A stretch of DNA of 64,000 bases from Fistulifera solaris. Taxonomy: Eukaryota > Bacillariophyta > Bacillariophyceae > Naviculales > Stauroneidaceae. Both the position numbers and the translations under genes were made by a program. Shown here one piece after another: positions 1-64,000 of this stretch (positions within the stretch are counted from its first letter, which is position 1; each line of letters starts with the position of its first letter). The stretch covers positions 868,001 through 932,000 of the forward strand of contig AP026172.1 in assembly GCA_030295235.1 (NCBI GenBank), given 5' to 3'. The notes under the pieces were generated by a model, which saw nothing but the letters and a program-made list of their open reading frames with translations, made no database searches and was not told where the DNA came from.

Positions 1-30
1 CGATTCAAAGTACTATTATCGTTCGACAGC

Positions 31-1251
31 ATGGCAAACGAGCTTATCAACAGCCCTCATTATGACGATTATGATGTTGACGACGACAATGCATCGATCG
101 AAACGGATACGAATATCAGTGCCGTCATGTGGACGGATCCTTTGTTACCTGCTCGACAATCGACACGTCAAAGAAGAAGACAACGACGACGTTTGTTGGA
201 TCGTCACGCGATTCGTCATGTCGAACGAGAACAGGCACGATCGACGACGGCTACAACAACGACTTCCTTTCGTCACATGCAGCAAACCGTTCATTGGTGG
301 TGGAATGATTGGTTTCATACCTTGGCTTATCAAAGGACCACCACACTGATTACGTATCTGTTCGTTACTTACGTGACTCTCGTATTGACGTTCGCGGGTC
401 TCTATTATACACTATCACGAACCATTGGTTGTGAAATGGATTTACACGTTCTCATGGAAGCCCTGTATTTCTCGTTAAGTACACAAGCCACCATTGGATA
501 CGGAGTTTCCGATTATTATTTTGGAGGATGTTGGACGCCCTTTGGGTTGGTCTTGGTGCAAGTTTGGACTGCGTTGTTGTTCGATGCCATCGCGATTGGT
601 TTGATTTTTCAACGATTGTCACGCGGACACAAGCGGGGCAAAACGGTATGGTTTTCGCGCGTTGCTTGTATTCGACGTGTCACGACTCAAGGCCATTCCC
701 AATGGTATTTGTACATTCGATTGGGGGAAGGACGACGGCATCCTTTGATCCAAACCCAAGTCCGAGGATATTGTGTGCGACATGAACGTTACCGAGAAAC
801 AGGGAATCATCATAACAGCGACAACACGCTGCAAACAACTCATTTTGTAACACGCCCACTTCGATGGTTAGAATCACACGTATGGATGCGTTTACCGCAA
901 GTGCTCGTGCATGCTTTGGATGAGACATCACCGTTGGTGCCACCGAAGGACGGATGGTACGATGCTCAGGGTCATTGGCGCTCCATCAACGATTCTTCGA
1001 CATTTCCCCAATCCCTCCAAGAGTATTGGCAAGATCGACAATCGGAATTGATTGTTTTGTTGGAAGGCATTGATGCTTTGACAGGTTCGATGAGTCAGAC
1101 ACAACATTCGTACACAATGGAAAATATTGTCTGGGACGCACAGTTTGTGCCGTGTGTACGACCCGACACGAATGGTGGTTGTGTGGTGGATTTTGCGCAA
1201 TTTCATGAAACCCGGCCCGTGAATGAAGATACACCCTGTCCGTATCTATGA
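31..1251 (+). CDS. Inward-rectifier (Kir-type) potassium channel
   Basis: 406 residues, intronless. Predicted two-helix potassium channel subunit acting in a membrane as a tetramer. After a long Arg-rich cytosolic N-terminus there is a first membrane helix at about residues 104-128, a pore loop with the selectivity filter TIGYG inside TQATIGYG (about 151-158), and a second helix at about 170-194. The following RLSRGHKRGKTVWFS matches the start of the Kir cytoplasmic domain, which forms beta-rich sheets regulating gating. The remaining 200 residues fit that domain in length. The pore pattern (TQATIGYG instead of a voltage-sensor channel) and the absence of S1-S4 support Kir over Kv. The start codon is 30 bases from the window edge, so a longer N-terminus cannot be excluded. 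It converges with the ferredoxin-like gene. Confidence 0.85.
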   Translation: MANELINSPHYDDYDVDDDNASIETDTNISAVMWTDPLLPARQSTRQRRRQRRRLLDRHAIRHVEREQARSTTATTTTSFRHMQQTVHWWWNDWFHTLAYQRTTTLITYLFVTYVTLVLTFAGLYYTLSRTIGCEMDLHVLMEALYFSLSTQATIGYGVSDYYFGGCWTPFGLVLVQVWTALLFDAIAIGLIFQRLSRGHKRGKTVWFSRVACIRRVTTQGHSQWYLYIRLGEGRRHPLIQTQVRGYCVRHERYRETGNHHNSDNTLQTTHFVTRPLRWLESHVWMRLPQVLVHALDETSPLVPPKDGWYDAQGHWRSINDSSTFPQSLQEYWQDRQSELIVLLEGIDALTGSMSQTQHSYTMENIVWDAQFVPCVRPDTNGGCVVDFAQFHETRPVNEDTPCPYL

Positions 1252-1356
1252 AATAGATGAATAAATAGTGATGCAGAAATGGGTCTTTTGAATAGTCAAA
1301 GTAAAATTACTTTTTTTTAATAAAGAGCTTATATTCACTGCTTGCTTGAGCCTCAC

Positions 1357-1849
1357 CTACAAGGTTTGGATGGTAGCTTTACTCGCCGGCAAGGGTGTTT
1401 GGCAAGCTTTGACTTTGCGGCCATTGAGAAGCACCATGCTGTGGTGAGAGAGAGAGAGAGAGAACGAGAAAGTGAGCATTCGGATGACACCTTTCTTGGA
1501 GCGACACAACTCAACAACACATACCAAGTACCACAATCCCCTTTCTGACAATTGACTGGAATACGAACCCGCACTTTGTTGGCGACGACCGTCAGTTTTT
1601 GCCCCGCCACGGCTCCAGGTACGGCTTTGCCATTGACGGTGACTTGTTCATTGTATTGCGGTCCACCGGACAGCCCGGGATCTTTGGCTTTGCCCAAAGA
1701 CTCATCATTTTGAAGGCATCTTTTAAACCACCGAAAAAGTACAAAGCGGTGGTTGTTTTCGTGGTTGTGGGCACTAGGAAGGCTCCTGTCGGAGGAACGA
1801 CAACTAGAAGAAGTATGAGAAAAAGTGGCGCTAAATGTAAGCGGGTCAT
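1357..1849 (-). CDS. Plastid-targeted 2Fe-2S ferredoxin-like protein, one intron, one apparent frameshift
   Basis: Exons 1849..1525 and 1438..1357 on the minus strand, with a GT-AG intron 1524..1439 whose acceptor tract contains a CT microsatellite. About 135 residues after correction. The N-terminus is a hydrophobic signal followed by TGAFLVP, the Phe-type cleavage motif of stramenopile plastid preproteins. The domain carries NCQKGDCGTC, a C-x4-C-x2-C cluster, and splicing restores the third Cys across the intron. A fourth Cys follows 11 residues later (KVKAC), a spacing like succinate dehydrogenase/SdhB-type domains instead of the x29 of plant ferredoxin, and the protein ends soon after. 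The frame breaks at the A4 run (plus-strand T4 at 1708-1711). One added base joins KDAFK to NDESLGKAKDPG. Probably an electron carrier or cluster protein in the plastid; the partner is unknown. Confidence 0.7.
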
Positions 1850-2422
1850 CTTGTGTTGAAATCTGATAATTGTGGGATAATAGAGGAGAGTAAGGAGAAG
1901 GGATGTGTTACTTCGTCAAGACGGGAGATTCAAAGGAAGAATAAGGGTTGACAAGAAAGGTATGAAGGCAGATGATGATGTAACAGCGCATTCGAGAAAA
2001 AAGTGTCACCTCTCTCTTTTGCGACGATCGAGAACAAACACGCATTTCGTTCGGCCAATCACGTCATAGTTCTATTGCATGGTAGTATGAAACCATCTTT
2101 CAGCACGTACCGGCTCTGAATTCGTTTTTTGCATAGCAGCAAGGTCACGCTCCTTTCTATGTGGATGATGATGAATGAGCCAAGTGTATAAAGTCCGTCC
2201 GTACATCAGTTACTACGTACGAATGTACAGTGAAAGATGGAACGAACGTTGAACTCTCGATCGCTCGGTTGAAGACCGTTCACCATGATGATAATGATGT
2301 TGATCTGCGATTATACTTCGTTGTGTCAACTGTATTTCTTGTAATTAGTTCTTTCTTCTTTTCTTCGACGAACACATTAATCTATCTGTGCCTTCCTTAT
2401 CGAATTAAATAATACACAAGAA
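1850..2422. promoter_or_regulatory. Divergent intergenic region between ferredoxin-like and ZIP genes
   Basis: 573 bases between two divergent start codons, so it should hold both promoters. I see AT-rich stretches and short GATGATG runs (around 1970-1980 and 2165-2175) but no motif I can assign. A short reading frame at 2230-2412 lies in the likely 5' leader of the ZIP gene and has no recognisable content. Confidence 0.4.
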
Positions 2423-3526
2423 ATGGAATTGAAACGAAGATCACAACCATCACAACCATCATCATCATCGATACAGCCTATTCGATCGAATAGCTTTCCC
2501 GAAAATGGTAGTCCTCCGAAATCGACAACGACAACGACAAAAGAAGGAGGCGCTACAACATCCACTTGGGTTTACATATTGTTACTTGTCATTGCTGTCA
2601 TTACAGTGGTAACGATTCCTCATCCCTTTCATCCGACACATCATGAACCGCCGAGTTATCAACACGTCTTTTATTACGGTTGGTTGACCGCTTTGAGTAC
2701 AGGAATGGGCGTATTGCCGTTTTTGTTTCTACCGCAAGTTCCTTCGTTCTGGATTGGTGTATCCAATGGTACGTTCATGATGTTTGTAGAATGACGAAGA
2801 ATCGTCGTTTGCGCTTCCTCATTGGACTATCATTCACTTGTCTTCATCCTTCTCCACACAGCCGTCGCTGCGGGTATGATGTTAGCGGCCAGTTATTCAC
2901 TCTTCCTCGAAGGTTACAGTCATGACGATCCCCACGATACATCCACTTGGTCCGGTCTCGTGCGAACCATCCTCGGTGCCGCACTCGGTTTACTGTTCAT
3001 TCTCTTGACCAAAAATATACTCGACCAATACGAAGATGTCAAAGTGGGTGTCTTGGGTGGAACCGATGCTCGGAAAGCCCTGTTAATCTTCTTTGTCATG
3101 ACACTCCACTCCTTCTCGGAAGGTGTCGGAATTGGTGTCAGTTTCGGCGGAACTCACGGTAGTGAATTGGGTATGTTCATTTCCGCCAGTTTGGCGGCCC
3201 ACAATGTTCCCGAAGGTTTAGCGATTGCCGTTATCTTATTGCCCCGGGGTGTTTCGACGGCAACAGCTTTGTTGTGGACGATTTCGACGAGTTTGCCGCA
3301 ACCTATCATGGCCGTTCCGGCGTACATGTTTGTGCACGAATTTGTGCCCGTCTTGCCGATTGGTTTGGGTTTTGCGGCGGGTGCCATGGTGTGGGTGGCC
3401 GTGGCGGAATTGTTGATGGAAGCGATACAAGATACGAATGTTTGGACGACAGTCATGGTCGCTATACCGTCGTGTATGGGCATGTTGTGGTTACAAGCCG
3501 CCTTGGATTATGAAACGCGATCTTAA
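2423..3526 (+). CDS. ZIP family metal transporter, one intron
   Basis: Exons 2423..2768 and 2862..3526; the intron starts GTACGT and ends CACACAG, and splicing gives the junction SNAVAAGMM. 336 residues. ZIP proteins bring Zn2+ or related divalent metals into the cytosol, from outside or from an organelle. The sequence shows about eight hydrophobic helices. The paired metal-site motifs are LHSFSEGVGIG and AHNVPEGLAIA, the arrangement of helices IV and V of the GufA/ZupT/ZIP11 type. A variable Ser/Thr-rich cytosolic N-terminus precedes helix 1, and an acidic/His stretch (HDDPHD) follows helix 3. Substrate and membrane cannot be read from sequence. No frameshift is needed. It converges with FIS1. 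Confidence 0.88.
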
Positions 3527-3730
3527 TACTGCGATGTGATACGACACGAATCAACAAATTCCGACTGCACCAACGATAGTATGAGTTATACTCAGTATTC
3601 TATAAAGAAACGAGATAAGAACAAGTGTTGCATTTGCTAAAACAGAATTCATTGTAGAGTCGCCAAGTAGGGCATTCGTTCCGTTCCCTTCAGTGAATGT
3701 ATGTATGATTCAGTCTCTCTCTCTTATCGC

Positions 3731-4234
3731 TCATCGCTTCTTTCCTCCACTACTCAACAACAATCCCGCGACACCCGCCAAGATCCCGACGGCTGCCGCC
3801 GCCGCAACACTCTTGACGGCCGCATTCTGAAATTGCTGTTGCTGATACTGTTCTGCAGCTTCCATGGACGCCAAATGCAATTCTTTCGCTACGCGGGAAT
3901 GCGGTTGTGCTCGCAGTATGGCTTCACAACGCGCCCTTGCTTCTTCATAATCGCCCAACAAATACAAAGCTGTCGCGGCGCCGTACATGCAATCAATCTG
4001 ATGTTCAAAGCCGGAAGACACCAAACCATCCAATAAACTGACGGCGTATCGCAATTCGGAAGTTTCTCGTGATTTGCTTAAAGCAAACGCGTATTGAAAG
4101 GTATTGGCGGGCGACGAGTCTTGCGCACAAGCGACGGCGAGTTCTTCGAGCAAGGCACGATCGGGATGCGACGCGGCGAGTTTGTGATCTAGTTCGTCTT
4201 TGGCTTGTTTTTGACGATTAGCAGTTGTGACCAT
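3731..4234 (-). CDS. FIS1: Mitochondrial/peroxisomal fission protein Fis1
   Basis: 167 residues, intronless. Tail-anchored adaptor that recruits dynamin-related proteins for division of mitochondria and peroxisomes. Two TPR-like helix pairs span about residues 40-125: NTFQYAFALSKS followed by a set with SELRYAVSLLDGL, then YGAATALYLLGDYEEARARC. The C-terminal segment SVAAAAAVGILAGVAGLLL is one membrane helix followed by the short basic tail GGKKR, the usual Fis1 anchor. Length is close to the family's roughly 150 residues. The start ATG is the only one compatible with the N-terminal helix. The gene converges with the ZIP transporter (204 bases between stops). Confidence 0.85.
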   Translation of the reverse strand: MVTTANRQKQAKDELDHKLAASHPDRALLEELAVACAQDSSPANTFQYAFALSKSRETSELRYAVSLLDGLVSSGFEHQIDCMYGAATALYLLGDYEEARARCEAILRAQPHSRVAKELHLASMEAAEQYQQQQFQNAAVKSVAAAAAVGILAGVAGLLLSSGGKKR

Positions 4235-4617
4235 TTTTGCGTTACAAAACGAAGAATAAAAAAAGACGGAAAGATTGCTTCGAGTGATATTCTACGTTTC
4301 AAATTGATGTTCGAACGATGATTGTTTTTCCAAGCGTTATGCTTTGTTTTGATGCAGCGAATAAGAATGCAATCGTGTCGTGTGTGTCGCGCTTCGAGAT
4401 TCCCTTTTCTTTTAAGTGCGGTAAGGTTACGGGTACTTGTAACTGCCCTCATCCTAATGGTCTCCTCCTAGCTAGGACCAAGACTTTGGGTCCATACAAA
4501 GTAAGGAGTAGTAGTAGCAAAGACGGCAGACAACCTTTCGCAAAATTCTTCGACGTAAAATATCATGACGTGTAATGCAAACGACGAATGGGGCTCAAGT
4601 AGTTGATAAAATTTATT

Positions 4618-4638
4618 CATGACTAAATTACAGTCGTG
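4618..4638. repeat. 21-base palindrome, 8-5-8
   Basis: CATGACTA, AATTA, CAGTCGTG. One of eight copies of the same intergenic element. Confidence 0.6.
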
Positions 4639-5070
4639 GAAAATAGAAGATACACTTACACACTGTTGTCTGTATTTCCGAGTCGGACGGAAATTCTGAA
4701 TGACTGTTCATTCTCCATAGAAGACGCTCTTGTTTACAACACTGGAACGGTACGGTACCGGTACTGGTAGCTGGTAGCCGCCTTCGGCATCTAATTGTAG
4801 CTCTTGCGCGAGACTCGTTTCGTTCTCGACCTTCCCGCACACGGAGGAGTCGTCGTGCGCTATTGTTTTCTGTCAACTTTCAGCAGAATTTCCGTCTGAA
4901 TCAAAATGCTTATACATATTCTCTGTAAACACGTACACACATCACACAGAATTTCCGTTTGATTTAAATCGAAATCGCCTACACCGACATGTCGTTAATG
5001 ACGAATTGGTGAATGGGCAAAGACCACAACGAGAACGAAAAAAAGATATAGCGAATACTGTTGTCTGTTA

Positions 5071-5170
5071 CCTACCTCGATAAAATTCCTACGAGGTCTA
5101 CATGGAAAACACGTAGACTTTCAATGTCTTGCATCTTTCCTCGTTTCTTCGCTTTGAGTCAAGTTGGTGT
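5071..5170 (+). repeat. Dispersed repeat, copy 1
   Basis: Reads CGATAAAATTCCTACGAGG, then CACGTAGACTTTCAATG, then TTTGAGTCAAGTTG. It matches 5711-5817 over about 100 bases and, on the other strand, 33165-33245. No coding potential or terminal inverted repeat could be defined. Confidence 0.65.
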
Positions 5171-5499
5171 CGAATATTTTTTAGAAAAAAGATAGATACG
5201 TTGGTGATAAAGGTGAAGGTCATTTTTGTGGCAAAGAGACTCGAGAAGTTTTTATAAAATTCTTGTGCTAAAGAAATTCAACCACAATCAGTTATGTTCC
5301 ACTAACTTGTATTAGGGATCCGGTTTTCTTGTAGGGGTAGGACGTCAGCATAGTAAATTCTAAGAGCTACGTTGCATCATTCGTTCCATCGACGTTTCGT
5401 TTCCAAATCGAAGGCGTTCATTGCGTTTGCAATTACGGTGTACAAGGAAACGTTGACAGCTGTGCTCCAAATGCAACAACGGGATGATGACGAAAAACA

Positions 5500-5545
5500 T
5501 AATATCCGGGTCCTCCTACATCGACAAATTTCCTACTACGTACAA
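5500..5545 (+). repeat. Dispersed repeat, partial copy
   Basis: Contains AATATCCGGGT followed by CGACAAATTTCCTACTACG. It matches the left part of the 5711 copy and, reversed, 32985-33045. Confidence 0.55.
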
Positions 5546-5699
5546 ACATTATGCATAGACAGTGGAAGCGTTGTATCTTTCCACTGTTTCATGTTTCATT
5601 GTCAAATCAGACTGCTTCCTGGCTTGAATAAGTGATGTTGGGCAGCGTAATGTTGACATTGGTGTCCAAAAGACGCGAAAAAAGGTAGATCGAAATTCT

Positions 5700-5817
5700 A
5701 CAATATCCGGGTATCCCCTCTGTCGATAAATTTCCCTACAAGGCCTACGTGTAACACACGTAGACTTTCGATGCCATGATCTTTCCTCATTTCTTAGCTT
5801 TGAGTCAAGTTGATGTG
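5700..5817 (+). repeat. Dispersed repeat, copy 2
   Basis: Begins CAATATCCGGGT, continues CTCTGTCGATAAATTTCCC, CACGTAGACTTTCGATG and TTTGAGTCAAGTTGATG. It is the longest version of the element in the window and joins parts found separately in the other copies. Confidence 0.65.
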
Positions 5818-6126
5818 AGTTATTGTTTACTGGTATAAAGTAAGTCTATTGATAAAAGTGACGATTGCTTTTCTTCAAAGAGATGACTCAGCAGTACATG
5901 AATAAGTATTCTCCAATTTTTCACGACGGCTACGCCCATTTCTTGTAGACTTCCAAAGCGTTGAATTTTTCATGATTGGTTTAAAGTCGAAGTTTCAATT
6001 TCCCTTCAGCTAGCAGTAACGACAATGATGAAAGTAATAGTGAATTTGGTGCAAAGCAGGCTTGATATTGGATTTGATAGTGAAGCGCCATCTTGACTGT
6101 TGATCAGAGTGTAGACGACCTTTTGT

Positions 6127-6147
6127 CACGACTGCAATTCTGTCATG
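6127..6147. repeat. 21-base palindrome, 8-5-8
   Basis: CACGACTG, CAATT, CTGTCATG. One mismatch in the right arm. Confidence 0.55.
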
Positions 6148-6308
6148 AATCAAAACGTCCGACGAGGAGCTAACACAAACAACACGCTGCAGGATCATTA
6201 TTTTCTCGTTTCCCCGTTACTGGTAGTAATCTATTTATGAGAGAGCTTCACTTATCTCTCTTGCTAAAGGAAAGATATAAGGAAAGAACTCGCGGAAAAT
6301 GAGCGACT

Positions 6309-7958
6309 TTGAAGCACAAACTGCAAGTTATGAGAGCTTTCAGTTCTCTCGAAACGACAGATGATATCGATTCTCATCCCCAAACTCCTCATTCGTACGT
6401 TGCGGACGAAAGTGAAGATCGATTGTATCATGTTGCTTCCTTATGGGGTCTAGCGGAACCGCGATTGTGTCTAAAACCCGTACGCAACTAGTTTGCAGAT
6501 AGTGTAACGATGCACATGCACAGTGTCGGTGGTTGATAGCGTCACTAAAGCTTGGATGCACGGGAACTTTGCATTAATCGACCGTTCGGAGGCGGCGAAG
6601 ACGACCCACAGCAAGTGATTTACCCACATCGCGATAAGAAACCCTCACGGATCTCTTTCAGCCACGACCGGCAGTCGTCTCGCCCGTCGAAGTCTCGGAA
6701 GAAGAGGAAATGATAGGGGAAGAAGAAGATGTGATTGTCAAAGGATCGTTAGCCGCCTCCATGTTTGGGATTATTAAGGGCACCGTCGGTCCCACTAGTT
6801 TGTATTTACCCCACGGGTTCGTACAATCGGGATACGCGGTCGTCATTCCCTCGATTGTACCGGCGACTATCTTGTATTTGTATTTCGCCAATACCTGTTT
6901 GTAAGAATGCTAGAACATCGAATCACGCAAACAAGACAAAATAGCCACGGCCGTGGAAGAATTGCTTGATCTCGTGGCCGAGGACCGACCGGTAGCACCA
7001 CCGAAACCGACATTATTGACGTATCCGGAATTGGCCGTCAGGGGCACTGCGTTCTTTCAACTGGGTGTCTGTTTGACATTTTTGGTCTTTGTTCCACACA
7101 ATCTAATGCAATTGACACACAATAGTTCCTCGGGAAGTTTGATTATGGACCATGGTGTTGGCGGAAATTTCCTTGGGTTGGTTGTCGGATATTCGGAGTT
7201 TGACGTGTACCAATATTTTGGCCACAATCTTGATTGCGTACGGACTAGTGGCCGTCTTATCCTTGGCGATCCATCAAGGGTGGGAGCAGGATCCTGACGC
7301 GGAAGAACGGCAATTTGTTTGTCATTGGAAACGACTTCCACCGGTCACTGACGCCTGGTTCTTGTTTGTGGGGACTTCCTTTTCATAATGGAAGGAGGCA
7401 TTACAGTGGTGGTGCCTTTACAGGAAGCTGTCGGCAGATTGGAAACGGTTTCCTGCCGTCAATGCGCACACGACATGGGGCATTATGGTCTTTCATATCT
7501 TCTTTGCGTGTATCTGTGCCGCTGCTTTGGGCGGCGAAAGTTTAAGAACCGCACTGACGGTGAGTTTACACGGCCGTGTCGCCAGCATTAAGCAATTTAC
7601 GCATTTTGTGGCGGTCTTTTTCTCGTTTCCGTTGCAAGCCTTTCCATCCTTACAAGTGATCTGTCGGGCTCTGTTGGGGGAGCAAACTTCTTGGTGGTGG
7701 CGCGGTGTGTTGACGACCGTCATTACTTTTATTTTGGATGTCATTGCTACGCTGGCGATTGATTATTTGGGTAACGTCGTGAGTCTATTGGGAAGTATGT
7801 TTGGAATACCCTTGGCGTTGGTCTTTCCTCCTTTGATGCACAATCGTTTGGTCGGTGACCGTGTCCAGATGAACTATGTGGTGGTGTGTTTCGGTCTGCT
7901 TGCCAAGGGGGCAGCATCGTATGCTACGGTAGCTTCATGGAATCAAGAAGGCGGTTAA
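6309..7958 (+). pseudogene. Decayed amino-acid/auxin permease (AAAP, SLC36/38-like) pseudogene
   Basis: Pieces in all three frames together resemble an 11-helix amino-acid transporter. An acidic N-terminal region is followed by SMFGIIKGTVGPTSLYLPHG (first helix, about 6760), LLTYPELAVRG, AFFQLGVCLTFLVFVPHNL (about 7055), ILATILIAYGLVAVLSLAI (about 7220), GITVVVPLQEAVGRLE, and an intact C-terminal block from about 7485 to 7958. Between helix 1 and 2 the conserved frame carries two point nonsense codons (TAA at 6902, TAG at 6911). Small deletions and at least three frame changes follow, near 7145, 7380 and 7480. Base-level nonsense codons separate this from the single homopolymer frameshifts elsewhere in the window. 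A working copy, if the species has one, should lie elsewhere. The C-terminal block is better preserved than the rest. Confidence 0.75.
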
Positions 7959-8673
7959 TGCATGTGGAATGCGTCATGTAGATGACTGAGTTTGTGGTTA
8001 GTTCGGATTTTTCTAGCTCAGCCGCGCCCAAGTAACGCAAAGTGTTCATTAAAACCAATGTCTTTATTCGCGCCCTGTTCAACGGGATCTCAGTATACTC
8101 ACGACTCGCGGCCGTCTTCACTCTTCACACACCGCAATATTTTAGCTTAAAACTAAAGACCCAGAACTACGATGCAACATGACGCCAAGACCAAGAAGCC
8201 ACGACTTCTTTAGCTTTCTCTAGAAACTAAAGAACAAAAATTATCGCCCGTGGCTCGTATGCGCATCGCTCATTGTCTCATCTATCACCTATCACTCTCT
8301 CGTCAGACTTCTCAGCTTTCTGCTTGCAGATAATCATAGATCACGATTCACGATTCACGATATTAAGAAGCACTATTCCTTGACTAGAACGGTTTGTTCT
8401 TGTTTCTTATTCTTCGTTTCCCAATTACTGCTTCCGAATGCCAGAAAGAGTTTTTCTTATAAGTGAACGAATTTACTGAGTGCAGTACTCTCCAACTTCC
8501 GAATTCAAGTAAACGGGTGACGGCCGTAGTAAGTTTACGTAAATCTGCATTCGGTTCGACCCACAAGGACCTGTTTCACTGCTCTCACTTTTTCAAATTT
8601 CGTGAAAGCGATATCCCTCGTTCGCTGAAACTAAAATCACCTCGGAAAATTTCTCTTCTTGCCATCAGTCATC
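7959..8673. other. Intergenic region
   Basis: About 715 bases. No gene or repeat was recognised. Likely holds the promoter of the secreted protein at 8674. Confidence 0.35.
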
Positions 8674-9172
8674 ATGTTCCGCCACATTGTCTCACTTTTT
8701 CTTCCTCTGTTTTCTCATGACCGTCTTCTCGACTACGGCGTACGAGTATGATGATTATGATGATTACGGGTACGGTGACCTGGTCTGTTTCGACTGGAAA
8801 TTGAACGCCAAGAAATTCAAAAAGGCTTTCGCCAAGTGGAAAGCCCCTCCGTGCTACAGTTTCACCTTCTATGACGGAGCATCCGATTCCGATGAAAAGA
8901 TCAAGCGAGCTATCAAAAACGGCAAGGCTTTGAACAAGAAGCCGTACCGTGCCTTACAGACCATCGACGACTTTTACAAGTTGATCAAAACGAAGTGCAT
9001 TCAAGACTGCCCCGACCATGGGGCATATCACTGTTACATTGAGTATGCGAAAGATCCAAAGAGTGGTTTGGTGTATCCTTCGTATGTGCAAATCCAGGAA
9101 GATCCTTACGACTTTGTTAATTATGTCAGCTATCACATTGAGGATCTGTGCGTCAAGAAGTGTGTCAAATGA
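8674..9172 (+). CDS. Small secreted Cys-containing protein, DUF6174-like, apparent frameshift in signal peptide
   Basis: From ATG 8674 the first codons read MFRHIVSL. Removing one T from the T5 run at 8696-8700 joins this to FFLCFLMTVFSTTA, giving a normal signal peptide and a 165-residue protein. Without the correction the frame would begin at ATG 8717 with no signal. The mature N-terminus is acidic and Tyr-rich (YDDYDDYGYGD). Six cysteines suggest disulfides. The core KWKAPPCYSFTFY, ALQTIDDFYKLI and SGLVYPSYVQI follows the order seen in DUF6174 domains (a Y-x-F/Y-T strand, a T-I/V-D-x-L/F-F helix, then a Y-P strand). That match is from memory of the pattern and is only moderately secure. 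Function unknown; predicted secreted or lumenal. Confidence 0.55.
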
Positions 9173-9279
9173 AACCAGAATCATGTTTGAATACACCGTA
9201 GAAATAGGGTAAATACATCTAATGCATGTTAATGAAAAGTGCGATGTTTGCGGATGTGGTTATCCGTGTAGTTGCTTTT

Positions 9280-9301
9280 CCTTTTTTTTAAAAAAAAAAG
9301 G
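9280..9301. repeat. Perfect T/A palindrome
   Basis: CC, eight T, ten A, GG: a nearly perfect self-complementary run about 108 bases after the previous stop codon and 178 bases before the NAA35 start. It could form a hairpin in either strand. It may act as a 3'-end or nucleosome-excluding element, or have no role. Confidence 0.4.
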
Positions 9302-9478
9302 TCCCGAAACCGGTATAGGCCGCCGACAGCCGATAGTGTTTTCGTCGTTTGCTCTCCGTTCGGTATTGGTAATTGGTACCGGTACACAGTAGTTTCATTC
9401 TTGAAACGTGTTACCGCGACGTCTTGATCCAGTAACCTTACCGTTTTGGCTGACAGACGACAGCGATAAAAAACGAAC

Positions 9479-11982
9479 ATGATGGAGCAACTTATATCGG
9501 TAACGGCAATCATGAATCAAGATGACGACTTGAGACATAGACCAAGCGATAAGGAAAAGGCATCCTTTTTTCGTCGCGTCGTCGCTTCCCTCCTCGCATC
9601 ATTTATTCGAGGATCTCATTCCTTCCGCAAAATCCTCTCTGATCGATGTCACGCATTTCTTTCAACAATGTGCGCAACAATTGACTCCCGAACATGCTTT
9701 TTTTGTGTCACGAGGAAATTCATTTCAACTTGTATGACGCCATGGCGGCCAGTCAATTGGGACACGAAAAAATGGATTGTTGTCAAGTTCCTCCGTATCG
9801 TGTGACTACTACAGAAGAACCTTACGTGTTTCCGAGACCACCACCGACGGGATTGTCGAGTGCCTTTACTACCTTATTGTGGGACGAATGGACGGAAACA
9901 CAAGTCTTGGGATTTGCCGTTCAAATATTGGTGCGCTTGCAAGCGTTGTGTACCGGGGCGTCGGTCGGAGAAAGTACCTTTACGTGTTTGTATGCGCATG
10001 CACCCGTATTACAAGAGATGGAAGAACGTTTGTTTCCTTTGGAGCTGTCCTTGTCGGAGCAGTGGAATGTGACGAACGATGCTTCACAGGTTGACACCGA
10101 CGATAAAACACTGTCATACCACGGAACACCGGAACAATTCATGATATACGCATTATCGTTATCCTTGTCAGAAATCACCAAAGTATTTCGATCGATTGTT
10201 CACAATGCCGATATTTATGAAGAAGAAGATTATGTTGCCCAAACCTATCAAATTCCTCTTTACACGTCTCGACACCAAGATTTTGTGACGGTCTTCCGAA
10301 CGGCCATGAACGTGTTTCATGAATTGTCTGAAGTTCAAGCAGCTTTGGGTTTAATTTTGTCCTTTTTGATGGGGTTCTATTCTTCCATGGCGCAGTTGGT
10401 AGGTTCATGCGTGTGCTATATCGAGAAATGCACCTCATGCATAAACAATTCTCACGTTCTTTCGGTGCTACATCAGGCCAAGTTGTCGACCAATGGAATA
10501 CTAGACCAAGTGCAGGGTATACAGACAATTGTGGTGAAAGCCGTTGATGCATTGGATTTGTTGTTGGAACAACCATCGTTGGTTTCGGTTTCGGCTCCGT
10601 CCACGGCTTTTGATCCGTACGTCTATCGACCTCGCGTCGGGAATACTCCGGTCCGACAAGTTCGGACCGTGGAGCCACGGCAAGCGATTGAAGTGTTACG
10701 AGAAATTACTCACGAGATGGATTGGAGTGTTTGTCAGCTGTTACTAAAAGCAAATTCGTTGGGACGACTGCGACGCATGCTTCAACATGTTAGTCGGAAG
10801 GATGTGAATATATTGAGTCGCTCTTTGATTGTTTTGAACTTGTACTTTGACGATCTGATTTTGGGACAATTTTCCATGGCGCAATGGATATGGGAGGATT
10901 TACTCGAATGGACAACGGTATTGGAGGATTCCAATCTGCACTTTTACAGACAGAACATTGTCATAGCTTTTTTGCAGCGATTGGCAAAGCCGATATATGA
11001 CACGTTAAAGTTACAGACATTGAATCGTAATCGGCATCGGGCTTTTATGGATGTGATTATGTTTCCCGAATGGGTTTCGTTACAGATGGAGGCCCAAGCA
11101 TTGGATGGATATCTTTGTTCGGAAGGCCATTTACAGTCGTCAACTCCCATCTTCACCCAGTATACGTTGGTCGCGACGCTTCGGCTGATGGTTCAGTACA
11201 TCACTGTCGGTTTTGAACTGGATCTATATTGCAGTCACGATGATATTGGTTTCGCTTATTGGTATCTGGACTTTCTCTTGTCTGGACTGTTGACCCATTT
11301 GAGTGCCATGAAGCAAAACAAAGACATGGCGAATATGGAGCAACGAGTGAAGGAGAGCAAAACATTGACTCTCAATGGTAGTAATAAAGGAAATCAGCGC
11401 AACAAGAAAAAGAATCAACGCCAGAAAAACAATGCACCCGAAGTAGCACCTTCTTATCGACCCACACCTCAGGACCTAGAAACAGATTTCGAATTGTCAG
11501 TGCTTGCTTTGAAGCGAAATTTGTGCCGGGGATCGTTGCGTTTTCTGGCTGCTCTTCAACAAGCAGGAATACTGAAGGAGAGGAAACACATTTTTACTTC
11601 GAAAGAACGAGTTTTTCAGGAGCGCTTCCGTGCTTTTGCGGGCATTCGACAACCGCCTCCCTTGGTGTATAAGCAGTACGCGCAAGGCTCTGATTTTTCG
11701 ACCGTGACAACGGAAGAATTGCAGCAGTCGACATCTGAATGGTTCCTATCTTGCAGACGAGCTGTTGAACACCTTCAGTCTACAGCATTGCCTTCTGTGG
11801 ACGTCGATTATGCTCCTATCCGCGAAACTGAGTTGAATTCATTGTTGAAAGTCTGCATTGGGAACAACGTATATTTGATGAAGCTTCGCCAGGCCATTCA
11901 AGATCCAAAGTGGGTGTCTTCGGTTCGAGTCGAGTTTGAAACCAAGACGCATGATCAGTTCTGTACCATTAAATTGTCTTAA
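9479..11982 (+). CDS. NAA35: NatC N-terminal acetyltransferase auxiliary subunit NAA35/Mak10, two apparent frameshifts
   Basis: About 833 residues after correction. NAA35 anchors the NatC complex (with NAA30 and NAA38) to the ribosome for N-terminal acetylation of Met-hydrophobic nascent chains. The family hallmark is LYDAMAASQLGHEKMD, matching the F/L-x-A-M-S-A-x-x-x-x-x-P-K-M-D motif. It is followed by LLWDEWTETQVLGFAVQ. The C-terminal half is a helical repeat scaffold with a Lys/Asn-rich basic stretch (about 11380-11440). To reach ATG 9479 two single-T removals are needed, at T6 9566-9571 and T7 9698-9704. They restore the chain DVTHFFQQCAQQLTPEHAF ahead of the motif. From 9707 onward the frame is uninterrupted. 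No intron was found. Confidence 0.8.
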
Positions 11983-12432
11983 AACGAAACAGAACCCATT
12001 TATCATTTAGGATTATTGAGCTAGGAGCGAGGTTTGAAAATAAAAGGTGAGAACTGATAATGATTACTATTGATAAAGTCCCATCGATTCTCCTAACTTG
12101 GCAAGACCTATTTTGTCGATTTTTTGATGCAATTACCATCAGCAGCATTTTGATGGCATGCGTCGATTCTTTAGTTTGAAAATTATTGTTGATTCGTTGA
12201 ATTCCTCAAAGATTACGGCGTATTTTTATTACTATAGACTAAAGTGTAGTCTGTTTTTGACCACGACTGCATCTTGGTCACGACCTTTGTGAGACGTATA
12301 CAAGTACAGACGATTAACCTCGAGAGCCATTCGAGTTTTTTCTCCTCCCTCCGCTATGTTTTTTCTTTTTCGTTTTGTTGACAAACCCGACAGACTCTTC
12401 TTTTTTTTTTAACGTTAGCAACTGGAAAAGAA
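11983..12432. other. Intergenic region
   Basis: 450 bases between two genes on the same strand. Holds a 21-base palindrome at 12262-12282, about 150 bases upstream of the next start. Otherwise AT-rich with no recognised element. Confidence 0.4.
12262..12282. repeat. 21-base palindrome, 8-5-8
   Basis: CACGACTG, CATCT, TGGTCACG. About 150 bases upstream of the L1-domain gene. Confidence 0.55.
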
Positions 12433-14007
12433 ATGAAGAAACCAGACTCATCAGTAGCAGCAGAAGGACGCGTCGACCGCGCCTTAATCGAAAAAAGCCG
12501 TCGACGCCTTGTTAAAACATCATGCACAGCAGGCGGCGGAAAAGAACAAATCATCTCTGTTGGGAACGGATTTGTCGGTACAGCTGCAATTCGGTTTAGA
12601 AGTGCCTCCAGCACAAGTGAATCACAAGCCTATCAAATTGAATATCCCTCATGCTTTGTGGAATCATCAACAAACCGACGAGAAAGAAATCGATGTGTTG
12701 GAAGAACCCGAAGTGTGTTTGATTGTCAAGGAAGACGCCAAACCTCAAATCAAAGAACTCATCGCACAGTTCCCGAAAGAATTATGTTTTGTGAAAAAGG
12801 TACTTGGATTGGAATCGCTACGAAAGAAACACGCCACTTATGCGCAACGCCGTGAACTCTTACACAAGTACAATGTCTTCATGGCCGACGATCGCATCTT
12901 GCCCATGTTGACTACTGCCCTAGGAAGAGACTTTCTCAAAGCCAAACAGCAACCTGTCCCAGTCAAAATTAACGCTCTCAATAACTTGCCCCTGCGATTG
13001 CTCACAGCGCTGCGTTCGACTTATCTCATATTGGCCAAGGGAACGTGTGTCACGGTCAAAGCGGGTACGACGGCCATGTCTCGTGATGCCTTGATCGACA
13101 ATCTCGTCGCACTTGCCGCCAGTACACCCGAAAAGTTACCCCGTCAATGGGCGAATGTTCGTAGTATGGCCATCAAGACGTCGAAATCGACGGCTCTGCC
13201 CATTTACAATCGAACGCCGGAACAGTTGATGGAAATTGCCAAACTGGCCCACTTGGAGCCCTTCTTCGGGGAATCGAAGAAACGGACCAAGACGGAAGAT
13301 ACCAAGAGTCAAGAAGTGGATAGCGAAAAAGCGAAGCGCCGCAAAATTATCAAGGAAAAGTCGCCTTTGGTAAGGGCGTTACAGAAACAAAAGGAAAAGG
13401 CACCACTGACGAGCAAGGAGGCCAACAAGACGGAATTGCCCAAACAGAAGAAACGAGAAATGGAAACAAAAGACAAAACGGAGTCTTCTGCGAAAAGAAG
13501 AAAGTGACTAAAGAGGACAAGGCAAGTGAACCATTAAAGCGAAGGGAAGAAACACCGAAAACGACGAAAGAAGATGCAAAGAAGCTCAAACAAGGGAAGC
13601 AGTCGAAGTCACCCAAAGACGACGTGGAGAAGAAAGAAAAGAAAGAGTCGAAGTCAGACTTGGACCACACGAAGAAATCGCTTCAAGAAAAAAAAGAATC
13701 CAAAGATTCTTCAAATCGGGCGATGGGAGTCAAAGAGATGAAGAAAAAGGTGAAAGAGACACCCGAAGATACGTCATTCCTTCCATTCAATAAGTTTCAG
13801 GGTTCTAAGAAAGGCTACGCTTTTCAAAAAGGTCCAAAAGGTGTTGGATACTACAAAGACGTTCCTCCTAAAGTTGATCCTTTGGCATTAGAGGCGATCC
13901 GACGAATGGGAAATCAAAAGAGTAATAAATCTGGGAAATCTGGGGGAAGAAGTGGCGGCAGAGGCAATGGACGCGGCGGCGGTCGAGGAGGTGGACGAAG
14001 ACGCTAA
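12433..14007 (+). CDS. Ribosomal L1 domain-containing nucleolar protein (RSL1D1/Utp30-like), two apparent frameshifts
   Basis: About 524 residues after two corrections. Proteins of this type act in the nucleolus in ribosomal subunit assembly. The L1-like domain covers about residues 20-270. Recognisable parts are PHALWNHQQ, EVCLIVKED, VLGLESLRKKHATY, YNVFMADDRILPMLTTALG and LIDNLVALAAS. The tail is a long Lys/Glu-rich, probably disordered nucleolar-type extension ending in a Gly/Arg-rich (RGG) tract. The A6 run at 12491-12496 needs one fewer A to give IEKAVDALLKHHAQQAA. The A4 run at 13493-13496 needs one more A to read through the TGA at 13505 into the tail. The two corrections cancel, keeping 1575 bases. 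The tail segment FQKGPKGVGYYKD may be a short binding motif. Confidence 0.75.
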
Positions 14008-14185
14008 ACAACAAAATATGTTGCAAAGGTAATAGCTTTTGCTAGAGACATTTTAAACAAGATAGATCTGCTCATTTCCCGCTGTATAATTCGCTTGAAC
14101 TATAAGGAGCGATAATTTCGATTCGATGTACACGCGAAATACTGAATTAATCTTAATTTGATTAGTTAGCAATGTATGTTCAGTT

Positions 14186-15327
14186 TTATTTCCAGCCTTT
14201 GAGCATGGTTTCTTCCAAATGAAGAGAAGAGTTGCTCCGATTCAGACCTCGTTCTTTGGGAGCGCGAAGGCTGCTCATTGAATTGTGGGTCCTAAAGCTA
14301 CCAAGCGAACTTTTCGAGTTATGAAGTTCTTCGGATGATCCATCTAAAAAGAACTCCATGGATGATGAAATAGATTCATGCATACGAACGGAGGTCATGG
14401 ACGACAAAGAAGTCCAACGACTATGCAGGAACTCAGAGTCCGATCTTTCGCTGGCGCCCAATCGAGCCGCATCCGTAAGGTTGGCCGGTGATCTGTGCAA
14501 TTTTAGGAAAGCAGTTGGCGAAGTTATTGAGTTTTCATCGCTGCTTGGTTTTGCCTGCCTTGGTTTTGAGACGGATATGCCCTTGAAAAACATGTTGGAC
14601 TTGACTTCGGGCTGGAGAATGACAGGAGATTCTGAGTCACTTCCGGATTCTTCTTCCCTGATTAGCATTTGGGCATAATGGTTTCGAGTTTTCCATTGGT
14701 TTCCCTGGGCATTGTTCTTGTTTCTAAGGTGTTTCTTTTCTTTGATTGGACTCACAAGTCGCACGGGTAAAGACGGCACGACGTCGGAACTCATGGCACG
14801 TTTCATGGCAATTGATTTAGCTGCCGTTTGGCATTTTCGAGAGCAGGCCTCGCGCATCATGGAAGATGAGGAACGCAAGGTACATGGCCGAGTCACCTTC
14901 TCGACTTTATTTTGACTTGCTCTGTCGTTGACAAAAAGGATGCATTCCGAGTCAAGCTATTGGCGGTTTTAGACCCCTTGATAGATAATTGAGCTGGCAG
15001 TGACGAAATGCGAACCATGTCATTGCTGCGCTTTCTTGTGGGCGGCGTAGGAGCCAAGCAAGAGGTTGATTTTGAGTTGATGCGTAGTTGTGCTGGCATC
15101 GACGAAACGCGCACCATTTCATTGCTACGTTTTCTCGTTGGTGGCATAGGGGCCGAGCAACACACTCTTTTGGAATGGGTTGGGGTGAAAGTCGAATTCA
15201 TGTTTTCTTGTAAGAGATGTCTCATTACTTGGCGCGGAAGACAGAAAGTGTGCCTGAATTTTTTTGTGGTTTTGCTACCTGTACCTGGTAGTCGTCTTCT
15301 TGTTATTTCTTGTTTCTCCCCCATCAT
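14186..15327 (-). CDS. Ser-rich protein of unknown function with a duplicated segment, one apparent frameshift
   Basis: About 380 residues after adding one base at the A4 run (plus-strand T4 at 14910-14913), which joins TTEQVK to NKVEKVTRPC. No known domain recognised. Two near-identical segments lie in the N-terminal third: PPTRKRSNEMVRVSSMPAQL and, 31 residues on, PPTRKRSNDMVRISSLPAQL. The rest is rich in Ser, Arg and Asn with SS/MSS clusters (SSLSSMTSVRMHE, HNSMSSLRAPKERG) that look like kinase target sites in a disordered chain. No signal peptide or membrane helix. Converges with the L1-domain gene. Inference only: a phosphoregulated scaffold or signalling protein. Confidence 0.55.
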
Positions 15328-15933
15328 CCATCATTTTCGGCGCATGAATTCCGATGCCGCAAGTCAATCGCCATTCGCTTTATGACCGAGGCGGGGGTTT
15401 ATTATTTTTCCGAAAAGATTTCCCACAGTGTGGCAATCTCGGTGTACAGGCAAGTCGATGCAGCTACTAAGCTACCGGTACTTCGTACTTCGAACCCGTT
15501 AAGTCATTCAAACTGAATAATAGAACACAGAAACACAGAACGAATACGAGATACGAGATACGAGCACCCGAGTAACAAGTAACAATTGCCGTTGAGCGGA
15601 AGAGATTTCTGTATGAACAAATCCTTTACAAAGTACATCACTGACACTGACACCGTACATCGTTAGTCGTTAGCAGGATCGACAAAGGCTTAATACTCCG
15701 TAGTAGGTCATTCGGACTTATTTGTTGTGAAGAATTTTCGTTAACAGAATAGCCTACTTTTGAGTCTTTAACTTCATGTCCAATGGATACCGGTGTGTCA
15801 CCTTCGCGTCATGCGGCATGTCTTCTCGCATCCCTTATTGCGTTACGTCGTTTATCATTTCACGCGAGACCAAGTTAGTTCGAGGCCCTTTGCTATCCAT
15901 TTCCTTTGCTGACGGATCTATAGAACAAGAAAA
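15328..15933. other. Divergent intergenic region
   Basis: 606 bases. Shows an ACCGGTAC patch (about 15475), repeated ACGAGATACGAGATACGAG (about 15544-15563), CATCACTGACACTGAC (about 15637, also near 48409) and TACTCCGTAGTA (about 15693). These are short motifs found in other intergenic parts of the window. No gene seen. Confidence 0.4.
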
Positions 15934-16972
15934 ATGGAAATTAAGGCAGAAAGTAGACATCCGAATGTAACGGAAACATCATCGGTCGACGATTTGTTGC
16001 GCGAGCTGGAAAAGATTCAGAGACGCCGCCGACAAGTCAGAGAATTGCGTTTACAACTAAACAGCGAGAAAAAAGCAAGCTCTACAAGAGCAATTGAATC
16101 ATGCTACTTGGATACAAGAGCAGGCGTTGCTCGACTATCGATCTGCTTTGTATCTCAATCAGAAAAATAGAAATTTGTGGCTACTAGCGGGGCAGTGGAG
16201 TAGCTGGACGGATTGCTTCCAAATTAGTCACCGCGGAGCGTTCGGTACGATCAATGGGTTGCGTCTAGGTGCCGAAGCTTTAGCATTACAAAATCCTTCG
16301 GCTGAAGAAATGGAAGTCTTGGAAGATACTACAACAAATGCACCAAACACCAGCAAAACGCCGGCACCGCGATTGCCCTTTTTCTTTTTGTTGCCAGACA
16401 CAAACAACAATAACACCACCAACAACGTCGCAACCAACGCGTCTTCTACAGCCCGACCTACCATCAAAGTCCCGTGGGTAGAAATTAATGCGGCATTGGG
16501 GCATGTAGCCTTGTTACTGGTCACAATGCAAGAACGAATGCAAGGCATCGACGCCGATTTCGTGTTCCGACATGTCATCAAACCGCAAGGGAGTACCAGT
16601 CAAATCGGAATACGACGCAATCCCAATCAAGTTTCTTCTTGGTATCCCTTGTATTCGGATGACAACAGTTTTCCATTTGTGATTATGGGAAAACGCAATT
16701 TTCAGCTGGCTTTGCAGTATTTAGTGGAATGTGTGGTAGATGCGGCCAACGCTGTTGAGAAGTACGATCCAACGATTGTATTGCCGTTCCCGATGGAACA
16801 ACAGCAGTATCAGTGGACAGTGGGAGGTAGTTCGGTGCAATACAACTTCAATAGTGGTGAACAGCATCATCGCAATGACGCCATGGAATGGACTCGTACA
16901 ATGAAATATTTATTGACCAATTTGAAGCAGTTGATGACATTTCGAGCTTTTCATTTGTACGGCGATTCTTAA
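15934..16972 (+). CDS. ATG6: Beclin-1/ATG6 (Vps30) autophagy protein, short N-terminus, one apparent frameshift
   Basis: About 345 residues after removing one A from the A6 run at 16069-16074, giving SEKKQALQEQLNHATWIQ. Beclin is a subunit of the class III PI3-kinase complexes that start autophagosomes and work in endosomal sorting. A Glu/Arg-rich coiled coil occupies about residues 18-70. The evolutionarily conserved membrane-binding domain follows: AFGTINGLRLG, VPWVEINAALGHVALLLVTM, FVIMGKRNFQLALQYLVECV and a C-terminal ATMKYLLTNLKQL-type helix (here RTMKYLLTNLKQL). An Asn/Thr-rich insert sits at about 130-165. The roughly 100 residues normally upstream of the coiled coil (BH3 region) are missing; an upstream exon could have been missed. 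Its stop lies 25 bases from the stop of the convergent PPR gene. Confidence 0.85.
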
Positions 16973-16997
16973 AGCAGTGATATACAAAATGAACTGT

Positions 16998-19183
16998 TTA
17001 TGAAAGAGGACGGTCGCGTAAAGGGACGGAACGACTCCACGATGCAGGGATAGCTGATGGAAGAGAAACATTCGACGACTGGAGAAGATCGCGAATCCCA
17101 ATGGACACGTGGCCTCCGTCAGCACATTCGACTAACGTTTGATTGAGTAATTGCCGACATTCTTGCTCTTGTTCCTTGCTGTGGGTATATAATATCACGC
17201 GGAACAGGTTTGTGTAAGTGACATAGTTCGGTTTGCAATACTGTCCCGACTTTACAATTTCCATGGCACGAAACGCGCTGATTCGGCTGGCGTCGTCGTT
17301 TTGGTGCCTATTGCGCTTGCAAGGAATGCAAGCCTTGATCCAATTGGAGAAAATGAAATTGTCAGGTTTTATTTGAGATTCCCCGGATACGTATCGGTCC
17401 ATCATGACTTGTACTAAAGCTTCAGCGCGTCTGGCTTTGTCAGTTGTGTCCTCGGAACGCGACCACGCATCCAAGACAGTAGCATACGAGAACTGATCCG
17501 CGCCGACACTCGAGAACTCCATTCTGCGAAGGATGACCTCCGCCTGTTCTTGTGCATTGGGCAGCGTGCGATCTTTTGCCAAGGCAGCCAGCACCGAGTT
17601 GAACGAGAAACGATCAGGTCGCAATTCCGGCCGTTGTTGCTCCATCCACTCGATTAGTTTCAATGATTCTCCTCCCATTCCTCTCCAATTCATGCCATTT
17701 AGTAGTATGTTATACGAACGTAAATCTGGTTTGGCATACTGTCGCATTCGTACTAAAACGTCGTTTCCTCGGTCCATTGCCTCCGCAACATGAGTAGCGC
17801 GCATCCACGCCATAAGCACAGCATTTCCCGCTTCTACCGATGGCCGAAAAGCAGGATCAGATGATTCTAAGTAAAGCTGAAGAAGTTCATCCCAGAGACC
17901 CTCTGCGATTTCCTGCGGCTTCAATTCAGTATCATCGTCATTTTGACAGCGCGCCCATGCTGCAATACATGTGGTAAAGCAGTAGACATTGGGTTTGACA
18001 TCTGCTGCACCTTCGCGATACTTTTGTATCATTTGTTGAAGAATAGCAGTGGCACGCTCTGCTGCATGTGTTTTCGAGATGAGCAATTGATTTGATTCAG
18101 CTGTAGTCATGTACGCATGCAGTACCGCAGCATACGTCCGTGTGTTGGGTTGTACATGCGATTGTTGCATGAGTCGTAAAATTTCTTCCGCCTTTTCCGC
18201 ACCAAGAGGATGTTTTCGACGTGTCACAGCCCGGATTGCATTGGTAAAGACGATAGCATTGACGAGTTGTGTTTGAAATTTCTGCTGATCTATTGCTTGT
18301 TGTAAAAGGAGTAGTACTCGCTGCGGTGTGTCTTCATGCCCACTATTCCCCCACGCCTCCACCAGTGCAGCCATAGTCCGTTCATTGGGAGCGCATTCCA
18401 CGGGGCGTTTTCCGTTCGTTTCGTGTTTGCAATTATGATGCCAATCGTTCATTACTTGCCATAACTCCTCCGCGCGTAACCCAGCATCGTATTCGTTGCT
18501 TTTGGCCCAACAATTCAATGCAATATTGAATGTTTTGGTAGTTGGTTGCGGATAGTACCGTCGCGACTTTTTCGCTCGGTTCAGCATTCGTTGCAACACC
18601 GACTGCACAGTTTCCGCAGCCTCCCTTCTCCCTTGACATGAAGCAAAGGCGTGAAAGACGATATCATAAAAAGATGTCGACGGGGTATAGAAGGAAGATG
18701 TTTTTGGTCAAAATTCGCCTCCATGGTTTGTAAAACATATAATGCCTGTTGCGCCGCATAAATACCGTGTCCTTCGAGACACGCTTCCATCCAAGCTTCC
18801 AAAACCTTATACAATTGATCCATCGAGAGAAAGCCATGATTATAGTTTTTCTTTCTTGCATTCGAAAGTCGTTTGTTACTCGCAATAGAAGACGTAGGGG
18901 GAGGCTGCTGTATCAAGGAAATTAAACGTTTTGTTTCTATTTCCAACTCTTGTATTGAGGAATATTTTGTGAATTGTTTACGAGAGCGCCGTCGATCTTT
19001 CTCATCTTCGCGAAATCGATCCACTGCCGTTGTTGTGGTTGCCACATATCTTCGCGAAATAGCAACAGCATTGTTGTTTGGAGAGCTGAATGAATGTATG
19101 GGGTGAAGGCCTCGTATCACGCGTGTCTTGACGAATGTCGACACGAAACTGCCCAGCGAATGCGTGAGTAGCATACCAAGCAA
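16998..19183 (-). CDS. Pentatricopeptide repeat (PPR) protein, one apparent frameshift
   Basis: About 728 residues after adding one C at the C4 run (plus-strand G4 at 18682-18685), which joins KHLPSIP to STSFYDIVFHAFASC. PPR proteins bind organellar RNA one base per repeat and guide processing, editing or translation. Repeats of about 35 residues are clear, for example TKTFNIALNCWAKSNEYDA, RTMAALVEAWGNSG, RTYAAVLHAYMTT, NVYCFTTCIAAWARC, RSYNILLNGMNWRG, RFSFNSVLAALAKD and QFSYATVLDAWSRS. The N-terminus is Arg/Ser-rich with few acids, consistent with a mitochondrial presequence; plastid targeting looks less likely because no signal peptide is evident. Target RNA unknown. Confidence 0.85.
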
Positions 19184-20210
19184 TCCTTCATGAATGAATG
19201 GTGATCCGGATGACGCGCTAAAGTCGAATATGACAACATCAGCCTACCGACGATGATGTGATGCTCAATTATGCTAGAAAATGGAGGCGACAAGATTATT
19301 TTTTGCTCGCCGTTGCAAGTTGCAAGAGACATTTTAATCTCAGGGATGGGGTTACTCGGGCACACGTTGAACTCTGTGTTGGATGAAGACGACATGCGTG
19401 GATGGATGCAACAAGGACGATAGTCTGTGTTCCCTAGCCACAACAAATCTATGAAAAAGTTGTTCTCACCAAGTACACTGTGTAATGTGATACTCGATCG
19501 TTACATCGTAAATCTGCCCCTAACTTATACGTAGTAATTCATTTTTCGACGTTGACTGTGATGTCAAAATGTATGCGCGACGTCGCCACGACTGATTTTC
19601 AGTCATGAATATTTATGTCGAACTATAATCGGATACTCCGCCCCGCAGGTTGCCAAAGAATCCCGAATAATCCCGACTGATGCGAGACACGAGTACTGAG
19701 TGCGTACGTACGTATGTCAGTCGTTCGTTGTTCGTTTTTCCTTTATCCTTTCGTCAGTAAGTCATCCGCCTTCCGCTGGTCTGCCGTCAGAAATGTCTCT
19801 TGCCCATCTCGCGTTTCTCCACCGCGAAGATTCCCTCATCGACTCGACCGACCATCGCGTTCGTTCTCTCGGAAGTGCTCAAGCCTTTTTCGGCTGCGAT
19901 GTTCCGAGAACACAGACATCGAATCCTTTGTTTCTTCATTGCTGTGATTGAGAAGAATAAAGGAAGGGGATGATGAACATTGCACAAGGAGCAACTCATC
20001 CTGCTTTACTTTCTTCTATCTCATTTTCTCTTCGACGATATACTTTCGTTCTTTTTCTTCTCTTGACATTCCGATTGATTCCATCGGATTCCTTGACGTT
20101 GTACATGGGTTCGTACTACTCTAGCTGTGATTGCGACTTTCTGATTTATCTGTAGGTTGAACTTAAACTATCTCTCTGTTAGGTCTCTTGAAAGTCGGCG
20201 TCCCGAAAAC
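19184..20210. promoter_or_regulatory. Divergent intergenic region between PPR and glutamate-cysteine ligase genes
   Basis: About 1 kb that should carry both promoters. A 21-base palindrome lies at 19587-19607, and GTACGTACGTATG at about 19704. The stretch 19780-20160 is pyrimidine-rich and may be 5' leader of the ligase. Small open frames there show no domains. Confidence 0.45.
19587..19607. repeat. 21-base palindrome, 8-5-8
   Basis: CACGACTG, ATTTT, CAGTCATG. In the PPR/GCLC divergent region. Confidence 0.65.
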
Positions 20211-23200
20211 ATGGGAAGAATCGAAAAAGATTTAAAATACATTCGAGAGGCGGGCATGCGACAATTCCTTTCGACATTTCGCCGCGTTAAAGATTTGAAA
20301 GGAGATGAATTGTTATGGGGCGATGAAATTGAATACGGAATATTTTACTTAGATCCAGAAACGAAAAAAGTTCGATTGAGTTTGCGAGCGAAACAAGTAA
20401 GTATTGCTCTGTAATCATTGAAACTCATTCGTTTGAGTTTGATGCCTCATCTTTTTTCTTCTTCTTACACCGTCTCTTCTGCACAGATTATGGACGAACT
20501 GAACAAAAAGAATCATTGCATTCTCAAGTTGTCGAAGGATGCAATTGGGTTCCTGAGTATGGAGCTTGGATGGTCGAAGCGACTCCAGATCGACCGTACA
20601 CCGGTTATACTACCGATCTACTCCGTGTCGAACGGAACATGCGTTTGCGTAGGAAGCGACTGTTAACCGTCTTGCAAGAAAATGAGGTTGCACCTACCAT
20701 TACGGCGTATTTTATGTTGGGGGCACAAGGAGAAGATGGAACGGTGCCGCCCACACCCGTCGGGGGGCCCATCACGCAAAGTGAATACATCGGAGATGCC
20801 ATCATTAATCCGCATCCTCGATTCGGAACATTGACGGCAAATATTCGTCAACGACGCGGCGAGAAAGTCAGTATTCAAGTGCCGCTGTTTCGGGATTTGC
20901 ATACACCGGAGTATCAAAATTTTCAGGATCCGTTGATGCACGGTGACACGGACGGATGTTGTGGCAGTGATTCGTTGCAAGTATGGCGATATGGAAGGAA
21001 TTGTCGCGCAAGAGAGCAGTATGGAAAAGACTTTGTGCTGACGGGCTGTTCAGATCAAGAAGAACTGTTCTGGAAAAAGGAAGAAGAAGGATACCTCTTA
21101 CAAAAATGGCTGGTCGATGTGCAATGCGTCGGTTGCAAGGGACTCTTCTATCGTCGAGCACCGGGGAAATTGTGGCGGATGCCGACTGGCCTCGCAATGG
21201 AGAAGTTGTGTTGGGTTATGAATTGCATGATCCGCCCAATTGGATTCGATTGCAAAATGGTTACTACTTGCCGTTGAAAAGTGACGACGGTAAAATTCAA
21301 TTTCTACACAAAATTACAGCACGGACGGTGTCGGCTATGGAGAACAATGGCATCAAAAGTAGTGTCGGCAGCAAAACTCCATTGTTTCGGAATGCACCCA
21401 ACGTTGCTGCCGCATCTCTTATGGAAGGTAAAGTAACGTTGGGCACAGCAGTTTTCCAAACGACTCGTGAAGCCGTTGACGGTGGGGCATCCGCCACAGC
21501 AACTGGGGTCCCAACTACGCTCACTGCCATTCCATTGGTACCTACCACATCGGAGACAAAATCACCCTCTCCGACGGAAGCTCTCCGCGCGGCCATTCAC
21601 ATGGACGCCATGGCGTTCGGAATGGGGAATTGCTGTTTGCAAATTACATTTCAAGCACAGGATATTGACGAAAGTCGTTACATTTACGATCAATTGGCTG
21701 TCTTGACTCCGATATTGATGGCACTGACAGCGGCTACACCTATTTTGCGGGGACGGCTCGCCGATACGGACGCTCGTTGGGGAGTCATTAGTGAGAGCGT
21801 GGACGATCGGACACCTGCCGAGCGCGGCCGGCCGGATCCTAATGCCCCGTACGAAGCATTGAATGCCAATGGCCAACGCCGTATTTATAAGAGTCGATAC
21901 GATTCAATCAGCACGTATATTTACCAGGGAGGTCCTTGTAAAGACGATCGACGGGTGCGTAACAGTTACAATGATATTCCGGTCCCAGTGGATGGAGATT
22001 GCTACCAATTGCTGCTGGAAAATGGAGTTGATGCGGCTTTAGCGCAACATGTTAGTCATCTGTTCATTCGCGATCCTTTGGTTGTGTTCGATGGAGCAGT
22101 GACGGAAGTGGATGACGAAACACAGACAGAACATTGGGAAAGCATTCAAAGTACCAACTGGTAAGCAATTTAAGGGATCTGTTCATCATCGTTGTTTGAT
22201 TAGATGCTTCTCACCACTCCGATTTGATTTGTTTGCAGGCAAACAGTTCGCTGGAAGCCTCCTCCGCCTCGTAACAGCCCAAATGATCCGCACATTGGTT
22301 GGCGTACGGAGTTCCGTAGTATGGAATTGCAGCTTACTGACTTCGAAAATGCTGCATTCACAGCGTTTATTGTGTTGTTAACGCGTGTGATCTTGACCTT
22401 TGATCTAAACTTATACATTCCATTGAGTCGCGTGGATGCCAACATGCAACGCGCACACAGCCGTAATGCGTCCGCCAAGGGCAAATTTTTTTTCCGACGA
22501 CATTTGGCCCCTTTGGAAGAAGGAGACGATGGATACGGTGTAAAGTATGTGAGCATGTTTTCTAGTGCTTTGAATGGAAGTGCCGTGGCTTTGGACGATG
22601 AAAGTGATAACGTGGATGGGATTGTAACCTCCGGAACAAGTACACCGATGACAACGTTGGTGGGTAAGGAAGTGTCGCAACGCGAAGCAGCACCGTGTGC
22701 GCTTGGGTCATCTGAAGAACATTCTTACGAAGAAATGAGTATGGCGGAAATCATGTGTGGAAAAGGGGATTACTTTCCGGGATTGATACCTCTCGTGCAT
22801 GCATATTTGGATCACATCAGTTGCGACAAGGTAACACGTGAACGACTGGACAAGTACCTTGACTTCCTTGAGCGTCGTGCGAAGGGAGAACTCGTGACAC
22901 CTGCAACCTGGATGAGGACGTTTGTACGGAACCATCCCAAATACAAACGCGATTCGATTGTCACGGACGAGATTGCATTTGATTTGATGGTGGCGTGCCG
23001 TGACATTGGCTTGGGAAAACTACATGTACCTGAGTTGTTAGGACCATATGCGATTGAACCCATAACCACGGAAGGAGCCTACGATGTCCCATTGCAAACG
23101 ACACGTGTTCGTAATCGACAACTGCTGGGTCTACTCCGAAGATATACGAGCCGTCAATCTTTCGCGCGTTCGAAAGGAGATAGTGCTTCAAGCGATGAAA

Positions 23201-23214
23201 GGCTAAACGAATGA
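20211..23214 (+). CDS. GCLC: Glutamate-cysteine ligase catalytic subunit, two introns, internal insertion, two apparent frameshifts
   Basis: Exons 20211..20396, 20487..22160 and 22239..23214; both introns are GTAAG...CAG. About 945 residues after two corrections. Catalyses ATP-dependent joining of glutamate and cysteine, the committed step of glutathione synthesis. The eukaryotic (animal/fungal-type) family is clear: LLWGDEIEYG, WVPEYGAWMVEATPDRPY, HPRFGTLTANIRQRRGEKV, HMDAMAFGMGNCCLQITFQA, ADTDARWGVISESVDDRT, SRYDSISTY, LFIRDPLVVF, IQSTNWQTVRWKPPPP, and FPGLIPLVHAYL. Between TPEYQNF and HMDAMAFG there are about 200 extra residues compared with about 25 in the human enzyme. This insert includes GEVVLGYELHDPPNWIRL. 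Corrections: add A at 20505-20509, and most simply add G at 21139-21141. Confidence 0.9.
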
Positions 23215-23807
23215 ACGAAAAAAGTGAAGTCGGAACCTGATACGTTGTAAGCTTACTGGAATAGCAAACGGTTAGCCGGTTGTGGACTAGGCACTAGGAT
23301 GCTGAAGGGCTATTCTATGTACCATAAAACCCAAATGGAGTAAACGGAATAGTGGCTTGCGTGTCTAAAAATGAGCGTTACTTTAATTCAATTCAGTACG
23401 AGTGGTTTAGTTTGTTTTATGGTTGAAGTCAGAGGCATATGTTGACAACTAACCAACATCATCTGCTTCATCATTGTGGTCACCGCCGCCCACTTCCTCG
23501 ATTTCTCCGTTGCTTAGTAACGAGCAAGGATGAATCATTATTATTTCTAGTTGCTCGTGATTGAAATGCATTCGTGGTCATGTCAACTCCTACATTTCTA
23601 TCATACTATTCGTAGTCCTGTCACTCCAACATTTCCCTCACACTAGTAGAGAGAGTAGTCCTGCCAATCGAAAGTAGCACACTTCAATCAATAGAAGTCC
23701 GTTCAACGGCTTCCCTCGGACACCATAATTATTAATGGATGATTCGTCCTTCCATCTCTTGCTCGTCCTTTCGTTCATAAAAATTTAATTAATTTTGTAT
23801 TTTTCAT
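23215..23807. other. Intergenic region
   Basis: 593 bases. Around 23571-23670 a phrase of about 38 bases recurs imperfectly two to three times (GTCATGTCAACTCCTACATT, GTCCTGTCACTCCAACATTT, GTCCTGCCAATC). AT-rich just upstream of the next start. No gene seen. Confidence 0.4.
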
Positions 23808-25022
23808 ATGATGGAAACCTCGGATCACACGGCAACTTCGGAAGATCCGTTTCTTGCGCGGAAACGCATTTCCGGAACGACGACGAAACGAAGTACGGCC
23901 GGTCATCTCCGCCTCGACGATGAAAGCGGAAGTCAATCGAATGCTTCATTGCGCACGAAGCGAAAACGCAAAGCAGCGGCTTCGGCTACCACTAATTGTA
24001 TCAAATATGGGGCTCTATTCCTACTGGTGGGGCAAATGGTGGGCTTGGTGTTACTGATGCGATACACTCGAACGCAACAAGGTCAAATGTATCTCGCATC
24101 AACAGCGGTTTTCTTTATGGAATTGCTTAAATTAGTAATCTGCGTGATCATCGCGGTCTATCAAATTGGATGGAAGGAATCGTGGCGGCAAAGCTTGGTT
24201 CCGGTGGAGTTATTAAAGCTCTGTGTTCCGTCTTTTCTGTACACGATTCAGAACAATCTGCTCTATCTGGCATTAAGCCACTTGGATGCTGCGACCTATC
24301 AAGTGTGTTATCAGCTCAAAATATTAACGACGGCCATCTTTAGTGTTGTCTTACTGCAACGACGATTCTCGGCGCAGAAGTGGCTCTCCCTGGTGTTGCT
24401 AATGGTGGGAGTCATTGTCGTCCAGTTTCAATCCTCCAGCGACACTGATAGTGATCATCACCACCCCGAAGATGCCTTGCCGCAACATAAGAATGGGCTT
24501 GATGCAGCAGATACAACAACACACACATCGGAACGGTTCATTGGATTTGTAGCCGTCTTGTGCGCAGCTTGTACGTCTGGTTTCTCGGGTGTCTATTTCG
24601 AAAAAATATTAAAAGGAAGTACAACAAGTTTATGGATTCGCAATGTGCAAATGGGATTGCCTTCGGTGCTGGTCGCTTTTGCGACCGTCTTGCTCAAAGA
24701 TGGAGCTTCCGTGCGCACACAAGGATTGTTGCAAGGATACAATGGAACCGTGTGGACCGTGATTTGGGTCCAGGCACTGGGTGGACTCATTGTAGCTACT
24801 GTCGTCAAGTACGCCGACAATGTTTTGAAGGTATTTGCTGCCAGTTTCAGCATTGTCTTATCGTCGGTCATCTCGGCGATTCTGTTTGATTTCCACCCGA
24901 CATCGTCGTTCGTCATGGGAGCTTCGTTAGTGATTCTGGCAACCATCTTGTATGCGGCACCTGAAAAGAAGAGAAGAAAGAAGACTATACTTCCACTCAC
25001 ATCTGCGAGTCGCAAGCGGTAG
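23808..25022 (+). CDS. Nucleotide-sugar transporter (SLC35A, UDP-galactose/UDP-GlcNAc type)
   Basis: 404 residues, intronless, no frameshift. Antiporter of the Golgi or ER membrane that exchanges a cytosolic nucleotide sugar for lumenal UMP or GMP to supply glycosyltransferases. About ten hydrophobic helices follow a basic cytosolic N-terminus. Family signatures: VFFMELLKLVICVIIAV, VPSFLYTIQNNLLYLALSHL, ATYQVCYQLKILTTAIFSVV, GVYFEKILKGSTTSLWIRNV and YADNVLKVFAASFSIVLSSV. A hydrophilic His/Asp loop splits helices 5 and 6. The basic tail EKKRRKKT may aid membrane retention. The donor sugar cannot be assigned. Converges with PUS3, 66 bases apart. Confidence 0.87.
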   Translation: MMETSDHTATSEDPFLARKRISGTTTKRSTAGHLRLDDESGSQSNASLRTKRKRKAAASATTNCIKYGALFLLVGQMVGLVLLMRYTRTQQGQMYLASTAVFFMELLKLVICVIIAVYQIGWKESWRQSLVPVELLKLCVPSFLYTIQNNLLYLALSHLDAATYQVCYQLKILTTAIFSVVLLQRRFSAQKWLSLVLLMVGVIVVQFQSSSDTDSDHHHPEDALPQHKNGLDAADTTTHTSERFIGFVAVLCAACTSGFSGVYFEKILKGSTTSLWIRNVQMGLPSVLVAFATVLLKDGASVRTQGLLQGYNGTVWTVIWVQALGGLIVATVVKYADNVLKVFAASFSIVLSSVISAILFDFHPTSSFVMGASLVILATILYAAPEKKRRKKTILPLTSASRKR

Positions 25023-25088
25023 TTATACGAGGTTAATAGCTAACGCATCATCGTTAAGAAAGCGAGCCAACAGGAAATTTTTTGTTTT

Positions 25089-26745
25089 TTAGTTACAAGG
25101 GGCAATTTTCTGCACATTTCCTTCTACAGAGCCGAACCGCCACGTTGTGTCATATCGGCATAAAACTGTGCATCTTCTTGCTTGGATTTTTCTTTTTTGT
25201 ACGACTTTGGTCTCGTAACGTTGTCGTTTACGGTCAGAAGCTTGCAAGGCTTGTAATTTCTCTTCATACGTGGTTCCCATAGAACGGTCGGCCATGGGAA
25301 TGTGAGTCTCACTATTATTCATGGCTTGTCCATTTTGCTGCAGCCATTCCATGGCCTGTTTCCACGAAACCAACGTTTCGGATGGCAAAGCTGCAAATTC
25401 ATTCGTTAAATTAACCAAAAAGCGCTTATTGTTTTTTTTCGATTGCACACGCGTCTTTTCCAAATAGAATGCTTGCAGGTCATCAGTACGCACTGTCAAG
25501 GACTCGAGTGTTTCCAACAGATTCTGGATTCGTGCTGCCGTTAAAATGAGATCCTTCCACTCCTCTTTTGTGTTTCATAGACAGACCATATATTTGCCAC
25601 TGTATAACCAAATTGCAAATGGCCGAAGCCGCAGTTGTGCAATACCAACGGTCGTTCAGGAGCCAGGGGATAAGCTGGTTTCCTGGGTACTTGTTAATAT
25701 CCAACAACTCAGTAATGAGAGATGGTGATTCGTATCCTCGACCGATACTAAACAAAATGGAAGCAATGCAGCGGATTTGATGCCACAGAAAGGCTTGCCC
25801 TTGAATTTGAAAGTAGCAGACCCCAGACGATCGCGGCTCTTTTTCCACAATAATAGCCTGATGAATCACTCGTTTGAAATTGTACACTTTTTCCACATCC
25901 ATTTTACAAAAGTTCCGAAAATCATGTTCCCCCAGCAACAGGGTCATGGCCTCACGCATGCGCTCCAGATCCAACGATTCGGAATGAAAGAAGTAGCGAT
26001 ACGTCCGGTCGCGACACGAGAACCGCGCCGAGAAGGCATCGTCCACAGGTACCCAGCCTAACACTTGTATGTCAGATGGCAATAGATTGTTGAGAACTCG
26101 ATCGTAGGAGTATTCTCGAACGGTTCGCAATTGTTTCGGGGCACTTGGTTTGCGGGGAGGTACCCAAAGTTGTAGTGCATCTACTGCATTTTTCGGCAAT
26201 TCATCGGTATTCAGTAGCCGTTGACCAGCTTCATCCCAGGATGCTTGTAAGGAAATGGCACTTTTCAATTCCAACGCCACAACTTGGCCCGCCGCACTGA
26301 CACCTTTATCAGTCCGACCACAACGTGAATATTGACAACTTGATCGATCTTCTATCAAATGCGCTTGACGCAACGCACGAAACAATGCCTTTTCGACTGA
26401 CTGATCGTGTTCGACACCGACATTTTCGGCCAAACCAGTGTACTTGGCGCCGTCGTAATAGATTTGCAACGCAATGTGTCGTTTTCGAACCGTCGGCGGT
26501 CCTTGTCGCGCTGCAAGAGCCGTAGCTGGAGCTGCAATAACAGCACTGGTAGCTCTATTAGCTGACTGGGAAGATTGAGAATCTGGATAAAGTGTATCAA
26601 GAGCTGTTCGAAGTATTTCTTCGTTCACCTGATTCGTCTCAAGCATATGAGATAGGATTTCCAAAGCTTGCTCGCCATGTATTTCGAAAGGCTTTCCTTC
26701 CTCTCCTTTGAGAGACTTTAAAATGATAGGTTTCTTCTTTGTCAT
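25089..26745 (-). CDS. PUS3: tRNA pseudouridine synthase, TruA family (PUS3/Deg1-like), two apparent frameshifts
   Basis: About 552 residues after two corrections. Deg1/Pus3 converts uridine 38/39 of the tRNA anticodon arm to pseudouridine. RKRHIALQIYYDGAKYTGLA starts the fold, and YSRCGRTDKGVSAAGQVV holds the catalytic Asp (in GRTDKGVSA). FSARFSCRDRTYRYFF, LLGEHDFRNFCKMD, and GQAFLWHQIRCIASILFSIG complete the core. The V-x-N/K-F-KR motif is also present. The 3' part needs one added C at plus-strand 25650-25651, giving NDPLVLHNCGFGHLQFGYT, and one added A at plus-strand 25566-25569, giving ETQKEEWKDLILTAAR. The Pus3-type extension of about 150 residues then continues to the stop at 25089. The N-terminal 85 residues look unstructured. 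Confidence 0.87.
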
Positions 26746-27515
26746 TTGCTTACTTTAATGAATGAATGGGATAATTGGCAGGAGGTTGGTTACTTGGTAA
26801 GATATTTGTGAAATCATCGAAAATCCTGCGCTTGAAAATTTGTGGCAGGCGCCGGCTGTGCAAGTGAGACAAAAGTGAGATTAGGCGGAAAAGCACCGAC
26901 GTTTACACTTTTACTTTAGTGTAAAGTGTTGTCTTGACAAGACTGATCCAACTTCTTGTCCCGAAACGGTTCGACAGCATCGTAGATTCGTTTTCGTTTA
27001 TTGCCCGAGGGCCTGTACAGCCTCTTTAAGATAATGAGGATAAATATTGTGAAACTCATTGAACAAAACAAAATGATTCATAGACATTCATTCGTCAATG
27101 TGAACGGAAACCGGTAATTGCAAACTCCATCCTCCCTGCCGACTCATGACTGAATCGCAGTCACGAGAAAAGAGCCTCTACACACTTTACAACTGAGGCT
27201 ACACCTTAGACTATAGTCGGATTGTTTTTCCATCGTTCGTTGTTGCGTTCGGAAAGTGTTCTTCTGTTTTGGGGATTTGGGGAACATCTGCTCGTCGGTG
27301 GGAAAGATCGACGATTTTGTTGTTGAGAAGAAGATACGTCAGTCGCAGTTGGTTGTTGGCGCGCGTAAACGAAAAAAAAGACACTTTCTTTCACGAAGAC
27401 GCACAAAATAAGAAAAAGAAGATTCTTGTGCAACTACCAGTTGCCGAGAGCAATTAGTTGTCCTTGAAATAAACGTCGTTGAATCACCTTTCGCTCTCTT
27501 CAATATATATTCAGA
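26746..27515. promoter_or_regulatory. Divergent intergenic region between PUS3 and FBPase genes
   Basis: 770 bases. A 21-base palindrome lies at 27145-27165. A small inverted element TTTACACTTTTACTTTAGTGTAAAG-like (26899-26930; arms TTTACACT and AGTGTAAA) is also visible. CAATATATAT just before the FBPase ATG may be a TATA-like element or simply AT-rich leader. Confidence 0.4.
27145..27165. repeat. 21-base palindrome, 8-5-8
   Basis: CATGACTG, AATCG, CAGTCACG. In the PUS3/FBP divergent region. Confidence 0.65.
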
Positions 27516-28659
27516 ATGTCCAGCAAATTCGATTCGGTGAGTTTTGTTCGTTGACTTGTGTGCTTTTTCGCCATTAGAATGCCTTTGTTCCCCCGTTTTT
27601 CCTTAGAAGGTATCTTACGCATGCATTTTATCTTAATCATTCGACTTTCTTCAGAACGCCGCGACTTTGAGTCGCTTTGTCATGTCACAGACGAACGATC
27701 ACGATCTTGTTATCTTGTTAAATGCTCTCGCTATTTCTTGCAAACTCATTACTTCGGCCGTACAAAGAGCCGGCGTTGCGAAATTGTACGGGCTCGCCGG
27801 AGAAGTCAACAGTACAGGAGATGATCAGAAGAAACTCGATGTTCTATCAAATGATATGATGATTAATGCGCTCATTCATTCCGGTGTCTGCAGTATCCTC
27901 GTTTCGGAAGAGAATGAAGAACCCATTGTTGTGCCGCCCGCTTATTCTGGCAAATTCTGTGTCGCCTTTGATCCTCTAGACGGATCCAGCAACATTGATT
28001 GCAACGTCAGTGTCGGTACTATTTTTAGCGTTTACGAACGCAAACCCGGTAGTCACGGATCGGTCGATGATTTGCTCCGCTCCGGGGCGCACTGCATTTG
28101 CGCTGGATACGTCGTCTACAGTTCTGCCGTCGAACTCGTTTTCACGTTTCGGGGAGGCGATGTGCACGGCTTTTGTCTTGACAGTACCATTGGTGAATTC
28201 GTACACACGCGCGAAAAAATGATGTTCCCTGCGGATGGTGGAAAACGCATCTATTCTTGCAATGAAGGCAACGCCGTGCACTGGGATGCCCCCATTCAAG
28301 AAGCGGTCGAATACTTCAAGACGGCAGAACAGCCGTACACGGCGCGCTACGTCGGATCCATGGTAGCCGATATTCATCGCACCATCTTGTATGGTGGAAT
28401 TTATCTCTATCCGGCCGATGCCAAGGCGAAAAAGGGAAAATTGCGATTGCTCTATGAAGGTATTCCCATGGCCATGATCATCGAACAGGCGGGTGGTATC
28501 GCGTCGACGGGAATGTTTGAAGGAAAGATTCAACGAGTCTTGGATTTGACGCCGAATGAAATTCATGCGAAATGCCCTATTATCATGGGGGGAAAGCGGG
28601 ATGTTCAAGTGGTGTACGATCAGTACGCTAAACACGGAGTCAACGTACCGTCGCTCTAG
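27516..28659 (+). CDS. FBP: Fructose-1,6-bisphosphatase, cytosolic type, one intron
   Basis: Exons 27516..27536 (MSSKFDS) and 27655..28659; the intron starts GTGAGT and ends TTCAG. 341 residues, close to the usual length. Hydrolyses fructose-1,6-bisphosphate to fructose-6-phosphate. Metal and substrate sites are intact: SEENEEP, FDPLDGSSNIDCNVSVGTIF, RYVGSMVADIHRTILYGGIY, KLRLLYEGIPMAMIIEQAGG and the final ECPIIMGG-type loop (here KCPIIMGGKRDV). No signal or transit sequence, and I see no extra Cys-rich redox loop of the plastid isoform, so gluconeogenic/cytosolic function is inferred. The micro-exon means gene finders may misplace the start. No frameshift is needed. Confidence 0.93.
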
Positions 28660-28820
28660 TCAAGCATAGGCTATGAATGAAGCGAAAGCGAGTGTGTGTT
28701 TCACAAACTCTTGCTAAACGAATGATAAAAGCCAATCTTTAGAAAGATCGAAGTGCAACATTCTAAGTCTTAATCGTAAGCGAAACCCTCTATAGCTGTA
28801 GTCCAAAGCAGAAAAACGTG

Positions 28821-31800
28821 TCATTTGGCAATTGTAGCGCTACCGGTCGAAAGAGTCTGCCATATGGATGCTGTGGGGGAGTCATGCAATGTATTATCCA
28901 CAATACTACCAGACGCATTAATCTCCTTCATGCCCATACGAGCGTGATGAATCTTCATCAATGAAACGGATAATTCGCTACTTTCAGAAGCGTGAGCAGC
29001 GCGCTGCAGCAGAGTTCGCAAAATAGGCTGCACATTGCCAACCCCGCCGAGCTCGAGGCGACCAAGCGCTGTGAGGACATCCTGTGGACCCGCTTCCAGG
29101 GACAAAAAGTCAAAAGGTCAAAATCATCCGAGGTAACTTCTCGTCCACCACATTTTGTCTGAATAAGATGAACGAATTCATCCGCAGGCCGAAGATTTGC
29201 ACGGATTACTTTTGATGGGCTTCGAGGGGCCATGCTTAGCAGCTTAAAAATTCGTCGCAGGAAACGCGCCGATGACTTGCTGTTACCGACATCCAGTGAC
29301 TTAGCTTCAATATAATGCATGTGCGCTCGTACCTTATTCACCGTTTGTGGGTTATTACTAAATTCTGGATGTGCCATAATCTCGTCAACTATCGCGTTGG
29401 GCATCAATGCTCGTGTCAGAAATAATTTGTGGACGATAGAACAACGATTATTGTTTCACACGTACCCAAGTCCAACGCAAGGTCTGTTTCGTTAATTTCC
29501 ATGGCGAAGTCCAGCAGAACTATCAAATCACGTTTGTACATGACGTGTGTGCTGGAAGTTCGCGAAGCAACTGCCATGAAATGCATTTTGTACTCCTTGG
29601 CTTCGTTCGTTTCATCGTCCATCTCTTGCAGGAACTGAATTGATAACTGGCACCACTCCTGCCAATTGATGGAATCTTTGAGTGAGGCGTTCTAAAGCGA
29701 AGAGGAAAGACTAGGCGATTTACTTACATTGACAAGATAATTGTCTCTTTTGCCGCATCCTGACCATCGATTGGGTGCAGCAGATCAGTCAGGTACGTAT
29801 AGAAGAGATCTAAAAGCGGTCTTTGGAACTTGGATCCATCAGCAACTATACATTGTTTCTTAACCTGCCACGGTTGCAAGTCAGGATACGCCGAAGCACA
29901 CAAGTCAACTATTTTCCGACTTGATCCGTCCAGCTTTTCGCCTTGTATGGTATGAAGGCGTTCCACAAACGCAGAGAGCATTGACTGCAAAAGCATATCA
30001 GATTTAAAGATTCTTGTAGCGTCCAACGCCATCGAAAGACTCACCTCTTCGTACAAAATCAGAGATCCCATTCGGGCAATATGCTTCGAAACATCTTTGT
30101 GCCTAGGGTCATGCTGTGCTAATTCGAGAAGGACTTTAATCACATTTTCTGCCCTGCGAGAGTTAGCGGCAACAAGACAGGCGTGCAGCTTAAGGTAGGC
30201 ACCAAAGCGATGCACAAATGTTGTGGCCTTTTCGTGGACCTCACTCTCCTCAGAATTTTTCTCCACCTGGGCAAGGATAACTGTGATGAAGTAATAGGTC
30301 AAAAGATAGCACCTGCGGACAACCTAATGGATTAGAAACAAATAAAAAATTTCGAAACAAATGGAATGAGCGAGTCGGAGAGCTACAAGAACACTTACGT
30401 TTCTTCCCTAGTTTCAACATCGAGAACTTGCTCTTCGACTTGTTCACGTAAATTCTTAATTGCGCGTGGTTTGGAAGAAACCGAAGCCAGATTATTCGTT
30501 CCCATTGATTCCACTGTCAAATCATCCGATATCGTGCTCGATGCAGCAGTCGAGCCACTGTAATTTTGTCGATAGCCCGGCCACAAGATTCGACGCTGAT
30601 CCCATGGCAAGGGGCGAAACGTCTCGCACCAGGCAGGGAGAGCTTCTTCCAGTAAAAATTGCGTAGCCGACACGACTTTTCCATCGAGAGAGCTGGCTTG
30701 TCCATGTGGAAACTTACTCGTTGAGATGCTGGCAGAAGGTGAGCCAGCGTGAATGACTGTCGGGACGGCTTCTGCTGCATGTGAAGACGTATTGAGCTTC
30801 GTCGCTAAGTCAAACAAAACTGCCGTGACATCACCGGGAGGTAAAGCGCGACTCTTTTGCGTTTATGAATAATTTTGGATATCTTCTCACCAAAAAGGAA
30901 ATTGCTAAATACGTGCGACTCAAACGGATCTTCCGACGTAGCACTGTCGTCACCATCTTCAGACTCCGATTCCATAGCCAAATTGGAAGAAGCATTTTGG
31001 AGAAATTCAATGACCTGCTTGCGCCAAATTTCATCGTTCGCCGCTAGTCGTAGCAACAATTCATCACCGTCAATCTCTTCTTCGCCTTCATCCGAATTCT
31101 TCGATGTCACGGTGATTATATCATTGCGATTTTCTTCAGCCTTCTGGCTCGTATTATTATCGTGTGAATGATAGCGATCCTGGTTTACACTCAAACACAG
31201 AGAGAACGTGTCAAGCGCACGATTACGACGGGAACTTGCATTGCTTCGAAGACTCAATGTCGTCTTCCACGACTTAAAGGACCGAATATCTTTTCCACTA
31301 TCGATTCGTTCTAGGTAATTCGTCAGAGCCGTAGCACCCAAAATCGCTCTCCGACCCCGTTCCAGGTATTGCTCTTTCGTCAGACTACTCGCATCCGACA
31401 TGATGGATGTTACTATTTCCCTCGTTGTGGATAAAAGGCCATCCCCTCGCAAAATTTTTCCGTACTTGTCGTCCCAAGCAAAGAATTCACTGACCGCGTG
31501 CTCGCGCTCGGCTTGTCTCCGTTCCGCAAGAGCTCTTGATATCCGTTCATTCGTGGATAACACTGACGATGGCGGTTCATTCTCTACATCTCTTTCCGTC
31601 CGCAATGGTAGCTGTGTCGCTGGAGCGGTGGTTGTGATTGATTCATTCTGATTGGCACTCGCCTCTTGCAAAACAAGGGGCGGTGGTGAATCCAACGGCA
31701 TGCCACTAAGCTGATCGACTACCAATGGAAAGAGTGCCATTACATCGTTCGCTACTGCCTTGTCTCTTTGTTGCCGTTCGCTTTGTAATAATAAATCCAC

Positions 31801-32574
31801 TCCTCCTACAGAATCAAAGCGCAGTTGCAGTGTCCGCGGATAAAGACCGGTAGTTGCATCGGGTGTACTGAGCGGTGCTAAGGCTTTCATCAGTTGATCA
31901 ATCGGTAAGTGAATCAGGCTGATACCATTTACCGCCAAGAGTACATCGCCTCTTCGAATAAGTCCAGCCAGCTGCGCCGGGGACGCTCTGCCGTCATTCA
32001 GTGCATTGAGACTTTGTACGATGACTTTTCCGGCAATGACACTCAGTTTCATCCCCAATGACACATCGCCAAATTCCTCTTCATTCTCGCCTTTTGTTGT
32101 GTCGACGATTCCTACTGATTTGTTCTCGGCTTCAGGTTTGGATTCTCGTTTTCTTACAGCACGCCTTTTTAACGAAACTTGATATTGGGAAGGCGGCATC
32201 GACAATCCCAATACTTGAGTAGATTGTTCCTCAATTTCTACCAAACGTGCCGCAATGCGCCCATTTTTTCGTTTTCGTTTCCGAATCGTCCTTGGTGTTT
32301 GAGGAGAAAGCGTGTCGAGATTATTACTTGGAGGTGTTATTCCGTTTGAGCCACTGCTGATATTTTGTTTGGGAGGAGTTGCCGCCTCTCCCAATTCGTC
32401 GTCATGGACCGTGACGGCAAAATCAACCGCGAGAGGTTTTCGTATTGACGTATCTTGTAAATTATCGATTTGCTGATGAGCGAGCAATATCGAAGAATTA
32501 TTTGGCTCATCATTGTCTTTTTCATCTTGTTGAGCATCTGCATCATTCAATCTCGCGTCCTGTTTGTCACCCAT
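28821..32574 (-). CDS. Large PDZ-domain protein, three introns, three apparent frameshifts
   Basis: Exons 32574..30399, 30312..29728, 29691..29466 and 29409..28821, all GT-AG. About 1192 residues after adding one base at each of plus-strand 30855-30858, 29748-29751 and 29104-29108; the total is then a multiple of three. The N-terminal 130 residues are disordered with a basic patch (RKRKRKNGRIAARL). A PDZ domain follows at about residues 170-270: LGMKLSVIAGKVIVQSL, GLIRRGDVLLAVNGISL and PRTLQLRFDS. The rest is acidic linkers and a predicted all-helical C-terminal half (exons 2-4) with no family I recognise. PDZ domains bind C-terminal peptides, so a scaffold is likely. No signal peptide or membrane helix. 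Confidence 0.65.
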
Positions 32575-32984
32575 TCTGTAAGAATGTTGCTTCTACTTTA
32601 CAATCGCGCAATCAGTCGTTCTCGAACACTCGTCCCCTTTTAGTGCAGTGAAAAGGCATGAACAACCGAGCAGAGCAGTTGCATTGCAATAGCTTTCATT
32701 ATTTCATTGTCATGTCGAAGAAGAATCGAAATCGGGCTCGAAAAGAGGCCATCCTTATCTCGCGGCGTCATCCATGTACTTTATCAGCTACTTTATCAGC
32801 TACAATAATATTGTCCAACAGACCCGGATATAGCACATTTCTACAAGACCCGTTTTTGCAAGTCTGGAAACCGATTCGTCTTTCCTTTGAGACCCCATCT
32901 AAGCGAGCATTGCTCCAACAATTTAAACTATGTACATAGACCGCAAAAATGAAGAAAGATTCAGCGATTCCAAAAGGCTGCCTG

Positions 32985-33045
32985 CATTTCACGTAGGCCC
33001 CATAAGCGAATGATTTATCGACAGAGGGAGCACCCGGATATTGCC
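32985..33045 (-). repeat. Dispersed repeat, copy related to 5700-5817
   Basis: Read on the minus strand it gives AATATCCGGGTGCTCCCTC, TGTCGATAAAT and GGGGCCTACGTG, the same order as at 5701-5755. Confidence 0.6.
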
Positions 33046-33164
33046 TACGTTTTCATCATCCATCCTTCGTGTCTGTTTGACTGCAATGCCATAAAACCAT
33101 GGACCAAAATTCATCATTTGCACTATTATATAATGGTTACAACCAAGTCGAAATCAAAACGTAG

Positions 33165-33245
33165 AAAAGAACGAAGATTCAACGCTTCGACTTTCCACGT
33201 GAAATGCACGTTGGCCCCGTAGGAATTTTATCAATGCCGGTAACT
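33165..33245 (-). repeat. Dispersed repeat, copy related to 5071-5170
   Basis: On the minus strand: GATAAAATTCCTACGGGGCC, then CACGTGGAAAGTCGAAGCG. Matches the 5071 copy through the CGATAAAATTCCTACG core. Confidence 0.6.
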
Positions 33246-33563
33246 TACGGAACGCATCGAACTCGAAATCATCAATTTTCGGGTCCGACAACGACGAACT
33301 TTATCGAACCATATCGCAACATGCCTTAATAGAGGCCATAACGTAAGAATCGACATTTTAATTGAAACACTAGACATGGAAAAGACAACAGACGTACCGT
33401 TGTGATAGTCTACGTGCATTTCACGTTGGCCCGTATAGGGACGGACATTCATTTTACAGTACGACACTGTAAGCAGATAAAACAGCAACAATAACAAAAG
33501 CAGACGCGTTTCATTTTTCAAGGAAAATACAAAGATTCAAAAGCAATTTGATTGATCACCTTC

Positions 33564-34846
33564 ATGACTGTGGCTCCTCGTGGTAGTACAAACGCCATTT
33601 ATTCTCTTCTTTATTGCTGGGGAATGCTAATTTGCTCCGCCAACGTCAGTGGATTTAGTATTGTTTCAAGTCATCTCTCTGTCACGAAGTGTCGTTCGTC
33701 TCTTTCACCTTTCTTCTTGACGAAAGCAAAACGCCGTGCCTGCATGACAACTCAATCTTCTACATTCAGTGACCTTGATTCTTTCTTTTCTTCTCTACGC
33801 GAAGACGAGAATGATTTTCAAGTTTCAGTAGACGCAGCATTAAAGATACACGCACAATGTTCTCCGGAACAAGTCCGATTTGTCGATGGTACTTGGACGT
33901 TACCGACTCCTTCATCGTCCACATTGAAACCACGACAACTTTTCGAACAAGGACCGCGTATCCCAAATGCCATTTTTCTCGACATTGATGATTTGGCCGA
34001 CACAACGACGAATTTACCGCACATGATGCCATCACCTACACTCTGGAATGCATACATGAATGCGTATCAGATTACCAACAATCATCACTTGATCGTTTAC
34101 GGGCAGACGACCAATTGTATGTATATTCATCGAGCATTTGTGCAGTTGTTGTCTATGGGGCACGATCCTTCGAAATTACATCTCTGTACCGCGTCGTTTG
34201 AAGAATGGCAGGCGGCTGGTGGACCCGTCGAGACGTCTGTAAAGTCGGTATTAACAGCAAAAGAAGTCCTGGATAGGGACTCTACCGGAACATACCAAGC
34301 CACGGAACCTCAAGCTGTTATAGATAAGGATGCGCTTCTTTCGATTGTGAACACACAAAGCAAAAGCCTAGTTGACAACAACAAGTACCGCATCATTGAT
34401 GTCCGCTCGCCTGACCGGTTCTATGCGCGCGTAGACGAGCCTCGACTTGGACTGCGCAAAGGCCATATACCCGGAGCAAGGAATGTCTTTTTCGCTTCCC
34501 TTTTGCAGGACAAGGCACCGATTCGATTGAAACCCAAAGCGGACCTGGAGCCAATTTTGGCCGATTATCTGAAATCACCTCAAGGGGAACAAGAAGAAAC
34601 TACTATTATATCATTGTGTGGAAGTGGTGCTACGGCTTGCACGCTTAAAGCAGCTCTGATGGTTTGCGGAAGAGATCCCAAATCAATATTACTGTACGAT
34701 GGAAGTTGGTACGTTGTGAAGGACTGCATGTTGTTCCTCGCTGTTCTTTTCTATTTCAATCTCTCACGTCCTGGTTGCTCGTCCTTATTTTGAACAGGTG
34801 TGAATGGGGTGCTGATCCAGAGACTCCCATCGTTGTTGGCGACTAA
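33564..34846 (+). CDS. Two-domain rhodanese / 3-mercaptopyruvate sulfurtransferase, one intron
   Basis: Exons 33564..34708 and 34798..34846; the intron GTACGT...AACAG splits a Trp codon and splicing gives GSWCEWGADPETP, the usual end of this family. 397 residues. Transfers sulfur from mercaptopyruvate or thiosulfate to an acceptor. Domain 1 contains RFVDGTWTLP and HLIVYGQTT and is catalytically inactive by family rule. Domain 2 contains YRIIDVRSPDRF, GHIPGARNVFF and the active loop SLCGSGATAC with the catalytic Cys. The N-terminus has a hydrophobic segment ending ANVSGFSIVS; Phe after a small residue resembles the plastid cleavage motif, so plastid or mitochondrial import is possible. ATG 33564 is the first in frame. 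Confidence 0.85.
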
Positions 34847-35835
34847 TAGCGTGAATATGATGGTCTATATTTTGGAACCGTAATATTCTGTCGTGGATTT
34901 TGGATCACGAAACGATATCACTATGATTATTTCCTCATGTTCGCTTCGTAGCACCGGGTACCAGGTATCCCTAATGTCTAATGTTCATGTAACTCTTAAC
35001 TCTTGATTGATTCTTGATTTGTTCCCAATACGTACCAGGTAGTGACACTCGGACGTAACAACGTCATCCCAACCACGGTACGTCATTTTCATTGTTTTTA
35101 CGACCTGCTCGGAAGGGAGAGAAAGGCTTCTGAAACATGCCGTAGTTGAAAGTAGAAAAGATAGTGACTTGCTTCAATATCGAAGTCCGAAAGGCCCAGT
35201 TGTCTTTAAATATTCTGACATGACGTCAGAAATGCTCGGGGGTGACGTGAGAAGCCATGACTGTAGCTTTGCTTGTCCAAAGTTCAAATAATCTTGACAC
35301 CTTCGTTCACACGTCACTCCCTCTGCCAGGGTTCGAAATCGGCTTGCAGCGAATGCTCGAACTGTTCTTACTTAATTACCACTTTCGGCAGTCATTGACT
35401 ACGTAGATTCCTTACGAAGCTGTCTTCGTAGCTAATCTAGTTGGTTTTTGCAAGTACGCATGTGGTGAAACGTACGATCGCTGAACTCCTTCCATCCCAC
35501 ATTTCAAAAACTTTGTGGTGGTTTCTCCACCGCTCGGTCTGACATCCAACCGATTTGTTGACGCCAAAGTGTCAGCCAGCCTACGTTGCACTACTCTTTT
35601 GGTATGGTGAACATTTCCTACGGCACTCATTAGAATCCTTTTCCTTTCTCGATTCTCGATAAAAAAAACCAATAGGAAGAAATTATTCTAACCATCGGGT
35701 TGATGGCATTATTTTCCTCGTTGCTAAAGTCTTCCGATTCATCAATTACAAATTATTTTGGTTTATCATTCTTTCCTCGGTGAAAGACGCAAAGTATTCA
35801 AGAACTACCAGACGCACAAAAACAAGACTGATATT
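34847..35835. other. Intergenic region
   Basis: About 1 kb. Shows GGGTACCAGGTA (about 34958), TACCAGGTAGTGAC (about 35034), a CRE-like TGACGTCA at 35221-35228 and a lone half palindrome CATGACTG at 35256. Probably includes the HSF gene promoter. No gene seen. Confidence 0.4.
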
Positions 35836-36644
35836 ATGGCTGCCCTGATACATCACGACATAATGATCCCTCAAAGTATTACATCAAGTAACAGCCCAGC
35901 AAGTGCCATGGCGTATTTCCCTTTCCCGCGAACAGGAAAGCGTGGAGTTCCTCAGCAGTTTCCGCGACGTCTCTTTGAGATGCTGGAAGGAGAAACAAAA
36001 CTTATGGAACTCGATCCTGTCAACCATCATCAGATTATTTCGTGGTCCGATTCGGGTAAAGCCTTCAAAATCCACAACATCACCGCCTTTGCGGAAACTA
36101 TTCTTCCCAAGTACTTTCGCACAACGAAACACAGTTCGTTTCAGCGCAATCTGAACTTGGTATGTGGACTTTCTTGCTGATTCTTATTGCCATCTCTCTG
36201 AATTCCTTTTGACTTATATAATCACGTTATCTTCCACAGTACGGCTTCACGAAGGTACGCCGAGGCCCGGAAACCGACATGTACGCGCATCCTTCCTTCT
36301 TGCGTTACGAGCCAGAATCCTTGGTGCATCTGCGAAAGGTAACCACCACTGATCGGAAACGATGGGAGAGTGCTACCGTATTGACACCGGACATGCGCTC
36401 CGTGTCGCCGACACATTCCTCTTCATCTGCCGCATCAACCGTAAAGCACACCGCTCCATTGCCGCCCATGATGCCCCAATGGACATTACATCATAACAAT
36501 CGAGTCCCAGATACGCTCACTTTTACCATTTCGCCACCTAATAAGTCCTGTGATCGTGGTAAACTCGATCTATTGGCTTTAGCGATGGAACAAGAGTTTG
36601 CGGCAGCTACTACCGCTGGAGTTCTACCCATGCTACATACCTAA
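35836..36644 (+). CDS. Heat shock factor-type transcription factor, one intron
   Basis: Exons 35836..36159 and 36240..36644; splicing joins SSFQRNLNL to YGFTKV. 242 residues. The HSF DNA-binding winged helix spans about residues 40-145: FPRRLFEMLEGE, HHQIISWSDSGKAFKIHN, LPKYFRTTKHSSFQRNLNLY (recognition helix) and GPETDMYAHPSFLRYEPESL. HSFs bind nGAAn arrays as trimers; stramenopiles, diatoms in particular, have many HSF genes. No long coiled-coil HR-A/B region is visible; the C-terminal 90 residues are Ser/Pro/Thr-rich. It could thus act as a monomer or dimer, or without heat response. The intron position inside the recognition helix is precise and needs no correction. Confidence 0.9.
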
Positions 36645-36805
36645 AGCCTACAAACCTGGGGAACGCCGAAGATCCCCTCCGCCGCCTGTATATTCTTCTA
36701 CATATTTATCGTCACCTATCTTTGCTACGCCGCTAAATTATGACACTGACACAAAATTCACCGCTAATGCTCCTATATCTAAAATTTTCAAGTTCTAAAG
36801 AACGA

Positions 36806-39800
36806 CTAATCTATCTCTAGTTCTTCGTCTGGCTCATTTCGAGCACACAGCTGCGATAACGACGGAATGCCTTGACCGGGAACTTTTTCAAACACGGCTT
36901 GCGATAGAGATTGCTTGGTTACGCTGGGGACTCGACAAGTAGGACAACTGGACGAGCGTTGTAGCCATTCCAGCCAACAAGACAAGCATGCCATGTGGCC
37001 GCATTCCGATACAAAGGGTTGCGCACACGAATCGCTGCAGATGGGGCAGGTCAAATCTTTCGGGGCGTTGGAGCGTATCGAACGTCGAATGTCGGAAACT
37101 TTCCTTTGCACGTACACTTCCGATCCAACTTGTTGCAAACATGCTTGCACAGGATCCGTTTTCTTCATGGACGCTACCTGTGAAAGTACTCTATTGGGCT
37201 TGGTGGTAGATGAGACGGGAGCATTTTGCTTTGACATCACCACTGGCTTAGACGGGGGCTTACTTTTGGTCGCGTAAGGATTGATGGTAGTTTTGTTTGA
37301 TGGTGGCTTTGCTGGGAGCGAAATCTCCACTTCGGCAGGTCGCTTGCGAGTGCTGTTCAACGTAACGGCGGCAGGTTTGATGGACTCTGCCGGCTTTGTT
37401 GGGACTAGATTTTCGGGTTCAGCGGGACAGTTACGAGTAATGTACGAACTGATGGTGGGTTTTGCTTTCAATGGCTCACCAACTGATGTTAAAGGTACGA
37501 TAGGAGACCCAGTAGCGGGTTGCATTGTACTGGTAGCCTCGGTCGTAGATTTCACCATGTCCGATGATCCGGCAACTACTATCTCTGGTTTTGACAACGA
37601 CGAGAATCTCGCAAGCGATGATCGCTGAAAAGCTGCACCATCAACAGCTGCTTCTCCACGATTTGCTTTATCCGTCTCGCGAAGTTTTTGGATGTTCCTT
37701 GAAGCAAGAATATCATCAGCGATTGCGCCGGTACACGAATGATATGCTTCTGGAATGATTTTGAGTAGAGCACTAATCATAGACGAAGCCTTCCCTTCAG
37801 CTTTCAGTACGATTTTCAAATTAAATTGAATTTCCCTGAGATATTCTTTTGAAGGCGTCGTTGCAACAGGACTGTCGCACCATAGTGATACGAGCAACGT
37901 ACTGATCCCAGTTTGTATACGTCCGGAATCAAGGTCCGATAGGGCATCTCTGCAGAGTTTCCCAAGGGAGGAGTGTTCATAGACACAATTCATCGCGATA
38001 GATTGAATGTTTGTTCGATGTTGAGATGGCTGTAGCTCGCAAAATAGAAAAATCATCGGTTTCTCCTTTGCCTGGATGGCTTTGTCGAACGCCTCAACTT
38101 GACAGATAATGGAAATAACCGAGCGCACATGGATCATGTAGCCTTTTTCATCTTTGTTCTCACCGCACTGTTTCATCGCCTTTATTAACTTCTTTATTTT
38201 CGATTGTTCTGCGGGCGGAAATTGGTTGGTGAGCTTGTGCATGAAAGATGCAGCAATTGATTTTGACTCAGAAGTACCACGAGTCGGCTTGAGTCGTTTC
38301 GTAGATTCGAACACGCTATCAATAAAAGAACCTCTTTCAAGAGAAATAGACAATGTATTTCCTTTCGCATGACTGTTACCACGCTCTTTCGGTTTATCAA
38401 TATCCTTCATATCAATGCGTGCAATGACTCTCTCTGGCGGAACATAAGAAGAGCCGCCCCTTGCTGATCCAGAGGCCGCAGTACTTTTTGGCACTTCGAT
38501 GTCATTCTTTATGAAAGCAACTTTCGTAATTTCATCCTCCTCTCTTTTGGCTATAGGAGGTAGCGGCTTCTCGTCCTCGTAAGCAAGAGAAACACGAGCC
38601 GTGGATTTTGCTTCCTCCTCTGCGCGCTCTTTGGCTCTTGCTTCAGCGGTCTTAAAAAATTGAATGAGACCTTTATTCGCGACACCGTATCCTTCATCCG
38701 GCTGAACATGAGCGCGCAACCACTTGCTGAGGCCTATCTGGTTTCTCTTGTCTCCAAATCGAGAATCTAGTAGAAGAACAGCGCCATAATCGTTACGGTT
38801 TCGAATAACCCGGCCTATGGCCTGATTGACGGCTCGGTGGGCTTGCTGTGTGTACCAGTCATTTCCGGAAAGTGTGAGAGATGCATCACGTACTGTATTA
38901 CTTCCTGGGTGACCGAAACCACTATCGGTCCTGGGTTTTACGCTTTTGTTTGCGCGGGCCAAATCTATGAACTCCCTTTTCAACTGCACTTTTGCATCGT
39001 GGGATGGAGCGAAAGGAATACCAGTGATGACAACAGCTCGACTCATTTCATTAGCAAAATCAATTCCTTCACTGATCTTTCCACGACATACTCCCATAAG
39101 TATGCACCCTTTCGACTGAGGGAGATCCAGTAAGCGTTTGAATTCTGCCATGGCATCAGAGAGATCGGCTGATGAACGCGGTTCCAGAACAACCGACTTG
39201 CACGATAGCATCCTTTTCCAAGGTGTGTTAGACGGTGCACTACTTGAGAAAGCTGCTGGGATCATTGGGAATGAGTATTGACTTGCCGCCGACTGTTTCT
39301 TTCTAATTCCAAAAAAGTTTTTTCTTCTTGTCTTGATCCGAATAGGACCGCGAAGACGATGGGCCACCCCAGCGTTCAAGACACGTTTCCATGACGCCGT
39401 AAGATGGAAAAAACACTAGCATTCCATCAGGCGTCACTCTCGCGATGTTGACTAGAGTGTTGCCGAGCTCGCTGTAATATTCCCCATCTTGGCGCCGCTG
39501 GTAAGAACTATTAAGGATCTTCCCTGTCACGCCTGTACCGATCACACGAACATGAATTTGATCGTCACCGATGATATGGGGATTTTCAAGAACATTCGGA
39601 AACGGCAACCCTAGCTCCATCGCGTAACTCGGAAGCGGAGACAATGTACCAGATGTGACCAAGATGGACCGCACCTTGAGACCAGCGAGTTCTTCCATTG
39701 CCATTGCCGGCGCAAAGCACCAATAGGAAATCGTTCTACCCGCGTTAGGGTCGGTAGTTTTCGGCGAGACGTGAACTCTATAACAAGCAGCCTTGGCAAC

Positions 39801-41111
39801 ACACCTGGACTCCAGCGGGTGCCCGTAAACGCGTTTCAGGCATTGAATGAAATGCTCCAGCTTAGGCGATCCTCGTGTTGCGCCTGTTCCTCGCATGTCC
39901 ATAATAGCATCATTGATTTTCTTTATTTCCTGGATGAAAAGATCATGGTTGGCATGCGTTATTTTAGCCCCTTGTTGAAAGAAATGCATCATAAATTCAC
40001 CCGAGTAGGCTGTTTGCGGCCCTAAATTCAACAGGTACTCTTCCAAACTAAGAAACAAGGCTTTCAATCGAATAATATTATCCACCTTTAATTGCAGGTC
40101 AGGCAAGGCTTGTACATAATTCAATGCCTTTGTCAGTTCTGCAATGCAGCCGGCGATATCGCCATTCGAGAGGTCAAATGAAGCACTGTCGCTCGCAAAC
40201 GATTCAAGATTGTGGGCTTCATCAAATATTACAACAGCATTCTCCCACGCTAATTCCGCCAGAGTCGTCGTCCGCGAATCTTTGTCGAAAAGATAATTGT
40301 AGGGCATCAAAATGAGTTCGGCGCCTTCGACGAGCGATCGAGTGTAGTAAAACGGGCACACGTTATGATTCTTGCCGACTTCCAGTAATTCTTCAATATC
40401 CATGATCGGTTGTGTACCGCCTCCGCTAGCGGAATCATCCACTGGTAGAGAGAATCGCTCGAGATTGTTTTTGAATCGACATTTCCGATCCTTTCCTAGC
40501 TTATTGCAATCGTGATTGATATCAAAAGACGATGCATGTTGTGTTTTTACCTTTGGATTAACACACATTTGTTCACGTGATCCTAGTTGAACAAAAGATG
40601 AGAAACAGAGTGGCCTTGAAAGTAAGAAAATATCTCGTATACGCACCTAAAATCGCATGTTGTGGCCGGTATCGTGTTGTCCTGAGTTCACGCAACACTT
40701 GCGTCAGCTGAGAATGCGTTCTCGACGCATAAATCACTGTGGGTACGCGTATTTGACGCTGTTTTTGTTGTTGACTTATTTGTGGCTGCTGTTGCATATC
40801 TTCTCGAGGTACATCTTGTGCGGCCAAGTGCACCAAGCGAGCCTGCTCGCGTTGCCAAATAAAGTCGCACAAAGCAAACAGAGTGTTTTCCCAGTTCCAG
40901 TAGGGGACTCGAGCAGTGCATTTTCGGCCCGAAATAATGATTCCATTACCTTCCGCATGTAAGCCTCTTGACATGGGTAAGGTTGAAACGGAAAATGAAC
41001 ATTCACACCGTTAAGTTGAAGAGTTGTTGGTGCGGACGAAGCTCGCCGCCGACGTGTCCCGACGACGACTCGACTTTCCATTTCTTGTGCTTTTGGCTGA
41101 AAGGATCTCAT
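36806..41111 (-). CDS. RTEL1: RTEL1-like Fe-S DNA helicase with C-terminal RING finger, one intron, two apparent frameshifts
   Basis: Exons 41111..40647 and 40582..36806; GT-AG. About 1413 residues after adding T at plus-strand 40857-40859 and removing A at plus-strand 39318-39323. XPD-family helicase that unwinds D-loops, telomeric T-loops and G-quadruplexes. Seen in order: Q-motif region [13 protein letters not shown]; Walker [26 protein letters not shown]; Fe-S cluster cysteines ([25 protein letters not shown]); DEAH box [77 protein letters not shown] harmonin-homology-like helical region follows around 38200. The C-terminus has a complete RING (CPICSDSC ... [11 protein letters not shown] ... 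CPTC), consistent with ubiquitin-ligase or partner-binding function. Confidence 0.88.
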
Positions 41112-42205
41112 TTCTTGCGTCTTATTAAAGTTAACGACCTCTCATGCACACGTAATCATGAAAGAGAACAAGAGAAGAAAAGAAATAATGAGGCTGTCAT
41201 TTGCTGCGCGCAATAAAAATGATGGCGAGGCCAAATAAAACCGGACTACCAGAGAACACCACAACATCCAGATTTTCTGGGTACTTGAAAACCAAACAAC
41301 CAGATTTTCTGTGTACAGTACTTGAAAACACCACATGCGACCTTTTGGGCACGCTGAGACAACACATGCCCAGATTATCTGTGGTAATGAAAACCCCAAC
41401 AAACCAGATTTTCTGGGGAAGGAAAAACACCGCAGACTCAGATTTTCTGGGTACGGGAATTTACCATGTTTTCTCAAAGATCCTCATTTTCATTCGCTGA
41501 TCTCCTTTCCAATATTTTTTTTTCTAAAAATCGACACATGATTGCCCGAACTCATTAAGTATTGCATTGCACGTAAGGGTTAGGGTCGTTAGACTATACC
41601 ATACTCAATAATTATTCATTCTGTCATTATGATCCCATCATTCAAAGCAATTATTTTTTCGTTCCTTAATTATTGAGACAAGATGCTTCAAGTCATAGTA
41701 GTAGGAGTATACTCCCTTGTGTCTGTGCAAGATGCGAAAGGCCCTACAAAGTAGAGAGAGGAATCAGGAATCTCGCACGAAACGGAAAATTTTAATGAAT
41801 TTTTAATCGTGGGAGGGCTGCTTCTCGACTCCGTCCAGTGGTGAAGTGACGGTGGGACTAATCTTTCTACTTGCATTTTTATAGTCAAATGTGCATGAGC
41901 GATTACTGTGAAAATTTAAACGCAGAACAAGTTTCCTTCTTGCACGTCCAGCACGCAGGAAGTCCTTGTCGCGCATGCCCACTTCGCGCGGCGACTTTTA
42001 GATGCGCAAGAGTACTATAAAATAAAATAATAATAATAGGTTGACATCCCTTTCTTCTTCGATGGACTACGAGCACGAAAGCAAGACGCGATCTGCTCTA
42101 TGAATACTTTGTATCGTATCGAAATAAGCAAACAAACATTGCTTGCTATCAATTCCATACGTCTTTCGTCCCATCCGCTTCGAATTATATACGAATCTTT
42201 TTAGA
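41112..42205. other. Divergent intergenic region with a degenerate tandem repeat
   Basis: About 1.1 kb between RTEL1 and the TPR gene. Contains the CAGATTTTCTG repeat listed separately and GGGTTAGGG at about 41577, which is too short to be telomeric. TATAAAATAAAATAATAATA at about 42017 is AT-rich and may be a TATA region for the TPR gene. Confidence 0.4.
41268..41451. repeat. Degenerate tandem array of CCAGATTTTCTGG elements
   Basis: Five copies of a near-palindromic CCAGATTTTCTGG core at about 41268, 41300, 41369, 41404 and 41439, spaced 32-69 bases. The flanks are often GGGTAC or GTGTAC plus TGAAAAC and an AACACC/AACAACC phrase. Half a kilobase upstream of the TPR gene and 160 bases upstream of RTEL1. 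The unit drifts in length, so it is an old or selected array. Confidence 0.6.
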
Positions 42206-44232
42206 ATGCGACGACGCTGCGCCTCAGAGTCGTGCTCGTCCACTTGGAGAGCCGAACAAGAAGAATACTTGCGAGAACTTTCGGCACAGCGAGGAGGTGT
42301 CGGCTCAAGATTCTCAAAGCTTGTGAAAGGCCGACTGACGAAAAACAATAACGGTAGCAATTCTACTGATCAGGGCACTACCAGTCGTGACGCTATCAGT
42401 TCTCGTCCTCGAGGGAGTGCTCCTAGCTCGGCATTACGAAGAGATGCTGCGTCGGTGGCATCTCAAAGTCTCGAAGGTATACAATCGCACACATCTAGCT
42501 TAGATACGGTCAAAGCTTCCAACACGAAGGAAGATGAAACAGACGACTCTTCGAAAAAGAAGGGGAAATGGAGTAAATTGAAGCGAATTATGGGAGTAAA
42601 ACCGCCTTCTGAGGGTTTTAATTCTTCAACGCAGACAATTAAACCAGGTTCAAACGGCTTATCGAAGAGCACAAAAAATCCTCTTGCTGCCAAGCGATCT
42701 CGCTCCGTTTCGGCATCCTCAAACCAAGATTTGGAAGATGACGCGATTCGGGGCAAATACGATGGAATTGCTGTCATCGGAATGGGAGGGGCACAGAACG
42801 TATCTTCTGTGTTGTATCCGTTCTATCCGGATGCAATACAGTTTCCAGAGGAGTTTCAAGACTGGCCTCGCCATTCGTTTATAGGAGAGTCTCTTCTTTT
42901 AGCACCAGCAGAGTTAATAGCAAAAACCTTGCAGTCGGAAGTCATGCTCGATGGCTTCACTCCGGGCACAGATGATCGATGGTGCATTCGATTAGAGCAA
43001 CAGCATTTGGCTGTATCACCCAGCAAAACTGCCGATAGTGCCGCTACAAATACCACTTTAACTACCGCAGACAGTTCAGAAGAAGACGGCAGTGCGAAAG
43101 GTACTAGTCAACAGTTATGGAATATGCTATGGGGGCCCGATCCAATCCCCACGACGATGCGAGACTCGCTACGCCGCGGGAATGCAAGTGAGGATCCGAT
43201 TGTTGCGTTAGCAGCCGAATGTGCGGTCCCTATTGATGTGGACGAAGATACATTCATGATTAGTACACGTGAACATTACAATGCTATACTTGAAATTGTT
43301 TCAATACAACTTGCCGAACAAGGAAATCTCGACTTAGCTTTGGGAGTCTTCGACAAAGTTGTCAGAGGATTGGATACGTCCACAGATTACGCATTTCTCA
43401 GAGGGACGACACTGCATAATATAGGGATGGTACATCTTTGTAAAGGAGATTTCTTAAAAGCATTGGAATGTTTTGATCGAGCCGTGGAAGAGCGCACATC
43501 CAATCTTCCTAAAGGCCACCCGGACACTGTGGTGTCAATGGTTTGGAAAGGATCAGTCCACTTTGCACTGAAACAATTCGAGGAAGCTATAACCACGTTG
43601 GAAGATGCACTACCATTGATTCCCAAAGACCATATTGTGGCAGGAAAAGTGAGGAACAATTTGGGCGTGATTTATTACCATTTGAATGACTTTAATCTGG
43701 CCATGAAAGAATTCACGGCCTCTCTGGAAATACAACGAACTTGGTTAGACACAGCCGCAAGAAGGGAACCGTTTGTGCACGGAGCTGCTTCTACTCTTTC
43801 TAACATGGGACGCATCTATCTAGAGCAAGGTAGTCCAGACTTGGCGTGCGAAGTTTACGAAGAAGCTTTACTTTTGCAAAGCACTATCTTTCGGAAGGAT
43901 AACGAAGACGTCATGCAAAGTCTTATGAATCTGTCGATCTCCCATGCACGAGCGGGAAATTCTAAGAAGGCTCTCCAAATTCTTCACGGATGCGTTCGAT
44001 CCACAAATCAACGATACGGGCCGATGAGCGCTCCATCGATGGAGACCATTGGTTTCATGGGTTATATCTACATGAAGCGGAAAGAATTTACCGACAGTAG
44101 CAAATGTCTCACTAGCGTGAAAATATGGCAAAGGATCATTTGGTGGAAAATCACCCCGCCATCGAGCAAACCAGGGACATGCTTGCTGCACTGGGTGATG
44201 TTATTAGCAAAGGCGACAAACTTTGGGTATAA
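42206..44232 (+). CDS. TPR protein, kinesin-light-chain-like, one apparent frameshift
   Basis: About 675 residues after adding one A at 44120-44123. This replaces a spurious tail with MAKDHLVENHPAIEQ and ends at TAA 44230-44232. The first 300 residues are basic, Ser-rich and probably disordered (KGKWSKLKRIMGVKPP). From about residue 350 there are at least five tetratricopeptide repeats of about 42 residues, including TLHNIGMVHLCKGDFLKALE, VRNNLGVIYYHLNDFNLAMK, TLSNMGRIYLEQGSPDLACE and ETIGFMGYIYMKRKEF. The 42-residue spacing and the KGHPDTVVSMVWKGSV motif resemble kinesin light chain repeats. Likely a protein-binding scaffold. Start at ATG 42206. Confidence 0.8.
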
Positions 44233-44281
44233 GTCCATCGAGATGTACAATGCATGTAAAAATACATTACAATACATCGTG

Positions 44282-46023
44282 TTAAATTATGTGTTCGTTC
44301 GGAATCTTGGGTTGTTTTGATCCACCAGATGCTCCCATAGTTGCTTTTCTCCTTGAACCAAACCGTTTCTTGTCGGATACATGTGATATCCGGCTACCGA
44401 ACTGAATCGCTCGTTTTACCATCGAGCTAGCTGTCCGGACCCCTAAAAATTCCGCCACGTTTCGTAAGATGCGCTTATCACCGTGCCCAGGTGGAAGGTT
44501 AAAATCACAAACCAAATTCAACGGTAACGCAGCAATGTAAGACATGACATTTGTATCGAGAAAAGGGTATCTCGCCTCAGTTCCATGATCCGATAATACG
44601 CGATCATCACGTCCCAAGTTACGTTCCCACAGTCGCTGCAAATCCAAATCCAGTTCTTTTCGAAGAGCTTTTTCTCCATTCTGGCTCCAAGCTTTCCTGT
44701 GTCTCCCGTAGCCTCCCATTTGTTCATCTGCTCCCAACCCACTCAAAAGCACTCTCGCAGGAGTCGCTGCCTGTGCAGCAAACCACAATGCTGTAGCAAT
44801 ATTGAGATCCATAGTACCGTCTTTTGGATGAATCAAAGCTCGAACATGCGTTTCAATGTTTTGAATTTCATTCCAATCCACTTGATGCGGAATAAATCGT
44901 AAATTGGAATGCTCCGGATACAATTGTCGGAGTTCTTGGTAGGAGAGTAGCGCAGCTTGCGTATCAGCAGCATCGGAAGAAAGATTTGCGGTACCATTGG
45001 ATACCGACGAATGCATCTCGACAAATGATACGTTCACAAGTAAAACAGAGAATGTCGGCGGAACTATTTTTAATGCCAATGCTGCCAACACAACGGAATC
45101 TAATCCACCCGAAAATAAAATGGCTACCGACTTTGTGTGCAACGGTATTCGCCTTCGAACAGCCATTTCTAAGAATTCCATCAATTGCCAAGCAGCTACT
45201 TCAAATGAATTGGGAAGAGTTGAAACGGCGAATGGCAGTACGGCAAATGGTTGAGGTGCCCAAAAGCGATTCTCTCGCCATGCATAGCCATGCACCATAC
45301 CCGGTGATACTTCTTTCCAGAGGCGCACCGTGTCTGTAGCCACGGAACTTAATTCAAAAGCCATATAGGCAGATTCAATATTTTCATTGCCGTCAAATAC
45401 GTCTTGTTGTGATCTGTTGATTGTTGAAACAGGATGATGACATGCGAGGAGTGATCGCCGACCCAGAGGATCTCTTCCGTAATAAACCGCAGTTGGCGTT
45501 ACTACGCAAAACGCGTATTCAGCATTGATCAATGTCGAGCAGTAGTACGCTATTCGTTTCATGATTCGTATGGGATCGTCGTTGTCGTCGTCGTCGTCGT
45601 CGTTGAATTCTAGCACTATCGAGCGAATGGCATCCGCAATAAGAGATGTATCACTCACATCGTCATGCCACACCTCGCTCACTGTATCGTCAAGCTCAGC
45701 ATTACTTGATAAGCTCTGCTGCTGATAAAGTTCTCCATTCCAAGAGACAAACGGCGGGGTTTCAAAAACAGGCTGAGCTACAAATGCACCGCGCAACTGT
45801 AGAACCGAAGCTTGTAAAACGACGCGGCAGTCGTCATGTCCCAAAATTGCTCTCCACAACCATCCGGTCCTCTACGTCGTAATGATTGTGGAAAAGAATC
45901 ACTTGTGGTGCAATCGATGTTGTCTATTTCTGGCGCGTTTTTCTCATGGCTATCCTGTTGTTTCCTCAACGAAGCTGCAAATAAAGCCTGCTGTTTGAGT
46001 ACAAACAACCGAATGCCACACAT
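44282..46023 (-). CDS. Asparagine synthetase-like protein (ASNSD1 type), one apparent frameshift
   Basis: About 580 residues after adding one T (plus-strand A4 at 45843-45846), which joins GCGEQF to LGHDDCRVVLQAS. Begins MCGI, whose Cys-2 is the class II glutamine-amidotransferase nucleophile. SLRRRGPDGCG, FVSWNGELY and YYGRDPLGRRSLL belong to that domain. The synthetase part carries the PP-loop SVAILFSGGLDSVVLAALAL, LLSGLGADEQMGGYGRHR and EARYPFLDTNVMSYIAAL. The order and the lengthened loop between PP-loop and GADE match ASNSD1, not classical asparagine synthetase; the cellular role of ASNSD1 is poorly known. A run of Asp residues (GTC microsatellite on the coding strand, near 45590) sits in the first domain. 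Stops of this gene and the TPR gene are 49 bases apart. Confidence 0.85.
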
Positions 46024-46352
46024 TCTACTGAGCTTTCCTTAACAATTACGTGAAGGAAACACAAGGGAGGGTGTGACAACTTTATTTCATGGATAATAGG
46101 TCGATTGGAAAAACAACAACGAATTCATTCAGTTTTTGTCATTATTATTTTTGCGTCTCGATATAATACGGTATAGCCATAATTCTGTTCGTGAATGAGA
46201 GAACGAAGCGCGATTGCAAAAATATACTATACTTTGTATAATGCGACCCCATTCGCATTCGCGAGGCCGTAAAAGGTGAAGTAGTGACCATTAAAATGTT
46301 TTAACATCACTATTCCGTCTTTAATTGAAGATCAGCATACCAACAAGCCAAA
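46024..46352. promoter_or_regulatory. Short bidirectional promoter region, ASNSD1-like / ATP10
   Basis: 329 bases between two divergent start codons. AT-rich centre (AATATACTATACTTTGTATAATG at about 46219-46242, with TATAC repeats). No defined factor site was recognised. Both promoters must fit here. Confidence 0.5.
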
Positions 46353-47342
46353 ATGATCTTAATACAAAGAGCTTGCGTCAAGCATCGACCTACTGCTTTG
46401 CTGCGTGTGAAGATAGGAAATGCTATCAGTCAACATCAACATCTGAGGTCGCTTTCTCAAATGCCCGTTTCTACTGTTTTCAATCATTCATTTCAGCCTA
46501 CCCGGTCCTTTTTCTTTCTCTTCTATCTTTGATACGAAATACAACAATAACGATCATCGTCATGAAGGAATCGAAATGCATCCGCAATCGATCAGTAATC
46601 AAATTCAACCGGGTAATTTCATCATTCGTCCGGGGCCGACGCAAAAGAAGCGATACACCGAATTTGTTTATGGATATTTCTGGATGCTCAAAGACTTGTC
46701 GAAATCAAATGAGAAGCCTATATTATCGAATATTGAACTAATACCTGAAACAAAAGCCAAAACCTTTCCCCGACTAACGCAAATCACATCCTTGACCGGA
46801 CAGGTGGTAAACCTACCCGAGTACCTTTGGCGGAAGAACCGGACAATGGATGCCCACGCACAGTGCACGGTTGTGGCAGTGAGCTTTCGGGACTTTGGCT
46901 ATCAGTTGTTATCGAGTTGGTTGAATCCTTTCCGAGAAGCCTTTGCCGAAAGCAACAAAAGGATCGTGTCGAAGTTATTCGATTGAATATTTCGGAAGGA
47001 TGGTTTCATAAGTACATTCTGAAAGGATTCATTCTAGGTCTCACAAAAAATAATACTCCAGCACAAGAGCACGATCATACCTTTGTCTATTTCGGTAGCA
47101 GTCAGCAGTTGGAGATTTTTCGAGATTCCTTGCGCATGCACAATGCGATGACGGGTTACGTCTTTCTTTTGGATGGATTGGGACGGGTCCGCTTTGCGGG
47201 ATGTGGTCCAGCCAATGATGAAGAAGTCGAGCGGCTGGTAGGAATGGCGAACGAGTTGATGTCGCCTGCCAAATTCGATTGGAGTGCGGCGCGGTTCTCT
47301 CCGGGGCGAAGTATCACCAACAAACGACCGAAACGTAGATAA
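46353..47342 (+). CDS. ATP10: Mitochondrial ATP synthase assembly factor ATP10, two apparent frameshifts
   Basis: About 329 residues after removing one T at 46509-46513 and adding one A at 46957-46960. ATP10 is an inner-membrane chaperone for F-o subunit 6 assembly. The N-terminus (MILIQRACVKHRPTALLRVK) is a typical arginine-rich mitochondrial presequence. Family motifs: YGYFWMLKDLSKSNEKP, ITSLTGQVVNLPEYL, AQCTVVAVSFRDFGYQLLSS, VIRLNISEGWFHKYIL, HDHTFVYFG and MTGYVFLLDGLGRVRFAGCG. The two corrections cancel, so the total remains a multiple of three. Converges with the lipocalin gene, 37 bases apart. Confidence 0.85.
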
Positions 47343-47379
47343 ATCGAACACGCATAAAAAGTGACTTCAACTAGCAAAT

Positions 47380-48093
47380 TTATTTCAATGTTGCTCCGTC
47401 GTAGTTGCAACCTTCATGAACCACATCTTTCATATTCGCGGTACAGATACCCAGCTCAAGTGCCTTGGCCTCCATGGCATCGATGGTGGAGGGGTCGGGA
47501 CTTTGTGCTCGCGTGAAGAACCACAAACCTTGTCCATTTCCAACACAGGGTAAAAATCCGATTTTGCAATCTTCTCGCAACGTACACAGGGACGAATCTT
47601 CCGAGCAAGCTCCTTCCTGATCGGGTTGTCCGGCCGTGACGATGGCCCATTCGTAATCCGGATCAAAAGCCACCACCCAGTAGTCACCTCCCAAGGACGC
47701 TGGTACGTAACATGGTGCGACGCGAAGTTCTGCTGGTTTGCGGAATCGAAATCGCGGTGTCGCGCATAGCTTGAAGTCTCCATTCGGACTTGGTCCGTTA
47801 ACAGCGCCACTGTTGGCATAATTGCGGACTGTGATGGCTCGTCGACCCCATTGACGATCGCCTTCTTTGCTGTAGGTGGCAACGATGCAATACAAATCAT
47901 CTTCGGGTTGATACGTATTGGTTTGCTGGCGTTGTATGTACCAACTTTTCTCAATGTATTTGTCAACATCAAAGTCATCCGGTGTCTCGATCTTCGTGCA
48001 GCTATTCCCAAACAAGCGGGCGTTTGCCGGTGCACAGCAAAGAGCAGCGGAAAAGAGGAGAAAGTATGGTCTCATAAGGCCATTCATCATCAT
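47380..48093 (-). CDS. Secreted lipocalin-like protein
   Basis: 237 residues, intronless, no frameshift. Signal peptide MMMNGLMRPYFLLFSAALCC...ANA. The mature part is a lipocalin barrel: the first strand motif IEKSWYIQRQQTNTY corresponds to the family's G-x-W motif (here S-W), YCIVATYS is the second strand, and GGDYWVVAFDPDYEWAIVTAG matches the later Y-x-V-x-x-x-D-x-x-Y-x-x-x-x-V-x-G strands of ApoD/Blc-type lipocalins. LWFFTRAQ is the closing Arg-containing strand. About eight Cys residues suggest several disulfides, more than in Blc. Violaxanthin de-epoxidase is a related lipocalin, but its Cys-rich N-terminal domain is absent. Ligand unknown. Confidence 0.78.
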   Translation of the reverse strand: MMMNGLMRPYFLLFSAALCCAPANARLFGNSCTKIETPDDFDVDKYIEKSWYIQRQQTNTYQPEDDLYCIVATYSKEGDRQWGRRAITVRNYANSGAVNGPSPNGDFKLCATPRFRFRKPAELRVAPCYVPASLGGDYWVVAFDPDYEWAIVTAGQPDQEGACSEDSSLCTLREDCKIGFLPCVGNGQGLWFFTRAQSPDPSTIDAMEAKALELGICTANMKDVVHEGCNYDGATLK

Positions 48094-48595
48094 GTTGCTG
48101 TAAAGTGAAGAGGAAAAGGTTCACACGAAATTATGAGTCGGCAGTTCAAGAAACTGCAATGGGCGATGGGAAGAGATTACTCCGTAGAAACGATTGGAAT
48201 GTTCGAGCGAAGCCCTCGTCAGCTCCTTTTTCTGACGTGTATTTGCAACCAATCGCACATTCAAATACGAACCACGACTATTGCATAGTACGGAGTAAAG
48301 AACACGTTTTGCTTACTCTCCGATTAGTAGAAATTTAGTCCCAGAAAAACGTCAATCCGAAACTCCTTCTTACAAAGTACATACTTTGTTGTGGTAAGGT
48401 TAAGGCTCATCACTGACACTGACCCTGCCATCAACCATCAAACAAACGATCTCGAACTTGACGACCGGTACCGATACCGGTACGGTACCAGTAAGCTATG
48501 AGACTTTGGATGTTCAGCTACGATATGAAAAAAGCAGCTGGGAGCAAAGAATTTTTCTAATAACGGCCTAAATTCGTCAATTGCAAGACCTGATT

Positions 48596-48616
48596 CATGA
48601 CTGACGTCCATTCACG
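48596..48616. repeat. 21-base palindrome, 8-5-8
   Basis: CATGACTG, ACGTC, CATTCACG. Right arm has one mismatch. Confidence 0.5.
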
Positions 48617-48819
48617 GTAAAGTTGAGACTAAATTATGGGAGTGCAGTTGTATTCGGACGAGCACAATCCGCACCGTATCTCGCCTTAAAAAGGTGAGGC
48701 GTGAGAAGATAATGAAGCGCATCTCTCATTGGGCTATCTTTTTCTTTACATGTAGAACCGGTGAAAGGTCTTGAAACTTAAGTGTGGAGTGAAAATCATC
48801 ATATTATACAACTGTGATC

Positions 48820-48840
48820 CATGACTGAAAAACAGTCGTG
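48820..48840. repeat. 21-base palindrome, 8-5-8
   Basis: CATGACTG, AAAAA, CAGTCGTG. 204 bases after the previous copy. Confidence 0.65.
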
Positions 48841-49155
48841 ATTTCATTCCGTAAACACCGAAGGTTTCGTGATTTCGTTCACAGTAAACACCGACGATGA
48901 AAATGCTCTTAATGATAAACCCATCTTTAAACAAAGCTATTCAAGCTTCTATAGATTACAGAACGGATTGGTACTCCGGTAGAATTTGCAGTCGCTTCGG
49001 ACCCTTCCAATTTTCATTCGATATTTGATGTGCAGTCGGAAATAGGTTTCCGTCATCAATCCCGTTTCCAACCAAGCACACGGAATAGCTTGTTTTTTAA
49101 ATTAAGCAATTCATTCTATCTTAGGCGTGAAAAACAAACTATGCTTCTTAGTTTC

Positions 49156-52144
49156 TCATTCAAATCCAGTGAAAACAGCATTGTCCTTCGCAGAGGGTGG
49201 TGAATAGTTATTGGCCTTGGTAATCTTCAATCGTTCGTTCTCCACGCCGACCGAAATAGTGTCGCCGTCGTAGTACTCGCCTGCCAAGATTCCGCGAGCA
49301 ATTACCGTTTCCAGTTCACGCTGAATAGTTCGCTTGAGAGGACGGGCACCGTAAACTGGATCAAAGCCAACATCTGCCAAAAGTCAATAGCCGCTTCGCT
49401 GACATGAATCTCGATTTGACGCTCCGCGAGGCGCTTCTCCACCCGTCTAACTTCCAACTTAACAATATTGCGAAGACTGCTCTTACCCAAGCTATTGAAA
49501 ATAATGTATTCGTCAATGCGATTCAAGAATTCAGGACGGAAATTTTCTTTCATCGCTTGCGTTACTCGTTCTTTCATTATAACTTGTGCGTCTGGCTCAT
49601 TGGATCCATTCAGATCAAGAATATCTTGACTTCCAATGTTACTTGTGAAAATGCAGATGGTGTTTCGAAAGTTCACCACGTTGCCTTTGGAATCAGTCAA
49701 GCGACCATCGTCCAGCATTTGTAGCATGACATTGTACACATCAGGGTGTGCCTTTTCCATTTCGTCAAACAGGATCACGGAATATGGTTTACGGCGAACG
49801 GCATCGGTTAACTGACCGCCCTCATCGTAACCTACGTATCCAGGTGGGGCACCAAGAAGGCGAGAAACTGTATGCTTTTCCATGTATTCCGACATGTCGA
49901 TGCGAATCAAAGCATCTTCACTGTCAAACATGAATTCAGCCAAGGCTTTGCAAAGCAGAGTCTTACCAACACCCGTCGGACCCAAAAAGATAAAAGACGC
50001 GATTGGCTTGTCGGGGTCATTGAGACCAGCTCGGGATCGTTGCACGGCCTCTGTTACGGCCTCGACGGCTTCTTCTTGGCCGACGACACGATTCTTTAGC
50101 TTTTCGCCCATGGTCAAAATACGATCTTTCTCGGTTTCTAACAATTTACCGGGAGGGATTCCGGTCCAAACAGCCACGACCGCCGCAATATCGTCGGCAA
50201 CGACTTCGTCGCGAAGCATCTTTTCGCGGTTGTTCATGTCAGATTCCGTTTCCATGGCATCCAATTGCGCCAGTTCCTCCTCTAAAGGCGGAAGGGCCGA
50301 GAACTTCAATTCAGCCGCCTTGTTCAAATCATACTCGCGTTCCGCTTTTTCGATCTCAAACTTTATACCTTGAATCTTTTCTTTCAACTCGTTAAGGCGA
50401 TTTACACCACCTTTCTCAGCCATCCAACGAGCGGTCAAGTCCTGCTGTTCCTTTTGAAGCTGAAGAAGCTCCTCATCCAACTTGGCCAGACGGTACGACT
50501 CTTCTGGCGTCGAAGATCCATCTTTTTCAAAATCGGAGCGCAACGATAGCCGTTCCATTTCCAATTGAATAATGCGGCGATCAATTTCATCCAAGATCAC
50601 GGGCTTGCTGGTGATTTCATTTTTGAGTTTTGCACAGGCTTCGTCGACAAGATCAATAGCCTTGTCGGGCAGAAAACGGTCCGGGATGTACCGATGACTA
50701 AGTTTGGCCGCCGCAAGTAAGGCTTCATCACGGATGCGAATACCGTGGTGCAATTCGTAACGTGGTTTAAGACCACGTAAAATACTGACAGTGTCTTCAG
50801 GGGTTGGCTGATCAATCATAACTTGTTGAAACCGACGTTCCAAAGCCTTATCCTTCTCAATGTATTTTCGATACTCGTTCACTGTAGTCGCACCGATGCA
50901 ACGCAATTGTCCTCGAGCCAAGGCTGGCTTCAAGAGATTACTGGCATCCATGGATCCCTGTGCGGACCCAGCGCCGACAACAGTATGCATTTCGTCAATA
51001 AACAGAATAATCTCTCCATCACTCTTCATGACTTCCTCGAGAACGGCTTTGAGTCGCTCCTCAAATTCACCACGCATCGTGGCACCAGCTACCAATGCTC
51101 CGAGGTCGAGACCAATTAGACGACTGCCTTTCAAACTCTCCGGAACGTCTCCGTCGACGATACGCTGGGCAATACCCTCCGCAACAGCCGTCTTTCCAAC
51201 TCCAGGGTCTCCAATCAGCACAGGATTGTTCTTGGTTCGTCGCGATAGTATTTGAATAGCACGTCGGATTTCGTCATCACGACCGATCACTGGGTCTAGT
51301 TTGCCTTCACGTGCTCGTTCGGTGAAATCAATGCCATATTTGTTTAGTGCATCGTACATATTCTCTGCACTTCGCGAGATGACGGGCCCCGACTTTTCAC
51401 GCATGCCTTTGACAATAGTAAGCAAGTCCTGGTATTTAACATTTTGCTTGAATAGAGCATCGCGGGTAAAGAGGGAATCTTCCTTGGCGAGCGCCAGCAA
51501 GAGTCCTTCCGACGACACGAATGAATCCTGTGAAACATAAAAGCAATGGGAATGAGTCAAGGAGTAGATACGACTACCATAGCATCTCCTGAATCATCAC
51601 TTACACCTAGTACACTCTTTACTTGCGTCGCACCGTCCAACACGGCTTGCAACGATCGTCCCATGGTCTTTTGTGCACCGGAATCCGCACTGACCTTGGC
51701 CTGTCTCGCCAAAAAGTCGTCAAGTTCTCGACGCAAGTCGCTCACGTTACATTGAGCTTGCGTCAGAATGCGTTCCACAACCTTGCGCGCCGCTTCCGCG
51801 TCGTCACCGGCGTTGTGTTTTTTGGGATTGAGCAGTAAATCCAGCATCAAAGGTGCTTCAACATTCGTCGATTGATGAAATTCGGCGGCTTTAGTCAAAC
51901 TCGCGATCGCACTCCAGGCCGCGTCAGTGTATTTGGCTTGATTAAAGTCATCAGCAGCCATCTGGAGTCTAGTAGAGAGACGATAGGGTTTGCTTGTCAA
52001 GAACAAAGAGGGAGACAAAGTGTTTGGCGATCGAGAAATAGTCGACGAAGGCACGAGTGCGGCAGGACAAAAGGCATTCGTATGTTGCCATGATGTCGAC
52101 GCAATACTTAAAAGAATAACAACTGCGCTATTTCCAATCTTCAT
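49156..52144 (-). CDS. CLPB: Plastid-targeted ClpB/Hsp100 disaggregase, one intron, one apparent frameshift
   Basis: Exons 52144..51605 and 51527..49156; donor GTAAGT, acceptor CACAG. About 970 residues after adding one T (plus-strand A4 at 49379-49382), which joins AIDFL to [20 protein letters not shown]. The N-terminus is a signal peptide ending TNA|FCPAA followed by a Ser/Arg transit-like stretch, so plastid import is predicted. The Clp N-domain precedes NBD1 (Walker [10 protein letters not shown]; Walker [10 protein letters not shown]), a ClpB middle domain coiled coil (about 50200-50550), and NBD2 ([34 protein letters not shown]; sensor TSNIGSQ; arginine finger region [11 protein letters not shown]). 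ClpB works with Hsp70 to dissolve protein aggregates under stress. The middle domain separates it from ClpC. Confidence 0.92.
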
Positions 52145-52974
52145 GCTTGTCTGTTTGAGCGCAGCAACAGAAGAATGAAAGGAATACGATTGATAATTAC
52201 CACTTGTCGTTCAAAAAGACGCAAAGGGAAAAATAATGAGCTATTTCGTTGCTTTCGTGTTTCGGGTTCGCTTGACATCGCTTCGTTTCGCCATCGAACG
52301 CAGTGCGCGCGTTCAACAAAACAAGGTATAGTACCTTTGAAACTTGATAACGGTCATAATTTTGCTTTGTAATTTGTACTGAAATAAATCCAATATATGA
52401 CAAAATGAAACAAAAATGGAAATTTCAGTCGAATGTCAAAATTACATTCTGACTTTAAGAAACGTAGGAATAAATATTAGGATTATCTTCAGCAAAACTC
52501 TTGACACCTGACACGTGGAACGTTTTCCGATGATTGCGCGACGTAATTCCGACAATGGCGCCTTCCTTCATTGCGTGAAACTTGGCCTTCAATTTAAAAC
52601 TGCCTTGTCATCCTGTATCAAAGAATGATATTTGCTCAGAACGATTCACAATTAGTGAGCTCGCGATGTTCAAAGGAAGGTCACACCGCTTAATAGCGAC
52701 GTTACATCGTCAAGGAGAACGTCGATGGTCGATGTGTCGAAAATATACAACAATTTGCAGCTGCAAAAAAAAGTGATTATCCAATTGCGATTGCGCATCA
52801 CTACGTTGAACGAAATATTTCGAGGAAGTGATGATGGTGCAAACATTGCGTGGAACTGATCTGATCGGACGAAACTAAAAGGAAGGATTTGGCTTGCAGT
52901 TCACGAAAGGTGCAGCGCCTACTTTTGCCTAAAGATTATTATCGCCTAAAATGCTGCTTGAACCCTAAGATGGC
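52145..52974. other. Intergenic region
   Basis: 830 bases upstream of CLPB and downstream of the repeat protein. AT-rich; no repeat of the window's families and no gene seen. Part of it should be the CLPB promoter. Confidence 0.4.
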
Positions 52975-54903
52975 CTACATGCGACGGCTTCCCGAATCGG
53001 CCGAGTCCTTGCTGGCACTGTCGAGATGACGGCGACTTCCCGAATCTGCCGAGTGCTTGCTGGCACTGTCGAGGTGACGGCGACTTCCCGAATCTGCCGA
53101 GTCGTTGCTGGCACTGTCGAGGTGACGGCGACTTCCCGAATCGGCCGAGTCCTTGCTGGCACTGTCGAGGTGACGGCGACTTCCCGAATCGGCCGAGTCG
53201 TTGCTGGCACTGTCGAGATGACGGCGACTTCCCGAATCGGCCGAGTCCTTGCTGGCACTGTCGAGGTGACGGCGACTTCCCGAATCGGCCGAGTCGTTGC
53301 TGGCACTGTCGAGATGACGGCGGCTTCCCGAATCGGCCGAGTCCTTGCTGGCACTGTCGAGATGACGGCGACTTCCCGAATCGGCCGAGTCGTTGCTGGC
53401 ACTGTCGAGGTGACGGCGACTTCCCGAATCTGCCGAGTCCTTGCTGGCACTGTCGAGGTGACGGCGACTTCCCGAATCGGCCGAGTCCTTGCTGGCACTG
53501 TCGAGGTGACGGCGGCTTCCCGAATCGGCCGAGTCGTTGCTGGCACTGTCGAGGTGACGGCGACTTCCCGAATCTGCCGAGTCGTTGCTGGCACTGTCGA
53601 GGTGACGGCGACTCCCCGAATCGGCCGAGTCGTTGCTGGCACTGTCAAGGTGACGGCGACTTCCCGAATCGGCCGAGTCGTTGCTGGCACTGTCGAGGTG
53701 ACGGCGACTTCCCGAATCTGCCGAGTCGTTGCTGGCACTGTCGAGGTGACGGCGACTTCCCGAATCGGCCGAGTCCTTGCTGGCACTGTCGAGATGACGG
53801 CGACTTCCCGAATCGGCCGAGTCGTTGCTGGCACTGTCGAGGTGACGGCGACTTCCCGAATCTGCCGAGTCCTTGCTGGCACTGTCGAGGTGACGGCGAC
53901 TTCCCGAATCGGCCGAGTCGTTGCTGGCACTGTCGAGGTGACGGCGACTTCCCGAATCGGCCGAGTCGTTGCTGGCACTGTCGAGGTGACGGCGACTTCC
54001 CGAATCTGCCGAGTGCTTGCTGGCACTGTCGAGGTGACGGCGGCTTCCCGAATCGGCCGAGTCGTTGCTGGCACTGTCGAGGTGACGGCGACTTCCCGAA
54101 TCGGCCGAGTCGTTGCTGGCACTGTCGAGGTGACGGCGACTTCCCGAATCTGCCGAGTGCTTGCTGGCACTGTCGAGGTGACGGCGGCTTCCCGAATCGG
54201 CCGAGTCGTTGCTGGCACTGTCGAGGTGACGGCGACTTCCCGAATCGGCCGAGTCGTTGCTGGCACTGTCGAGGTGACGGCGACTTCCCGAATCGGCCGA
54301 GTCGTTGCTGGCACTGTCGAGGTGACGGCGGCTTCCCGAATCGGCCGAGTCCTTGCTGGCACTGTCGAGGTGACGGCGACTTCCCGAATCGGCCGAGTCG
54401 TTGCTGGCACTGTCGAGGTGACGGCGACTTCCCGAATCTGCCGAGTCCTTGCTGGCACTGTCGAGGTGACGGCGACTTCCCGAATCTGCCGAGTCGTTGC
54501 TGGCACTGTCGAGGTGACGGCGACTTCCCGAATCGGCCGAGTCGTTGCTGGCACTGTCGAGGTGACGGCGACTTCCCGAATCTGCCGAGTCCTTGCTGGC
54601 ACTGTCGAGGTGACGGCGACTTCCCGAATCGGCCGAGTCGTTGCTGGCACTGTTGAGGTGACGGCGACTTCCCGAATCTGCCGAGTCGTTGCTGGCACTG
54701 TCGAGGTGACGGCGACTTCCCGAATCGGCCGTGTCGTTGCTGGCACTGTCGAGATGACGGCGGCTTCCCGAATCGGCCGATTTCTTAGAGTCGTTGCTTG
54801 CCAAGAAACGCTTTCGCAACATCTGGTTGCCGCTTGGAATCTCACTTGAGCTTCCGCACGTCAAAGAGACGAGGAAGAAGAGGGTTGCAGTTGGGAACTT
54901 CAT
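52975..54903 (-). CDS. Secreted tandem-repeat protein, 37 copies of a 16-residue RXL-containing unit
   Basis: 642 residues. Signal peptide MKFPTATLFFLVSLTCG, a 32-residue lead ending in a degenerate first unit (RFLASNDSKKSADSGSRR), then 37 units DSASNDSADSGSRRHL-like (counted HLDSASNDSADSGSRR), and a terminal Met. Variation is confined almost wholly to two positions: SNDS (most), SKDS and SKHS (three). The unit is Ser/Asp-rich with RRHL once each. R-x-L is the reported processing motif of several diatom silica-associated proteins, so cleavage into many near-identical acidic-Ser peptides is an inference. Each unit has possible phosphorylation sites. The same DNA is open in two other frames without a signal peptide. 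No known family. The copy number may be collapsed or expanded by assembly. Confidence 0.75.
   Translation of the reverse strand: MKFPTATLFFLVSLTCGSSSEIPSGNQMLRKRFLASNDSKKSADSGSRRHLDSASNDTADSGSRRHLDSASNDSADSGSRRHLNSASNDSADSGSRRHLDSASKDSADSGSRRHLDSASNDSADSGSRRHLDSASNDSADSGSRRHLDSASKDSADSGSRRHLDSASNDSADSGSRRHLDSASKDSADSGSRRHLDSASNDSADSGSRRHLDSASNDSADSGSRRHLDSASNDSADSGSRRHLDSASKHSADSGSRRHLDSASNDSADSGSRRHLDSASNDSADSGSRRHLDSASKHSADSGSRRHLDSASNDSADSGSRRHLDSASNDSADSGSRRHLDSASKDSADSGSRRHLDSASNDSADSGSRRHLDSASKDSADSGSRRHLDSASNDSADSGSRRHLDSASNDSADSGSRRHLDSASNDSADSGSRRHLDSASNDSADSGSRRHLDSASNDSADSGSRRHLDSASKDSADSGSRRHLDSASKDSADSGSRRHLDSASNDSADSGSRRHLDSASKDSADSGSRRHLDSASNDSADSGSRRHLDSASKDSADSGSRRHLDSASNDSADSGSRRHLDSASKDSADSGSRRHLDSASNDSADSGSRRHLDSASKHSADSGSRRHLDSASKDSADSGSRRM
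52981..54756. repeat. Coding minisatellite, 37 x 48 bp
   Basis: Perfectly phased 48-base units (GACGGCGACTTCCCGAATC... on the plus strand) differing by a few recurring substitutions (GGCCGAG/TGCCGAG, CGTTG/CCTTG/GCTTG, GAGGT/GAGAT). No unit is interrupted. High identity with shuffled variants suggests recent unequal exchange. Confidence 0.95.
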
Positions 54904-56435
54904 GTTCGATGAACTTTTGCTGTTTTTCCTTCGGATGTTTTGATTAATGAGCTTGAAAGAGACAAACTAGGAAGATACAGAATTTTGTGATCTACCTGTT
55001 GACGTCAGTATATCTTCCACGTTTCTCACTTCTCGCTCACCTTCGCACGAATCGCCAATCCCACATCTGTCCAAGTATGGAACACGGAGTAAATAATTGC
55101 GACCAGATTATTTATGAATCATGAATGGCGTAAATATATATATTGACAATTCTGTATACATTTTTCAAGCATGACTCATTGCGAGTTGCGAGCCGAGACC
55201 AAAAATCTAATTCAATTTTGAAAAGGTTACAGATTTCTATGAAATCTTCTTAGATGGAGTAGACTAGGATGTTGTATGATACTTGGCTGTGATTGACAAA
55301 GCATACTTCTTAAAGAAAAGAGTCAAGAGACTGGTCTAGGGTCTAGGTGATAACATTAAGTATCGCGTCAGGTATAGTGGCAGTCGCTCAAATTGACTTT
55401 TAATTTTTAATAGTGGGAATTGGATATACGATATTGTTTGTTACTCCGTAGCTTTTAAACGGTTTTTGGTTTCAGCTTCTTAAGAAAATTCAATCCCCCC
55501 CCCTCGTTGCTCGTTAGTCGTTAGTCATATTTATTACCTGGTACTTAGATGTTAGAAAAAGTGAGTTGTGACTGCAAACAAAATTTGGTTTCCCATTTTC
55601 CATTTCCAACGGTTGCTTTGGATTTTATGTGTTCGAGTGAAATGTGAAATGTGAAACGTCGTAGGTGGTAGTTGTAGGTGGTGTGAAAACGTGCTTCGTG
55701 CGGAGTCTCAGTAAATTTGGCCTATAATACAGCCTAAGGCTTAAGTGGTACACACTTGGTGTACTCGACGCTTGAAACTTGAAACTTGGTTCCTGACTCC
55801 TGACTCCTGACGCGTTGAGATCCGAAACCGAAACTGGTATCAGAAATCTTAAATCAAGAGGGCCTTTTAGGACCATCGAAACCGCTTACCGCTGTTTTTA
55901 AAATTTTGAAATTATTGGTCCGAGTGTCGGGTTTCGGGTCTGCCGCTTGCCGCTATGGCTACTACGTAGTACAGTACCTGGTACTTGCTAATTTGTGGTC
56001 CGTTCGTTTTGCTACAGGGTAAGCCGTAGTTTCAGTGACATTTTTATGTAGGCATCGATTGTTTACGTCGTAAATGCTTCGAAAATAGTAACTTCCTATG
56101 ATTATAAACCCAGGAACTATGAATGTGTTGACGTGTTGACCACTTACTTCCACGACTGCAAATTTGTCGTGAGTTGTTAGTCACAACCACTCTAGTTCCG
56201 GCGGAAAATTTTTCGTGCTCCCAGCGGGACGTCATACCCGGGACCCAGTTACCCCGGGACCATCGTTACGTTGCACGTTGCACCACACGGACACCCGTTT
56301 TCACACGTATAGCTAGCGCGCAATTATAAACACACCCGTTTTCACGGAGTACTGAGTAGGAACATAATAAATTGGCAGTTCATTGTTTATGATGAAGGGC
56401 TCAAACATTGCAGACGACTCCGGCAAGCTGCAATC
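54904..56435. other. Long intergenic region
   Basis: About 1.5 kb. AT-rich, with a C9 run (55496-55504), TACTCCGTA (about 55442), CTGACTCCTGACTCCTGAC (about 55794), GGTACT patches, one 21-base palindrome (56151-56171) and CGGGACC/CCGGGACC repeats (about 56224-56262), with ACACCCGTTTTCAC twice (about 56292 and 56324). No gene recognised. Confidence 0.45.
56151..56171. repeat. 21-base palindrome, 8-5-8
   Basis: CACGACTG, CAAAT, TTGTCGTG. In the gap upstream of the repeat-protein gene. Confidence 0.55.
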
Positions 56436-57035
56436 TTAGTTCTGATCATCGGTGCTGTCATGTGCAATATCATCTGCGCTATCGGTGTCGTTATTATGCG
56501 TTTCAATCATCGCGTATCCACTTTCGCAACCCGTGGCGTTCAACACAATTTTCAAAAACGCCCTTTCACAGCCACTGAAATTTATGTTGTTGCCCACGCC
56601 CGTGATTTCGCAACCACTCCTATCCGTTTCGATTACCATTGATCCATGGTTGCAGTTACTGATGTTCATTTCGATTTCGAGAACTACGTCGGTGTGGTTA
56701 ATCACAATTGTCTCGTCATCAGCACTATCGGAATCGCGGTACAGGACGTTGTTCGAATCGCTGTCGTCGCTCTTATCGTCGGAGGAATTTGCGTTATGTT
56801 GAAGGCGACGACCAAAAGAGTGTACAATTGTCGACAAGCGGTCAAACGGGGCGATGCCCACGCTTTCTAGCTCGAACCGGTGCTTTCTTAAAAGCGAACT
56901 CGAATGAGGGCTCAGGTTTGCATGCGTCGGTTCATCTAGATCGCTTTTGACCTCGTGGTTGGGCAATGAAGCGAGGACCAAGAACGATTCTTTCAGAAAC
57001 GCAGACACGAAAAGACAAAGTAAACGGCAATTCAT
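56436..57035 (-). CDS. Secreted Asp/Ser/Asn-rich protein of unknown function
   Basis: 199 residues, intronless. N-terminus MNCRLLCLFVSAFLKESFLVLAS is a signal peptide. A basic region ends in FGRRLQHN, an R-x-L motif preceded by Arg like that in the neighbouring repeat protein. An acidic linker (SSDDKSDDSDSNN, DSDSADDE) follows. The C-terminal part has alternating hydrophobic strands, five Cys residues and several N-x-S/T sequons (NHT, NIS, NFS, NAT), then another acidic tail (DTDSADDIAHDSTDD). The strands VVLEIEMNISNC and FLKIVLNATGC look like a repeated beta element. No family recognised. Same strand and similar architecture as the 52975 gene; a related cell-surface role is inferred. Confidence 0.6.
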   Translation of the reverse strand: MNCRLLCLFVSAFLKESFLVLASLPNHEVKSDLDEPTHANLSPHSSSLLRKHRFELESVGIAPFDRLSTIVHSFGRRLQHNANSSDDKSDDSDSNNVLYRDSDSADDETIVINHTDVVLEIEMNISNCNHGSMVIETDRSGCEITGVGNNINFSGCERAFLKIVLNATGCESGYAMIETHNNDTDSADDIAHDSTDDQN

Positions 57036-58838
57036 CCTTTCAAGATTTGATGATCAACATTGGCGAGAAAGAAAATATAGGGAACCTTTTATGAAAAGAA
57101 TGAGTGGGTGCAAAAAAGTTAAAAAATGAGAATCTTTCCGTTTTACGTTTGCGGGGTAACATCATCGGAACTCTATCGGGTTCTTTGAGAACCACGAAAG
57201 TACTTGCAGGCGATTCTCTTTCCCTGGACGAGGCGACATACGGCTAAACTGCGTCGTCTCAAGATAAAGTATTTCATTTATTTGTCGTTAACTGCTGCGC
57301 TGTAATGATGTTATGGTTGTCACCTTTCATGGAATTTAATGTAAACTAATTCGTTAGTCTTTGGCGAAATAGAAACAGTATGAACAACAAGCCGACAATT
57401 CCCTATCACGATGATTTCTCCGATTGTTGGCAGAGAACCGTGTAGCTTTAGCCAAAAGAATGGTGTGTTCACTACAATCCAGTTGAGCCTATTGTGGCCG
57501 ACGCTTGTCATCCGAGATGGAAAGAGCAATCAGAAGTGTTGGTGTTTGCAACTCTGAAAGCGAGGCTAAAGAAAGTCTGCATCAATACGGAATAGATTTT
57601 ATGATGATGGTGCTTTCTCACTCGAAAAGAGTTTTTATGAAAAAAGCCCGCCGACTAGATAGCTGTATAAACCTAACTCATTAGCTGATACCCATCTCTG
57701 ATCTGCTTGGTTGAGCAGCTAAACCAACGTGAAAACCAAATATTAAAGAAACAAATTGGATAGATCATTATTTGTAAATGCGACTACCGTTAGCGACGAT
57801 GGTTCTTTCCCGTGACATATTAAAGCGACCGGCCTCATTGACAAGAATGCAAAAGAAGACATGAAAATAGTCTCTGTAGTCACTAATTTACAGCGTGATT
57901 AGTTCATCGAGCGGCGACCCCGCTCATGGGACAAAAAAGAAGAAAAGATTTGAAAAGCACCAACAACGAGATGACGCATTCCATTTCGTCGCCGAACTAA
58001 CACTCCCTGATGCGCTTCCACTGTTTTCGTCTCATTTAGACAATTGTTTCAGCAATGACGCTCGCTATCGAGTTGATCCGCTTTTCTTAAAGATTCTTTC
58101 ACTTCTCCGCTCTTCAAAGACGAAGGCTTCGGTTCGATCATGACGAGGTGGATCTTGTTGTTCGTGGAGAGGAGGCTCGAATTTATTCCCGGCGAAGCTA
58201 CCAAAATGAACAAAGGTAGAAAAGAGAGTTTCATGTTTGAATGAGTAAAGTTGATTGCTTCTTCGATGCAATGAAGATGAACGAAGAATGACAACAGCGC
58301 TAAAGAAAACGTTAGTGTCGTCGGCGTATGTATTGGCGTCTCTAAAAATGGTTGTGTGGACTGTCGATTATAGAGTATGCGCAATCCTGCGCAATGAATC
58401 GTGCGAAAAAGGAAAATTCCTATGTACCTGGTAGCAAGTCAGAAAGCGAAAAGCAGACGTCATTACACGTCAGGTGCTTTGGGTGTCGCTCGTAGTTTAC
58501 AGTTTAAGGAGCTAGGGGTAACCGATTTACCCCGCATATTACCAGTGTTTCTTCGTTTCATTGGCAACGCAACAACTTCCGCACGCGAGAATAATTTCGG
58601 GACGGATCTTTCAATCGACTTTTTGTCGGATAGGCTTCAACACAAGGATAATAAATGTGGGGTCTCAGCTCGACTAAGATGCCAACGTCATGCGACATTA
58701 TACTACATAGTAATCATGAAATTTGACATTTAGTAAGAGATATACTGAGCATAGTTGTCACCAATTCATGTTCGAATTCAAAAATATGAATGACTAAAAC
58801 GGAGCACAACGGACTAAGGATCGCTTCTGGTATTCCCC
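57036..58838. other. Long intergenic region with a doubtful small frame
   Basis: About 1.8 kb with no clear gene. A 61-codon frame at 58049-58234 (minus) begins with a signal-like sequence and is listed separately. An open frame at 58401-58733 (plus) has no domain and unremarkable composition. Confidence 0.4.
58049..58234 (-). CDS. Possible small secreted protein or remnant
   Basis: 61 residues from ATG at 58234: MKLSFLPLFILVASPG resembles a signal peptide. The remainder is hydrophilic (KPSSLKSGEVKESLRKAD) and ends abruptly. It lies on the same strand and just upstream of two other secreted-protein genes, so it could be a short secreted peptide or the 5' fragment of a lost one. Chance cannot be excluded. 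Confidence 0.25.
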   Translation of the reverse strand: MKLSFLPLFILVASPGINSSLLSTNNKIHLVMIEPKPSSLKSGEVKESLRKADQLDSERHC

Positions 58839-59879
58839 TCAAGACGAACCTAAGTTGTGAAACAGAGTTTCACTCCGCGGTATAGCAATCGCCTCCGCTT
58901 CTCCTCCGACTCCAATCGCAACAGCTGCTTGCCGATCGGGACAATCCATAATTTGGGTCGGTGCAAGTTGCACCAACTGCGACCACGCCCCGGGTGCATG
59001 CGCCAAGCGGAACTGAAACGCGTGCCCTACAAAGGTTCCTTCAAACTTTGTAGCACTTGCCCAGTCCCACATAAAATCGGGTAAGTTCGTGGTCTCACGG
59101 CCCAAGTGAAACTTGAAGGTTTCTTGACAGTCTTCGGCTGCCGGTGCCACATAGTAGCCATGCAGAGGACATCCCGCCACATTGCGAAATGCCACATCGA
59201 GTGTATGACACGGCCGACCCTCGGCGGGTGGTGTTCGAGCGTACATCGGATCGAAAGTCGCATCCTCACGTATGGGCTCCAAGTCTTCCAATGGACAATT
59301 GACAAGCAGTTCGGGGGGAATGTTGCTGCCAATCGGAATGAGGCCAACTCGATGCTGCATCAGAATAGGTCCTGCGGAACCATCTGGAAGGATTTCCCGT
59401 GCTTGAAACGAATGACCTTGATAAGTATGCAAGGCCATCCACTGTCCAGGCTGCAACTGCGTCGTTTCATCCTGCATCGGCACCAGCTGCGGATTGCGAG
59501 CTGATTTTTCATTCCCTTCGGCATCTAAGTAAGAAATAACTACTGCATGGCTTGATTTATTTTCGACAATCCACATAGTATCAAGCCCCGTTTGAATGTT
59601 CTGTTGTGCGTGTTGTTGTGTGAACGCTCCCGGATCTATCGGACAGTAAAAGGTCTTTTCGTTCGGCACATTCATGATAGTTCCTTGTGCTTTTAATGCT
59701 TGATAACGTGCCGCTCGACCCAATGTATCTTTGAAGGCATTGAATTGCTGGCGATCACAAACAACATCCGAATGGAAGCGCGCACCTTCTTGAATCGCAT
59801 TCGGATCAGGACATTTGCTTCCGCTGTTACTTGTGGCAGCTGCAGCTAAAGCAGCAGCGGCAGTCAGTGGGTTTGGCAT
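58839..59879 (-). CDS. Protein with two VHL-beta-like domains
   Basis: 346 residues, intronless, no frameshift. An Ala-rich start (MPNPLTAAAALAAAATS) is followed by two beta-sandwich-like segments. The first, about residues 97-185, has TMWIVENKSSHAVVISYLD, LQPGQWMALHTYQGHSFQAR and a closing strand. The second, about 230-325, has LDVAFRNVAG and FEGTFVGHAFQFRLA. The pattern of N/R-x-S strand, W-x-x-x-x-T-Y/F-x-G-H-x-F-x-x-R is that of the von Hippel-Lindau beta domain, which in VHL binds hydroxylated proline. There is no alpha domain for elongin. Four to six Cys. No signal peptide. The domain call is from pattern only; the function is unknown. Confidence 0.5.
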   Translation of the reverse strand: MPNPLTAAAALAAAATSNSGSKCPDPNAIQEGARFHSDVVCDRQQFNAFKDTLGRAARYQALKAQGTIMNVPNEKTFYCPIDPGAFTQQHAQQNIQTGLDTMWIVENKSSHAVVISYLDAEGNEKSARNPQLVPMQDETTQLQPGQWMALHTYQGHSFQAREILPDGSAGPILMQHRVGLIPIGSNIPPELLVNCPLEDLEPIREDATFDPMYARTPPAEGRPCHTLDVAFRNVAGCPLHGYYVAPAAEDCQETFKFHLGRETTNLPDFMWDWASATKFEGTFVGHAFQFRLAHAPGAWSQLVQLAPTQIMDCPDRQAAVAIGVGGEAEAIAIPRSETLFHNLGSS

Positions 59880-60271
59880 GGTTGGGAAGCAACATGTATG
59901 TCAGCAAATGAATGTACCACAAAAGAATAGGGAAGATGAATAATAATCAATGCAAGCAAATAATACGAAAGCATCATGGTGTCTGTTTTTCTCCGGTCTG
60001 CATCTAAGGCAGCGCGGACTTTCCTACTACATGCGAATAGTAGATTAATCAGAGTTCTTTATGTCTTTGAGGGGTCATAAAGTCATTAAGTCGGAATGGA
60101 ACAAGCAAGCAAGGCAAGCAGCAAGCCGCGTCGTCTTGCCATCAACCAGACCTGCGACACAGGCGTCGACAACCATCAAGCGTTTTTATCGTCTTCCTCT
60201 CATTTCTTTTACCAGGTGATATCCATGTGCGATCGGCAATCATAAAGTATCATTTTTTACCTGAGATAACC
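59880..60271. promoter_or_regulatory. Divergent intergenic region
   Basis: 392 bases between two divergent start codons. Contains AAGCAAGCAAGGCAAGCAGC (about 60110-60130) and no assigned motif. A GTG 45 bases upstream of the chosen ATG is in frame but not needed. Confidence 0.4.
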
Positions 60272-61615
60272 ATGACAGAAGTGAGAGACACGAAAGATTC
60301 TGGAAAGGCGTTATTTGCGACACGCGAATATGCAATCGGTGATATCATCTTGCAAGAAGACAAGCCGTTGGCTATCTTGTCGCACACTACTTCTTATAGC
60401 GCTAAAAATGATTCTCCGTTCATTGCTATTGCGCAGGCTTATCAACAGAGCAACACCCAGTTAGATATTGAGGCGAAATTGTTATCGCTTTATCACCCAC
60501 AGGCTGACACGGCAAATCCTGCGGAACAGGAACTCTGGAAAAATAGCCAATCCGCCGCGGAAAACGACGATCGTCTTCACAAAATCATTATGATTGCATG
60601 CTGTAACTCTTTTCAAGGAGGATATGTGTACGAACATGCCAGTCGAATCAATCATTCCTGTCAGCCGAATGCAATTGTGAATATACAAGAGGACACTGGT
60701 GCATTGCTCTTACGAGCATTGACGCCGATTGTTGTCGGCGAAGAAATTGGCATTTCCTACGCCGGCTTGTATCTGTATACCGATACCAGGGCACGCCAGC
60801 ATGTATTGCGCCGTGATAAATTCTTTGATTGTGCCTGTGTACGGTGTCAAGAGGCTGTCGACCCGGCGAATATGATCCCTTGTACTAAATGTCATCCTCG
60901 GCACCAATCTCATTTGGATGAAGCGACCCAATACGATGACGACGACGAGCACCCCGTGAAATACATGATGTGGAAGAGTGATCAATTCGTTTGTGAGTCA
61001 TGCGATTATGTAGAAACGTTAAAATCATCTGTCGCTACCGTGGTACATTCTATCTCGGATAAAGTTTTGCAATTTCTTGAACAATACAAGGAACAAGACA
61101 ACAGCTCGAAGGCGTCCTCTGAACAGAAAGACAATGCGCCCCAGGACGAACAGGACGAAGAATTGGAATCGCTATTGCAGGAGCACTTATCGCTAGCGAG
61201 CAGTGTGTTGGGCGCTCGTCACTGGACGACAAATTTGTTGCTTCTACTGTATCTCGATCGGGGATTGAAGCAATACCACAAAAAGCTTATTTTTCAACAA
61301 GCGGCTGACGATGACATGCAGCTGGACTTGGCAGAACACATCGATCATTTACAACGTATCACGCAGTTTGTGAAAAGGCTAAAACTTCACTTGCACCCGG
61401 GCCATTTGCTTTCCGACGTGATTGTCGGGATAGCGCGTGCATTAGTAAGCTTGAGCGATGTCAAATCCGCTCAGTATGCTACCAGATGGTTGGATCATTT
61501 GATTGGATACGAGCCTTTCTTGTCTGAGGCGCTTGTCAAAGTGGTTGACTCGCTCAAAAGTGCATGGACACGTATGGAAGCCGACGAACCGGCACATAAA
61601 AAACTAAAGGGATAA
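60272..61615 (+). CDS. SET-domain protein (probable lysine methyltransferase, SMYD-like without MYND)
   Basis: 447 residues from ATG 60272, intronless, no frameshift. Transfers methyl groups from S-adenosylmethionine to lysine. The SET core is split as in SMYD/SET5 proteins: GKALFATREYAIGDIILQED (N-part), YEHASRINHSCQPNAIVNI (the NHS-C motif), GALLLRALTPIVVGEEIGIS (the E-E-I-x-I-S-Y motif) and post-SET DKFFDCACVRCQE, with C-x-C-x2-C binding zinc. Two further CxxC pairs (IPCTKCHP, FVCESCD) may hold another zinc. No MYND finger is visible. The C-terminal half is helical. Substrate unknown; no targeting signal. Confidence 0.8.
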   Translation: MTEVRDTKDSGKALFATREYAIGDIILQEDKPLAILSHTTSYSAKNDSPFIAIAQAYQQSNTQLDIEAKLLSLYHPQADTANPAEQELWKNSQSAAENDDRLHKIIMIACCNSFQGGYVYEHASRINHSCQPNAIVNIQEDTGALLLRALTPIVVGEEIGISYAGLYLYTDTRARQHVLRRDKFFDCACVRCQEAVDPANMIPCTKCHPRHQSHLDEATQYDDDDEHPVKYMMWKSDQFVCESCDYVETLKSSVATVVHSISDKVLQFLEQYKEQDNSSKASSEQKDNAPQDEQDEELESLLQEHLSLASSVLGARHWTTNLLLLLYLDRGLKQYHKKLIFQQAADDDMQLDLAEHIDHLQRITQFVKRLKLHLHPGHLLSDVIVGIARALVSLSDVKSAQYATRWLDHLIGYEPFLSEALVKVVDSLKSAWTRMEADEPAHKKLKG

Positions 61616-62094
61616 CGAGCTATCGAGCTTACAACAATGCAGTTATTTCTGACTCAGATACAGCCGTTCGCCGATTGCAGCCAATCCAAATATTTTTGTC
61701 GGGCAACAAGCTGTTAAGGAAGATCGATTGCTTCGTTAAAGTCTTGTGCAACGTTGCGTCAGAGAAGGCCGTTCGCAGAAAAGTGACCCTATTTGGGACT
61801 AAAGATAAATTTAGCGACCACCGGTCCTAAAAAGGGACCAAATAAGGTGGCATTTCAGGCACCGTTGGCTCCATCAGCTCTCGCATTAACAACAAATTTG
61901 GAATTGAGAATTTTGGAATAGTCTCGAATTACAGAAGACATTTTCGAAGCGCAGAGATTCCAAATTTCACCCATCCTTGGCTACATGGATGAGAACGAAG
62001 CACGTCTCAATTTTCGAGAGGCAACTCATCGTTCATTTTCTTACAAATTGCTTCTTTGATTTTCCCTTTTCATCTCTCGTAGCAATCTATACCA
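61616..62094. other. Intergenic region
   Basis: 479 bases. A GGGACTAAAG ... GGTCCTAAAAAGGGACC phrase (about 61796-61839) forms a local imperfect inverted repeat. Nothing else recognised. Confidence 0.35.
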
Positions 62095-62517
62095 ATGGAC
62101 TACTCATCACCACAACTTAGTCAGCCGACTGCAATGTCGGACTCTCCAGAAATTGAGACGTTTGGCTGGAGCGATTTCCCTCTGCTTATGCTAAGTTCGC
62201 AGCACCACGAGACGAATTTCCGCGAAAACAGCACGTGGGGCTACTTTTGCGATACAACTTCTGCCTGTACCAACAAGATTGATCAGGGCTCTCTAGAATA
62301 TCATGTTATCTCGCTTTCCAACGGCGTTTTGTCAACCATTCCCGAAGAAGTTGAAGAAAAACTTGTTGCGACAAATTGTTGGTTGTCGACTGGCAATAAA
62401 GCTGTCAAGAACTTCATAAGCCGGGCAACACCAACAAGCGAAAAGACTCAGCAGTTGCTCTTTCTAATTGAGCCATATCGAAAGGAACAAAGAATGCGCT
62501 TCAGAGAGCATCACTAA
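62095..62517 (+). CDS. Hypothetical protein
   Basis: 140 residues, ATG to TAA with no intron seen. Hydrophilic, average composition, one GWSDFPLL hydrophobic patch and three Cys. No signal peptide, membrane helix or known domain. Supported only by length and an ATG after an AT-rich, pyrimidine-rich leader; it might be part of a larger spliced gene. Confidence 0.35.
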   Translation: MDYSSPQLSQPTAMSDSPEIETFGWSDFPLLMLSSQHHETNFRENSTWGYFCDTTSACTNKIDQGSLEYHVISLSNGVLSTIPEEVEEKLVATNCWLSTGNKAVKNFISRATPTSEKTQQLLFLIEPYRKEQRMRFREHH

Positions 62518-62848
62518 GCAAGGTCGTCAAACAAGCTAACTTTGAATGCAGCAACATCGCCTTCTTCTAATGACTCGCGACGCTTAACGAGACACAGAAA
62601 GCTAAACTTCATTCACTTCTATCAAAACGTAAGCTTATTTAAATTTGGTCCAACAGTATGTACAATTTGAAGTCAAACTTAGGCGATGAGGTTGCTTGTT
62701 GGCCTTGGGAAGCGGATGCTCTCTTTACAATTGGTGAGCAACCACATCTTTGTTTGTGCATTGTGTTGATATTATCAACGAAGGTCTTAGCTATTGAATA
62801 TAACATAGGCATTTTGATACATGCATGCAGAATATGTGCAGAATCTTA

Positions 62849-63943
62849 TCAGTTCTCGTGAAGTCGCGAGAAGACGAAGACAGTTCCTCGATGACCACGA
62901 ACAATGCGTAGACTCTCGTCAACGAATAAAGTGTCGACGTACGCCATTCCGTGTCCACCTAAAGGGCGCGTGAAAGTATAACACATAGAGCTATCGTCAT
63001 TCATGTCCTTGGGAAGCTCAGCTCCCATTAGAATCTTGACAGCCAAAAGTTTGGCTTTTTCGGCAAAGCCGTGGGTTGGAGGATGCAGCGCAAAGAGACG
63101 GAGCCACTCACTCTGATCGACGGGATCGTCGTTGGGTTCAATTCTACCTCCTGTGATCCAAACCGACTGCCGGTTTGGCGTGTTTGGATCCTTCACGGTG
63201 TATCCAGTTGTTGTCATGATACCACGAATGGGGCGTCGGACATCCTTGTTTGGGGCGTTGGGATATGCTGCTTGCGGCGACTCGATAGTGAAAGCGGACA
63301 TGATACTGCGAGGTAAGAGAATTTGAGTTTAAAATCGCTCGGCTAATTGTCCTTCACTCGCAAATAACACTTACTCATAGGTGTGCAAATCAGCCCCATT
63401 CGCAACTTCCTCTTGCAATGCCTTTGGAACAGGAGTGCTCTCATGAATGCCGGCTCGTTCAACCGAGTTGAAATTACCCTGTAAGCTGCAAACAATCTGG
63501 GTTGGTGCGAACATGTCGAATGACAAACGGCCAAGTGTGTACATTGGATCACCGGCATCATTATCCCCAAGGTTGCCAAAGAAACTAGGCTTTGTCAGCG
63601 TCAGCCATTTTCCTTGACTCAACTCACCGTCGCCGTCGCAGATATTCAAGTTGAACGAGCTCTCCAAGAACTGAAGACACTCCTTAAAGCGGTCGCTGTT
63701 AGTTTCTCCACCCGAGATAGCTAACTCGTGTAAGATCCCATCACGAGCCTTTGTTATAGCCGATACTCTTACACTGGGTGGGATGTAGGCCACGACATCG
63801 TCGTTGTCGGGAACTGTGATAAAGGTAGGAGCGGCATCTTGAATATCGGTAGACTCGGACCCGCTATTTCCAAAGAAAGAGCTTCCTAAGGATGGAATAG
63901 TAAGCGGACTGATGCTACGGCCGAGCAAATAGCAGCTCATCAT
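62849..63943 (-). CDS. PAP/fibrillin-like (plastid lipid-associated) protein, one intron
   Basis: Exons 63943..63375 and 63305..62849; GTAAG donor, GCAG acceptor, junction THTYDIMSAF. 341 residues. Fibrillins bind lipids in plastoglobules and thylakoids. The C-terminal MAYVDTLFVDESLRIVRGHR plus GTVFVF matches the family signature (Y-x-D-x-x-L-R-I-x-R-G-x-x-G-x-x-F-V). LGRLSFDMFAPTQIVCSLQG is compatible with the central strands. The N-terminus as called has no signal peptide and lies 57 bases from the window edge, so a targeting exon upstream is possible. Catalytic activity is not expected. Confidence 0.55.
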
Positions 63944-64000
63944 GAGACTTGATGGTAGCTTTTCATCATGTTGAGGTACTGTCGGGTGATGAACACGAAG

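Follow-up and report, generated by a model that had tools for sequence, protein, structure and literature searches.

A minus-strand gene of the pennate diatom Fistulifera solaris encodes a putative signal peptide, a short pro-region, and 38 tandem units rich in Ser and Asp, and the tripeptide R-x-L closes every internal unit both here and in the other known members of its gene family. The open reading frame, the repeat, the four-gene family, the conservation of frame, the R-x-L at internal unit ends, and the charge arithmetic are all observed. We infer secretion, cleavage, trimming, phosphorylation, and a role in silica, and we lean toward a reading in which the gene specifies a secreted precursor polyprotein that would be processed at R-x-L and then trimmed and phosphorylated to acidic silica-forming peptides. 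By analogy with diatom silica proteins, a single precursor may in this way supply dozens of small acidic peptides for the glass cell wall.

How is the gene built? The window, a stretch of 64,000 nucleotides (G000:C20:868001-932000) from a 51.7-Mb, 61-contig assembly, holds it as one single open frame that runs from ATG to stop and maps to G000:C20:920978-922903; its parts are listed in Table 1. The original prediction had placed a repeat here, and this was borne out, on the minus strand, by the 642-residue frame and by TRF, which reported a 48-bp period at 52988-54780 (37.4 copies, 95% matches, score 3271). R-x-L tripeptides occur 38 times in the frame; 2000 composition-shuffled versions averaged 5.0 of them and reached 12 at most. 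Where the prediction had 37 exactly phased 16-residue units ending in RRHL, the 37 RRHL ends are present, but the units number 38: a first one of 17 residues, 36 of 16 residues, and a last one of 15 residues that reaches RRM at the stop. Nor is variation limited to SNDS, SKDS, and SKHS, as had been claimed. Besides 21 SNDS, 10 SKDS, and 3 SKHS units, the 36 sixteen-residue units include one with D changed to N at position 1 and one with S changed to T (NDT), and the first unit is aberrant. The array shows little if any higher-order structure: no run of more than 4 unit haplotypes recurs, and recurring runs of at least 4 turned up in 3.1% of 5000 shuffles. At the N-terminus, K2 is followed by a hydrophobic stretch whose 11 residues average 2.12 on the Kyte-Doolittle scale, a matter of sequence shape only. 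Hydropathy and head conservation are consistent with the signal peptide and the secretion that had been predicted, and the product of the window gene is probably secreted.

Table 1. The repeat gene, its parts, and its upstream neighbor, in positions of the window
Feature	Position	Strand	Remarks
Whole coding ORF	52975..54903	-	642 aa + stop; genome match on C20
Signal-peptide-like N-terminus, residues ~1-19 (MKFPTATLFFLVSLTCGSS)	54847..54903	-	Hydropathy; 4/4 aligned heads
Short pro-region, residues 20-34, ending MLRKRFL; R-x-L is RFL at 54802-54810	54802..54846	-	
First unit, aberrant, 17 residues, ASNDSKKSADSGSRRHL	54751..54801	-	
36 exact 16-residue units, consensus DSASNDSADSGSRRHL, 15 nucleotide haplotypes	53023..54750	-	
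Terminal unit, 15 residues, DSASKDSADSGSRRM, without R-x-L; no unit after it	52978..53022	-	
Upstream neighbor, 199 aa, signal-peptide-like, D/S-rich	56436..57035	-	RRL at residues 76-78, ~56802-56810

Does the gene have relatives in the same genome? Searches with three queries (the whole protein, the C6 piece, and the head), which also gave antisense echoes of the family arrays, place it in a family of at least four genes: the window gene on contig C20, its homeolog at C19:1016832-1017601, and a second pair on C6 (2057667-2058992) and C5 (2174890-2176254). Four is a lower bound, because the genome search scores only the best candidates. We take F. solaris to be allodiploid, which fits the alignable contig pairs C19/C20 and C5/C6, the sole pairs aligned. 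Units measure 16 residues in C20 and C19 and mostly 24 residues, ending SGSRRNL, in C6 and C5, with three 26-residue units in C5 in addition; the unit of the C6/C5 pair reads ASASAS[N/K]DS[V/A]DSPSTSNSGSRRNL. Invariant in all four aligned heads are MKFxT...FLxSLT and MLRKR, and the R-x-L after MLRKR reads RFL, RVL, and RHL in the three heads that are readable through. The C19 gene has its pre-pro region in one frame and its repeats in another, the shift falling within a T run beside the end of the pro-region; the repeat frame remains open over 13 R-x-L ends and reaches a terminal RRI, and its stop falls at the matching place in the unit. Either a recent lesion or a fault of the assembly may account for this frame break.

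A degenerate GSRR[H/N]L pattern matched the genome 86 times, compared with 10 times for a reversed-pattern control, and 78 of the 86 matches fall within the four family genes. The other 8 are scattered, and three of them were inspected: the sites on C3 and C4 are antisense to a long ORF found at both loci, and the site at C6:1415885 has no ORF of more than 150 aa nearby. Weak matches on C34, C14, and C3 with the C6 query (E 0.17-1.8) and on C7 with the whole-protein query (E 0.2) were dismissed by eye from the ORFs present there.

Which reading frame of the array codes for protein? The array also stays open in two further long frames, 53026-54849 on the plus strand (607 aa) and 52965-54845 on the minus strand (626 aa). 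Because one other frame per strand is thus open, we put the sense frame to a synonymy test, comparing C20 with C19 (36 and 12 units) and C6 with C5 (15 and 11 units, with the three 26-residue C5 units omitted). In the sense frame, every one of the six fixed differences between homeologs, two from C20/C19 and four from C6/C5, is synonymous, against an expectation of 28-29%; by arithmetic, the chance of such an outcome is ~5 in 10,000. Four of the remaining five frames score 0/6. The fifth, an antisense frame, scores 5/6 but is interrupted by 37 TGA stops within the array of C20, and in both the 607-aa and the 626-aa open frames the fixed differences are non-synonymous. Polymorphic sites cannot tell the sense frame from this antisense frame, because 15/24 are synonymous in the one and 17/24 in the other, and the synonymy counts are only partly independent, since tandem units homogenize. 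Across the C5 array (+ strand) a 434-aa antisense ORF is open, with units RRLPELEVEGLS[T/A]ESLLALALA; the matching C20 frame has stops throughout the array.

These results bear on the possibility that the array is an expanded coding minisatellite without much function, a near-telomere 48-bp repeat that is open in several frames by chance. Both homeologous contigs end in TTAGGG repeats (C20:936402-937901; C19:1035147-1036646), with the C20 gene ~15 kb and the C19 gene ~19 kb from the telomere-like end, and the number of R-x-L unit ends differs between the homeologs (37 in C20, 13 in C19). Chance expansion would accommodate this location and this difference in copy number, as well as the two extra open frames and the frame break in the C19 copy, but it is hard to square with six synonymous differences out of six, with a competing antisense frame full of stops in C20, with a conserved pre-pro region, and with C6/C5 paralogs that hold the same protein plan in a different DNA unit. 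We therefore regard it as very unlikely.

How strictly is R-x-L kept at the unit ends? It is present at all 81 internal ends of the family (37 in C20, 13 in C19, 16 in C6, and 15 in C5), with H, Q, or N as its middle residue. The whole tail is RRHL at 37/37 ends in the window gene and at 12 of 13 in C19, where the remaining one is RRQL; in C5 and C6, RRNL accounts for 29 of 31 internal ends, and the other two, both in C6, read HRNL. The count of 81/81 is no artefact of a cutting pattern that itself contains R-x-L, because the spacings between unit ends (16-17 residues in C20, 16 in C19, 22-24 in C6, and 22-26 in C5) show no skipped unit. R-x-L thus ends both the pro-region, in the three readable heads, and each internal repeat, and it is found in none of the four terminal units, which end in RRM, RRI, RRRQ, and RRE. 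Invariance by itself does not mark out the motif, since SGS and other positions are equally invariant (10 of 16 positions in 48 sixteen-residue units and 21 of 24 in 26 twenty-four-residue units), and equal invariance across the unit is expected if tandem units are homogenized. What marks out R-x-L is its recurrence at the pro-region end, its changed neighbors, and its absence at the terminal ends, a natural control that amounts to two to four cases because homeologs are not independent.

The same pattern helps to weigh whether the protein might be secreted but uncut, remaining whole, with its Ser/Asp/Arg repeats in place, as a disordered component of the cell coat, of mucilage, or of an adhesive. 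Secreted low-complexity repeat proteins are common in coats, mucilage, and adhesives; cleavage is something we infer, and much of the unit is invariant, not R-x-L alone. However, R-x-L also closes the pro-region and every one of the internal ends and is missing precisely from the terminal units, where a cut would be needless, which a coat role alone does not predict. An uncut protein is, in our judgment, unlikely.

If the precursor is cut, is R-x-L or the dibasic RR the signal? A Kex2/furin-like convertase could cut at RR and release secreted signaling or pheromone-like peptides, and RR is indeed kept at 79/81 internal ends of the family (37/37 in the window gene alone) and in all four terminal units. 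Yet the dibasic site does not stand between all units family-wide, and Leu ends every internal unit despite codon variation (CTC/CTT/CTA). The two C6 units without RR, which read HRNL, still have R-x-L, so R-x-L is held more strictly than RR. We know of no diatom peptide pheromone of the RR-cut repeat type, which also counts against a convertase. The layout is shared with fungal KEX2-processed repeat proteins (KEPs), in which a signal peptide precedes repeats split by Kex2 sites and a secreted tandem-repeat precursor gives many near-identical peptides (PMC7329392); KEPs differ in being cut at KR, RR, or KK, in being fungal, and in having no silica link. R-x-L, moreover, is a motif known from diatom silica proteins (PMC4557024, PMC5647440), and we consider processing at RR rather improbable.

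We return to R-x-L processing, for which diatoms offer precedents. Among the proteins reported to carry R-x-L motifs where repeats end are frustulins, cingulins, and silacidins, and the repeats of silaffin-1 (Sil1p) end in RRIL or RRNL, tails that the mature peptides are without (PMC4557024). The original prediction treated cutting after R-x-L as established for several diatom precursors of the silaffin/cingulin type. Its premise stands as far as the motif at repeat ends and the tails absent from mature Sil1p are concerned (PMC4557024), but cleavage is unproven: as of 2017, that R-x-L is a cleavage site was described as still to be proven, known proteins included (PMC5647440). Candidates put forward for the cutting enzyme are secreted proteases that respond to silicon (PMC5501833).

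How would such a precursor work? The signal peptide would bring it into the ER, and an endopeptidase, assumed to act on R-x-L motifs, would cut behind the pro-region (RKRFL) and behind every RRHL. The RRHL tails would then be trimmed off, on the model of the mature silaffin-1 peptides of Cylindrotheca fusiformis, and the output would be some 38 Ser/Asp peptides, mostly of 12 residues, DSAS[N/K]DSADSGS, whose serines would be phosphorylated in the secretory pathway. Secretory-pathway kinases favor serines with D, E, or S at +2, and 149 of the 194 serines of C20 have this context (shuffled mean 91, maximum 110, 1000 shuffles). Cutting would also act as a charge switch, in that a unit near uncharged with RRHL at pH 5.5 would, for most unit types, be acidic without it, and the resulting acidic phosphopeptides would be the polyanion partner of long-chain polyamines in silica formation, by analogy with silacidins.

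The charge arithmetic can be made explicit. At pH 5.5, the N-type unit has a calculated charge of -0.14 whole and -2.9 minus RRHL; after removal of RRHL, the K type stands at -1.9 and the KH (SKHS) type at -0.18, and the C6 unit has +0.07 whole and -1.93 minus RRNL. Without its first 19 residues, the precursor has a calculated charge of +18.8 at pH 5.5 and of -12 at pH 7, so the uncut chain is weakly basic, not exactly neutral, at pH 5.5. The switch is accordingly imperfect, both on account of this residual charge and because trimmed SKHS units are barely acidic. The proposed release of dozens of near-identical acidic, phosphorylatable peptides therefore needs an exception for the three SKHS units; otherwise, the R-x-L junctions and the Ser/Asp-rich composition argue for it. 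The companion claim, that SKDS units set the Lys content, holds for the window gene and does not extend to the family. At the N/K position, the counts of N and K are 24 and 14 in C20, 1 and 13 in C19 (nearly all K), 17 and 0 in C6, and 13 and 3 in C5; because these ratios differ among the four genes, Lys content drifts.

More tentatively, the family may be an independently evolved silacidin-like system of this pennate diatom, in which the RRxL tail both marks the cut and neutralizes the acidic peptide until the cut is made, with dose and Lys content tuned by tandem copy number and by an N/K switch that is set differently in the homeologs. If this were true, the polyanion would appear only after processing.

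Which known silica protein does the gene resemble most? Silacidins are phosphorylated acidic peptides that derive from a repetitive precursor and promote silica formation with polyamines (PMC4557024, PMC11733937). The precursor, from Thalassiosira pseudonana and other centrics, is likewise repetitive and has a signal peptide (PMC5501833), and its R-x-L repeat ends yield small Ser-rich acidic peptides (PMC4557024, PMC11733937). As described, however, silacidin peptides are ~25 residues long and contain both Glu and Asp, whereas those predicted here are mostly of 12 residues, with Asp but without Glu, and come with an RRHL or RRNL tail. Judged from sequence, the N and K types fit an acidic Ser-rich peptide of this sort, and the three SKHS units do not. 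Sil1p of C. fusiformis shares the order of signal peptide, R-x-L, and tandem units ending in RRIL/RRNL tails absent from the mature peptides; the C6/C5 paralogs use RRNL, a Sil1p tail itself, and C20/C19 have the same form with another middle residue. Unlike Sil1p, whose repeats are described as strongly basic, with lysine clusters and with Lys methylated or polyamine-bearing (PMC4557024), the trimmed units here are mostly acidic and the repeats are not Lys-rich and basic. The KXXK motif occurs 0 times in the four family genes, which have at most 3 Lys per 14 residues, and three copies of R5 gave no match in the genome in a search without a positive control. Lysine clusters such as pentalysine are reported to help target silaffins to silica (PMC9650480). 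Because such clusters are absent here, the window gene should not be filed as a silaffin, and the best functional analogue is silacidin, not silaffin or cingulin.

Two further comparisons can be drawn. Gene 1401909 of Entomoneis vertebralis, also a diatom with a raphe, is repetitive, Ser-rich, and silacidin-like without silacidin similarity, but its repeat is SEV.S.SE, with PT and K...K motifs, and R-x-L units are not described in that account (PMC12533330). SAPs have a signal peptide followed by an N-terminal R-x-L, as well as Ser-rich stretches; their group, in contrast, has transmembrane domains, and a tandem polyprotein layout is not part of its description. On our best reading, the window gene has an R-x-L-precursor architecture and files as a variant of the R-x-L-processed repeat precursors of the silaffin-1/silacidin kind. 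It would, again on our best reading, work most like silacidin, a likeness of architecture and composition, not of proven homology.

How new is such a gene? The repeat protein has no relatives in Pfam or among PDB sequences, and although 25 stretches in bacterial/archaeal genome contigs and 2 in IMG/VR viral contigs fit the pattern, none is a relative. The original statement that no described family has this unit agrees with these scans, which say little because the collections hold few or no diatom sequences. Nor is the gene described in the titles and abstract openings of Fistulifera silaffin, frustule-protein, proteome, and silica literature among the matches listed; a 2014 F. solaris frustule-protein paper (cited in PMC4712521) may name it. 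The silacidin-like idea is not wholly new, since a Ser-repeat candidate with another motif has been proposed in Entomoneis (PMC12533330). P. tricornutum and F. cylindrus, both pennates, are reported to have yielded no silacidin homologue (PMC5649158), and a pennate precursor of acidic R-x-L peptides would go some way toward filling this gap. With 37 internal R-x-L ends, paralogs that carry another tail, and two units without RR, the family also offers an unusually clean substrate for the question of R-x-L cleavage, and experiments are practical because F. solaris is transformable and has already been used for cell-wall display (PMC4712521). That the host is a diatom is supported by 23 matches to the silicon-transporter family PF03842 that pass the Pfam cut-off, on C15, C16, C23, C24, C27, and C29. 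Two primers published for DOAP1 of F. solaris (PMC4113804) also have exact matches, at C40:218839-218858 and C40:218218-218239, the second on C41 as well, and the reversed patterns match nowhere; this points to F. solaris, a raphid pennate, or to a strain nearly identical to it.

What surrounds the repeat gene? The 199-aa upstream neighbor (Table 1) has no match in Pfam, even with E allowed up to 1. Its C19 homeolog is 77% identical, and by eye the RRL is RHL there, although adjacent residues differ. A functional link with the repeat gene is possible. The lone R-x-L is weak evidence, because the motif also occurs in several other, unrelated ORFs of the window. At 49302-52144 on the minus strand lies an ORF for a ClpB/HSP100-type AAA+ chaperone (Pfam AAA_2, AAA_lid_9, and ClpB_D2-small). 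The ORF preceding it has an N-terminus (...TNAFCPA...) that we take to resemble a diatom plastid-targeting presequence, and the two are perhaps one plastid chaperone gene. A 237-aa ORF at 47380-48093, also on the minus strand, has a signal-peptide-like start and may be lipocalin-like. At 41254-41451, two tandem repeats, both short and imperfect (32-34 bp; 1.9 and 2.4 copies), carry CCAGATTTTCTGG.
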